Assembly (NCBI GenBank): GCA_029288315.1
Contig: JARIHL010000014.1
Span: 1 to 44,868, forward strand
Length of the DNA stretch: 44,868 bases
From: Candidatus Saccharimonadota bacterium
GTDB lineage: Bacteria > Patescibacteriota > Saccharimonadia > Saccharimonadales > EFPC-124
Reading direction: 5' to 3'
Shown: piece after piece, positions 1 through 44,868 of the stretch
Position numbering within the stretch: the first letter of the stretch is position 1
Layout of the letters: each line of letters starts with the position of its first letter
Notes under the pieces: generated by a model
Seen by the model: only the letters and a program-made list of their open reading frames with translations
Database searches by the model: none
Told to the model about the DNA's origin: nothing
Program-made: the position numbers and the translations under genes

Positions 1-1500
<1,500 letters not shown>

Positions 1501-1602
1501 AAGAGTAAAAAATACTCTTATATTAAAAACTGACGTTGATTGCACTACCAAATTGTTAATATGCACTAAAGCACTCTAAAAATGGCTCACAGACTATTCC
1601 TG

Positions 1603-1631
1603 ATACTACAGTGATGACCTTTAGATGTCAA
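1603..1631 (-). promoter_or_regulatory. rRNA operon promoter
   Basis: On the minus strand TTGACA (1626-1631) and TAGTAT (1603-1608) are separated by exactly 17 bp, about 100 nt upstream of mature 16S. The leader ends in a small A/T-rich hairpin (AAGAGTA/TACTCTT, 1501-1519) directly before the 16S 5' end, probably a processing element. Located just after the DUF212 gene stop, so rRNA has its own promoter. Confidence 0.85.
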
Positions 1632-1653
1632 CAGTTTTAAATGGCAAAATATG

Positions 1654-2082
1654 TTACAAAAATCGCAACATTATTAAAGCTACTGTGAAGCCGATAAGAC
1701 TACCTGCCCCAACTTCCATCAAAGTATGTCCTTTTGCGGTATAGAAAGATTCTTTCTTTTTCTTACTCTGTAATAATCGTGTGATGACGACACCTTGTTC
1801 GCCAACTGCACGGCGTACATTGACCGCGTCGTATAAAACAACTAAAGCCAAAACTGCAACAATTGCAAACTCAACAGAATGTATGCCATTCTTTGCTCCA
1901 ATAGTAGCGAGGAGCGCAACAACTAAAGCAGAATGAGAACTTGGCATGTCACCTGATTTATATAATTGCCGATAATTGGTTAACGAATTTGATTTTAAGC
2001 CTTGCACAAAGTATTTCAGTGACTGAGATAAGATCCAAGCCGTAAACGGAATAAAAAGATATATTGATATAGTCGTTTCCAT
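1654..2082 (-). CDS. divergent PAP2 / DUF212 family membrane protein
   Basis: 142-aa membrane protein of the divergent PAP2 family (DUF212; B. subtilis YuiD-like). The family signature GDMPSSHSA is present around residues 44-52, followed by hydrophobic helices, and the C-terminal half has the GHTLMEV-type segment expected before the last transmembrane span. Members are related to acid phosphatases/vanadium haloperoxidases, but their substrate is not established. A lipid or isoprenoid phosphate is an inference only. It starts 3 bp after the gyrA stop, so it is probably the third gene of a gyrB-gyrA-DUF212 transcription unit. Confidence 0.85.
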   Translation of the reverse strand: METTISIYLFIPFTAWILSQSLKYFVQGLKSNSLTNYRQLYKSGDMPSSHSALVVALLATIGAKNGIHSVEFAIVAVLALVVLYDAVNVRRAVGEQGVVITRLLQSKKKKESFYTAKGHTLMEVGAGSLIGFTVALIMLRFL

Positions 2083-2085
2083 AAT

Positions 2086-4617
2086 CTAATCTTTTTCTTC
2101 AGGCTGCCTTTCATCGTTTTCACTAAGATTTACTTGAGCATCATCAGCTACTAAACCTAAAGAAGCGACCGAATCTTCATTATTTAGACGCATAACTCGA
2201 ACTCCTTGTGTAGTACGACCCAATAAAGGAATATCCTTAAGGCCTAATCTAATGGTTTGACCATGCGTAGAAATAATGAGCACTTCTTCGGCTTTAGCAT
2301 CAAGCGAGCGAACCGTTACAAGGTTACCTGTTTTTGCATTTACAATCGCCGCTTTGATGCCAACACCACCCCTTTTATGAGTAGGAAAGTTGGCCACTTT
2401 CGTCAATTTACCATACCCTTTTTTACTCATAACGAGTAATCGACGATCGTTATGTACCAAATCAGCACCGACAACCACGTCATTAGTCCGGAGACGTATC
2501 CCACGAACACCACGCGCCGAACGCCCCATCGAGCGTGCATCTCTCTCATTGAATCTAATCGCTTGACCAAATGCAGTAGATATAACAACATCATCTTCAC
2601 CAGAACTGAGGTGGATCCACCGTAACTCATCATTATTATCTAGATTAATAGCTATTAAACCTGAATTTCTAATATTATTATAATCAGCAAGTGGGGTCTT
2701 TTTTACTACACCATGCGTTGTAATCATGAAAAGATAGCCTTTTTCATCTCTGTTCTTATCAATACGCACCATAGAAGTAACTTGCTCCTCGGGTTGTAAT
2801 TGTATGAGGTTCACTACAGCAATACCCTTGGCCATTAAGCTAGCCATGGGCACTTCATATGCTTTTAGACGAAAAACACGACCTTTATTTGTGAATAGAA
2901 GCAACCAATCATGAGTACTAGCCGTCACCAGCTGATCGATGACATCCTCCTCCTTAGTTGTCATCCCTCTCTTACCTTTGCCGCCTCTATTTTGACGCCG
3001 GTATTCATTCACCAATGTACGCTTAATATAATTCTCTGTGGTTATAGTAACTACAACCTGTTCGTCAGGAATTAACTCTTCGTCACTAAACTTATTGAGC
3101 TCTTGTGCGATGATCTTAGTACGACGTTCATCAGCATACGCCTTCTTAATCTCAAGAAGTTCATCTTTAATGATGCTCAAAATATGACTTTCGTTAGCCA
3201 AGATTGCCTCTAATTTACCAATTAACGTGATTAATTCTGCCAATTCATCTTCTATTTTTTTACGCTCTAAGCCGGTGAGAGTACGTAATTGCATAGCTAA
3301 AATGGCACGAGCTTGAATTTCAGTAAGTCCAAATTTTTCAATAAGATTTTCTTGAGCCTCATCACTCGATTGACTAGCGCGAATGACGCGAATGACTTCA
3401 TCAATGTGATCAAGCGCAATAGCTAAACCTTCGAGTATATGTGCGCGGTCTTTCGCTCGCTGCAATTCAAACTCAGTACGTCGCCGAACCACTACTTGTC
3501 TGTGTTTAAGATATTCCTTAAGAATATCCTCAAGACCAAGAATCTTTGGCTGAATTCCATCGATCAGGGCGAGCATATTATAGTGGAAGCTTGTCTGGAG
3601 GGGAGTTAGTTTAAATAATTGATTTAAAATCTTTTTAGGATAAGAATCCTTTTTCAATTCAATAACAATTCTGACTTTCCCGCGTGCAGTTTCATCTCGA
3701 AGATCTGATATACCATTAATTTTTTTTTCTTTCACCAGATCAGCAATTCGTTCTATTAGTGTAGCTTTATTAACAGCATATGGAATTTCGCTAACGATGA
3801 TCTGGTGTCTGCCCTTCACTCCTTCTTCGATAGTAGCAACAGCACGAATTACAACACTTCCTTTGCCAGCTGCGTAGGCCTGACGCATTGAGTTACCACC
3901 ATACACCACACCGCCAGTCGGAAAATCAGGACCTTTAATGTATTTGAGTAAATCCTCCAGCACAGTAGTATCTTGATGATCAATAAGATGAATAATTGCA
4001 TCAACAAGTTCACTAAGATTATGCGGAGGAATATTCGTAGCCATACCCACTGCGATACCCATTTGTCCATTAAGCAATAGGTTAGGCACTTTTGCCGGCA
4101 ATACTGCAGGTTCCTGTTCTGAGCCATCGTAATTATCACGAAAATTTACCGTCTTCTTGTCAAGGTCGGCTAATAATTCAGCTCCAATCTTTGCCATACG
4201 AGCTTCAGTATATCGCTGAGCGGCAGGAGGATCGCCATCCATGGAGCCAAAGTTGCCTTGACCATCAACGAGTAAATAGCGCATTGAAAAATCCTGCGCC
4301 ATACGTACCATTGCATCATAAATCGCCGTATCGCCATGGGGGTGATACTTACCCATTACATCGCCCGTAATACGTGCACTCTTTACAAATTTTGAACCAG
4401 GCCGCCAACCATTTTTTTCCATTGAGTAAAGGATACGTCTATGCACCGGCTTTAAACCATCTCGAACATCTGGCAGTGCCCGCGCCACAATGACACTCAT
4501 GGAGTAGCGCAGATAGCTCCGCTCCATTACATCTTCAACTGTCTCCAACTCTAAACTTTTTGAATGTTCAGGCCGCTCAACTAGCTCTCCTTCAGTTGTT
4601 ATTACTTCATTGTCCAT
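2086..4617 (-). CDS. gyrA: DNA gyrase subunit A
   Basis: 843-aa GyrA, the DNA breakage-reunion subunit of the type II topoisomerase that introduces negative supercoils. Visible marks: the quinolone-resistance region [11 protein letters not shown] (residues 91-101, Thr at the position of E. coli Ser83 and Asp at Asp87), the catalytic tyrosine in QRYTEAR (Tyr136), and a GyrA-box-like QNRGGKGK in the C-terminal DNA-wrapping domain. That box identifies gyrase and not topoisomerase IV ParC, although the second residue differs from the usual QRRGGKG. It follows gyrB by 3 bp, so the two subunits are co-transcribed. Length is normal for the family. Confidence 0.97.
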
Positions 4618-4620
4618 AGC

Positions 4621-6612
<1,992 letters not shown>

Positions 6613-6640
6613 TCACGCACCTGAATTTTACAACCATTTT

Positions 6641-6670
6641 ATTATACCTGGCAATTTATGTTCAATGCAA
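6641..6670 (-). promoter_or_regulatory. gyrB promoter
   Basis: Minus-strand TTGCAT (6665-6670) and a perfect TATAAT (6641-6646) with an 18-bp spacer, about 40 nt upstream of the gyrB start. Its -35 box sits only 4 bp from the -35 of the divergent promoter for the surface-protein gene. Confidence 0.7.
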
Positions 6671-6674
6671 CCTA

Positions 6675-6704
6675 TTGTACTGAGTATATTTCTTATGCTA
6701 AATT
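6675..6704 (+). promoter_or_regulatory. promoter of the LPxTG surface protein gene
   Basis: Plus-strand TTGTAC (6675-6680) and TAAATT (6699-6704), spacer 18 bp, 23 bp upstream of the ATG, which has a ggataaggag Shine-Dalgarno. Back-to-back with the gyrB promoter. Confidence 0.55.
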
Positions 6705-6727
6705 TAAGGATAAGGAGTTAAATAAAC

Positions 6728-8623
6728 ATGTTTCGGAAAATAGTTTCCGGCCTGCCCTTTAGTCCAGCTCTAGTTGGGCAGCTAGGCTTTTACGCCAGGA
6801 GACTCAAAAAAGAACAAGCAACGAGACGTCTAGGACTCATTTTTACATCACTTGCACTTGTTGTGCAGTCATTCGCCGTACTCACCCCTCCAGATCAAGC
6901 TCTAGCAAGTAGTGCTTCCGATATTATTCCGGGAGGTGTTTCTTCGGTAAGAGATATTCTATCAATATATGACAGTGGTGCTCAAGGTAAGAACGATTTT
7001 AAGAATCTCATGGAATATTTTGGCGTTACAAGAGCTGAAATAGCAGCCATGAAGGCTGAAAAAACTTGTTCAAAAGATCACACTATCATTAGTTTTGGCC
7101 GTCAACATCTATTTAGTTCTGGAGAGGGTGAACTTACCCATCAAATACCGGCCCAACAAGGTGTATCTATTTTCTATTCGACACCTCTTTACCTGCATGA
7201 TCGCTTTAATGGAGGTTCGTTCTGCACTGAATCTTTTGTTGGTAACTCCGCAAAAATCGGCTGGTTTTCTGTTATGAAAAAGTGTGGTAATTTTCAGATC
7301 AAAAAAGACGTTCGTCGCTTACCAAAAGCTAATTTTTTAAGCGCTAGTTGCAAAACTGTCCAAGGTTTTGCTTACGATGAGAGACAACCCTCTCAGCCCG
7401 TCAAAGTATATCTTTTCTTTGGTGGCCCCCCTGGAAAAGGGAAAGTCTATGGTCCAATAACTGCTGATCAACCCACCCCCCATTCCCCTGCTGGTGCAGG
7501 GCATGGATTTAACTTTACCATTCCGGAACAGTATCAAGCCGATCAACAATCTACTGAAGTCTGGGGGATTATGCAACCACTTTCAGGGTGGGCAGAAGCA
7601 AGTGTTCAAATACCGAATACGGTAATTATTCCTGGCAACTGCTCACCACAAGCCACGCCAATTGTTGAATGCACCAGTCTACTTGTCAACTTGATAGACA
7701 GAACTAAAATTCGCTTCGCTACAACCGCACGAGTGGATAATGGCGCCCATATAGAAGCGTATACCTATACCGTCACTGACTCTCAGGGTAAAATAGTATT
7801 TAATACATCATATAATTCAGACAAAGTATCATTTACAACAAATATACTTACCCTTGGCGAAGGCACATACACCGCAAAGAGTACTATTAAATCAAGCGTT
7901 GCAAGCCTTGATGCCCCACAATGCACCAAATCAGTTACAATCGCAAAAGTAAATCAATGTAAGTTCAATGCCATTCTTAATGCTTCCGATAAAGACTGTC
8001 AACCTTGCCCTCATAATACAACACTGTGGTTAAAAGATGAGAATTGCGTATCTCCTATTACGCAATCAAAGATTGCAAAGAATCTTACGCAAGCCAATAA
8101 AGATGCTGATACTACTTTAGCCAAGCCAGGTGATCGTATTGAATATACGCTTCACACAGCTAATATTGGATTAACGACAACAACTACTAGCGTCGAGGAA
8201 AGCCTGGCTGATGTTTTAGAATATGCTACCTTATTCGAGAATGGTGGCGGATCTATGAACCTAACAAATAAAGTACTGAAATGGGATAAGATTACCCTAC
8301 AACCTGGCCAAGTCGATACAAGACGCATTATTGTGCAAGTCTCAGATAAGATATCTACTACTCCACGTGCGGGCAATAATCCTTCTTCTTATAATTGCAT
8401 TATGACGAATTCATACGGAAACACGACTAACATTAAAGTAGACTGTCCCCCGGAGAAACTAGTTGAAGCTACCATTCAACAACTCCCGTCGACTGGTAGT
8501 GGTGGTAATGTAATATTTGCAGGAGGCCTCTTTATGACAGTTACTTATTTCTATGCCCGAAGCCGACAAATGAATAGAGAAGTACGATTGCTTCGAAAAC
8601 AATTCGATGGTGGTACAGTATAA
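6728..8623 (+). CDS. LPxTG-anchored DUF11 surface protein
   Basis: 631-aa predicted exported protein. A basic N-terminus is followed by a hydrophobic segment (about residues 35-55) ending in an Ala-rich stretch suitable for signal peptidase. A long extracellular part contains several cysteines (about 400 residues with no family I recognise). Around residues 445-580 there is a DUF11-like beta-sandwich (KPGDRIEYTLHTANIG), a fold common in adhesive surface proteins. The C-terminus has LPSTGSGG (~585) followed by a hydrophobic helix and a basic tail, the layout of a sortase substrate, although the tail after the helix is longer than usual. No sortase is in the window. Followed 9 bp later by a membrane protein gene. 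A role in attachment to a host cell is inference. Confidence 0.75.
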   Translation: MFRKIVSGLPFSPALVGQLGFYARRLKKEQATRRLGLIFTSLALVVQSFAVLTPPDQALASSASDIIPGGVSSVRDILSIYDSGAQGKNDFKNLMEYFGVTRAEIAAMKAEKTCSKDHTIISFGRQHLFSSGEGELTHQIPAQQGVSIFYSTPLYLHDRFNGGSFCTESFVGNSAKIGWFSVMKKCGNFQIKKDVRRLPKANFLSASCKTVQGFAYDERQPSQPVKVYLFFGGPPGKGKVYGPITADQPTPHSPAGAGHGFNFTIPEQYQADQQSTEVWGIMQPLSGWAEASVQIPNTVIIPGNCSPQATPIVECTSLLVNLIDRTKIRFATTARVDNGAHIEAYTYTVTDSQGKIVFNTSYNSDKVSFTTNILTLGEGTYTAKSTIKSSVASLDAPQCTKSVTIAKVNQCKFNAILNASDKDCQPCPHNTTLWLKDENCVSPITQSKIAKNLTQANKDADTTLAKPGDRIEYTLHTANIGLTTTTTSVEESLADVLEYATLFENGGGSMNLTNKVLKWDKITLQPGQVDTRRIIVQVSDKISTTPRAGNNPSSYNCIMTNSYGNTTNIKVDCPPEKLVEATIQQLPSTGSGGNVIFAGGLFMTVTYFYARSRQMNREVRLLRKQFDGGTV

Positions 8624-8632
8624 GGAAGTATT

Positions 8633-9205
8633 ATGGCAGAGAGACAAATTGAAAGTCCTGAAAGAAAGGTTCCTTCGCTCGAAAAGACTGCTGGCGAACG
8701 TCTTGCCGAACTAGAGCGTAATCGAGAACATAAAAAAGAGGTTCTGGATAACGACTTGGAGGCTAGCATTGAGCAAGCACACGCAGAGGCGACTGCTGAG
8801 GCTCTTTTCACAAAAGAATATTCAAAAGAGCCTCAGCAGCAGTCTGCGGTTGAACGGGATAAAACGGTTGGTGTGATATCAAAACAAGAACGTGAGCACA
8901 CCTATAAACGTACCCTCAAAGATATTCAAAGCCATTTTAACGGGCCTGAGCGAACATTCAGTAAAATTATACATAATAAACCAATTGAACGCGCTAGCGA
9001 TCTTACGGCTAGCACTATTGCAAGGCCAAATTCAATTCTTTTTGGTAGTATATTTGCATTTTTAGGGGTGTTAGGCGTTTATCTTTACGCTCGCTATATG
9101 GGTTTCGCTTTAACGGGCTTTGAAACTATTGCCGCTTTTATTATTGGCTGGTTAATCGGTATCATTGTTGACTTCTTACGAGTTATCGCTAAGCGTCCTC
9201 GTTAG
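8633..9205 (+). CDS. charged membrane protein, function unknown
   Basis: 190 aa, not assigned to a family. Residues 1-130 are highly charged, rich in Glu/Lys/Arg and predicted largely helical or coiled. The C-terminal third has two hydrophobic helices (about 135-155 and 160-182) ending in RVIAKRPR, giving a hairpin anchored in the membrane with a large soluble domain. It lies 9 bp after the LPxTG protein gene and is probably co-transcribed. Its 3' end overlaps the convergent VirD4-like gene by 17 bp, so transcripts of the two arms of the locus overlap tail to tail. Confidence 0.6.
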   Translation: MAERQIESPERKVPSLEKTAGERLAELERNREHKKEVLDNDLEASIEQAHAEATAEALFTKEYSKEPQQQSAVERDKTVGVISKQEREHTYKRTLKDIQSHFNGPERTFSKIIHNKPIERASDLTASTIARPNSILFGSIFAFLGVLGVYLYARYMGFALTGFETIAAFIIGWLIGIIVDFLRVIAKRPR

Positions 9206-12200
9206 ATTTAGTTGACTTATGATCTGAAGATTTCTCTTCTGTGTGGTGTAGATTACCACGTATATCAATGAATATTTCATCTAGATTTTCTTCCTGTGCT
9301 GGTATTTGTTGCTCTTCAGTTTTTGGCCTTACAATTTTAAGCTCAGTTCCTACGGACTGACTATTTTGCATAATTGCTTGGGATTGCGTTTTTTCAACCT
9401 CTTGTAAAAGTGTGTTACTATCTTCAACACTTGGAGACGCAGCTTGTAGTTGATCAGCGTTCTTTACTTTTATATGATCGCCTACTCCTATGCTTTGAAG
9501 CTTTTCTAAACCAGCGGCAGAAATTGTGTTAATCTTTTTATGTTGCTCTGGGCTTTCAAGTGGCTTAGCTATAGGTTTTTTTGCTTGAACTATATTTCTT
9601 GAACTCGTTTGTATCGAAGAGGTTATAAGGGGAGGCTTCTGAGAAGGAGGGTTAGCAATCTTTTGTTTACGCTTAGCTAACCACTCATCAAGAAAAGAAG
9701 AACCCGTAGTGCTTTTAGGTTGACCAGCCGTTATACTCACGGGAGACTTTACTGATGGTTTCGTAGGTTGCTCATCTGATCTGAGGCGCTTAAATATCTC
9801 TTGCTCAACAGTCTTACGCGGTTGTCCATACTTCGCGGCAGACAGGCGCTTCAGAGCATTGGTAAGTTGTGGATTTGGCTTGCCAAGCGGAGGAATTAAA
9901 GACATGCTAAATGGCGCTGACGGTACATTATTAATCATTACAGAAGCCACTGCTTCAAAATTGGGGAGTTTTGTTAAGTCTTCAGCATCAAAAGTAGGTG
10001 AAAATTTTTTAACCATCAGCTCAGCATCTGTAGTGCCGATGCGTCCAGAAATAATTGTACCGACATTACCGATAATAGCTTCGCGAATTTTATCGTTTAA
10101 TTGCGTCATAAATTGGTTTGCCAGAATCAAACTTAAACGATATTTACGCGCCTCAGATAGAATACCTTCAAAAGAATCTGTCGCAAAATTCTGAAACTCA
10201 TCAACATAAAGGCTGAAATCTTTGCGCTGCTCCTCTGTTAAATCAGCCCTACCCATAGCTGCCGCCTGAAATTTCATAACAAATATCATACCGAGGAGCT
10301 GAGAGTTGAGCTCACCGGTTTTACCTTTACTTAAATTAACTAACAGAATTTTATTATTATCCATAATCTCTCTAAGATTGAAGCCACTTTTTGTTTGACC
10401 TATGATATTGCGCATCATTTCATTCGATAGGAAAGCACCAAATTTACTGACAAACCAACCAAGCACTTCGCTTTTATGATAGTCACTAGTTTGTGCCATT
10501 TCTTTGTTCCAAAAATCCAAAACTGTCTGATCTTTGACGTATTTTAGTTTTGACTTAGCAAAATTATTATCATTAAACACCTGTGGAATATCGATAAATG
10601 AAGCGCCTGCGGGATCACTCATGATAGTCAGTGCTGCATTACGAAACCAATGCTCATAGCGTGGGCCGATAATACCCGTATGCCCAGGATCATAGAGTCG
10701 ATACAACATAGCAATAGCTTCTTGCACGAGAAAGTCTTTTTGTTCTTCAGTCTCAAACTCGAATAAATTTAATCCAATTGGATTCTCCATATCTCCAGGC
10801 GAAAAGTAGATAACGTCCTCTACTCTTTCTTTTGGGACCATACCGAGCAAACGCTCAGCTGAATCTCCATGCGGATCAATAAAAGCAAAACCCCTTCCGT
10901 CAAGCATGTCCTGTAGGGCTAAATTCTCTAATAACCCGGATTTACCTGTACCCGTTTGTCCAATAATGTAACTATGCCTACGTCTATCAACGAGCCCTAG
11001 TCTTATCTCTTTCTTGACTCCTCGATATACATTATATCCGAGCAATAAACCTTCATCTGCCATATGAGTCGGTCCATCGACTTGTTTTGAGGCTTGTCGT
11101 TTAAGCTGTGAAGTGGGGGTATTGCGTTGATCAGGAAAATGAAAAACTGTAGCTAATTCAACACTATTTAATATATTTTGCCTAATCTCTGGTGGGAAAA
11201 AACGAAATATAAAAGAAGTTATGAAGCTTTCTACATTTTTTGCAAGGGTAAATTTAAAGCCATTTTTGCCCGGCGAGTCAAACAACGAAAAAGCAGCGAC
11301 AAGATTTTTTAAAATTATTTGAGACCGCGTTGCCGTATTGGACGAGGCAACTACCCTAATAAGCACTTCATAGCCAGGATGTCTTGTCTTCTCTTCTAGT
11401 GCGTCAATTGTTGCCTGTTCTAATGTGCTTAGTTGTCTATCCTCAAGTTTTGCTTCTTTTGGTGTCGGGGGTTTCCAAAGTGCTTCGCCTAATTCTTTTG
11501 CGGATAATAGGCCATTCATGCCACTTGGAAGTCCTTTTTCTTTTCTAATTTTTGCAGCTTGAGTTAATGAAGTTTTTGACCAACTTTCACGAGCTGGCCG
11601 CAATAATATTTGAATAGCCGCTCCATCACCATCAGTGACAACTGCAAATGCATTAAGTATTGCCTGCATAGCGTCGCGTTTTGTTTCTTCAAAAGTTGCG
11701 ATCGGATAAACAAAGTCCTTCTTCAGAGTTAATTCACCACCAATCGTACCGCTAATTTTGCCCATCTCACTAAAAATATTGTGCTCTTCGTGCTCTTCAA
11801 GCCGTGCGGCAGGATAAGCAGCTACCACTGCTTGTTTTACTACATCCAAAAGGACAAGTGGTACAACTACGTAGTAATGAATTAGTCCCTTAGTTGCTAC
11901 GATCTCAAACGCAATATGACGTTGGCCATACAGTCGGCTTTTAAAGCCTTTCGTAGCAGTACTAGAAATAATATTATACATTATCTGAGATTGTGAGATT
12001 GTCTCTTCAGTCACATCTCGAACATCACGACCCCCTACTTCAATATCATCACTTGAAGGAGGTAAATGTATTAATAGTGGCACCATTTTAAGGCCACGCT
12101 CATAATTCTTTGCTTCGCGGAGGACCTTACGATACTGCCAATAAGCAAGGTAGCCAAATAGCGAGAGCAATACTATTCCTATAAAGAAGCCAATTAAAAA

Positions 12201-12209
12201 CCCCGCCAT
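9189..12209 (-). CDS. VirD4/TraG-like membrane ATPase (T4SS coupling-protein type)
   Basis: 1006-aa ATPase of the HerA/VirD4/TraG class. An N-terminal transmembrane helix (about residues 3-24) is followed by a ~370-residue domain of unknown function. The P-loop IIGQTGTGKS lies around residue 420, next to FIDPHGDSAE, and Walker B SLYVDEFQNF around 668 with the downstream ILANQF sensor segment. This is the architecture of CPR conjugation/secretion ATPases that energise type IV secretion-like machines. Residues ~760-1006 are low-complexity, rich in Pro/Ser/Gln/Lys, probably a disordered tail. The gene starts 8 bp after a small Pro-rich partner gene on the same strand. A DNA or protein substrate cannot be deduced from the sequence. 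Confidence 0.85.
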   Translation of the reverse strand: MAGFLIGFFIGIVLLSLFGYLAYWQYRKVLREAKNYERGLKMVPLLIHLPPSSDDIEVGGRDVRDVTEETISQSQIMYNIISSTATKGFKSRLYGQRHIAFEIVATKGLIHYYVVVPLVLLDVVKQAVVAAYPAARLEEHEEHNIFSEMGKISGTIGGELTLKKDFVYPIATFEETKRDAMQAILNAFAVVTDGDGAAIQILLRPARESWSKTSLTQAAKIRKEKGLPSGMNGLLSAKELGEALWKPPTPKEAKLEDRQLSTLEQATIDALEEKTRHPGYEVLIRVVASSNTATRSQIILKNLVAAFSLFDSPGKNGFKFTLAKNVESFITSFIFRFFPPEIRQNILNSVELATVFHFPDQRNTPTSQLKRQASKQVDGPTHMADEGLLLGYNVYRGVKKEIRLGLVDRRRHSYIIGQTGTGKSGLLENLALQDMLDGRGFAFIDPHGDSAERLLGMVPKERVEDVIYFSPGDMENPIGLNLFEFETEEQKDFLVQEAIAMLYRLYDPGHTGIIGPRYEHWFRNAALTIMSDPAGASFIDIPQVFNDNNFAKSKLKYVKDQTVLDFWNKEMAQTSDYHKSEVLGWFVSKFGAFLSNEMMRNIIGQTKSGFNLREIMDNNKILLVNLSKGKTGELNSQLLGMIFVMKFQAAAMGRADLTEEQRKDFSLYVDEFQNFATDSFEGILSEARKYRLSLILANQFMTQLNDKIREAIIGNVGTIISGRIGTTDAELMVKKFSPTFDAEDLTKLPNFEAVASVMINNVPSAPFSMSLIPPLGKPNPQLTNALKRLSAAKYGQPRKTVEQEIFKRLRSDEQPTKPSVKSPVSITAGQPKSTTGSSFLDEWLAKRKQKIANPPSQKPPLITSSIQTSSRNIVQAKKPIAKPLESPEQHKKINTISAAGLEKLQSIGVGDHIKVKNADQLQAASPSVEDSNTLLQEVEKTQSQAIMQNSQSVGTELKIVRPKTEEQQIPAQEENLDEIFIDIRGNLHHTEEKSSDHKSTKSNEDA

Positions 12210-12217
12210 ATATCTTT

Positions 12218-12643
12218 CTATTTATTTAATTTAATATCTTTGCCGTACCGTTTCTTAATATAATCAGCCTGTAGTTTGCTAACTTCGTCTTCTTGTCTAT
12301 AGGGGTCTGTTCGTGTTTCTCGAACAATACGCTTCGCCTTATCCACCCATTCACGCTCAATAAGGTCTTCGTCAGAAGCTGAGAGTGGATTATCGTCCAT
12401 CAAAGTTTGCGCAACCGGTGTATTGTCATCTTGGAGGGAGGGTGTAAGGACCGGGATCACAGGTACAGTCGGAACTACAGCAGGTTCTGCTGGTGGCATA
12501 TGTTGTTGAACTTCATTCCGTTCACCATTAGTTGGCTGTTCATCTCGTTCAGGGGAAGGATGAGCTTCGATAGGCTGAGGCGTTTCTGGTCGATAGCCAC
12601 CCATCTCTGGAGAAGGACTGGGCATTGGTAACTTAGGTTCCAT
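12218..12643 (-). CDS. Pro-rich small protein upstream of the VirD4-like ATPase
   Basis: 141 aa with no recognised domain. The first ~95 residues are rich in Pro, Glu and Gln (low complexity, probably disordered). The last ~45 form a charged, potentially helical module (EREWVDKAKRIVRETR) ending in a basic tail. No membrane segment or signal peptide is visible, so it is likely cytoplasmic. The gap to the ATPase gene is 8 bp, which argues for a shared transcript and perhaps an accessory role to it. No Shine-Dalgarno precedes the ATG. An extended -10 box lies 10 nt upstream, suggesting a nearly leaderless mRNA. Confidence 0.65.
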   Translation of the reverse strand: MEPKLPMPSPSPEMGGYRPETPQPIEAHPSPERDEQPTNGERNEVQQHMPPAEPAVVPTVPVIPVLTPSLQDDNTPVAQTLMDDNPLSASDEDLIEREWVDKAKRIVRETRTDPYRQEDEVSKLQADYIKKRYGKDIKLNK

Positions 12644-12653
12644 AACTAGCTAA

Positions 12654-12662
12654 ATTGTAACA
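12654..12662 (-). promoter_or_regulatory. extended -10 promoter for the VirD4-like operon
   Basis: Minus strand TGtTACAAT ends 10 nt before the ATG at 12643, so the transcript would have a leader of only a few nucleotides. No good -35 is seen, as expected for extended -10 promoters. Confidence 0.5.
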
Positions 12663-12691
12663 TAGAGATCATAAGCGTTTATAGGTGTTTA

Positions 12692-13066
12692 CTAGAATCG
12701 TCGAGTCACATAAAAACAAGCGATACTAATTAATAGAAAAACAAGCACAAAATCTTTCAAGTCTAACTGACCAATTGAATTAAGTGCCAGAAGAAATACT
12801 GGGCCAAGCGCGGTTATACTGGTCAAATAATAAAGCTTTTGCTTTTTTACATCTCGTTTCAATCCAATTAAATGTAGGGAAAATAGAGTCAGTGACAAGG
12901 TTATGGTATAAAGCATACTCGCAAAAAAAAGATACATCAGAACAAAAATCAAAAGCGTTCCCGCTGGGCCTACCTCCAAAGGACTTGTCAAATTAAGCAT
13001 GGTGATTAACATAGCCAAAGAGAAGAATGGCAAAAAATAGATCCAATATCTTTTAAAACGCTGCAT
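12692..13066 (-). CDS. four-helix membrane protein, unknown
   Basis: 124 aa, almost entirely hydrophobic with about four predicted transmembrane helices and a short basic loop (GLKRDVKKQK) after the second. No family recognised. The ATG is preceded by GAGGTGA, a usable ribosome-binding site. Upstream on the same strand lies a ~310-nt region with a consensus promoter and an ornate structured RNA ending in a terminator-like hairpin, so expression could depend on read-through of that element. The gap to the next gene (12643) is 48 bp and contains that gene's own promoter. Confidence 0.6.
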   Translation of the reverse strand: MQRFKRYWIYFLPFFSLAMLITMLNLTSPLEVGPAGTLLIFVLMYLFFASMLYTITLSLTLFSLHLIGLKRDVKKQKLYYLTSITALGPVFLLALNSIGQLDLKDFVLVFLLISIACFYVTRRF

Positions 13067-13120
13067 AACTTCACCTCAAATTCACTATACCAATAAGTCG
13101 TCCTTAATACGGACAGCTTG

Positions 13121-13151
13121 AAAGAAAAGAACCGAGCGGGGAAATCCGCTC
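13121..13151 (-). terminator. intrinsic terminator ending the structured RNA
   Basis: Minus strand hairpin GAGCGG-ATTTCC-CCGCTC followed after GG by TTCTTTTCTTT. An upstream CCGAGC (13169-13174) could instead pair with the GCTCGG of its 3' arm, so an antiterminated state is possible. Confidence 0.55.
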
Positions 13152-13376
13152 TTTATGGTAAATCATTAGCAGTTCCCAGCTCGGCGACCAACCGCTCTCT
13201 TTAACAGAGAGCACAATGTGATACCGTCTAGCTTTTTATACCAAACGGCATTATCTATGCCCCGTCAGATGACGGGGCATAGATAACTCTCATGTCAGTA
13301 GTTGTCTATGCTCCGCCAACAACAAGGCGGGTAAGGTGCAAGCTTTTTTTATTTAACATTTGTTTGTAAAAGCTTA
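13121..13376 (-). ncRNA. unidentified ornate structured RNA or attenuator leader
   Basis: Between a consensus promoter (13382-13410) and a U-rich stop the minus strand folds into a chain of hairpins visible by eye. H1: GGGTAAGC with TTACCC and AAGCTTTT with AAAAAGCTT (13326-13379). H2: CCGCC/GGCGG (~13312-13330). H3: a perfect 16-bp stem TTATCTATGCCCCGTC with an AGAT/ATCT loop (13251-13286). H4: GCCGTTT/AGACGGT (13223-13249). H5: GCTCTCT/AGAGAGC (13194-13212). H6: GAGCGG/CCGCTC followed by a U-rich run (13121-13151). Such architecture is typical of a stand-alone ncRNA or a riboswitch-like leader of the 124-aa membrane protein gene. I do not recognise a known Rfam class; T-box, TPP, c-di-GMP and SRP motifs were looked for and not found. 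Confidence 0.6.
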
Positions 13377-13381
13377 CCCTT

Positions 13382-13410
13382 AAATTAGCATCCTAGTTCT
13401 TAAATGTCAA
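13382..13410 (-). promoter_or_regulatory. promoter of the structured RNA
   Basis: Minus strand TTGACA (13405-13410), 17-bp spacer, TAATTT (13382-13387). The predicted start falls at the AGGGTAAGC that opens the first hairpin of the RNA. Confidence 0.7.
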
Positions 13411-13989
13411 TACTCGATTCAAAAAAATTGTAGTTTAAAATACATCACTAAACTGTTGCCTCGTTGCTAATCGGTAATTTTGTTGTATTTTACGAGTTGT
13501 AATTTAAACATCAAAAACTAGTTATGAACTACGTTACCTAATTAACTGAATTCTAAGCTTTTTACTGACATGACACTATAGAGCCGATTCTCAAAGTTTG
13601 CCTAGTAAGGCGAACTGTAACCTCATTTTCGTGTCGTATAGATAACTGAGCCGCTTCACAACTAAGGTATCCACGTGGCAGTTTGCTATCATGGACTAGT
13701 TTTAAAGTGAGATGGTATCTAGCAAGAACTGCCAGCACCAGGCTACTTGGCAAGCCCAGCACGATTAGTGTCTAAGGTATTTGATTAGAGAATTATAATA
13801 CGTGCGGCAAATTATCTTTGATAGAAGAAAGTCTATAAAGTAGATCAAGATAAGCTGAGAATTTGTGTACATATAACGATGATCTTATTTTGGAGGAATA
13901 GGGCTCTAACGCGTAGGCGCTTAGGTTTTTCGCGCTTTTAGTTATACATTGAGGTTTTCCACAATATATTCACAAATTAAAAAAACTTG
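13411..13989. other. 579-bp gap without a supported gene
   Basis: No convincing protein gene. The track's 66-aa minus ORF (13562-13762) starts with GTG, has no ribosome-binding site and no recognisable family. A TTTTCCACA sequence (13955-13963) resembles a DnaA box but is alone. A palindromic ATTATAAT (~13791-13798) could serve as a -10 on either strand but lacks a partnered -35. The stretch may hold a decayed gene or unrecognised RNA. Confidence 0.4.
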
Positions 13990-14018
13990 TTGACAGCCGC
14001 TAGAATGATCCTTAATAT
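13990..14018 (+). promoter_or_regulatory. promoter of a short sRNA
   Basis: TTGACA (13990-13995), exactly 17 bp, TAATAT (14013-14018) on the plus strand. The expected start coincides with the first base of the AGCACTT hairpin at 14025. Confidence 0.75.
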
Positions 14019-14024
14019 AGGGTT

Positions 14025-14107
14025 AGCACTTGAATAAAAAAAGTGCTCAAAAACAAAAAGCATCAAAAATACTAACAACGGCTTCTCGCAGGCCGTTGTT
14101 TTTGATA
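14025..14107 (+). ncRNA. putative ~80-nt small RNA (hairpin, A-rich linker, terminator)
   Basis: Directly after a consensus promoter the transcript would consist of a 7-bp hairpin (AGCACTT/AAGTGCT, 14025-14047), a ~26-nt A-rich single-stranded linker with almost no U/G, and a strong intrinsic terminator (AACAACGGC/GCCGTTGTT then U's, 14074-14104). There is no open reading frame. The layout is that of a trans-acting or protein-binding sRNA. It lies tail to tail with tmRNA. No target is apparent. Confidence 0.6.
14074..14104 (+). terminator. sRNA terminator
   Basis: 9-bp perfect stem AACAACGGC/GCCGTTGTT with a 9-nt loop followed by TTTT on the plus strand. On the minus strand no U-run follows, so it serves the sRNA. 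Confidence 0.75.
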
Positions 14108-14111
14108 AATC

Positions 14112-14149
14112 AAAAAAGACCCAACCAACATATCGGATGAGTCTTTTTT
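14112..14149. terminator. bidirectional terminator of tmRNA
   Basis: AAAAAAGAC (14112-14120) pairs with GTCTTTTTT (14141-14149). Read on minus it follows the tmRNA CCA end immediately and ends in a T-run, with the plus-strand sRNA converging from the other side. Confidence 0.65.
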
Positions 14150-14517
14150 GGTGGAGCTGCGGGGTATTGCACCCCGGTCCGCTTGGTTACAAAATTACCA
14201 TCTACAAGCATAGTGTATTTTAAAAACCACATTGCCTAAAAAATACACAAAAAACAGAATGCGGCTTTGCGGAAAAAAATCAATCTACTTGTTCCGCAGG
14301 CAAGCAAATCTAACCGGATATATAAGATCGAACTTCTCTATCCGATATCAAGAGTCGATCGTTACTGATTAAACAGCAACCGATGCGAATGCTGGAGCAC
14401 GAAAAGTGTCAGCAATGCGAGCAAAAATATTCTTTGCAGTTATAAAACACGTTTACGTCGTGCATTCGACTTGCAAGTAATTTGTAAAAGTCCAAACGTC
14501 GAAGCTGTTTCAGCCCC
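14149..14517 (-). ncRNA. ssrA: transfer-messenger RNA
   Basis: 369-nt tmRNA, which rescues stalled ribosomes with SmpB. The 5' end GGGGCTGAAACAGCTTCGACG pairs as acceptor stem with CAGCTCC at the 3' end, followed by A and an encoded CCA. The resume codon GCA is at 14435-14437 after an ATAACT determinant. The tag reads AKNIFARIADTF... ending in APAFASVAV and TAA (14369-14371), 22 residues, longer than the common ~10 and lacking the usual -LAA end. The T-arm CGGGG-TGCAATA-CCCCG has G where the near-universal U55 stands. An extended -10 (TGaTATACT) lies 11 nt upstream. Confidence 0.93.
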
Positions 14518-14527
14518 ATACTTGCAT

Positions 14528-14536
14528 AGTATATCA
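14528..14536 (-). promoter_or_regulatory. tmRNA promoter (extended -10)
   Basis: Minus strand TGaTATACT with its 3' end 10 nt before the tmRNA 5' GGGG. No clear -35, typical of extended -10 promoters. Confidence 0.6.
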
Positions 14537-14582
14537 TATTTATGGTAAAGATGAGTTATAAATTTAAGTAGGCTGATATAGT

Positions 14583-16088
14583 GTGATCGCGCGTATTAAC
14601 TCTGCAACAAATGTTGGCTTCAGTGGAAGGATAATTGAAGTTGAGTGCGACGCAAGCAATGGTTTACCCACGTTGCTGATTGTCGGGCTTGGTAATAAGT
14701 CAATCGAAGAAGCAAAAGAACGTGTTAGAAGTGCAATTAAAAATTCATCTCTAGAGTTTCCTCGTAAGAGGATTACAATAAACTTAGCACCTGCCAACTT
14801 GCCAAAAGATGGTGCGCATTTTGATCTGCCTATCGCACTTTCCCTGCTCTGTGTTAGTAAGCAGCTAAATCAAAAGGATTTTGATGGTACTCTTGTGGTT
14901 GGTGAGTTGAGTCTTGACGGCTCACTACGTCCTGTGCGCGGCATTATTGGGCACGTAGAAACTGCGCAACGGGCTGGAATGAAAACAATAATCGTGCCCG
15001 TACAAAACAGCCAACAAGCTGCCCTGATAGAGGGGATAAACATTGTAGGCGCAAAATCTTTGCATGAAGTATATTTGTATCTTAAAAAGGAGGTGATAAT
15101 TCCCCCTCAAGTGCTCACCACATTACAGCCGTCCCGATATATACAGACAGGCCAATCCACTCTCGACGATATTTACGGACAAGAACGTGCAAAACGCGCG
15201 CTTATCATTGCTGCCGCCGGTCACCACAATATCCTTTTTAATGGCCCTCCCGGGGCTGGAAAGACTATGCTCGCTAAGGCTCTGCTATCTATCTTACCCC
15301 CACTCTCTCAAGAAGAAATGATAGAAGTGACTAAATTGCACAGCCTATCAGGAGAATCTGATGAAACAATCATTTCGCACCGCCCCTTTCGTTCACCACA
15401 TCATAATGCAAGCCAGAATTCACTCGTAGGTGGAGGCCGTCATCCACGTCCCGGAGAAATCAGTCTTGCTCATCGCGGTGTACTGTTTTTAGACGAACTT
15501 CCCGAGTATGGAAGGATGGCTATTGAATCACTTCGCCAACCTTTAGAAGATGGAATAATTACTATCGCACGAACTGATATGCACGTTAGTTATCCTGCCG
15601 ACTTCATGTTGGTAGCAACCCAAAACCCTTGTCCATGCGGTTACGCCACTGACGATACTCATGAATGTACTTGCTCAGCCCATCAAATCATCCAATACCA
15701 AAAGAAAATATCAGGTCCCCTGCTAGATCGTATTGATTTAGTACTTGAAATTTCAAGGGTTGAACATAAGAAACTTCTTAAAGATAATGCCAAACAAAGA
15801 AGCTTTGAACAACAGATTCTAGATGCCAGAAGGCAACAAGCTAAAAGATATAAGTCAACCACTAAGACTAATAGCAATGCTACGAATAATGACATTAAAA
15901 CTAGGGTGCAGCTTTCACCTACTGCAAAAACCTTACTAGATACAGCAGCCAGTAGACTTAACCTTTCGGCTCGATCTTATTTCAAGATTATAAAAGTTAG
16001 TCGAACGATTGCCGATTTAGAGGAATCAGTCGACATACACCCCAACCATATGTCAGAAGCATTGCAGTATCGCTATCGACAATTTTAA
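14583..16088 (+). CDS. comM: YifB/ComM-like Mg-chelatase family AAA+ ATPase
   Basis: 501-aa protein of the YifB/ComM family. It has an N-terminal Lon-protease-like fold (residues ~20-170, with GLPTLLIVGLGNKSIEEAKERV and NLAPANLPKDGAHFDLPIAL). The AAA+ domain carries Walker A GPPGAGKTMLA and Walker B VLFLDELPE, a zinc-type CPCGY...CTCSAHQ cluster and the C-terminal Mg-chelatase-like domain. In naturally competent bacteria ComM is a branch-migration helicase aiding integration of foreign DNA. That role here is inference. The start used is GTG with only a weak upstream AGG. The gene diverges from tmRNA. Confidence 0.93.
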   Translation: MIARINSATNVGFSGRIIEVECDASNGLPTLLIVGLGNKSIEEAKERVRSAIKNSSLEFPRKRITINLAPANLPKDGAHFDLPIALSLLCVSKQLNQKDFDGTLVVGELSLDGSLRPVRGIIGHVETAQRAGMKTIIVPVQNSQQAALIEGINIVGAKSLHEVYLYLKKEVIIPPQVLTTLQPSRYIQTGQSTLDDIYGQERAKRALIIAAAGHHNILFNGPPGAGKTMLAKALLSILPPLSQEEMIEVTKLHSLSGESDETIISHRPFRSPHHNASQNSLVGGGRHPRPGEISLAHRGVLFLDELPEYGRMAIESLRQPLEDGIITIARTDMHVSYPADFMLVATQNPCPCGYATDDTHECTCSAHQIIQYQKKISGPLLDRIDLVLEISRVEHKKLLKDNAKQRSFEQQILDARRQQAKRYKSTTKTNSNATNNDIKTRVQLSPTAKTLLDTAASRLNLSARSYFKIIKVSRTIADLEESVDIHPNHMSEALQYRYRQF

Positions 16089-16099
16089 AAAAGGGCTTA

Positions 16100-16128
16100 T
16101 TGAAATCTATAGTAATATCTGATAAAAT
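16100..16128 (+). promoter_or_regulatory. infC operon promoter
   Basis: TTGAAA (16100-16105), 17 bp, TAAAAT (16123-16128), giving a leader of ~30 nt before the infC AUU start. Confidence 0.75.
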
Positions 16129-16166
16129 ACTGCCTGAAATCAATAACTCGTGACAAGGAGACCGTA

Positions 16167-16718
16167 ATTAGTAAACCTGTTCGGATTAATGAGGCTATTA
16201 GAGCTCATGAGCTTCGCGTCATAGATCCAGATGGCAATCAAATCGGTATCCTCTCTCGAGCCGAAGCACTTTCAGAGGCAGAAGGTCACGAGCTTGATCT
16301 TGTCGAGATTTCACCGAATGCTAATCCACCCGTTGCTCGTATAGTTGACTGGGGCAAATATAATTATCAGAAAACTAAAGAACAGCAACGAAGTCGCAAA
16401 CATGCAAAAATTGGTGAAGTTAAACAAATGCGATTAGGCCTAAAAATAGGCGCGCACGATCTTGAGATAAAATTACGCAAGATTCGTGAATTCTTAGGTG
16501 ACGGTCACAAAGTTAAAATAATGGTCTTCTTCCGAGGTCGAGAGATGGCCCACACCGAGCTCGGATACACCCTACTAGATCAAATCATTGAAAAACTTAG
16601 TGATATTGCAGTCATTGATCAAAAGGCCCAATTGGCCGGTAAAAACTTGAGTATAGCAGTAAGGAGTAATACGAATGCCAAAGCCAAAGACACACCGCGG
16701 GACAGCCAAGCGGATTAA
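16167..16718 (+). CDS. infC: translation initiation factor IF-3 (AUU start)
   Basis: 183-aa IF-3, which binds the 30S subunit, proofreads the start codon and prevents premature joining of 50S. The ORF track gives only the last 96 codons because the gene starts with ATT: AAGGAG (16155-16160), a 6-nt spacer and ATT at 16167 in frame, followed by SKPVRINEAIRAHELRVID, the normal IF-3 N-terminus. The IF3-C signature (HDLEIKLRKIREFLGDGHKV, FRGREMAH) is intact. AUU is the classical infC start that lets IF-3 repress its own translation. The 3' end overlaps rpmI by 44 bp, giving a polar C-terminal tail not typical of IF-3. Confidence 0.95.
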   Translation: MSKPVRINEAIRAHELRVIDPDGNQIGILSRAEALSEAEGHELDLVEISPNANPPVARIVDWGKYNYQKTKEQQRSRKHAKIGEVKQMRLGLKIGAHDLEIKLRKIREFLGDGHKVKIMVFFRGREMAHTELGYTLLDQIIEKLSDIAVIDQKAQLAGKNLSIAVRSNTNAKAKDTPRDSQAD

Positions 16719-16869
16719 ACGTTCAGCAAACGGCACACTACTTCGTCTTAATGCTGGTACTACCCACTTTAAGGAGAAGAAAAGAAGTGCTCGTAAGCGA
16801 TCACTCGCTACACCATCAATTGTTAAGGGTAAGAATGCTTTTAATATCAAAAAGGCACTTGGAGTTTAA
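16675..16869 (+). CDS. rpmI: 50S ribosomal protein L35
   Basis: 64-aa L35 with the standard basic sequence (MPKPKTHRGTAKRIK... GTTHFKEKKRSARKR). It is located in the conserved infC-rpmI-rplT operon and starts inside infC (44-bp overlap, different frame), with its own AAGGAG ribosome-binding site in the infC coding sequence. It ends 2 bp before rplT. Confidence 0.97.
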   Translation: MPKPKTHRGTAKRIKRSANGTLLRLNAGTTHFKEKKRSARKRSLATPSIVKGKNAFNIKKALGV

Positions 16870-16871
16870 TT

Positions 16872-17216
16872 ATGAGAGTTAAGAGAGGCGTAACTGCACA
16901 TCGTAGGCATAACAGAGTCTTAAAGCTCACAAAAGGCATGCAAGCCGCGAGGCGTCGATCATTCCGCTTGGCCAAACAGGCAATTATCCGTGCAATGCAA
17001 TATGCCTATCGCGATCGTCGTAATAAAAAGCGTGACCTTAGGGGTGTTTGGATCACTCGCATTAATGCTGCGGCACGTGATAATGGCATAACTTACGCAA
17101 GACTTATCGCGGGGCTGAAAGGAAATAACATTACGCTTGATCGTAAAATCCTGGCTGAGTTAGCCGCAACAGAACCGAAAGTTTTCAACTCTATTGCGGC
17201 TATAGCAAAAAAATAA
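16872..17216 (+). CDS. rplT: 50S ribosomal protein L20
   Basis: 114-aa L20 with the family motifs HRRHNRVLKLTKG, YAYRDRRNKKRDLRGVWI and INAAARDNGITYARLIAGL. It is an early 23S rRNA assembly protein. In other bacteria L20 also represses the infC/rpmI/rplT operon by binding its leader. No obvious L20-binding pseudoknot was identified here. Last gene of the operon, followed by a strong terminator. Confidence 0.97.
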   Translation: MRVKRGVTAHRRHNRVLKLTKGMQAARRRSFRLAKQAIIRAMQYAYRDRRNKKRDLRGVWITRINAAARDNGITYARLIAGLKGNNITLDRKILAELAATEPKVFNSIAAIAKK

Positions 17217-17234
17217 GCTTCTTATTTTTATAAT

Positions 17235-17264
17235 GAAAACACTGCTAAACCAAGCAGTGTTTTC
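17235..17264. terminator. terminator shared by rplT and RNase P RNA
   Basis: Perfect 12-bp stem GAAAACACTGCT/AGCAGTGTTTTC with a 6-nt loop, between two converging genes. The T-run lies inside the 3' arm, so it can work in both directions. Confidence 0.8.
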
Positions 17265-17268
17265 ATAA

Positions 17269-17611
17269 GCAGATTACCTATAAGCCGGGTTCTGTTGAAG
17301 TGATCATCTATCTAGCTATGTAATTACTTACACAGTCAAGCGGTTCTAGCGGTCTATTTAGCGGGCTACTACTGTTTTAGGCAGAAAACAGACCTCCTTG
17401 CAGCAGACAGGGTTTACCTTCTAATCATGTCACCATGATTAGCTGTGGGCTCTTACCCCACTCCTTTCACCCTTACCGCGTGGAAGCGGCGGTATCGTTT
17501 CTGTGGCACTTTCCCTAGGGTCGCCCCCGGTTGCAGTTAACAACTGTCTTGCCCTATGCTGCCCGGACTTTCCTCTTAAACTTAAGTTCAAGCGACCACT
17601 CAGTAATCTGC
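17269..17611 (-). ncRNA. rnpB: RNase P RNA (type A)
   Basis: 343-nt catalytic RNA of RNase P, which matures tRNA 5' ends. The ends pair as P1 (GCAGATTAC/GTAATCTGC, 9 bp). The 5' conserved region GAGGAAAGTCCGGGC, the core GGGTGAAAGG / GGTAAGAGCCCAC, and the 3' ACAGAACCCGGCTTA are all present, the last being the standard L15-to-P4 region that binds the tRNA CCA. The ORF track's 17439-17627 entry is a shadow. Confidence 0.97.
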
Positions 17612-17650
17612 AATAGATATTATACAACCAATAGTATCAATTAATCTATA

Positions 17651-18493
17651 TTACCTACGTTCATCAAGTACTTTATTTACCAGAGCATCTGCCTCTTTAT
17701 TAAACTCTCGTCTTACATGAGAGAAGGTCACTCTCTCGAACTTCTTAATAGTCTCTTTGATGTGCGCATAGATCGGCCATAGATCGCGGTTTTTAATCTG
17801 ATAAACTCCTAGCATTTGATTAACTATAAGGAGACTATCCATTTTAAACTTAACAACATTAGCCCCAAGCTCATATGCCTTTTCTAGACCCAGTTTTACG
17901 GCTTGGTATTCGGCTTGATTATTTGTAGTAATGCCCAAATATTTGCCGCCCTCAAACAATACTTCATCGTTTTTATTGAGAATAACAAAGCCTGCCGCAG
18001 AAGGTCCAGGATTACCTCGAGAACCACCATCGGTGTAGACTGTCACTTCAGTCTCATTATCTAGAGTTGTTGATGTTACATCATAACTTTGGTTGATACC
18101 CCTGAAGTTGCTCTGATTGCTGTATCGTTGTAAGGTTTCTTTCGTAACATTATCTATTTTTTTTTGTTGTAATTCTGACATGTAAACCCACTCATAATGA
18201 TCGAATTGTGAACCCAAATAGAGATGATGCCCTAGCCCCTCAATACTCATAAAAAAGACTATACCTACTATCTGTATTCCTCCATCAATCACCGAAATAG
18301 TGTCGAGGAGCTGAACAACGTTAGAATCATGCCCTAGCTGCTCTTTTACAATACTACTTATCATCGCCTTTGGTTCTTGGCCGAATACAAGAATTCCACC
18401 TGGCAATTGGTTTATTCCGGTGTCGCTCCTATGTAAAAGAAGAATCTTTTGGTCTTTTCTAATGATCGCCAGTGTGAATATTATTTGTTTCAT
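17651..18493 (-). CDS. degenerate Nudix domain fused to ribonuclease HI
   Basis: 280 aa. Residues ~1-125 have a Nudix-like beginning (LLLHRSDTGINQLPGGILVFGQE), but the catalytic helix reads SIVKEQLG where active enzymes have REVKEELG, so two of the metal-binding/catalytic acids and the Arg are lost. It is probably non-catalytic. Residues ~148-280 form a complete RNase HI domain that cleaves RNA in RNA-DNA hybrids: VTVYTDGGSRGNPGP, the Glu in NNQAEYQAV, the Asp in FKMDSLLIVNQ and the final Asp in FNKEADALVN are all present. The gene begins 11 bp from the tRNA-Pro CCA end on the same strand. Confidence 0.85.
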   Translation of the reverse strand: MKQIIFTLAIIRKDQKILLLHRSDTGINQLPGGILVFGQEPKAMISSIVKEQLGHDSNVVQLLDTISVIDGGIQIVGIVFFMSIEGLGHHLYLGSQFDHYEWVYMSELQQKKIDNVTKETLQRYSNQSNFRGINQSYDVTSTTLDNETEVTVYTDGGSRGNPGPSAAGFVILNKNDEVLFEGGKYLGITTNNQAEYQAVKLGLEKAYELGANVVKFKMDSLLIVNQMLGVYQIKNRDLWPIYAHIKETIKKFERVTFSHVRREFNKEADALVNKVLDERR

Positions 18494-18503
18494 AACTATG
18501 CCA

Positions 18504-18579
18504 TGGTCGGGATGACAGGATTTGAACCTGCGGCCTCACGACCCCCAGCCGTGCGCGCTACCAACTGCGCCACATCCCG
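18504..18579 (-). tRNA. tRNA-Pro (GGG anticodon)
   Basis: Cloverleaf on minus: acceptor CGGGATG/CATCCCG, D-stem GCGC, anticodon loop CTGGGGG (anticodon GGG), T-arm GCAGG-TTCAAAT-CCTGT, discriminator A and an encoded CCA. The leading C1 and anticodon support Pro. Confidence 0.95.
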
Positions 18580-18776
18580 CCGCGAATTTAATAACCCTAC
18601 CGGCTTCGAGTATAGTCTGTAGATATTCCCGCTGTTGTACAGGTGGGTGCTCACAATCTATTTCCACGGAGATAGATGATATAAAGCCCCCTTTTGGGAA
18701 TAACTGTTCAGGAAAATCATACAACCTACACTATCAACCTGGCAGGGCAACTTTTATTATACATTACAAGGCAGTG
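18580..18776. other. 197-bp intergenic, possible leader of tRNA-Pro
   Basis: A TATAAT on the minus strand (18756-18761), just past the stop of the M50 protease gene, could start a transcript through this stretch into tRNA-Pro. The minus ORF listed at 18536-18724 runs into the tRNA and is treated as a shadow. No gene is supported. Confidence 0.35.
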
Positions 18777-19409
18777 CTATGCACCCGCTATAAGGGTTAT
18801 AAGCGCTCGCACGATAAGCGTAAAAGGTTCGCTTAATATTGCATAAAATAGCAGCATAAAGAAAATAATGGCAGTAAATCCCATTCCTTCGATTCGCTCC
18901 ATTACATTCCTTACCCCATCCGGAGCAAATGCATAAAGAATGCGTGAACCATCCAGTGGCGGGAAAGGAATCATATTAAAAACGAAAAAGCTTATATTAA
19001 CAACGGTAAATATAATAAGAACATTAATCAAGCTTTCATCAATCGCAATACCACTAAAACGAATAAATAGACCTGTTAGGACGGCAAGGAGAAGATTAGT
19101 GAGCGGCCCTGCCAATCCTACTAATGCAGCACCGTACTCCCCAAAGCGAACACGATAAGGATCAAATGGAACAGGCTTTGCAGCACCAAATGGAGGCGCA
19201 CCAACCGCAGCTAGAAATAGAGGTAATAAAACCGTCGTGAATGGATCAATATGCGCAAGCGGATTGAGCGTTAGTCTTCCCTGCAGCTTAGCGGTATCAT
19301 CGCCCAACCAGTAACTAGCGAAGGCGTGCATAGCCTCGTGGAGTGTCATTGAAAGCAAAATTGAGCCTAAAACGATCAATAAATAAGTCAAATCGATATT
19401 TTCCAACAT
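18777..19409 (-). CDS. site-2 protease family (M50) membrane metallopeptidase
   Basis: 210-aa intramembrane zinc protease. The HExxH motif is in TLHEAMHAF (residues 24-28) inside the first hydrophobic helix. The third zinc ligand lies in FNMIPFPPLDGSR in a later helix, and four to five hydrophobic segments span the whole protein. This is the short form without a PDZ or CBS domain. Family members cleave membrane-bound regulators or signal peptides; the substrate here is unknown. The gene diverges from rpmB, and the two promoters share a short spacer. Confidence 0.9.
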   Translation of the reverse strand: MLENIDLTYLLIVLGSILLSMTLHEAMHAFASYWLGDDTAKLQGRLTLNPLAHIDPFTTVLLPLFLAAVGAPPFGAAKPVPFDPYRVRFGEYGAALVGLAGPLTNLLLAVLTGLFIRFSGIAIDESLINVLIIFTVVNISFFVFNMIPFPPLDGSRILYAFAPDGVRNVMERIEGMGFTAIIFFMLLFYAILSEPFTLIVRALITLIAGA

Positions 19410-19444
19410 AGCTCTCTATAGTATATAGCAACTTCATGCGGCTG

Positions 19445-19473
19445 TTGACTTAATTCTGTAAAAACAGTAGTAT
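19445..19473 (+). promoter_or_regulatory. rpmB promoter
   Basis: TTGACT (19445-19450), 17 bp, TAGTAT (19468-19473), about 35 bp before the rpmB start. Confidence 0.75.
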
Positions 19474-19508
19474 AAGTAAGAATTTTAGAAGTAACAGTGA
19501 GAAACTAC

Positions 19509-19730
19509 ATGGCAGCAATTTGTGAATTAACTGGTAAAGGCAAACAATTCGGTAATAATGTAAGCTTTTCATTGCGTCGCACTAAGCGTGTATGGAGGCC
19601 TAATTTACAAAAGAAGACTTTTATGATTGATGGACGTAAAGTTACTTTGTATCTAAGTACACAAGCTATTCGTATACTGAAGAAAAAAGGCCTGATAGCT
19701 CGTCAAGTTGTTATAGAGCCAAAATCGTAG
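19509..19730 (+). CDS. rpmB: 50S ribosomal protein L28
   Basis: 73-aa L28, with CELTGKGKQFGNNVSFSLRRTKR, RVWRPNLQ and the C-terminal ALRxLKKKGLI-like segment (AIRILKKKGLIA). The track starts it four codons earlier at GTG. The ATG at 19509 (MAAICELTGKG) matches the normal family N-terminus and is preferred. It is a single-gene unit with its own consensus promoter, facing the convergent MBL gene. Confidence 0.95.
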   Translation: MAAICELTGKGKQFGNNVSFSLRRTKRVWRPNLQKKTFMIDGRKVTLYLSTQAIRILKKKGLIARQVVIEPKS

Positions 19731-19750
19731 TTATGAAGTTGGCTATAATT

Positions 19751-20389
19751 CTATAAGGTTCGTCTTAGAACTTGAGTAGTCAAAGATTCACCAAGTTGGC
19801 CAGCTTTTAATTTTAATTTAGTCACTTCTTCCTGTGGAGCGCCTAGTTCTTTGATAAAAGTATCGAGTGGTGCTTGCGGAACCTCGTACGAAACACCCTG
19901 TTCGGCATAATGAGTGGGTATTACTATTTTTGGATCAATGGCTTTAATAATTTGTACTGCACCTGTAGTATCAAGGGTAAATCCATTACCACCAATGGGA
20001 ACAATGAGAGCATCAATCACTCCAAGGTCTTCAAGCTGCTCTTCAGTTAATGTGGGTTGGACATGACCAATTATTGCCACACTTAGGTCAATAGTACTTA
20101 AGCGATACATGGTAGCCTCTAGAAGACTACCTTTAGCGTCAAGGTATGCCAAAGCGGGCACGCCCTTGATAGAAACGTTCTCGACCTCATATTCACCTGG
20201 CCCATCGATCACTAAAACACCTTCACCATGTGGCGCTACGAGATTAGGCTGTGTCAGTATTTGAACATGAGCTCTCTCGCCTTGATCCTTTAGGCCTATA
20301 TTGGAGAGCCTGGGATCAACAACAATCGCAAGCTTCTTAGTGTTGATTAAGACGCAATTACCACCTTTATATTCAATATCCATCCACAT
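19751..20389 (-). CDS. MBL-fold protein lacking the HxHxDH metal motif
   Basis: 212 aa resembling the UlaG-like/Zn-dependent hydrolase branch of the metallo-beta-lactamase fold: an N-terminal strand pattern (CVLINTKKLAIVVDPRL), GPGEYEVENVSIKGV, IVPIGGNGFTLDTTGAVQIIKAIDPKIVIPTHY near the C-terminus. The segment where HxHxDH should sit reads ILTQPNLVAPHGE, so the main metal-binding cluster is missing and activity is doubtful. It follows a winged-helix/nucleotidyltransferase-like gene by 12 bp and is likely the last gene of the thrS-miaA cluster. Confidence 0.75.
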   Translation of the reverse strand: MWMDIEYKGGNCVLINTKKLAIVVDPRLSNIGLKDQGERAHVQILTQPNLVAPHGEGVLVIDGPGEYEVENVSIKGVPALAYLDAKGSLLEATMYRLSTIDLSVAIIGHVQPTLTEEQLEDLGVIDALIVPIGGNGFTLDTTGAVQIIKAIDPKIVIPTHYAEQGVSYEVPQAPLDTFIKELGAPQEEVTKLKLKAGQLGESLTTQVLRRTL

Positions 20390-20401
20390 ATCTCCTTAAC
20401 T

Positions 20402-20995
20402 TTATTCTCTGGTGAGGACGCCTTCAGTATCTTGCAACAAAGTAAATTTACCATTGACGACAGTTGTAATAAAACGATCCTTTATACTTAAACGATAGTA
20501 GAAGTCCTCATACGAAATGACAGTGTAGTTAAGCGGCTTCCTCTCTTCCTCTTCTAGTTCTTTTATAAAGCGTTTTGCTTGCGTTTTATTTATATTACCT
20601 ACTAAAAGTACATCAACATCACTTCGACTACCACGGACTAATTTACCACTCAGCAGAGCCAGTCTAACATCTCCAAGTTGTTTAAAACGTTTAGTCCAAT
20701 CATTGGTATCGTTAGAAGTTGCTACTTCAGATTGAAGTTTACTATCTGCGAAGATTGCTCGTAAGGGTTCGTAATGCGAATATTCTTGATTAATCTCATA
20801 GTAAAGACGATTATTCGAGCTATCACTTTTTATAATACCAATGCTCAACATATTAGCTAATTCACGACGTACAGAGTTAATTTGTTCGTCAATTTTACGA
20901 GTAATTTCGCGCACATAAAATGCTCTATTCGGATTATTTAAGAATAGATGAAGTAATTTAACTCTTGTTTTTGAACCAAATAATGCATCAATCAT
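20402..20995 (-). CDS. winged-helix protein with nucleotidyltransferase-like domain
   Basis: 197 aa. Residues 1-75 form a winged helix (SKTRVKLLHLFLNNPNRAFYVREITRKI ... NSVRRELANMLSIGIIK), like archaeal/CPR regulators. Residues ~95-175 contain a nucleotidyltransferase-type motif (LLSGKLVRGSRSDVDVLLVG), with Ser and two Asp retained after a GS-like turn. Such fusions are often regulators or toxin-antitoxin-like proteins; its target is unknown. An extended -10 (TGtTACAAT) lies about 30 nt upstream of the ATG, so it may be transcribed separately from miaA, 67 bp away. Confidence 0.7.
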   Translation of the reverse strand: MIDALFGSKTRVKLLHLFLNNPNRAFYVREITRKIDEQINSVRRELANMLSIGIIKSDSSNNRLYYEINQEYSHYEPLRAIFADSKLQSEVATSNDTNDWTKRFKQLGDVRLALLSGKLVRGSRSDVDVLLVGNINKTQAKRFIKELEEEERKPLNYTVISYEDFYYRLSIKDRFITTVVNGKFTLLQDTEGVLTRE

Positions 20996-21062
20996 TCTAT
21001 ATGTGCTCTCAACTATCCATCATATTGTAACAAAGTTTACTCAATTACACCTTAGAATTTGT

Positions 21063-21923
21063 TCACGTCTTAACAAATTGTTGGATGGCAATAAGAAGCT
21101 CATCAGTATCCTCAGCCCATAAGATAGCTGGGTTACGCTTAAACCAGGTTATTTGACGCTTGGCTAAACCCATATCCTTTTTTACTATTTTTGTAAGAAT
21201 GTCTGGAAAGGGTGTTGTATTTTCAATTACGTTAGTAACTGCACGATAACTATTAGCTTTCATAGCTTCAGATTCTTTGCTATATCGTCTGGTTAATATG
21301 TTTAACTCATCGAGTAACCCTGCGTCAAGCATGCTTTGCGCTCGTCGTATCACTCTGCGACGCAGTGCTATCCTATCAATCGTTATTCCCAATAGAAGCA
21401 CGTTTTCTCGCATTAACTTTTTGTTTTTCAATAGCCCACCCAGTTCAATCGCTCTCACTAAATGACGCTTATTGTGCAGGTTGAGGGGCAAATTTATGTT
21501 GTTTTCTATGCAACACTTTTGCAATTCAGTTACGCTTTTTTTGAGTAATCTTGCTCTCGTTGTCGGTTTAGAAGCAGCCCCAAAATCATAATCAAAAAGT
21601 ATAGCATCTATGTAGAGACCTGTTCCGCCAACTAGGATGGGAAGTTTGCCTCGAGCCGTTATGTCGTCAATCGCTTTGAGTGCTAACCGTTTAAAATCTA
21701 CTACAGTAAATATCTCGTCAGGCTCGACCATATCAAGTAAATGGTGTCTAACTTCGACACAATCAGTAAGCGTAGGTTTAGCCGTACCGATATCCATCCC
21801 TTTATATACTGTTCTGGAATCAGCACAAATAATCTCGCCATTAAAACGTTTTGCCGCCTCCATGCCTAGGGCAGATTTACCGCTTGCCGTTGGGCCAACA
21901 ATAACTACAAGTGGCTTGTTCAA
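21063..21923 (-). CDS. miaA: tRNA dimethylallyltransferase
   Basis: 286-aa MiaA, which adds a dimethylallyl group to A37 of tRNAs reading UNN codons. Motifs: the P-loop GPTASGKSALGME at the N-terminus, CADSRTVYKGMDIGTAKP, HHLLDMVEPDE, and PILVGGTGLYIDAI. The substrate-handling region RRVIRRAQSMLDAGLLDE is also present. The start is TTG (21923) with GGAG six bases upstream. It lies 31 bp downstream of thrS on the same strand. Confidence 0.95.
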   Translation of the reverse strand: MNKPLVVIVGPTASGKSALGMEAAKRFNGEIICADSRTVYKGMDIGTAKPTLTDCVEVRHHLLDMVEPDEIFTVVDFKRLALKAIDDITARGKLPILVGGTGLYIDAILFDYDFGAASKPTTRARLLKKSVTELQKCCIENNINLPLNLHNKRHLVRAIELGGLLKNKKLMRENVLLLGITIDRIALRRRVIRRAQSMLDAGLLDELNILTRRYSKESEAMKANSYRAVTNVIENTTPFPDILTKIVKKDMGLAKRQITWFKRNPAILWAEDTDELLIAIQQFVKT

Positions 21924-21954
21924 TAGTATCTCCGAATAACAGTCACTTATCTGC

Positions 21955-23799
21955 CTATAGTGAGCTTCTACTAGTTTTGCTCTTTGTTTCGTTAGCCACT
22001 GTTTTTAAAAACACATCAACTTCCAATGCTTCGTGATTTAAAGATACTTCAAGATCCTTGCGGATACGGGGGTTTAGCTGCTTGGATTTAATCTCTTGCT
22101 CGCCTATCACAACGATGTATGGAATCTTCATTAGTTCAGCTGATCGAATCTTTTTACCTACTGATTCATTGGCATTATCCACACTAATACGCAAACCTAA
22201 GTCTTGAGCCTCGTTCATAATCTGTTCTGTGAAAGTTATAGTTTCGATTTCTTGGTTTACTGTAATAAATCTGATCTGTTCAGGCGCTAACCAGATAGGG
22301 AGTTTACCTGCGGTTTTCTCAAGCAAGAAGCCAATAAAACGCTCATACGATCCTAAAATTGCTCGATGGATGATAAATGGAGCTTCTTCTTCGCCCTTTG
22401 CATTAATATACTTTAATCCCATTCGCTCTGGCACTAAAACATCTATTTGATTAGTAGCTATAGAATCCTCCTTGCCAAGAGTATTACGAGTTTGAACATC
22501 GAGCTTGGGACCATAAAAAGCGGCTTCACCTTCAGCCTCAACGTATTTTGCGCCAAACTCATCAAGTGCCTCTCTAATAAGTTGGCTAGCTTTTTCCCAA
22601 ACATCGCGCGCTCCTGCAAATTTTTTATTCTCAAAGTCAGGCAAACTAAGCCTATACCAATAATCAGTAATCCCCACTTGCTCATAAACCTCTTTGAAAA
22701 GTTCTAGTACTCGCAAAAATTCCGCTTTTAACTGATCGGATGTTACATAAATGTGAGCATCATTTTGAGTGATAGCCCCTCTTACTCTAATAAGCCCAGT
22801 CAGTGTACCTGATAGTTCATTACGATAAATTGTACCCGGCTCAGCTAAGCGTAGAGGCAGATCACGATAACTTTTGACCAACCTCTCATAGATCATGTGA
22901 TGATGCGGACAACTCATGGCTTTGAGGTAAAAACGATTACCTTCATTATCTTTAAAACTGTACATGTCTTCTGCATAATAGGCAGTATGGCCTGAACGCT
23001 GATAAAGTGTCTCATGTGCTAGAACTGGCGTTGAGACATATTTATAACCTTGAGCTTCCTCCTTCTCACGCATATACTCGGTAAGCGTATGTTTTATCTG
23101 CTCACCTGCTGGCATCCAAAGCGGTAAACCAGCGCCTACCAGATCAGAGAACATGAAGATTCCAAGCTCAGTCCCAATCTTGCGATGATCACGAAGTTTA
23201 GCTTCTTCAACTACATGTAAGTATTGTTTCAGCTCTTTAGCTGTTGTGAATGCTACTCCATATAAGCGCTGCATTTGAGTATTAGTATTTTTCCCACGCC
23301 AATAAGCACCTGATATTTTCTGGAGTTTAAATGCACCAGCCTGCCCAGTATGCTCTAAGTGTGGACCTCGACATAAATCTGTAAAGTCACCATTTTTGTA
23401 AAAAGATACATTATCAATTTTATTTTCACTCGTAGACAAACCTAGCTCATTGGTGTCAAGTTCCTTAATACTGGTGGTGCCGGCACGTTTTAGATCATTA
23501 AGAAGTTCAAGCTTATAAGGTTGGTTTTCTTCTTTTGCCCACTTAATTGCTTCATTGATTGTGAGTTCAAAATACTCAAACGGTTGGCTTTCTTTAATGA
23601 TTTTTTGCATTTCCGCTTCAATGCGGGGGAAATCTTCTACGGATAAAGTATGATCTAACTCAAAATCATAATAATAGCCATTCTCAATAACCGGTCCAAT
23701 CCCAAATTTAGCTTTAGGCCATAACCGCTTAACTGCCGCAGCTGTAATATGCGCCAAGGAGTGACGCATTGCGTGAAGTCTTGTATCATCTACGCTCAT
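21955..23799 (-). CDS. thrS: threonyl-tRNA synthetase lacking the TGS domain
   Basis: 614-aa class II synthetase charging tRNA-Thr. It starts directly in the editing-domain helix (LHAMRHSLAHITAAAVKRLWP), so the N-terminal TGS domain of the ~640-aa bacterial form is absent. The editing-domain HSLAH and the DLCRGPHLEHTG motif are intact, as are the catalytic-core zinc ligands (MSCPHH, NDAHIYV, HRAILGSYERFIG). A C-terminal anticodon-binding domain is also present. The upstream promoter is consensus-like with a leader of ~105 nt. No T-box signature is seen in it. Confidence 0.95.
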   Translation of the reverse strand: MSVDDTRLHAMRHSLAHITAAAVKRLWPKAKFGIGPVIENGYYYDFELDHTLSVEDFPRIEAEMQKIIKESQPFEYFELTINEAIKWAKEENQPYKLELLNDLKRAGTTSIKELDTNELGLSTSENKIDNVSFYKNGDFTDLCRGPHLEHTGQAGAFKLQKISGAYWRGKNTNTQMQRLYGVAFTTAKELKQYLHVVEEAKLRDHRKIGTELGIFMFSDLVGAGLPLWMPAGEQIKHTLTEYMREKEEAQGYKYVSTPVLAHETLYQRSGHTAYYAEDMYSFKDNEGNRFYLKAMSCPHHHMIYERLVKSYRDLPLRLAEPGTIYRNELSGTLTGLIRVRGAITQNDAHIYVTSDQLKAEFLRVLELFKEVYEQVGITDYWYRLSLPDFENKKFAGARDVWEKASQLIREALDEFGAKYVEAEGEAAFYGPKLDVQTRNTLGKEDSIATNQIDVLVPERMGLKYINAKGEEEAPFIIHRAILGSYERFIGFLLEKTAGKLPIWLAPEQIRFITVNQEIETITFTEQIMNEAQDLGLRISVDNANESVGKKIRSAELMKIPYIVVIGEQEIKSKQLNPRIRKDLEVSLNHEALEVDVFLKTVANETKSKTSRSSL

Positions 23800-23914
23800 A
23801 GTGTGTATGCCTCTCTTAAACTACCTTGATTCGTAAACTATAGAGAATTAGACCCCCTTAGGGGTTGTTGAAAAATAAAGAATAAGTAAAGCCAACTCAC
23901 ACATCTCTGCAGAT

Positions 23915-23943
23915 ATTCTAGCTTCTTGGGATGAAACTAGCAA
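23915..23943 (-). promoter_or_regulatory. thrS promoter
   Basis: Minus strand TTGCTA (23938-23943), 17 bp, TAGAAT (23915-23920). The ~105-nt leader contains a short C4/G4 hairpin (CCCC-taa-GGGG) around 23852-23863. Confidence 0.65.
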
Positions 23944-23946
23944 CAC

Positions 23947-23975
23947 TTGCCGTATCTGTTATTTTGACGTACGAT
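23947..23975 (+). promoter_or_regulatory. tRNA-Val promoter
   Basis: TTGCCG (23947-23952), 17 bp, TACGAT (23970-23975), 13 bp before the tRNA 5' end, divergent from the thrS promoter only 3 bp away. Confidence 0.65.
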
Positions 23976-23988
23976 AGTTTTAAATCAT

Positions 23989-24066
23989 GGGCTCTTAGCT
24001 CAGCCTGGCTAGAGCGCTTCCTTGACGTGGAAGAAGTCAGAGGTTCGAATCCTCTAGAGCCCACCA
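23989..24066 (+). tRNA. tRNA-Val (GAC anticodon)
   Basis: Acceptor GGGCTCT/AGAGCCC, D-stem GCTC/GAGC, anticodon loop TTGACGT (anticodon GAC), T-arm AGAGG-TTCGAAT-CCTCT, discriminator A and an encoded CCA. Confidence 0.96.
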
Positions 24067-24070
24067 GATA

Positions 24071-24097
24071 AGCACTGGCTGTAGCCAGTGCTTTTTA
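24071..24097 (+). terminator. tRNA-Val terminator
   Basis: Perfect 10-bp stem AGCACTGGCT/AGCCAGTGCT with a 2-nt apical gap, followed by TTTTT, starting 5 nt after the CCA. Confidence 0.85.
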
Positions 24098-24281
24098 GTT
24101 TGGCTTATTCTAATACACAGTTAAAAATAATTTTCCACATATTTAAAACACAAAAGTAGCGATATATTATATCAAATATGTACTATGTATGAATCATATA
24201 TTCAGTTTAATATATCATAAACGAAATAATCGAAAAATATTTTAACATAAAAAACTATAGATCACAATGTACTCAAGACTA

Positions 24282-24310
24282 TTGCTTTTATATAGTTCTT
24301 ATGTTAATAT
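24282..24310 (+). promoter_or_regulatory. promoter of the 47-aa small gene
   Basis: TTGCTT (24282-24287), 17 bp, TAATAT (24305-24310). The ATG at 24320 lies 9 nt after the -10, implying a leaderless or 2-3-nt-leader mRNA. Confidence 0.65.
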
Positions 24311-24319
24311 AAAAATGTT

Positions 24320-24463
24320 ATGAACAGTAGTAATAAAATCAAAACATCTGAACTCGAAAAATTTAAAATCTTCTATGAGCACACCGATGACAATCGAGTG
24401 ATTGTAGATAAGCAATTACGCCCTGTAAAGCGTCTTCGACGTTCAATAGCGTCACGACGTTAA
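24320..24463 (+). CDS. small basic protein, 47 aa (below track cutoff)
   Basis: Small gene missing from the ORF track. The peptide begins MNSSNKIKTSELEKFKIF and ends in a very basic tail (RPVKRLRRSIASRR). No family recognised; the tail could bind nucleic acid. Support comes from context: a near-consensus promoter 9 nt before the ATG, no Shine-Dalgarno (consistent with a leaderless transcript), and a strong terminator 14 nt after the stop, making a self-contained unit. The preceding ~200 bp is extremely AT-rich. nrdR follows on the same strand after the terminator. Confidence 0.65.
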   Translation: MNSSNKIKTSELEKFKIFYEHTDDNRVIVDKQLRPVKRLRRSIASRR

Positions 24464-24476
24464 ACATAGTAATGCT

Positions 24477-24514
24477 AAAACTAAGCCCCCTTCTTTAAGA
24501 GGGGGTTTAGTTTT
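24477..24514 (+). terminator. terminator of the 47-aa gene
   Basis: Stem AAAACTAAGCCCCC/GGGGGTTTAGTTTT (14 bp with one G-T pair) with a 10-nt loop. The T-run is in the 3' arm. Confidence 0.85.
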
Positions 24515-24575
24515 CCCACATTTAAATACAATTTTTCCACTAGAATTTTTTATAGTGAAGTGACAATATATAGTT

Positions 24576-25025
24576 ATGGTATGTCCATTTTGTCTTCACA
24601 AGAAAACAATGGTCTATAATTCTCGTTCTTCAAAACGACGCCATGCTGTTTGGCGAAGGCGTCGTTGCTTGAAATGTAGCCACAATTTTACCACCAGAGA
24701 AATAGTTGAAACAGAAGGTATCCTGTACGTTTTACAAGATAAAAAACGGCGCCTGCCTTTTTCGCATTCAAAACTTCTATTAAGTCTCATTAAGGTGCTG
24801 GATCACCGTTCAGATGATGCTGCCTATTGGCTCAGTGAAACCATTGAGGAGAAACTTTTGTCAGTTGGGGTTAAAAAAGAAGGTTTACTCACTAAAGCGG
24901 ATATTATTGAAGCTTGTTTAATTACACTTAAGCCCTTTGATACGGCTGCATTTGTAAAGTATCTATCCTACCACTCTTCTTCCCTTGACGCACGAACACT
25001 AAAGCGTGAACTCAAAAGAAGCTAA
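24576..25025 (+). CDS. nrdR: NrdR-type transcriptional repressor
   Basis: 149 aa. The N-terminal zinc ribbon has four cysteines (MVCPFC ... RRRCLKCSHNFTTREIVE), followed by an ATP-cone (residues ~48-135: LPFSHSKLLLSLIKVLD...). This is the NrdR layout, a nucleotide-sensing repressor of ribonucleotide reductase genes. The ATP-cone is divergent. Just upstream of the start, ACAATATATAGT resembles half of a NrdR box, a hint of self-control but without a visible partner. No nrd genes are in the window. Its stop abuts the convergent glycosyltransferase gene. Confidence 0.85.
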   Translation: MVCPFCLHKKTMVYNSRSSKRRHAVWRRRRCLKCSHNFTTREIVETEGILYVLQDKKRRLPFSHSKLLLSLIKVLDHRSDDAAYWLSETIEEKLLSVGVKKEGLLTKADIIEACLITLKPFDTAAFVKYLSYHSSSLDARTLKRELKRS

Positions 25026-26648
25026 TTACTTCTTTACCACCTTAGTAGTGACATCAAATGTATCTAGATATTTACCAATCAACAATCGAGTCTGTGAGTT
25101 AAATGCTGCAAGCGAACCGTAAGCTATAGTTGTTATGGGCATAATAACCCATTGCAATAACATAAACAGATTCCGGCGCCGTTTGTAACGAATTGGGCGT
25201 GGCGGCAACATCTTAAAGGCGAGAAATACAGTAACGAAAAGGCCGACCATGGCTATCTGTTGGAGTTGACTAGCAATAAGCGGCAATTCATGAGCAACAA
25301 TACTCCGATTTGCTTCTGTGCTTAAGAATAACGGCGCCCAAGCACCAAAAGCAATAATAATAGAAGCGGTTGCCCAACTCACATGACTTTCAAGAAGCCG
25401 TAAGAAACGTCCAAAAAATGCAAAGAAAGGTACTGTACTATTTTTCCTAAACCCTTTGTCTGCTACATAGGCCACATCTGAAGCACCGTACGCCCACCGA
25501 CGTAATTGTATGAATTGAGCCTTAATAGTTTTCCAGTAAGTTGCATCGAGCACGGCGTCTTGATGTACAGGAACATAAATGGGTGTTACTTCATAATCAC
25601 CATTGAAACGAAAATAACTTCTCCAGTATTGATGACCATCTTCAACAATAGTGCGCACACTCCAGAAATTTGTATCAATTAATGAAGCCATCCCCTGCGC
25701 ATGCGATGAGAAATTACGCAACATATGAGGACGCTGAGCGTTGATAATTGTCCAGAATGAGTTGCCAGTCGCTAAGACACGCATTGGAGCTGGCACATCC
25801 CATATATTGCTCATATAGAGCGAAATAGGCTGGTACGCTCGCTGGCGATGTTTTAAATCTAAAATATACTCGTATGTTAAATAAGCAAAATAAGAAGGAT
25901 CGGGCCGATTATCTGCATCAAGGGTAGTAACAATTACCTTATCTGGATCAATTCTTTCCTTCTCTAAGAAAGCTTTAAGATGATGGGCTGCATAGGTAAT
26001 ATTTCCACCTTTTCCAATAACTTCATTAGGTAGATCAGCTGGGTGGCCAATAGCTGCTGCATAATAAAATTGGCTTTCGTATTCTTTAACAAGAGATCCT
26101 GCAAGCTCTTTAGTAGCCTCACCAGCCCGTTCTTCAAATGCCAAAATGAAAATCATCTGTTTCATATCATAGTGGCTCTGTATGATAGATTGGATCGTCG
26201 GCTCGACAACCTCCCTGCTCTCTTTATAAATTGGCAAAATGACTACATTATAAACCTCACTGGGGTGGTAATATTGTCTGTCGCTTGCAGCAATAACGGT
26301 GAGATTTTTATAATGTTGCGCCTGTCTCCATTCTGTGCCAGTACGATCGGGATGATAATTATGCAGCGCTTTATCAACATCTTCTAGATCATTAAGGCGC
26401 GATAACCAATTGACCTTTTTTGCAACCTGCAGTATCTGATAGCCTTGTATAGTACGGTATGTTATTGCTATAGCCTTAACAAACCACATAATGATATAAC
26501 CAATTATAAAGGCCGTAGCGAGCAACGGGTTAATAATGCTTAAAACAATTGGCGTTACAAGCAATGCATAACTCAAAAGCGCCGGCAGCATTTCGAAAAA
26601 ACGATATTTTGGTGTTCGCTTACCCAAAGGTATTTCTAAATCAGTCAT
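25026..26648 (-). CDS. membrane glycosyltransferase family 2
   Basis: 540-aa processive-type GT2. Two hydrophobic helices near the N-terminus precede the cytosolic GT-A domain, with NVVILPIYKES (nucleotide binding), DADNRPD (DxD), TIVEDGHQYWR (ED acceptor motif) and QLRRWAYG (Q/RxxRW). About four more membrane helices follow. This is the plan of cellulose/hyaluronan synthase-like enzymes that polymerise and extrude a sugar chain. Product unknown, plausibly a surface polysaccharide. Its start overlaps the stop of the upstream small membrane protein gene by 4 bp (ATGA type), suggesting translational coupling. Confidence 0.85.
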   Translation of the reverse strand: MTDLEIPLGKRTPKYRFFEMLPALLSYALLVTPIVLSIINPLLATAFIIGYIIMWFVKAIAITYRTIQGYQILQVAKKVNWLSRLNDLEDVDKALHNYHPDRTGTEWRQAQHYKNLTVIAASDRQYYHPSEVYNVVILPIYKESREVVEPTIQSIIQSHYDMKQMIFILAFEERAGEATKELAGSLVKEYESQFYYAAAIGHPADLPNEVIGKGGNITYAAHHLKAFLEKERIDPDKVIVTTLDADNRPDPSYFAYLTYEYILDLKHRQRAYQPISLYMSNIWDVPAPMRVLATGNSFWTIINAQRPHMLRNFSSHAQGMASLIDTNFWSVRTIVEDGHQYWRSYFRFNGDYEVTPIYVPVHQDAVLDATYWKTIKAQFIQLRRWAYGASDVAYVADKGFRKNSTVPFFAFFGRFLRLLESHVSWATASIIIAFGAWAPLFLSTEANRSIVAHELPLIASQLQQIAMVGLFVTVFLAFKMLPPRPIRYKRRRNLFMLLQWVIMPITTIAYGSLAAFNSQTRLLIGKYLDTFDVTTKVVKK

Positions 26649-27025
26649 AACGAGTAAGCCGCTAACCTAAAAACAGCTTGAGTAATAATTAGAGCAACAA
26701 CCATAATAAATACACTCAGTGTTAATAACCCTAGCGCCAAACCACGTCGTGAACCGAAAATTTTTATTGCCATAAAGCCATTAGTCAGCAAGATGATTAA
26801 GGGAAACAGCCCAAAAGACAATAATGTAAACCATTTATCTCTGTAAAGATTAGTGAAGCCATAACCAGAATAGCGTATTGGAACCTGTACATCACTAACG
26901 CGCACACTTAATGCTGTCATAACGATAAGGATAATAACTCCTAATAGCAAAGCTGCGAGCAAAGTAACTGCTAGACGATCATGGGCAAATAATAGTAGCT
27001 CTTTTTTTTTGAACATAGAAATCAT
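26645..27025 (-). CDS. small membrane protein coupled to the glycosyltransferase
   Basis: About 126 aa with three predicted hydrophobic helices and a basic N-terminus (MISMFKKKELLL). No family recognised. The track begins nine codons earlier at 27052. The ATG at 27025 is chosen because the positive-inside N-terminus follows it, but a start at 27016 is also possible and no Shine-Dalgarno decides. Overlaps the GT2 start by 4 bp and lies just downstream of tRNA-Thr and tRNA-Gly on the same strand. May be a partner subunit of the polysaccharide synthase (inference). Confidence 0.6.
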   Translation of the reverse strand: MISMFKKKELLLFAHDRLAVTLLAALLLGVIILIVMTALSVRVSDVQVPIRYSGYGFTNLYRDKWFTLLSFGLFPLIILLTNGFMAIKIFGSRRGLALGLLTLSVFIMVVALIITQAVFRLAAYSL

Positions 27026-27078
27026 AAAATACTGATAATAAGTATAAACCAAAATTGAGTATAGCAGACAAAAAAATG

Positions 27079-27152
27079 TGGTGCGAGATGCGAGAATCGA
27101 ACTCGCACTTCTTGCTTGGGAAGCAAACGTACTACCACTATACTAATCTCGC
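27079..27152 (-). tRNA. tRNA-Gly (CCC anticodon)
   Basis: Acceptor GCGAGAT/ATCTCGC, D-stem GTAT/GTAC, anticodon loop TTCCCAA (CCC), T-arm TTCGATT, encoded CCA. 1 bp from tRNA-Thr; the two are co-transcribed. Confidence 0.95.
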
Positions 27153-27153
27153 C

Positions 27154-27229
27154 TGGAGCCGATGGGCGGGGTCGAACCGCCGACCTCTGCTTTACGAAAG
27201 CATTGCTCTACCGACTGAGCTACATCGGC
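27154..27229 (-). tRNA. tRNA-Thr (CGT anticodon)
   Basis: Acceptor GCCGATG/CATCGGC, D-stem GCTC/GAGC, anticodon loop TTCGTAA (CGT), T-arm GGCGG-TTCGACC-CCGCC, discriminator T and an encoded CCA. Confidence 0.95.
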
Positions 27230-27243
27230 ATATAACAACCGCG

Positions 27244-27252
27244 ATTATAACA
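27244..27252 (-). promoter_or_regulatory. promoter of tRNA-Thr/tRNA-Gly
   Basis: Minus strand TGtTATAAT, a perfect extended -10, 14 bp before the tRNA-Thr 5' end. Divergent from the tRNA-Asp promoter. Confidence 0.7.
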
Positions 27253-27297
27253 GACAGCCAACTACTCTGCTACCTCTTGTGGGTTGTCTTTTAAGAC

Positions 27298-27326
27298 TTG
27301 TCACTTCAGAGGAAAATTGATAGTAT
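27298..27326 (+). promoter_or_regulatory. tRNA-Asp promoter
   Basis: TTGTCA (27298-27303), 17 bp, TAGTAT (27321-27326), 14 bp before the tRNA 5' end. Confidence 0.75.
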
Positions 27327-27340
27327 AAGGCAGTTCACGT

Positions 27341-27418
27341 GGGCTCGTAGTGAAGTTGGCCTATCACGCCTCCCTGTCACGGAGGAGATCGCCGGTTCGA
27401 ATCCGGTCGGGCCCGCCA
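27341..27418 (+). tRNA. tRNA-Asp (GTC anticodon)
   Basis: Acceptor GGGCTCG/CGGGCCC, D-stem GTGA/TCAC, anticodon loop CTGTCAC (GTC), T-arm GCCGG-TTCGAAT-CCGGT, discriminator G and an encoded CCA. Marks the left edge of an accessory-looking stretch. Confidence 0.96.
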
Positions 27419-27490
27419 AGATTGCTATTATCTACTCTTTATGTTATTATATTTATCGTCAAAGTCGTAGACACGTGAGAGGATCTCGTG

Positions 27491-27691
27491 ATGACCGACA
27501 AGCGACCGTGGGTGGCTCTGCTGGGATGGTTCCCGCTGATCTACCCCTTTGGTGTCGTCCGACACTGGGGCAAGCCCTGGTGCACGTGGGATGGTGGATT
27601 CTTCCCAGTGTCATCTCCGCTTCCTGCGTTCTGGTGGCCCACCAAGCTGTACCAGCGCAAGCGGGGGGAGAGGGGCGTGTACCGGCGCTAA
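27491..27691 (+). CDS. GC-rich small Trp-rich protein, unknown
   Basis: 66-aa protein starting at the ATG at 27491 (the track uses the GTG just before), with AGAGGA as ribosome-binding site. It is rich in Trp, Pro and Gly (KRPWVALLGWFPLIY, GFFPVSSPLPAFWWP) with a basic end (KRGERGVYRR), and could be membrane-associated. No family recognised. Base composition and codon choice (CTG, CCG, GTG, GGC-type codons) are clearly more GC-rich than the neighbours. It has its own GC-rich terminator, pointing to import from a high-GC source. Confidence 0.6.
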   Translation: MTDKRPWVALLGWFPLIYPFGVVRHWGKPWCTWDGGFFPVSSPLPAFWWPTKLYQRKRGERGVYRR

Positions 27692-27695
27692 AGCT

Positions 27696-27757
27696 GCCGC
27701 CGAGAAGGTTTGCCGAGGTAGCTCATTGAGCACCATTAGCCACCTCGGCGGCCTTTT
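27696..27757 (+). terminator. GC-rich terminator of the 27491 gene
   Basis: Outer stem GCCGCCGAG/CTCGGCGGC (27696-27704 with 27744-27752) and an overlapping inner stem CCGAGGTAGCT/AGCCACCTCGG, followed by CTTTTC. The stop codon of the gene lies 5 nt upstream. Confidence 0.75.
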
Positions 27758-27903
27758 CATTATTTTGGGCAAAATAGTTCCAGTTTTGCCAAGTCACGGC
27801 CCGCCAAATTCAACCATATCTACAGTTATGGTCACCTCTCGGTGCCGTGCAAAGTTACGACTGCCCGGTAGACAAAGTATTGTTTTTATTGTATTTTTAT
27901 TTT

Positions 27904-28149
27904 ATGCCAGAAAAACAAACAGATGTACTTAGGTTCCCTGCCATTGACCCGAGCGATCTTGCAAATATCCCAGAACTCACCCCTGAAAGAAAAGCTTTCT
28001 TAGAAGGATCTTACCTAGAGAGGTCCTATTTAGTAGCGCCAGAAGCACAGGATGCCCTCACAGCGTCCTTTTCTAAACTGATCTCAAGCGTCCCAGGCTT
28101 TGAATGTGTTGTTAATGTAGAGGTACCGCAAACGGAAGTCTACTATTAA
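27904..28149 (+). CDS. small hypothetical protein, 81 aa
   Basis: 81 aa (start at ATG 27904; the track's earlier start lies in the T-rich leader). Soluble and acidic, with a Pro-rich N-terminal half (FPAIDPSDLANIPELTPE) and no signal or membrane segment. No family recognised. The ATG follows a long T/A tract without Shine-Dalgarno. A second unrecognised gene starts 5 bp after its stop, so the two are probably expressed together. Confidence 0.5.
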   Translation: MPEKQTDVLRFPAIDPSDLANIPELTPERKAFLEGSYLERSYLVAPEAQDALTASFSKLISSVPGFECVVNVEVPQTEVYY

Positions 28150-28154
28150 GACGG

Positions 28155-28631
28155 ATGGAAAAACCAAACGCTGCAACTGACTTGGATATTTACTTCGTGG
28201 GGTGCGCCAGCATGTTGAACGGTCTTTCAAGCGCATCGGATATAGTAGAACGTGAGGCGCAACACGTTGGCCTTACGTTGGATGGCGAACTAAATGGCAA
28301 AAGAGCCTCCAATTTTCTCGATCTTGATGATGTATCTGGCCATACTGCACGAGAGGAGTTTAACCTTCTTGTTTTGCCATTCCAATCAGCCTTTGGTAAT
28401 GTCGTCGCGGCTCGGCGGACGATATTGAAGGCAGTGATAACGCATCCTGACAAACAACAGGTATGGGATGAGATGGCCTTTTATCATGCTCAATCCCTTT
28501 CTCTTCACCATGGGAGCTGGTCACCTGCGTTCAGTGACGTAATATTACAGAGGTATTATCCTGAGAAGGTTGCAAAATTTGAATTACCTGCAACTCCAGA
28601 AGAAGCGCTCACAGCATTATTCACAAAATAA
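28155..28631 (+). CDS. hypothetical protein, 158 aa
   Basis: 158-aa soluble protein with no recognised domain. It contains a His/Glu-rich stretch (AFYHAQSLSLHHGSWSP) and an acidic segment (NFLDLDDVSGHTAREEF). No signal peptide or transmembrane helix. Starts 5 bp after the 81-aa gene. Codon use resembles the chromosome more than the GC-rich gene upstream. Confidence 0.5.
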   Translation: MEKPNAATDLDIYFVGCASMLNGLSSASDIVEREAQHVGLTLDGELNGKRASNFLDLDDVSGHTAREEFNLLVLPFQSAFGNVVAARRTILKAVITHPDKQQVWDEMAFYHAQSLSLHHGSWSPAFSDVILQRYYPEKVAKFELPATPEEALTALFTK

Positions 28632-28981
28632 TTCCATATGTCAAAATCATGGGCCTGCCGAATAGATAAAATGTCATTTATAGTATTTTTGTTTTTACAT
28701 AAAAGTAGTTAGATTACCCAGATTCAAAACCCCAATCTAAAAACCCATCCTCACCTGGTACCCAAGTAATACTCTTTCAAGTAGTGCACGGCGTAGCCCT
28801 GTACTGAGCGAGGTAACGAGCTCACAAGATGCATTTGTCCTTTGAGGTAATCGAAGACTGCTTCAACCTTTGGGCGTTTTTAGATTTGGGGTATTAAATA
28901 TTGATTTAATCAAATATTATCATATAGTATTAATTAGTCCTGTTATGTGACTTCAGTAAGCCAGAGCTAGGGAGATGTACG
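28632..28981. other. 350-bp gap with a degraded mobile-element trace
   Basis: Apart from the minus-strand fragment above, the stretch shows only AT-rich sequence at both ends. No terminal inverted repeats were found. Confidence 0.4.
28751..28879 (-). pseudogene. possible transposase C-terminal fragment
   Basis: A 42-codon open stretch on minus without a start codon reads KRPKVEAVFDYLKGQ ... LPRSVQGYAVHYL and stops at TGA. The pattern (basic residues, V/IExVFxxLK, then SxxGxxxH/Y-like) resembles the C-terminal end of DDE transposases such as the IS982 type. The upstream part of the gene is gone. Weak but suggestive evidence for a decayed insertion sequence. Confidence 0.35.
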
Positions 28982-29116
28982 ATGGGTTTTGCTGTTGCGG
29001 GAGTCCTTTTCTGTATTGCGGGATTATTCGCAGCTATTGGTGGCAACGCTGCTATCGCTGGTATGTTCATCAGCTTAGGAATGCTGTTTACGGTACTGGG
29101 CCTACAAACGGAGTAA
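28982..29116 (+). CDS. 44-aa membrane microprotein (below track cutoff)
   Basis: Small gene absent from the track: ATG at 28982 with GGGAG seven bases upstream, then 44 codons. The peptide is nearly all Gly/Ala/Ile/Leu/Phe, with two hydrophobic stretches (VAGVLFCIAGLFAAIGG and IAGMFISLGMLFTVLGL) around a short NAAIA turn, a probable helical hairpin in the membrane. Small hydrophobic proteins of this kind include type I toxins, but no antitoxin RNA was identified. A 10-bp hairpin (ATGCCCCGCA/TGCGGGGCAT) lies ~190 bp downstream. Confidence 0.55.
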   Translation: MGFAVAGVLFCIAGLFAAIGGNAAIAGMFISLGMLFTVLGLQTE

Positions 29117-29303
29117 GTAGTAGAACTGGTCACCTGCCCACATGACTTACCTGCTCAAGCTCGCCCGGCTGTCTACAGTTCGGCGCATCGAGTATATTTT
29201 GTTCCTGGACATGGGTCCCAGACGATTAGGCACTGCTGGTTGAAGATGATCGAGAAGGTCAGAGGTGGATACACTTCTTTCAAACGCGTTCCGATCCACT
29301 ACA

Positions 29304-29337
29304 ATGCCCCGCATATCTAGTAAGGTGTGCGGGGCAT
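29304..29337. repeat. 10-bp inverted repeat
   Basis: ATGCCCCGCA/TGCGGGGCAT with a 14-nt loop, no clear T-run on either side. Could end the microprotein transcript. Confidence 0.5.
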
Positions 29338-29379
29338 GATTTATGGACTTGTAAATAAACTTTATGTTAATTTTAATTT

Positions 29380-30018
29380 ATGTCAGAACAGTTTAACTCT
29401 CCCTATTACGAAATCGACCAATCGCCGGGCTTCAGAGAAACCGAACCAATCAAACTGTGGTCAGCTTGTATTGGGCTTTTCCTTCCTTATAAAAATTTTG
29501 AAACTACTGTTAGCAGTATAGCTCGCACTAATTCTCAGCGTTATACAGGATTCATAACCAAAGATAGCGAAGGAAATGTCACATCATTTACTCGCACTCG
29601 TTATCCACGTCGTAAATATGGCGTAGCCTCTATTGAAGAGTGTGAAGCAGGAATGAGAGCACTGGCAGCCACATTTAATACGGCTACCGAACCTGACCCA
29701 CAAACAAGTGGCTTCAGGGTAGTATTGGGCCTAAAAGAAGGATATGACGATGAAGCGCCGATACATACTCTCGAAGAAATTAAACGAGAGCTTATCGGTC
29801 TCAACGCAACGCCTGCGGAAGTTTTTGCAGTTAGATGGTCGGATGAAGGAGTTTCGGTATATACAGAGCCAGTTGCAATAGTCGAAGGAACACTTAACCT
29901 GGTGGATCGGGTTTATGCTGCAGCCGATACATTCAAACAAGAACGATTTACCGTAGAGAACTTTGACCAAGGACTAGCATATGTCGTCGAAACACGATTT
30001 TGTACAGAGCCTGATTAG
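29380..30018 (+). CDS. hypothetical protein, 212 aa
   Basis: 212-aa soluble, acidic protein with no recognised family, signal peptide or membrane helix. The middle part is mixed alpha/beta by composition (DPQTSGFRVVLGLKEGYDDE ... IHTLEEIKRELIG), reminiscent of small alpha-beta folds that handle ligands, but nothing specific can be named. The start ATG at 29380 follows an AT-rich leader without Shine-Dalgarno, similar to that of the 27904 gene (both read tttATGnCAGAA), which may indicate related regulation. Faces the convergent gene at 30041. Confidence 0.5.
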   Translation: MSEQFNSPYYEIDQSPGFRETEPIKLWSACIGLFLPYKNFETTVSSIARTNSQRYTGFITKDSEGNVTSFTRTRYPRRKYGVASIEECEAGMRALAATFNTATEPDPQTSGFRVVLGLKEGYDDEAPIHTLEEIKRELIGLNATPAEVFAVRWSDEGVSVYTEPVAIVEGTLNLVDRVYAAADTFKQERFTVENFDQGLAYVVETRFCTEPD

Positions 30019-30040
30019 TTTTGCAAAATGGTTAAAAATA

Positions 30041-30592
30041 CTACATTCGACTCATTAAACTGGAAAGTTTTTCTCTGTAAGATCGTTGATTGAATTGTCC
30101 GGGATAATCAACGAGTTCAGAGTTTAATACGGTAAAACCTGCTTCACGTAGTGGTTTGGCTGCCACTTCAAAGACATTGGATTTAATCAATATAATAGCA
30201 GTATTTGTGTTTACTAATTTACGAATGCGCGCAATCAGTTTGGGTAGATTCTCTTGAATTAAGGCTTGACGTTTTGATTTAGCCACCTTATGCTCCAATG
30301 ACTCTTCTAGAGCCTCGATCATGTACCAGCCGGCAGCTTGAAATTTTCGTAACCATAGTTCTTTGTTTCGTTCTAAAACTGGTTCGGGCTGCAACATCGT
30401 CTCAGGATAGATAGCTTTAATCGTATTGACGAATAGCCTATCACTGATACGGATTCGATCAGTGCGATAAAAATGTCTGCTACTATCATTATTGGCAGAC
30501 GGTGGAGGTGATTCCGCGATAAGCAGTACTTTAATGTTATGCGGTCTATATCGTTGTCTAATTTTATCGTACGTATCCATGCTTATTATCAT
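30041..30592 (-). CDS. hypothetical protein, possibly uracil-DNA-glycosylase-like fold
   Basis: 183 aa. Near the N-terminus VLLIAESPPPS resembles the nucleotide-binding loop of the uracil-DNA glycosylase superfamily. A central helical segment (ERNKELWLRKFQAAGWYMIEA) and a strand AIILIKSNVF follow. I cannot identify the catalytic residues with confidence, so the family call is tentative. No membrane segment. Stands alone between convergent and divergent neighbours. Confidence 0.45.
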   Translation of the reverse strand: MIISMDTYDKIRQRYRPHNIKVLLIAESPPPSANNDSSRHFYRTDRIRISDRLFVNTIKAIYPETMLQPEPVLERNKELWLRKFQAAGWYMIEALEESLEHKVAKSKRQALIQENLPKLIARIRKLVNTNTAIILIKSNVFEVAAKPLREAGFTVLNSELVDYPGQFNQRSYREKLSSLMSRM

Positions 30593-30720
30593 ATAATATA
30601 GTGTTATCTGAATCTCAACCCCTAGTAACCTAGTGTGAATCGCTTGGCAGAGCCCCCCATTAGTTTGTTATTAAATGAACGCTCCAAAAAAGAGGATAAT
30701 TAACACTACAGCCCTACCTG

Positions 30721-30726
30721 TATAAT
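30721..30726 (+). promoter_or_regulatory. -10 box of the MFS gene
   Basis: Perfect TATAAT ending 7 nt before the ATG at 30734, so transcription would start at or next to the start codon. The -35 is unclear (TTAACA at 15 bp). Confidence 0.5.
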
Positions 30727-30733
30727 TAAATGG

Positions 30734-32080
30734 ATGACAAACAAGCAGCGATTAGTACTTTTTATTTGCATTTTAGCATCGTTTGTTGCCTTTCTTGATG
30801 GATCGGTTGTAGGGGTCGCACTTCCGTCTATTACTGATGAGTTGGGAGGTGGTTTAAGTACGCAGCAATGGATTGTTGATGCATATTTAATCACATTAGG
30901 CTCTTTAATGCTGGTTGCTGGTTCTGTTTCGGATTTATTCGGTCGCAAAAAAGTTTTAATAGCAGGACTTATAGGTTTTGCACTGGCATCTGTTCTGTGT
31001 GCCATTGCCCCATCCGGCATATTTCTCATTATTGCTCGAGGGATTCAAGGAATTGCTGGTGCATTACTTGTTCCCAGTTCACTAGCACTTATCATTTCAA
31101 ACTTTTCGGATAGCGCCCAGGGTAAAGCTATTGGCACCTGGACAGCATGGACTGGCATAGCATTCGTAGTCGGGCCTTTATTGGGAGGTCTTTTGGTGGA
31201 TATGTTTTCGTGGCGACTTGTGTTTGCTATAAACCTCTTCCCTATTGCCTTAACTCTTTGGTTAATGAGATCGCTTCCACAGCCTAAGCAGATTCAGAAG
31301 AACACATCTATTGATTATGTAGGTGCCATACTCTGTACTATAGGAGTGGGCGGGCCTGTCTACGCCTTAATTGAGCAGGCACATTATGGTTGGGCGAATC
31401 CATTGATTTATATACCATTCCTTTTAGGGATAGCCGCATTATTGTTATTTGTTCGCTATGAAAAACATATCTCTAATCCAATGATCCCTCTCATCCTTTT
31501 TAAGACACGAAATTTTAATGTTGGCAATATTGCAACAATTGCTATTTATGCCGGGCTTTCAATAGCTACCTTTTTGATTACTATATTTGTCCAGCAAGTT
31601 GGCGGTTACTCGGCAATTCAGGCAGGTATGGCCTTGTTACCTGTCACTATTATCATGTTCATTCTCTCGCCCCTATTTGGAGCTCTTGCTGGTAAATACG
31701 GCCCAAGGCTTTTTATGGTGATTGGCCCCATAATTGCTGGGATCGGCTTTTTATGCATGCTCACCGTTAACGAGTTGGTCGCATATTGGCTGCAATTACT
31801 GCCAGGTATAGTATTATTTGGCCTGGGGCTTTCAATAACTGTTGCACCTTTAACTACAGCTATACTCGGTTCCATTAACAAGTATCAGGCCGGAATAGCC
31901 TCTGCAATTAATAACGCCATCTCACGAGTCGCTGGCCTTGTAGCGATTGCGAGCGTTGGAGTTGTTACTGGCACAACAGTTACGTTAGCGGGTTTTCATC
32001 GAGCCATGATACTTACAGCAGTATTACTCCTCTTTGGTGGCATCATCTCAGCCATCGGCATTAGGAATGTAAAAAGCTGA
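30734..32080 (+). CDS. MFS exporter, DHA2/EmrB-QacA type
   Basis: 448-aa integral membrane proton antiporter with 12-14 hydrophobic helices. Typical motifs: FVAFLDGSVVGVALPSI in helix 1 (motif D1), GSVSDLFGRKKVL between helices 2 and 3 (motif A), IARGIQGIAGALLVPSSLALI (motifs B/C). DHA2 members export drugs and other amphiphiles; the substrate is not deducible. Likely leaderless mRNA (TATAAT 7 nt before the ATG, no Shine-Dalgarno). Stop is TGA. Converges on the foldase gene, 10 bp away. Confidence 0.92.
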   Translation: MTNKQRLVLFICILASFVAFLDGSVVGVALPSITDELGGGLSTQQWIVDAYLITLGSLMLVAGSVSDLFGRKKVLIAGLIGFALASVLCAIAPSGIFLIIARGIQGIAGALLVPSSLALIISNFSDSAQGKAIGTWTAWTGIAFVVGPLLGGLLVDMFSWRLVFAINLFPIALTLWLMRSLPQPKQIQKNTSIDYVGAILCTIGVGGPVYALIEQAHYGWANPLIYIPFLLGIAALLLFVRYEKHISNPMIPLILFKTRNFNVGNIATIAIYAGLSIATFLITIFVQQVGGYSAIQAGMALLPVTIIMFILSPLFGALAGKYGPRLFMVIGPIIAGIGFLCMLTVNELVAYWLQLLPGIVLFGLGLSITVAPLTTAILGSINKYQAGIASAINNAISRVAGLVAIASVGVVTGTTVTLAGFHRAMILTAVLLLFGGIISAIGIRNVKS

Positions 32081-32090
32081 GGAGCCGGTT

Positions 32091-33164
32091 TTATTGACGA
32101 TTCGTAGAGCTAACAGTTTCTGGAACGTTGATATACTCTTTAATCTTATTATTTTTTCGAAGCTCTTCAAGTTTTTGTGTAATGGTTTTATAGGAGACAA
32201 ATAGCTTAATGAAATGGATATTGCTTTCGCGTTTCTCCATGAGCTTGATAAGATAGAAGCCGTCCACCCCTTCGATCACATCTGAAACCTGATTCGGCTG
32301 TAATGCTTCAGCAACCTTGATCAACTCGTTTGGATCATCAGCATTTTTATCTACAAAACCGATATCACCACCTGATGCTTTACTTAACTGGTCTTCTGAG
32401 TGTTGCTTAGCCAGTTCACTGAAATCGCTTCCTTGTTGCACCGAGTTGAGTAATGACTGAATTTTTTGTCTGCCATCAATATCTACTTTGGCGACTATTT
32501 TTTTCCGTAGTAATTGTTTTTTTACTGATTCACGATAATCATCGAAAGACCAATCATAATAATCTTTAATAACTTGCCGATACACATCCTCGGTTACACC
32601 TAGACTGTTATTCTTAATTTCGCGTTCAATAAATTCTTCGAGCTCTTGTTTAGTAATTTGAACACTTTGTTCTTTGGCTAATTTCTGTATGTAAGCACTT
32701 TCAATAGCCTTATTGAGGGCAAGGCGTTTCTGGTAATCAAGCTGTCGCTTGCCATCATCTGAAGAGAAATTAACCGCCTCTTTAGTAGAAAGATAATGCA
32801 AAGCACTTCGTAGTTCTAACAGATAGTTGTTATATCGCACCATTTGTCCTTCTACTTCTGCGACTGGTACCGGTATAACTTCTGTTATACGATGGATAAA
32901 TTTACCCGTATTTTGTGCTCCGTACAATTGCCACGTAATAATACCCATTAAAGAAATGCCTAGAAGCAAAACTAATACAATTGTTATGGCCACAATACGA
33001 TGTTTTGGATACTGCAACGGATATTTAAACTTTCGGCCGCCAGCTAAAATGCGTTCACGATGCTCCGCGACAGTCTCATTAGTAATTCTTAACTGAGATC
33101 CAGTATTATTACCCTGAATAGCTGATTGTTTTTTTCGTTTCAACTTATTGAGTAGCTTCTTCAT
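32091..33164 (-). CDS. membrane-anchored parvulin-type peptidyl-prolyl isomerase
   Basis: About 357 aa (start chosen at 33164, MKKLLNKLKRKK; the track's 33191 start lies deeper in the upstream gene). A basic cytoplasmic N-terminus is followed by a transmembrane helix (IVAITIVLVLLLGISLMGIITW), a SurA/PrsA-like helical chaperone region and a PpiC domain (DFSELAKQHSEDQLSKASGGDIGFVDKN ... VIEGVDGFYLIKLMEK). It is presumed to fold exported proteins at the outer face of the membrane. It overlaps the PH-domain gene by 20 bp, so the pair is translationally linked. Confidence 0.88.
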   Translation of the reverse strand: MKKLLNKLKRKKQSAIQGNNTGSQLRITNETVAEHRERILAGGRKFKYPLQYPKHRIVAITIVLVLLLGISLMGIITWQLYGAQNTGKFIHRITEVIPVPVAEVEGQMVRYNNYLLELRSALHYLSTKEAVNFSSDDGKRQLDYQKRLALNKAIESAYIQKLAKEQSVQITKQELEEFIEREIKNNSLGVTEDVYRQVIKDYYDWSFDDYRESVKKQLLRKKIVAKVDIDGRQKIQSLLNSVQQGSDFSELAKQHSEDQLSKASGGDIGFVDKNADDPNELIKVAEALQPNQVSDVIEGVDGFYLIKLMEKRESNIHFIKLFVSYKTITQKLEELRKNNKIKEYINVPETVSSTNRQ

Positions 33165-33663
33165 ATCCACCAACGTCCTCATTGCTGCCATATTCTTTCA
33201 ACACCTTGAGAAGGTTATCAAAAATCTTTGATGGGTGGTGAATTTTATCGAGATACATATCACCAACATACGTTTGAACCACAATGTTCCCAAACCCGAA
33301 TGTAGCAGCAGAAAAACCAGGTACATTATAGCTAATATTTTGTATCTTCGATATACCTACGTCGATTACACTCCTGTTAAAAAAACCTTTTTGAGTTATT
33401 TGCCGCAGGCGTTGGTTGGTGACAATAAAAACACTAAAATACCAACCAATCCAATGATAAAAGAAAATTACAATACCAATCCCTAGGCCACCGAAAGCGA
33501 TAAATACATTATTAAAGTTCTCAGGCCACATAAAAACTGGTAGCGAAGCGATTAGAAACGGAATGAGAAGTGCATAAAAACCTTTGCGCATTGCTATCGG
33601 GTGTCTACGAAAAGTCAATAATACGCTTTCGTCATCATGTTGTCCCTCAAATTGCTCCGCCAT
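33145..33663 (-). CDS. PH domain (bPH2/DUF304-like) membrane protein
   Basis: 172 aa. Two hydrophobic helices (about residues 28-47 and 52-75) precede a bacterial PH-like domain (VTNQRLRQITQKGFFNRSVIDVGISKIQNI, typical of bPH2/YdbS-YdbT proteins). Cytoplasmic PH domain tethered to the membrane, function unknown. Upstream partner of the parvulin-type foldase, with overlapping reading frames. Confidence 0.85.
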   Translation of the reverse strand: MAEQFEGQHDDESVLLTFRRHPIAMRKGFYALLIPFLIASLPVFMWPENFNNVFIAFGGLGIGIVIFFYHWIGWYFSVFIVTNQRLRQITQKGFFNRSVIDVGISKIQNISYNVPGFSAATFGFGNIVVQTYVGDMYLDKIHHPSKIFDNLLKVLKEYGSNEDVGGYEEATQ

Positions 33664-33876
33664 AACCTCTACCTTGTCTCTTCAAGCTATTTAGTTGATT
33701 TTATTGTAGGCTATCCAGTTCAAAGAGACAATAAACCTCTTGCGTCTGCGAGGGAAAGTGATCTATAAGAAGTGTGAACGTAACGGTTATGTTTTAGAAG
33801 AACACTTGGCGCCAACCAAAATGTCGTGTAGGACGAAAACATTCCTACTTATTTTTAATCTTTAAAGGAAGTACAC

Positions 33877-34311
33877 ATGTTAAAACAATCTATCTTACTA
33901 GTGCTCTGCGCTGTTGTAGCCATTACTATACTTTTTCCCTCTTCTATCCTAGCTTGTCAGCCCCATGAAATTGCTGAGTTCAAAGGTACCACGGCCAAGT
34001 GTGTCGCGCAGTGTGCTCCAAATGAAGCATATGTGAGTATCGCTCCGGATGGTGCGCATCATTGTCTTGTCAGACAAAACGCAATTTATACTTGGTTGCT
34101 CTACCTCATTCGTTTTTTGTCAATTAGTGTTGGTATAGCCGTTGTTGGAGGCATTGTGTGGGGTGGTATCATTTACCTAACAGCACGAGATAATACCGCC
34201 CAAACACAAAAATCCATTCATATTATTGGTAATGCGATAGTTGGCTTACTGCTCTATTTGTTAATGTTTGCTATCTTGAATTTTCTTATTCCAGGAGGAA
34301 TTTTAGTATAA
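33877..34311 (+). CDS. VirB2/TrbC-type pilin-like protein
   Basis: 144 aa: a signal peptide (LLVLCAVVAITILFPSSILA), a Cys-containing extracytoplasmic segment, then two transmembrane helices separated by a short loop (VGIAVVGGIVWGGIIYLTARDNTAQTQ ... IIGNAIVGLLLYLLMFAILNFL). This hydrophobic hairpin is the form of T4SS major pilins in CPR genomes. AAGGAA precedes the ATG. No VirB4 or VirB6 lies adjacent; the VirD4-like ATPase is 21 kb away. Confidence 0.7.
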   Translation: MLKQSILLVLCAVVAITILFPSSILACQPHEIAEFKGTTAKCVAQCAPNEAYVSIAPDGAHHCLVRQNAIYTWLLYLIRFLSISVGIAVVGGIVWGGIIYLTARDNTAQTQKSIHIIGNAIVGLLLYLLMFAILNFLIPGGILV

Positions 34312-34385
34312 CAGGAGCCAGCCCAATGTAATATGAAGTATAAATTTATTTGATGCAAATAGCATGCATGTTGAACGAATGTTAA

Positions 34386-34862
34386 AGCTATGACTATATC
34401 TGGTACCACCTACCTGATGTGTTACGTACAGAGTGCTACGAAGTTATTATACAAATTTCAAAAGCCTTTTTGGTGCCTAAAATTGGAAATCATCGTTCGT
34501 CATCAGATATAGCAATAGAATTTGTTAAGTATGACGCATCTAATCCTGAAGAAATGGCTAAGTACGACAAGGCAATTGTCGCCATTAAGGAAAAACACGT
34601 TCCTGTTGTTAATCAAGATATGTTCAAGCCGAGTGAAGTAATTCAAAAACTAAATGCACTTGGTCAAAATGTAAATACTCATTGGCACACAGAAATGTGG
34701 AGAAAATACAAAGTAAGACCTGACGGTAAAGCCAAGGATAAAGCTAACTGTAAAACTGATTATTGTACATTCGACAGGGCACACTCTGATTATCTATATA
34801 CACAGAGCTGGATTAACCTACTACTTGAAAAAGAGCTAAAAATAAAAAACACTAAGTCTTAA
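34386..34862 (+). pseudogene. 5'-truncated gene (unknown family)
   Basis: The open frame runs from a TAA at 34383 with no ATG near its beginning; the track uses a GTG at 34419. Protein-like sequence appears at once (SYDYIWYHLPDVLRTECYE), so the 5' end seems missing. The rest looks like an intact domain with KPSEVIQKLN and a His/Cys/Tyr-rich C-terminal part (THWHTEMWRKYKVRP ... TDYCTFDRAHSDYLYTQSWI). Recalls DUF3644-like proteins but not securely. Possibly a remnant at an island edge. Confidence 0.5.
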
Positions 34863-34865
34863 ATA

Positions 34866-35506
34866 TTAAGCTACGATTTTTTCATTGTTTCCGTTAATTA
34901 CAATAGCTTCGCCGTCACGCAATGTTTTGTAAGGTATGTCGTTTGACTTAAATACTCCACGCACTTTTCAATATCTTCGGATTCTGGGTGGTCTGACCTG
35001 TAATGTGGTGCTACAGCATAATTTAATATGCCAAGTCCATCCCAAATCACATCTTTTTCGTAGCCTTCTGCAATTTCATCTTTTGGATCAACAAGCTCTA
35101 TGCCCAGCAAGGAAGGTGCTAATATACAAACACCTGCGCTAAAACCGCCATAGGCAATCTTATCCTCCCGCAGTAGCCTAACAATTAAATTATCAAATCC
35201 ACTTTGCTTATACGCTTTCCTAAGCAGGAATACATTGCCGCCTCTTACCCAAATGTAGCCAAAGTCTTTTAAGACTACGTTCAGCTCAGTTGCTTTTCCA
35301 AAATAATCTCTTAAGTCCAGTTCTTCAGGTTGCAATCCTAAGGCAGTCAGACTTTCGACCTCTTGCTGTACTCGTTCACTTCGACTGTCGGCTGGCTTAG
35401 AGTCCTGTGCGTTGGCAATAATTGCCGTTCTCTTGTTGTCGCCAAGCAAAGGCAACATTTCTTCTGGCTTGTTACCTAGCCTGTATGAGGATAGATATAA
35501 TCTCAT
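34866..35506 (-). pseudogene. peptidase S51-like gene with a C-terminal frameshift
   Basis: S51 (peptidase E-like) fold: VRGGN, the nucleophile elbow GGFSAGVCIL and the active-site-type His in APHYRSDH. The track ends it at 34898 with a nonsense tail. Shifting frame near 34953-34957 (one base missing) restores VFKSNDIPYKTLRDGEAIV and INGNNEKIVA to a TAA at 34866, the normal family C-terminus. So it is a recent single-base frameshift or a sequencing error. Catalytic parts lie before it. Last gene of the RNase J operon, overlapping the previous gene by 4 bp. Confidence 0.75.
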
Positions 35507-36150
35507 TTTTGCTTCTCACTTAATTCTTCGTAGGATTTCTTCAATTTCTTAATGATTTCTTTGTAGTCATGCTTATCCACATAGTCCCATGCAGCAATGT
35601 AGTCGGTGGCCTCATATTTTTTGTTTGCGGCAATGTCACGCTTTAGTCGTTCAGGTTGCTTGAGTAAATCAACATGAATTGCTTTATGCACTGCATGAAC
35701 TGGAATATGAACTACGGTGCCAAAAGTATGCTTCTTGCCAAAGAGCTTTTGCCATTCTTCGAGGAGCATGGTCTCGTGAGGAACGGTAGTGTTATCTGTC
35801 AGAAGTCGATGTATCAACTCATGCGTCAGCGTGTCTACAAAAACATCGGGCTCTTGCATAACACCGATAACCATTGGGTCACTAAAAGCACGGAACCACG
35901 GCGCAATATAAACGTCAATGATGTTTTGCCTAAATGATAACTCAAGAATTTCGGTCATACCAGTAAGTATTGTTTTCTCGATAGGTTGCCAAGCCTCTTG
36001 ATACTCAGCAACTCGTTTTTCCATCCATTTATCATCCGCAAGCACATCTCCCTTACTCGCCCATAGCTCATGCAGATGTTGTGAGGCATTTTCACGGAGT
36101 AGCCATGCATCCTTAATACGTATGACTGGCAAACTATTCTGCTTTTTCAT
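35503..36150 (-). CDS. HExxH-containing protein, possible metallopeptidase
   Basis: 215 aa, no named family. A zinc-binding HELIH motif sits at about residues 107-111 (VDTLTHELIHRLLTDN), with another Glu and His downstream (MLLEEWQK, PVHAVHKAIH) as possible third ligands. Helix-rich, soluble, no signal peptide, so a cytoplasmic metalloprotease is the simplest guess. It starts inside the GNAT gene (17-bp overlap) and overlaps the S51 gene by 4 bp, so the three are translationally coupled. Confidence 0.6.
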   Translation of the reverse strand: MKKQNSLPVIRIKDAWLLRENASQHLHELWASKGDVLADDKWMEKRVAEYQEAWQPIEKTILTGMTEILELSFRQNIIDVYIAPWFRAFSDPMVIGVMQEPDVFVDTLTHELIHRLLTDNTTVPHETMLLEEWQKLFGKKHTFGTVVHIPVHAVHKAIHVDLLKQPERLKRDIAANKKYEATDYIAAWDYVDKHDYKEIIKKLKKSYEELSEKQK

Positions 36151-36697
36151 CCTTGCTTCCTTTCACGACATTCTGCCATTCCAGCCCGTCATCGTCAGTG
36201 TATGGTTCCCCGAACTTAGTAAAGCCGAGTGATTGCAGTAAGCCACTTGCGCCGTTATTTTTGGTCAGGTGTCTTGAGTAAATAGATTCAAAGCCCCGAC
36301 TTTCTAGGTGCTCTGTTACTTTGCTGGTTGCAGCAAACCCGATACCCTTACCACGTACATCGGGATCACCAATCATGATGTGAATGGCAGGGGCTGGCAC
36401 ATTACCCACTTGCTCAAGGTCTACCCATACAGAACCAACGACCTTACCTTGACATTCAATCATCCAATTAAGCTGGTCTTGTCTCTCAATGAAATCTCTG
36501 ACACGTTCACGTTCATACTCAATGGTTGTGGGCTTATTGTCTTTATCAGCTACACCCATAGAAGTAAGGGTTGCCCTACCTAACTCGCCCTCAAGCCATT
36601 GAACGCCAAGAGCTGCGTCTCTTTCAATATCGGGCTCTATAAGGGTTACGTCGGGATTATTCGTTTGTAGGTTTTCTGTTGCGCTCATGTCACTCAT
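36134..36697 (-). CDS. GNAT family N-acetyltransferase
   Basis: 187 aa. A GNAT acetyl-CoA fold is indicated by WMIECQGKVVGSVWVDL (beta 4), IHIMIGDPDVRGKGIGFAA (motif A, R/Q-x-x-G-x-G/A as RGKGIG) and the C-terminal NNGASGLLQSLGFTKFGE (motif B). The acceptor (amine of an antibiotic, peptide or protein) is unknown. Start could also be three codons later (MSATENL). It begins 9 bp after RNase J and overlaps the HExxH gene. Confidence 0.85.
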   Translation of the reverse strand: MSDMSATENLQTNNPDVTLIEPDIERDAALGVQWLEGELGRATLTSMGVADKDNKPTTIEYERERVRDFIERQDQLNWMIECQGKVVGSVWVDLEQVGNVPAPAIHIMIGDPDVRGKGIGFAATSKVTEHLESRGFESIYSRHLTKNNGASGLLQSLGFTKFGEPYTDDDGLEWQNVVKGSKDEKAE

Positions 36698-36706
36698 TTT
36701 ATCATC

Positions 36707-38695
36707 TTAATCTCTCTGGTCTTGGCCTAATAGCCTAGCCCTCATTTCTTGAAAACGTTTCTGGTCATCTTTCTGCCTTTGCTCAATGTGCGTTTGGCCA
36801 TTTCCATGTATTGTCTTTGCTTCAACTTTGCCACCAATTACATTTATGACAGGTATTACTATCGGTGCACGTCCAGTATTTTCGTACAGGAAATGTGAGA
36901 TGAAATCCTTAACCTCGACCTTAAACCGATCCATATCAACTCGCTTGTAACGTTGCTGAACGGCACGTCGTAACTCAGCACGAAACTTACTCATAAGTTC
37001 CTCGTTATCTTTCATGGCAATAAAACCACGACTGATAATATCTGGGCTTGTTAGTAATTGACCTGATTTTTTATCTACCGTAAGCACGGTGGTTAGTATG
37101 CCTTCCTCGCTTAACATTAAGCGGTCTTTAACAACCAAGCCACTGACTACGCTACCATTCTGGTCAACTAGTAGACTGCCGTGTGGAACTTGTCCACCGT
37201 ATTCTACAGAGTTGTTTGTAAAGTAAAAGCTATCGCCATTCTCTGGCAATAGAACATTTTTGCGTGGTATGCCTTCTTCAATTCCCAATTCTGCGTGATA
37301 TGTGCGGCGTAGCGTACCTGCGTGAACGGGTATGAAGAACTTTGGCTTGATGAAGCGTATCATCTCACGCAATTCATCACGCTTAGCATGGCCAGAAACG
37401 TGCAGCGGTCCACAGCCGTCAAGCTCGTGTGTTGGGTGACGAAATAGTCGCACACCTTTTTTACTGAGCCGATTACTAATTTGGTCGTAGCGTACCTCGT
37501 TACCCGGAATAGGTGACGAGCTAATCACAACCGTATCGCCTTCATCAAGGTTGATATACTTATGCTGCCCCTCACTCATACGCTGCAGGGCAGCGTTTGG
37601 CTCACCCTGTCCACCCGTACACATAATCAGCAACTGATTGGCTGGGATATTCGCAGCTTGGCTGATAGACACTATTGTACCTTTAGGCACTTTTAGTAAA
37701 CCCTGTCTTACGGCAATTTCAGCGTAACTGAGCATACCTCGTCCATCTAACACCACCTTACGACCAGCAGCCACAGCAGCATTTATTATCATCTGTGTTC
37801 GGTTCATATTACTCGAAAAAGCAGCTACAAATATGCGGCCTTCAGCCTTACCGATAATATCGTGGAAACTTTGTTGCAATGTGCTTTCTGTCGGCACACG
37901 CCCCTCTATATCGACGTAACTACTCTCACTAAGTAGAAGTAGCACACCCTGATTACCAAGTTCTTCTAAACGTTTTATATCTGTAGGCTTACGATCCAGT
38001 GGTTCAGGGTCAAGCCTAAAGTCGCCAGTCGCAATGATTTTACCAACAGTCGTTTCAATACAGATAGCAGTTGCATCGGGGATTGAGTGCGTTACCCGAA
38101 TAAACTCCACGAAGAATTTACCTATCTTTAGTCGTTCGTGAGCGTCAGCATCAACTATTACAAAATCAGGATTAAACTCTATTTTGCTGTCTACCAGCTC
38201 ATCTTGAAATGTTTTCTCAATTACGCCAATTGTGTAGCGTGAACCGTAGATTGGAGCTGGATATTTTGGCACCGTATGACGCAATCCACCCATGTGGTCT
38301 AAGTGGCCGTGAGTAATAACGTAGGCTTTAATCTTGTGCTTTATGTTTTCCAAGTACGCCGTATCATTCACGGTATAATTTACGCCTGGCAAATCAACGC
38401 CAAGATTATTACCACAATCTAAAACCATGGCTTCATTTTGATACTCAATAACCGCCATATTCTTTTCGCCAACGTCTTCTAAGCCACCGAGAAAGGTGAC
38501 TCTGAGCTTATCAAAAGCATCAGTAACGACATTTGCTCGTTTGTGCGACTTCTGACTAGCATCGGCATATTGGCTTACAACTTTATTGGCGTCATCTTGA
38601 TTGCGTCTTTGCGCTCTAATTGCAGCTCCACGCGTTTTAGCAGAGCCACTACTTAATTTACGGCCATTACTATGACCAGTAGAATTTCTATTCAT
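36707..38695 (-). CDS. rnj: ribonuclease J
   Basis: 662-aa RNase J, the metallo-beta-lactamase/beta-CASP 5'-exonuclease and endonuclease of RNA decay and maturation. An N-terminal low-complexity basic stretch (~60 aa) is followed by the MBL domain (AYVITHGHLDHMGG, TGDFRLD), the beta-CASP domain and the C-terminal VSGHAKRDEL and FIPVHAGTLRR motifs. I prefer the internal ATG at 38695, because AAGGA lies 7 nt before it, whereas the track start at 38713 has none. First gene of a four-gene operon with GNAT, HExxH and S51 genes. Confidence 0.93.
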   Translation of the reverse strand: MNRNSTGHSNGRKLSSGSAKTRGAAIRAQRRNQDDANKVVSQYADASQKSHKRANVVTDAFDKLRVTFLGGLEDVGEKNMAVIEYQNEAMVLDCGNNLGVDLPGVNYTVNDTAYLENIKHKIKAYVITHGHLDHMGGLRHTVPKYPAPIYGSRYTIGVIEKTFQDELVDSKIEFNPDFVIVDADAHERLKIGKFFVEFIRVTHSIPDATAICIETTVGKIIATGDFRLDPEPLDRKPTDIKRLEELGNQGVLLLLSESSYVDIEGRVPTESTLQQSFHDIIGKAEGRIFVAAFSSNMNRTQMIINAAVAAGRKVVLDGRGMLSYAEIAVRQGLLKVPKGTIVSISQAANIPANQLLIMCTGGQGEPNAALQRMSEGQHKYINLDEGDTVVISSSPIPGNEVRYDQISNRLSKKGVRLFRHPTHELDGCGPLHVSGHAKRDELREMIRFIKPKFFIPVHAGTLRRTYHAELGIEEGIPRKNVLLPENGDSFYFTNNSVEYGGQVPHGSLLVDQNGSVVSGLVVKDRLMLSEEGILTTVLTVDKKSGQLLTSPDIISRGFIAMKDNEELMSKFRAELRRAVQQRYKRVDMDRFKVEVKDFISHFLYENTGRAPIVIPVINVIGGKVEAKTIHGNGQTHIEQRQKDDQKRFQEMRARLLGQDQRD

Positions 38696-38889
38696 TCTTA
38701 TTTCCTTATTCATTTTTTACTAAATTACTATTTGATTTCGCTGCTTTGAAAGAGAGCTTGAGCAGCAGATTATAAAGAGATTCGTCTACGGGTTATTTGG
38801 TATAAAGTGAGGCTTCTAAAGAGAGTGGCAGAAGCGGTTTTATTAAGAGAATTACTTAATTATGCCTATAATAGCAATAAATTACATAC

Positions 38890-39650
38890 TTGTCAAGTAC
38901 TTTTGTCAATAATTCGTGCTCAACAGATATAAACACCTTATTCTTTGGCATGAAAAACTTCCTCATCTTTATTGAAGGAAGCGTTCTTACGAGCTCTAAT
39001 GCCATCAGTGCGGTTACTCGATTACCTTTGACGGTCCCCAAGCATAATGGCAGAACATACAGTAAATGCACCGAGTACGGTGGCAAACACGGTGCTGTAT
39101 GGATCGACGAAGAACTACTGATTAACCAGATAAGAAAATTACTCAAGTCAATCCAGCTACCCAAGAAACTTATTCTTGACTTGGTTTCTGGAATAGAAAA
39201 GAACCACGCTAATGAGCAGGAACGCTATACAGACACTATTAAGCGTTTACAGAAAGAGTTCGATGAGCTAGACGCAGAACTCGTGGATTTATTCAAAGAC
39301 CGCAAGCAATTCAAATCCCGCCACGAATTGTTCGAGCGTATGGTTAAAGACATTGGAAACAAAAGAAGATTATGGATGACATCAAAGACCACAGTGCCGG
39401 GGACAAGGCATTTGTTATTGGTGCCAGCTATCTACTCAATGTCTGTAGTCGTGCGGTTGAACTATTTGACGCTGAGAGTACGAAAGTAGAGCAAAAACGC
39501 TACCTAATTGACTTCATACTTTCGAACGTAACTTTAGACAGTGAAAAACTACAATTCAATCTGAAAGAACCGTTTGAAGCGGTCATTGCATTATCAAAAA
39601 CTGGGAAATGGTACCCCGGGAGGGATTCGAACCCCCGACACCCTCCTTAG
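38890..39650 (+). pseudogene. broken large serine recombinase
   Basis: Remnant of a large serine recombinase (integrase). The N-terminal catalytic domain is absent. In one frame CHQCGYSIT marks the zinc ribbon. A shifted frame continues GRTYSKCTEYGGKHGAVW and IRKLLKSIQLPKKLILDLV with a coiled-coil region. After another shift near 39370 the C-terminus reads AVELFDAESTKVEQKRYLID and LQFNLKEPFEAV, ending WYPGRDSNPRHPP antisense to tRNA-Arg. At least two frameshifts or stops. The gene runs into the 3' end of tRNA-Arg, the usual position of an integrase next to its attachment site. Confidence 0.8.
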
Positions 39651-39685
39651 GACGGAGATGCTCTATCCAGCTGAGCTACCGAGGC
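39609..39685 (-). tRNA. tRNA-Arg (CCT anticodon)
   Basis: Acceptor GCCTCGG/CCGGGGT (G1-U72 and a T-G pair), D-stem GCTC/GAGC, anticodon loop GTCCTAA (CCT), T-arm GGGGG-TTCGAAT-CCCTC, discriminator A and an encoded CCA. Likely attachment site of the decayed integrase next to it. Confidence 0.94.
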
Positions 39686-39740
39686 ATGAACCTAGTATAA
39701 CAAGCATACTAATGGCGTGCTTGTTATACGCAGGTTTTAT

Positions 39741-40271
39741 CTATTGTTCTCTTTTTTGTGGAACACGCCCTCGTACGATTTCTTGATGAGGCGTTCTATA
39801 ACTATAAATACTTCCTTCATCAAACCAAAGATCTAACTCTTGTTTGGCTTCTTCTTTATTTGCCGAGGCATGAATCAAATTTGGCAATGTACGACCAGCT
39901 TCAACGGCGTGCGTACGCGAGACATGGGTAAAATCGCCTCTTATGGTACCGGGTAAGGATTCTTTAGGATCAGTTGGACCAACCATTTTACGAACATGTT
40001 CAATAGCGTCTATACCCTCTAACACAATTGCTATTACCGGAGAGTCGGTCATGGTAGCGAGTGTAACATCATAAATTTGTTGGCCACGTCGCGATATAAG
40101 TGTACCGATTTCCTCATAATGTTTATGGAAATGCTTGTCGTCAGGGGCGACCATCTTTAAGCCACTGATCTTTAAACCTGCCCGTTCAAACCTACTAATA
40201 ATTTCACCAATAATACCGCGCTGTACGGCATCAGGCTTTAAGACAACAAGCGTCTGTTCAACGTGATCCAT
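39741..40271 (-). CDS. ndk: nucleoside diphosphate kinase
   Basis: 176-aa Ndk, which transfers the gamma phosphate between nucleoside triphosphates and diphosphates through a phosphohistidine. Motifs: LVVLKPDAVQRGIIGEIISRFE, VGPTDPKESLPGTIRGDF, and the active-site His in PNLIHASANKEEA. The usual NxxHGSD reads NLIHASAN, so the residues after His are altered while the His is kept. Longer than the classical ~140-150 aa because of extra C-terminal residues. AAGGAG lies 6 nt before the ATG. Follows uppP by 30 bp. Confidence 0.93.
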   Translation of the reverse strand: MDHVEQTLVVLKPDAVQRGIIGEIISRFERAGLKISGLKMVAPDDKHFHKHYEEIGTLISRRGQQIYDVTLATMTDSPVIAIVLEGIDAIEHVRKMVGPTDPKESLPGTIRGDFTHVSRTHAVEAGRTLPNLIHASANKEEAKQELDLWFDEGSIYSYRTPHQEIVRGRVPQKREQ

Positions 40272-40301
40272 GCAAAACTCCTTAGATTTACTTGTTTGGC
40301 A

Positions 40302-41096
40302 TTATTGTAACAGAAGTACCATTACTACTGCTACCGCAAGCCCAATACGATACCAGCCAAAAATGGCAAGATTATGTTTAGTTAAATAGCGCATCAAAAA
40401 TCCTACAGCCAAGAGACCACTCAACAGTGCTGCACTATTTGATATGATTATTGGTTGAATATTGGCAATAAGATAGGTTCGATCTGCTTCCCTAACCAGC
40501 AACTTAGTGATAACTCCAAGCATAATAGGAATTGATAGTAAAAAGCTAAACTCTGCTGCCGCTGCCGCGCTCATACCACTCAGGCGCCCAGCGATGATTG
40601 TCGATCCAGAACGAGAAACGCCCGGTACTAATGCGAGTGCTTGAGCCATTCCTATACCAAGTGTTCGCTTCGAGCTTAGATGGCTGCTATCTTTAATGGG
40701 AGTGAGTCGGGGAAGTTTTTCAAGCGTAACCAACAGTAAACCTACTATAAACAATGTAGCAGCCACTACCCACGGGCTAGCAAAGAAAGAGTGCGACCGT
40801 ATAAAATCCGCTAAGAGAAAGCCAAATACGCCAGCGGGTAATACCGCAATCACTATATTGCGAATTAAGAGAATATCATTTTCAATGAGTAGCGCACGAG
40901 CCATTTGTTTAAGTCGAGGCCAGAAAAAAATAATTAAAGCCAAGACAGTCCCGATGTTAATATATTCAAGAAATAGATGGTCTGATTCATGACCCAAAAG
41001 ATGCTGCGCAAGTATTAAGTGCCCAGAGCTTGAAATCGGTATAAATTCAGTTAATCCCTGTATTAAGCCCAGGATTATTGCTTCAAAAATACTCAT
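40302..41096 (-). CDS. uppP: undecaprenyl-diphosphatase
   Basis: 264-aa BacA/UppP family membrane protein, which recycles the undecaprenyl pyrophosphate lipid carrier of cell-wall synthesis and gives bacitracin tolerance. Signatures: GLIQGLTEFIPISSSGHLIL in the first helix and ALVPGVSRSGSTI in the second half, inside about eight hydrophobic helices. First gene of a uppP-ndk pair, divergent from the tyrosine recombinase gene. Confidence 0.96.
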   Translation of the reverse strand: MSIFEAIILGLIQGLTEFIPISSSGHLILAQHLLGHESDHLFLEYINIGTVLALIIFFWPRLKQMARALLIENDILLIRNIVIAVLPAGVFGFLLADFIRSHSFFASPWVVAATLFIVGLLLVTLEKLPRLTPIKDSSHLSSKRTLGIGMAQALALVPGVSRSGSTIIAGRLSGMSAAAAAEFSFLLSIPIMLGVITKLLVREADRTYLIANIQPIIISNSAALLSGLLAVGFLMRYLTKHNLAIFGWYRIGLAVAVVMVLLLQ

Positions 41097-41214
41097 GGAA
41101 TAATTGTATGGTAAATGGGCTGAATCAAAAAATGAACAATATAATTACTCGGAATTAATAAGCAGTGTCTCACTTTCACGAGAGCTGCCTAATCGCTTTA
41201 ATATGTGGCAAAAG

Positions 41215-41223
41215 TGCTATACT
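41215..41223 (+). promoter_or_regulatory. xer promoter (extended -10)
   Basis: TGcTATACT on plus, followed by 9 nt and then the ATG at 41233, so the transcript would be leaderless or have a ~3-nt leader. Confidence 0.55.
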
Positions 41224-41232
41224 ACATGTAGT

Positions 41233-42153
41233 ATGTACATATCTGAGCTTATCGTCGACTTTCTAGAATATCTTGAGGTTGAACAAAATCGCTCGCAAAA
41301 AACTTCGGAAAATTATCATCTTTATTTAAATCGTCTCGTCGAATTTGCTGGTGATATAAAAATTGAAAAAGTTACGAATGAGCTTGTTCGTAAGTGGCGT
41401 TTATGGCTAGCGCGATACAAAAACGAACAAGGTGATGAACTTTCCACAACGACGCAGACCTACCATCTTATTGCTCTTCGTAGTTTTTTAAAGTTCTGCT
41501 CAAAACGCAGTATTGGCGCACTGACGCCCGAGAAGATCGAGCTCCCTAGAATTAAGCGCAAACAGGTAGGTTTTTTGAATGAAGAAGAGTTAACTCGTTT
41601 ATTTGCTGTCATCCAACCCAATTCACTTATAGGTTTGCGAGACAGAGCTATTATTGGGCTTCTCTATTCCAGTGGCTTGCGAGTTTCTGAGCTGGTTAAT
41701 CTAAACCGCGACAGTATTAATTTAAAACATCGCGAGTTTACAGTACGTGGTAAAGGCCAGAAGGATCGCCCCGTATTTGTGAGCGAAGACGGAGTTGCTC
41801 TTATTGAGGCTTATTTACAAGCTAGAGCTGATAATCTTAGGCCTCTTTTTATTCGATATGGCGGTGCAGAGCAAGTCGATAATAGTGGTGATTTTGGTCG
41901 TTTAACACCAAGGAGTATCCAGCGAATAGTCGCCCACTATGCCTCAATAGCCGGTATCACAAAAAAAGTTACACCACATACATTACGTCATTCATTTGCT
42001 ACTGGGCTGCTTATGCATGGCGCCGACCTGCGTAGTGTGCAGACTATGCTTGGTCATAGCAATATTGCAACTACGCAAATCTATACTCATGTAACCGACC
42101 CGCACCTTAAAGAGGTCCATCAACGATTTCACAAAAGTCCTGAGGCAGAATAA
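41233..42153 (+). CDS. xer: tyrosine recombinase, XerC/XerD type
   Basis: 306-aa site-specific recombinase, presumably resolving chromosome dimers at a dif site. The N-terminal SAM-like core-binding domain (FLEYLEVEQNRSQKTSENYHLYLNRL) precedes the catalytic domain. The full set is present: Arg in SSGLRVSELVNL, Lys in GKGQKDRPV, HxxR in PHTLRHSFATGLL, His in MLGHSNIATTQ and Tyr in IYTHV. The track starts 43 codons earlier. The ATG at 41233 gives the family-typical length and lies right after a promoter. No dif site was recognised in the window. Confidence 0.9.
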   Translation: MYISELIVDFLEYLEVEQNRSQKTSENYHLYLNRLVEFAGDIKIEKVTNELVRKWRLWLARYKNEQGDELSTTTQTYHLIALRSFLKFCSKRSIGALTPEKIELPRIKRKQVGFLNEEELTRLFAVIQPNSLIGLRDRAIIGLLYSSGLRVSELVNLNRDSINLKHREFTVRGKGQKDRPVFVSEDGVALIEAYLQARADNLRPLFIRYGGAEQVDNSGDFGRLTPRSIQRIVAHYASIAGITKKVTPHTLRHSFATGLLMHGADLRSVQTMLGHSNIATTQIYTHVTDPHLKEVHQRFHKSPEAE

Positions 42154-42176
42154 TTTTCCACTGAAATCTATAGGCT

Positions 42177-43382
42177 CTATGGACAGTTGTTTGGCTGATA
42201 AAATGATCCGTCAGAAACCTGCATATTTTTGCAAATAGTCTCAGCAGTTTCAACCGTATACTCAGGCAAATCGGTAGCTGAGTCTAGACGAACTCTGGCT
42301 TGGATGCGTCGAAAGACATCACTAGCCCGGCCCGTCGAGTCAATGATAGGCTGAACTTCACTAAAGTTAACAATATTATTTGTACTGCTATTTTTTAACT
42401 CAGCCTTAAAATGCGTTCCTCCATAGATCGGCGTTACTCGTAGATAATAATTGTTATTATTTCCTCGTAAGCCTGGTTCGTTCGGTAACTCAATAGTAGC
42501 CGTGCAGGCATAGGAACCAATCTTGTCATTCAAAGGATCGGTTGGTGGATTGTCTTTACAGCGCACCCCTCGTACGCCCGTTTTCGCTTGATCAAAATTG
42601 TGAGGTAAAGCGTCAACGGTGCTTAGTAGGATAGGCTCATTCTCTCCTGATGCAGCTGCGTTGGTAGAAGCATTTGGTGCTAAGAAAATACTTCTGGTGC
42701 GATCATTAATGTTGCTTCGATTGAAGCTACCGTTTGGAAAACCATAGACTTGTATACGCATATAGGCAGGATATTGTTGATCCGTCCAGCTGTTGCTTGT
42801 ATTTGGGCTGACGACTTGCGGTAAGGTTGTACCAAGTGGATACCGAGCAGGTATACCATCTCCTTCACTGCCTATTGTGTTGCTAATAAGATGCCAAGAA
42901 ATTTTAATTTGATCAAAATCGGCATTATTTTCACTCCTTAAAGGAATGAACTCACTCTTCCCTGCTGAAGAGTTTGACACATAGTCTGGCGAATTAAGAT
43001 TAACACTGAGGCATGTGTAGAATTGGTTAAGTTCGGGATGACCAGTAATACTCCCGTCATTACGAATATCCAAGGCACTTCGGATAGCATTGCTACTAAA
43101 GAGACTATCACAGGCTGAAGAAGTAAGGGCGGTCCTCAGCTCAGTTTTTAATGGATCACCTTGAGGGAGGCTGGAATATTTAAGAATTGCCCGCTTAGCA
43201 TCCTCAATACCTGACTCGGCTGAAGCGAGTGCACTTGCAGTCAGATCATTATCTAACGCCTGACGCTGTTCAACGGCCATAATACGCAAAAAACCAATGG
43301 TAATGACTGAGATAAGCAGCATGAAAAAGATGACGGTAAAAAGTGAGACAAAACCTTCTTCCTTTTTTTGATAATAACGCAT
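42177..43382 (-). CDS. PilX-like minor pilin or large prepilin-operon protein
   Basis: 401 aa. A short basic leader (MRYYQKKEEG) precedes a prepilin-like segment GFVSLFTVIFFMLLISVIT that would be cleaved after Gly by a PilD-type peptidase. The usual Glu at position +5 is replaced by Phe, as in PilX/GspK-like minor pilins. A helical stalk with SALASAESGIEDAKRAI follows and then ~300 residues of beta-rich, Ser/Asn-rich extracellular sequence with cysteines (CDSLF, CKDNPP, CTATIE, CKNMQ). Last gene of the pilin operon, 2 bp after the PilW-like gene. Function in pilus tip assembly or adhesion is inferred. Confidence 0.7.
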   Translation of the reverse strand: MRYYQKKEEGFVSLFTVIFFMLLISVITIGFLRIMAVEQRQALDNDLTASALASAESGIEDAKRAILKYSSLPQGDPLKTELRTALTSSACDSLFSSNAIRSALDIRNDGSITGHPELNQFYTCLSVNLNSPDYVSNSSAGKSEFIPLRSENNADFDQIKISWHLISNTIGSEGDGIPARYPLGTTLPQVVSPNTSNSWTDQQYPAYMRIQVYGFPNGSFNRSNINDRTRSIFLAPNASTNAAASGENEPILLSTVDALPHNFDQAKTGVRGVRCKDNPPTDPLNDKIGSYACTATIELPNEPGLRGNNNNYYLRVTPIYGGTHFKAELKNSSTNNIVNFSEVQPIIDSTGRASDVFRRIQARVRLDSATDLPEYTVETAETICKNMQVSDGSFYQPNNCP

Positions 43383-43384
43383 TT

Positions 43385-44014
43385 TTATTGACCCCCATTT
43401 CTTGTGCTAACTGTGGTAGTGAAGGTGGCAACGGCACAAAAGTCACCGGTAACTCCGCCCTCACATGTCGCGCCAGGGCCTGTGGGTTGATTGCTCCCAG
43501 CAGTAGACAGTCTTATAGTAACATTCACCAGTTTTTGATTGGCGCCCATTATCAGTTGTAAATTTTGCACCCAAATCTGATTACTCGTAAGAGTGATAGC
43601 TTTTTTGGGGTCAACATTTGGATAAGGGCCACCCGCTGGAGCACAAAGCGCCCCAGCAGCATCCTCTACCCGTACTAAGCCGACCGGATTATTATTTGTG
43701 TATTTGTTTACTGTACTATCAGTGATGTTCCATACATAGCTCACACCGCCTAAGCAAGCTCTCCCATTAGAGACTTCATTAAGGTTGACGGCTTCACTAT
43801 TTGTATCTCGTATAAAGCGTGTCATTTCTTCTGCGATACTTCGAGCAGCCTGATTGATATTTTTAACAGCTACGCCTTTGTTGTAATTACCCATAACTTG
43901 AAATATTGCAAATACAATAAACATTAGGACAAAACCAACAAACGCCATTGACAGCAACAACTCTATAAGGGTAAAACCGGCTTGTGGCGGATGTGATCTA
44001 GTGTGCTGGGTCAT
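43385..44014 (-). CDS. PilW/PulJ-like minor pilin
   Basis: 209 aa with a classical type IV prepilin N-terminus: AGFTLIELLLSMAFVGFVL, cleaved between Gly and Phe, Glu at +5. A stalk helix with ARSIAEEMTRFIRD and a beta-rich Thr/Ser-rich head with cysteines follow (GRACLGG, CAPAGG, TCEGGVTGDFC). It overlaps the preceding gene's stop by 17 bp and leads directly into the PilX-like gene. Probable component of the pilus tip complex. Confidence 0.8.
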   Translation of the reverse strand: MTQHTRSHPPQAGFTLIELLLSMAFVGFVLMFIVFAIFQVMGNYNKGVAVKNINQAARSIAEEMTRFIRDTNSEAVNLNEVSNGRACLGGVSYVWNITDSTVNKYTNNNPVGLVRVEDAAGALCAPAGGPYPNVDPKKAITLTSNQIWVQNLQLIMGANQKLVNVTIRLSTAGSNQPTGPGATCEGGVTGDFCAVATFTTTVSTRNGGQ

Positions 44015-44552
44015 ATAATCTAACCACCGTTATCGTTTGTTGCTGCGCTGCGCTGCCGCTGCCTTGCCAACAGGCTCTGAATTGAAGGTCAACATAAGCT
44101 GGAGTAATTGTGCTACTCGAGCGAGTCGCCTCCATCCAGAGACCGGCGCCTGGCGTTGCTGAAGTTGCCGGGGCAAGCGCGGAGTCAAAGTTGGTAATAG
44201 TAACCGTTGAGCCACTTTGAACTAAATAAAATGGTGTCTTTCCAGCACTTACTGCGCAAGTACCACCTGAAGCAGAAAGAGTCGTATTAGCATAGTTAGC
44301 ATTAAACATCCTCAACCATTCTTGCCCGGCAGCGCTCTGGGGATCTTGCAAATAACCATCGCGTAAAAAACGAATAAGTTCAGCCTGCGCATTAATATGT
44401 AAACGAACCTGTGTATGCTCTACGGCAACTTGGGCGGCGCTGAGACCGCGAGCCATCATCGTAATGGCGCCCACGATGACCATACCCAAGATTACAATCG
44501 CCATTAATACTTCAACTAATGTGTCACCACGCTGAGCCGTCTTATGCACCAT
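43998..44552 (-). CDS. PulI/PilV-like minor pilin
   Basis: 184 aa (start at 44552: ATG preceded by GGAG; the track's 44609 start lies in the previous gene). The prepilin motif RGDTLVEVLMAIVILGMVI has Asp at +1 and Glu at +5. Asp at +1 is atypical. A soluble head with two cysteines (TCAVSAG, RACWQG) follows. Overlaps the upstream pilin by 11 bp and the PilW-like gene by 17 bp, so the pilin genes are translationally coupled. Confidence 0.75.
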   Translation of the reverse strand: MVHKTAQRGDTLVEVLMAIVILGMVIVGAITMMARGLSAAQVAVEHTQVRLHINAQAELIRFLRDGYLQDPQSAAGQEWLRMFNANYANTTLSASGGTCAVSAGKTPFYLVQSGSTVTITNFDSALAPATSATPGAGLWMEATRSSSTITPAYVDLQFRACWQGSGSAAQQQTITVVRLYDPAH

Positions 44553-44868
44553 CACAATCTCCAGCGGTAGCATTAAAATCAAGCCCAATGGTCGCCTGGC
44601 CTTGGCCATCCGTGGCAGTTAGTTTAGAAATTACTCCAAAACCGTCTGCACTCTGCAGGCAGAAATTCGCCGACTTGGTCGAAACATTACATCCCGGCGG
44701 ATCAGAAGCGATGCAGGCTATAATATTATTTCTCTTGGCAGAATCATTGGGATTTATTTCATCCGCCAAATTATAGGCAGTTGAAGATTCTTTTAGCGTG
44801 TAGGAAATTATCCGGCTAGACTTTGGGCTTCGGATCATGGCAAATGTGTCTACTGCTACGGCATCGAT
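44542..44868 (-). CDS. pilin-like protein, C-terminal part (cut by window)
   Basis: The frame is open to the window edge (codons for IDAVAVDTFAMIRSPKS lie before the ATG used by the track), so the real start is outside. The visible ~108 residues look like the globular head of a minor pilin (FimT/GspH- or PilE-like) with cysteines (IIACIAS, GCNVS, FCLQS, DCDGA). Position as first visible gene of a prepilin operon supports this. The prepilin N-terminus itself is not seen. Confidence 0.6.
   Translation of the reverse strand: MDAVAVDTFAMIRSPKSSRIISYTLKESSTAYNLADEINPNDSAKRNNIIACIASDPPGCNVSTKSANFCLQSADGFGVISKLTATDGQGQATIGLDFNATAGDCDGA

Follow-up and report, generated by a model that had tools for sequence, protein, structure and literature searches.

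The window, that is, the whole 44,868-nucleotide stretch of DNA that was analysed, corresponds to contig C29 in an 89-piece assembly of a Saccharibacteria genome of 1.20 Mb. Five open reading frames lie in it between gyrB (4621-6600, minus strand) and the tmRNA gene (14149-14517, minus strand), with A and B on the plus strand and E, D and C on the minus strand. All five can be taken as real genes and not chance reading frames because their orthologs keep the identical order in dozens of genomes. The features of the locus are as follows.

6728-8623, plus strand: gene A, 631 aa, surface protein
6728-6913, plus strand: residues 1-62 of A, with the n-region MFRKIVS..FSPALVGQLGFYA.RL.KE..TRR, TM1 and an AxA-like signal-peptidase site
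8483-8497, plus strand: LPSTG sortase motif of A, residues 586-590
8633-9205, plus strand: gene B, 190 aa
9189-9205: 17 bp shared by B and C, whose 3' ends converge here
9189-12209, minus strand: gene C, 1006 aa
10197-10217, minus strand: Walker B motif FSLYVDE of C, residues 665-671 (F665, D670 and E671 invariant in 60 sequences)
10938-10961, minus strand: Walker A motif GQTGTGKS of C, residues 417-424 (G417, T419, G420, G422 and K423 invariant in 60 sequences)
12218-12643, minus strand: gene D, 141 aa
12692-13066, minus strand: gene E, 124 aa, first gene of the E-D-C unit

The layout described in the initial annotation, five reading frames in two convergent arms that overlap by 17 bp, was borne out by the coordinates and by the synteny of the orthologs. 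The overlap itself is incidental: across the 63 convergent loci measured, B and C are separated by a median of +15 bp and overlap in three, by 4 bp each, and a function for the 17-bp overlap was ruled out because it is not conserved among these loci. A scan returned 30 promoter-like sites where 18 were expected and 10 terminator-like ones where 6.5 were, with none at the B/C junction. Further, no gene for VirB4, VirB3/PrgI, VirB6 or a VirB1-like hydrolase was found between gyrB and comM in the window.

The E-D-C unit and its VirD4-like ATPase

Gene C encodes a transmembrane coupling-protein homolog of the VirD4/VirB4 superfamily, with an N-terminal TM segment, an N-domain of about 350 aa, a VirD4/TrwB-type motor domain and a disordered C-terminal tail. 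The predicted N-terminal TM is a hydrophobic segment found within the first 80 residues in 91/91 C orthologs, the motor domain passes PF12696 (26.3 bits against a cut-off of 22), and a profile built from 60 C sequences retrieves TrwB (1.4e-8) and DotL (1.5e-6) from the PDB. Together with the invariant Walker A and the invariant DE of Walker B, these results uphold the earlier description of the 1006-aa product as a VirD4/TraG ATPase.

The AlphaFold2 model of C (pLDDT 80, the tail being of low confidence) matches TrwK/VirB4 along its length (E 1.6e-15, with a low TM-score) and HerA in Foldseek searches, while among the matches listed the highest target-normalised TM-score, up to 0.66, is that to the TrwB motor. 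In the model, helices 488-617 fall between the two Walker motifs, a placement that may correspond to the all-alpha domain inserted in the motor of VirD4-type coupling proteins. A HerA-like match of C is also returned by PADLOC. A replacement FtsK was considered as an identity for C and rejected, given that C has no match to PF01580 (FtsK_SpoIIIE) and that a dedicated FtsK is encoded on contig C73 of the same genome.

Relatives of C are found phylum-wide, with a match in 191 of 192 genomes. Two of its nearest plasmid relatives, both from outside the phylum, were read, and both stand in conjugation-type operons: on an Embleya plasmid the homolog lies beside PrgI, an ATP-binding protein and a replication-relaxation protein, and on a Bacillus plasmid beside replication-relaxation and conjugal transfer proteins. 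These operons lend independent support to a coupling-protein role for C. Most plasmids with C relatives are classed as non-mobilizable by MOB-suite. The architecture is not exclusive to type IV secretion systems (T4SS), since SPO1-type phages have a distant relative at 22-24% identity.

D lies immediately upstream of C, with a median gap of 17 bp (n=91), and the D-C pair is retained in the sister classes. The Pro-rich partner of the ATPase that had been proposed is indeed Pro-rich and disordered over its N-terminus, and ends in a conserved C-terminal motif of about 50 aa, IEKEWVxKAKxIVxxTKxDPYxQE..LQxDYLKKRYGK. E had been described as a tetra-helix membrane protein, and four TM segments are predicted in 65 of 80 orthologs. 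Neither D nor E has an informative match in Pfam, NCBIfam, PADLOC or PHROGs.

Moreover, a second relative of C, here called Cb and 35-40% identical to it, occurs in most Saccharimonadia genomes, in the window genome on contig C62. Four loci of other classes carry two VirD4-like genes close together and co-directional, of which the first falls on the C side of the tree with 88% SH-aLRT support (100% for the wider set with C) and the second on the Cb side with 98%. A sigma-region-4/HARE-HTH gene lies between the tandem pair in two of these four loci and also adjoins Cb in the window genome. C is one of a phylum-wide pair of orphan VirD4-like ATPases that stand in tandem in some other classes, and the published count of 5,713 VirD4 homologs in 2,918 Patescibacteria genomes (PMC12102498) agrees with about two per genome here.

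The A-B surface module

A begins with a cytosolic n-region and TM1/signal peptide (residues 1-62; the predicted signal-peptidase site, with cleavage between ALA and SS, was read by eye), continues into a tandem Ig/FnIII-like ectodomain and ends with LPSTG, TM2 and a 22-aa cytosolic tail. Across 61 A proteins the mean majority identity is 74% in the n-region, 64% in TM1 and 16-54% in the ectodomain, the middle of which is hypervariable (16% identity, 40% filled); the LPxTG columns stand at 84% against 55% for the neighbouring TM2, and the tail at 59%. LPx[T/A]G is present in 67 of 75 orthologs, in agreement with the sortase anchor motif noted earlier; from the remaining eight, several of them shortened, LPxTG is gone and TM2 and the tail are still present. 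Among the loci obtained first, A is about 255 to 848 aa long in total.

In the AlphaFold2 model of A (pLDDT 85) two long helices flank a series of stacked Ig/FnIII-like domains, and a fold search gave generic Ig/FnIII matches only. As to the proposed DUF11 adhesin, the window protein itself stays below the curated cut-offs for DUF11 (PF01345; 18.3 bits against 24.6) and LPXTG_anchor (TIGR01167; 12.8 bits against 15.9), though DUF11 hits at E <= 0.01 were obtained for 52 of the 61 family members, the strongest at 1.1e-19. The family profile matches further include DUF7927 (56/61) and PKD families (13 and 19), with no Pfam family of the PrgB/antigen I/II adhesin type among the matches of the 61 members.

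A has a signal peptide, LPxTG, TM and basic tail, and its own genome encodes sortase, as expected of a sortase-anchored protein; three sortases score above the cut-off there. Sortases occur in 56 of 57 genomes checked regardless of the state of A-B or LPxTG, for which reason a covariation test with sortase has no power. B, previously called a charged membrane protein, does consist of a charged and presumably cytosolic N-terminal domain carrying R.FSK.IH.P.VEK, followed by two TM segments, and has no informative match in Pfam, NCBIfam, PADLOC, PHROGs or the PDB.

Distribution and history of the two units

The synteny set comprised 75 loci from a scan of named genomes with C, mostly Saccharibacteria. 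Nearly all of those with enough sequence show the order E>D>C> <B<A gyrB>gyrA>, with comM, infC and rplT on the far side, and the synteny check proposed for the five genes found them syntenic across Saccharimonadia. In other orders of the class the typical unit is E-pheS-pheT-L,D-transpeptidase-D-C; the genes that intervene there between E and D, at one point suspected to belong to a T4SS, are actually pheS, pheT and the L,D-transpeptidase gene. In these orders A-B comes after C, in some cases inverted and in families f16, f20 and f22 co-directional, right behind it, with a C-A gap of 33-49 bp and an A-B overlap of 4-14 bp (three loci measured). In the loci fetched from these orders, comM was not seen adjoining the E-D-C unit. 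Several sister-class loci retain E...D-C-gyrB-gyrA and are missing A-B.

With orthology set at >=45% identity across the aligned part, C is present in 115 of 117 sampled Saccharimonadia genomes, the best match in the two exceptions (G088 and G111) being weaker and of paralog level only. B occurs as a single copy in 65 of the 117, is absent from the other 52, and was found in 0 of about 260 genomes of the phylum sample outside the class. Comparison by hand puts B and C together on one contig in 61 of the 65 B-bearing genomes, with no more than about 3 kb between them. In three others (G041, G033 and G018) they lie on separate contigs, consistent with assembly breaks, and in G067 A and B are together on another contig (C12 of that assembly) and C directly abuts gyrB.

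Among loci with both C and gyrB in hand, 66 have A and B, ten have neither and one has a degenerate A alone. A further 20 loci came from genomes picked because B was absent or unlinked; in all 20, C lies next to gyrB or the gyrB operon, E was found in all except L174 (a pheST layout in which the fetched stretch begins inside pheT), and D was recognised in all except L173. In a tree of C with 105 rows, the presence of A-B requires a minimum of seven changes and its orientation one. The count by itself does not distinguish gain from loss, but one of the seven changes separates the sister classes, which suggests about one gain and six losses of A-B. The inversion, having occurred in place, keeps A-B adjacent to C.

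Overall, E-D-C is ancient and nearly universal in Saccharimonadia, while A-B is class-specific, kept or lost as a pair and present in about half of the sampled species. Because A-B is jointly lost or relocated while E-D-C stays, the two are separable: A-B is one heritable unit and E-D-C another. The closeness of A-B to C is old but could be passive, and adjacency is weak evidence here because the whole region (comM, infC, rplT and gyrBA) is equally conserved.

Candidate roles and comparison with known systems

T4SS genes are present in the window genome and unlinked to the locus. VirB4 is encoded twice, on contigs C13 and C87, and T4SS pilin arrays lie on C32 and C13; on C87 the VirB4 gene is accompanied by genes for a 1036-aa M23 protein and for a lysozyme-M23 protein, and C13 carries its own VirD4-like gene, PrgI and M23 in a region that looks mobile from its neighbouring sequences. 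In the stretch read, no VirD4 gene lies beside the resident T4SS, that is, the VirB4/M23/lysozyme genes of C87 and the pilins of C32. The genome-wide search suggested in the initial annotation thus recovered sortases, two copies of VirB4, pilins, PrgI, M23 and lysozyme genes. Neither of the two outcomes named there as refuting the idea, loss of synteny in relatives or a genome devoid of T4SS components, was borne out. The term T4SS-like locus nevertheless proved overstated, as the locus has no VirB channel gene and the nearest are on other contigs. In S. epibionticum the T4SS (SEML1_0006-0019) is essential for epibiotic growth and has no recognisable coupling protein (PMC10633639), and essential peptidase and lysozyme genes lie right downstream of virB4 (PMC12102498).

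The reading that we favour, with a probability of about 0.5, is that of an orphan coupling-ATPase unit for a T4SS encoded elsewhere, together with a separable adhesin module. C would be a membrane-anchored, probably hexameric ATPase acting as an orphan type IV coupling protein, to which D, rich in Pro, would be the adaptor and E, small and polytopic, a partner in the membrane; the unit, perhaps with Cb, would provide the substrate receptor and motor of the resident Patescibacterial T4SS, itself without a coupling protein. A would be exported via its extended signal peptide, fixed by sortase at LPxTG, and would display its hypervariable stack of Ig-like domains for contact with a host or partner cell, with B as its membrane partner, a two-TM protein dedicated to A that probably engages the conserved cytosolic ends of A. 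Judged from sequence, T4SS coupling is the most likely role of C and of E-D-C, host or partner-cell contact is the most likely role of A, and B is probably the partner of A in a predicted A-B interaction. Cooperation between the units, with A-B serving C, appears rather unlikely. The anatomy, conservation and distribution of the locus, the joint loss of A-B, the single inversion and the family of C are established.

Several observations speak against this explanation: no VirB gene lies in the locus, C has distant relatives in SPO1-type phages, LPxTG is gone from eight of 75 A orthologs, and a t4cp homologue of S. epibionticum, of C or Cb type and far from virB4, is reported as non-essential although the T4SS is essential (PMC12102498). 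T4CP homologs are also found in more genomes than VirB4, 2,918 against 2,417 of 3,035 (PMC12102498).

It is possible, if not the reading we would choose, that A-B and C are neighbours only passively, as unrelated core genes held together by the slow rearrangement of small genomes and sharing no common process. The equal synteny of gyrBA, comM, infC and rplT fits this, as does the indifference of C, D and E to the joint loss of A-B; yet A-B has moved off the site in just one of 65 B-bearing genomes, and in some orders it follows C co-directionally at gaps of 33-49 bp, in an operon-like manner.

The single contact-dependent apparatus proposed initially would make A-B the adhesion arm of E-D-C, bringing partner cells close for T4SS transfer in the manner of the surface adhesins of Gram-positive conjugation systems. 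In its favour, A-B and C are neighbours in 61 of the 65 genomes with B and three more fit assembly breaks, the association has outlived the one inversion that separates the operon-like D-C-A-B from the convergent layout, and the adhesin role is vacant, since no PrgB-type adhesin has been found in Patescibacteria (PMC12102498). However, E-D-C has outlasted about six losses of A-B, A-B occupies an unlinked site in G067, and an adjacency within an entirely conserved neighbourhood carries little weight. The losses of A-B without loss of C, together with the one relocation, argue for the independence of A-B from C, and we regard a single apparatus as unlikely; what stands of the proposal is that position alone supports it, and what does not is its unity, there being two separable units of which A-B is often missing and in one genome elsewhere. 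A more elaborate form, in which C and Cb build a hetero-complex with D and E and A-B is the tied host-contact adhesin of a T4SS-linked attachment machine, is improbable; if true, such a machine would have no counterpart among those described from monoderm bacteria.

That C is instead a membrane-tethered HerA/FtsK-like translocase, handling chromosomal or incoming DNA with no part in T4SS coupling, is improbable: the HerA-like Foldseek and PADLOC matches, the SPO1 phage homologs, the adjoining gyrBA and nearby comM, and the reported dispensability of the t4cp homologue for epibiotic growth (PMC12102498) are set against a dedicated FtsK already in the genome, the top target-normalised TM-score of the TrwB motor among the matches listed, plasmid relatives within conjugation operons, the fact that comM was not seen beside the unit in the loci fetched from other orders, and a constant partner, D, that is not a DNA protein.

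The proposed orphan coupling unit with its separable adhesin module can be placed among known systems. With the VirD4-type coupling proteins (TrwB of R388, DotL, Cag-beta), C shares the P-loop motor fold, the N-terminal membrane anchor and perhaps, going by the model, a helical insertion between the two Walker motifs; with the orphan VirD4 homologs of Patescibacteria it shares a chromosomal site far from virB4, as do most of the 5,713 (PMC12102498). From both it differs in its N-domain of about 350 aa and its overall alignment to VirB4/TrwK, and E-D-C differs in its fixed partners D and E, its class-wide site at gyrBA and the surface module alongside. An orphan VirD4 homolog thereby gains a fixed gene neighbourhood, partners and a tandem paralog.

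Surface adhesins are typical of the Gram-positive (MPF-FATA) conjugation systems (PMC12102498). The likeness to these systems (pCF10 and the Embleya and Bacillus plasmid operons) is that a C homolog lies there near PrgI, ATP-binding or conjugal-transfer and replication-relaxation genes; the present locus differs in having no PrgI, VirB4 or relaxase and in belonging to the core chromosome and not to a mobile element, and A in having no recognised PrgB domain. The essential Saccharibacterial T4SS (SEML1_0006-0019, PMC10633639) resembles the set on C87 and C32, beside which no coupling protein was seen either, while E-D-C and A-B lie on another contig, outside that cluster.

Finally, A resembles the sortase-anchored Ig-domain surface proteins (DUF11/PKD) in its signal peptide, variable ectodomain, LPxTG, TM and basic tail, as does its genome in having a sortase, and departs from them in the strong conservation of its n-region (35 aa) and of its cytosolic tail (22 aa), in its dedicated partner B, and in the loss of LPxTG from some lineages that keep the TM and tail. 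In the literature searched, no description was found of the families of B, D and E, of an A-B pair specific to the class or of the C/Cb pairing. A-B now becomes a named class-specific surface pair, repeatedly lost as a unit, and both units look like part of the kit with which parasitic Saccharibacteria may attach to a host bacterium or transfer molecules. The locus is real, ancient and under-described, its parts belong to known kinds, and E-D-C and A-B offer testable candidates for the missing parts of the Saccharibacteria-host interface.

Pilin candidates and a second secretion cluster

The genome carries type IV secretion (T4SS) pilin arrays on contigs C32 and C13, and further pilin-like genes lie in the window:

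33877-34311, plus strand: secreted-looking 144-aa protein, possible VirB2-like pilin, with a T4SS_pilin match
42177-44609, minus strand: three ORFs in succession with pilin-like N-terminal methylation signals, recognised by eye

The first product scored 24.4 bits against T4SS_pilin, slightly below the cut-off of 26.6, and could be a further VirB2-like pilin. The gene stands singly and shows no linkage to the arrays on C32 or C13. The three successive ORFs possibly encode minor type IV pilins.

On C13, a second T4SS cluster (in locus L091, 18000-36000) comprises genes for a pilin, PrgI, VirB4, an M23 protein and its own VirD4-like protein, and is followed by a replication-relaxation-like gene and a serine recombinase. 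This cluster is perhaps an integrated mobile element.

Neighbourhoods of the VirD4-like ATPase genes

In sister classes of Patescibacteria, proteins that are large, charged and of unknown function fill the slot adjoining the VirD4-like ATPase gene C, which in Saccharimonadia is occupied by the surface pair A-B:

L136, 6199-9711
L137, 5062-7520
L141, 344-1941
L143, 7089-8864

The paralog Cb (contig C62, locus L092) adjoins a sigma-region-4/HARE-HTH gene; genes resembling ftsQ, ftsW and ftsI, assigned by eye, lie nearby. C-type and Cb-type genes stand close together in other Patescibacteria classes (L147, L148, L153, L154), separated by a gene for a 166-181-aa protein of unknown function.

An NlpC/P60 peptidase-like domain is inserted in PheT (phenylalanyl-tRNA synthetase beta), before or within the B5 region, at two loci:

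L106, 12891-15650
L111, 10168-12933

The domain is absent from PheT of L107 and looks degenerate in that of L113.

Extended forms of the ATPase and its phage relatives

Families f17, f19 and f21 encode C with a long C-terminal extension (L106, 5014-10902; L107, L110, L109 and L124), reaching a total of up to 1962 aa; Pfam recognised no domain in the extension of the L106 protein. The window's own C (9192-12209) matches PHROG 5156, of unknown function, over residues 73-815 (2.2e-88), and shares 23% identity with gp27.4 of SPO1. SPO1-type Bacillus phages bear a relative of the coupling-protein architecture.
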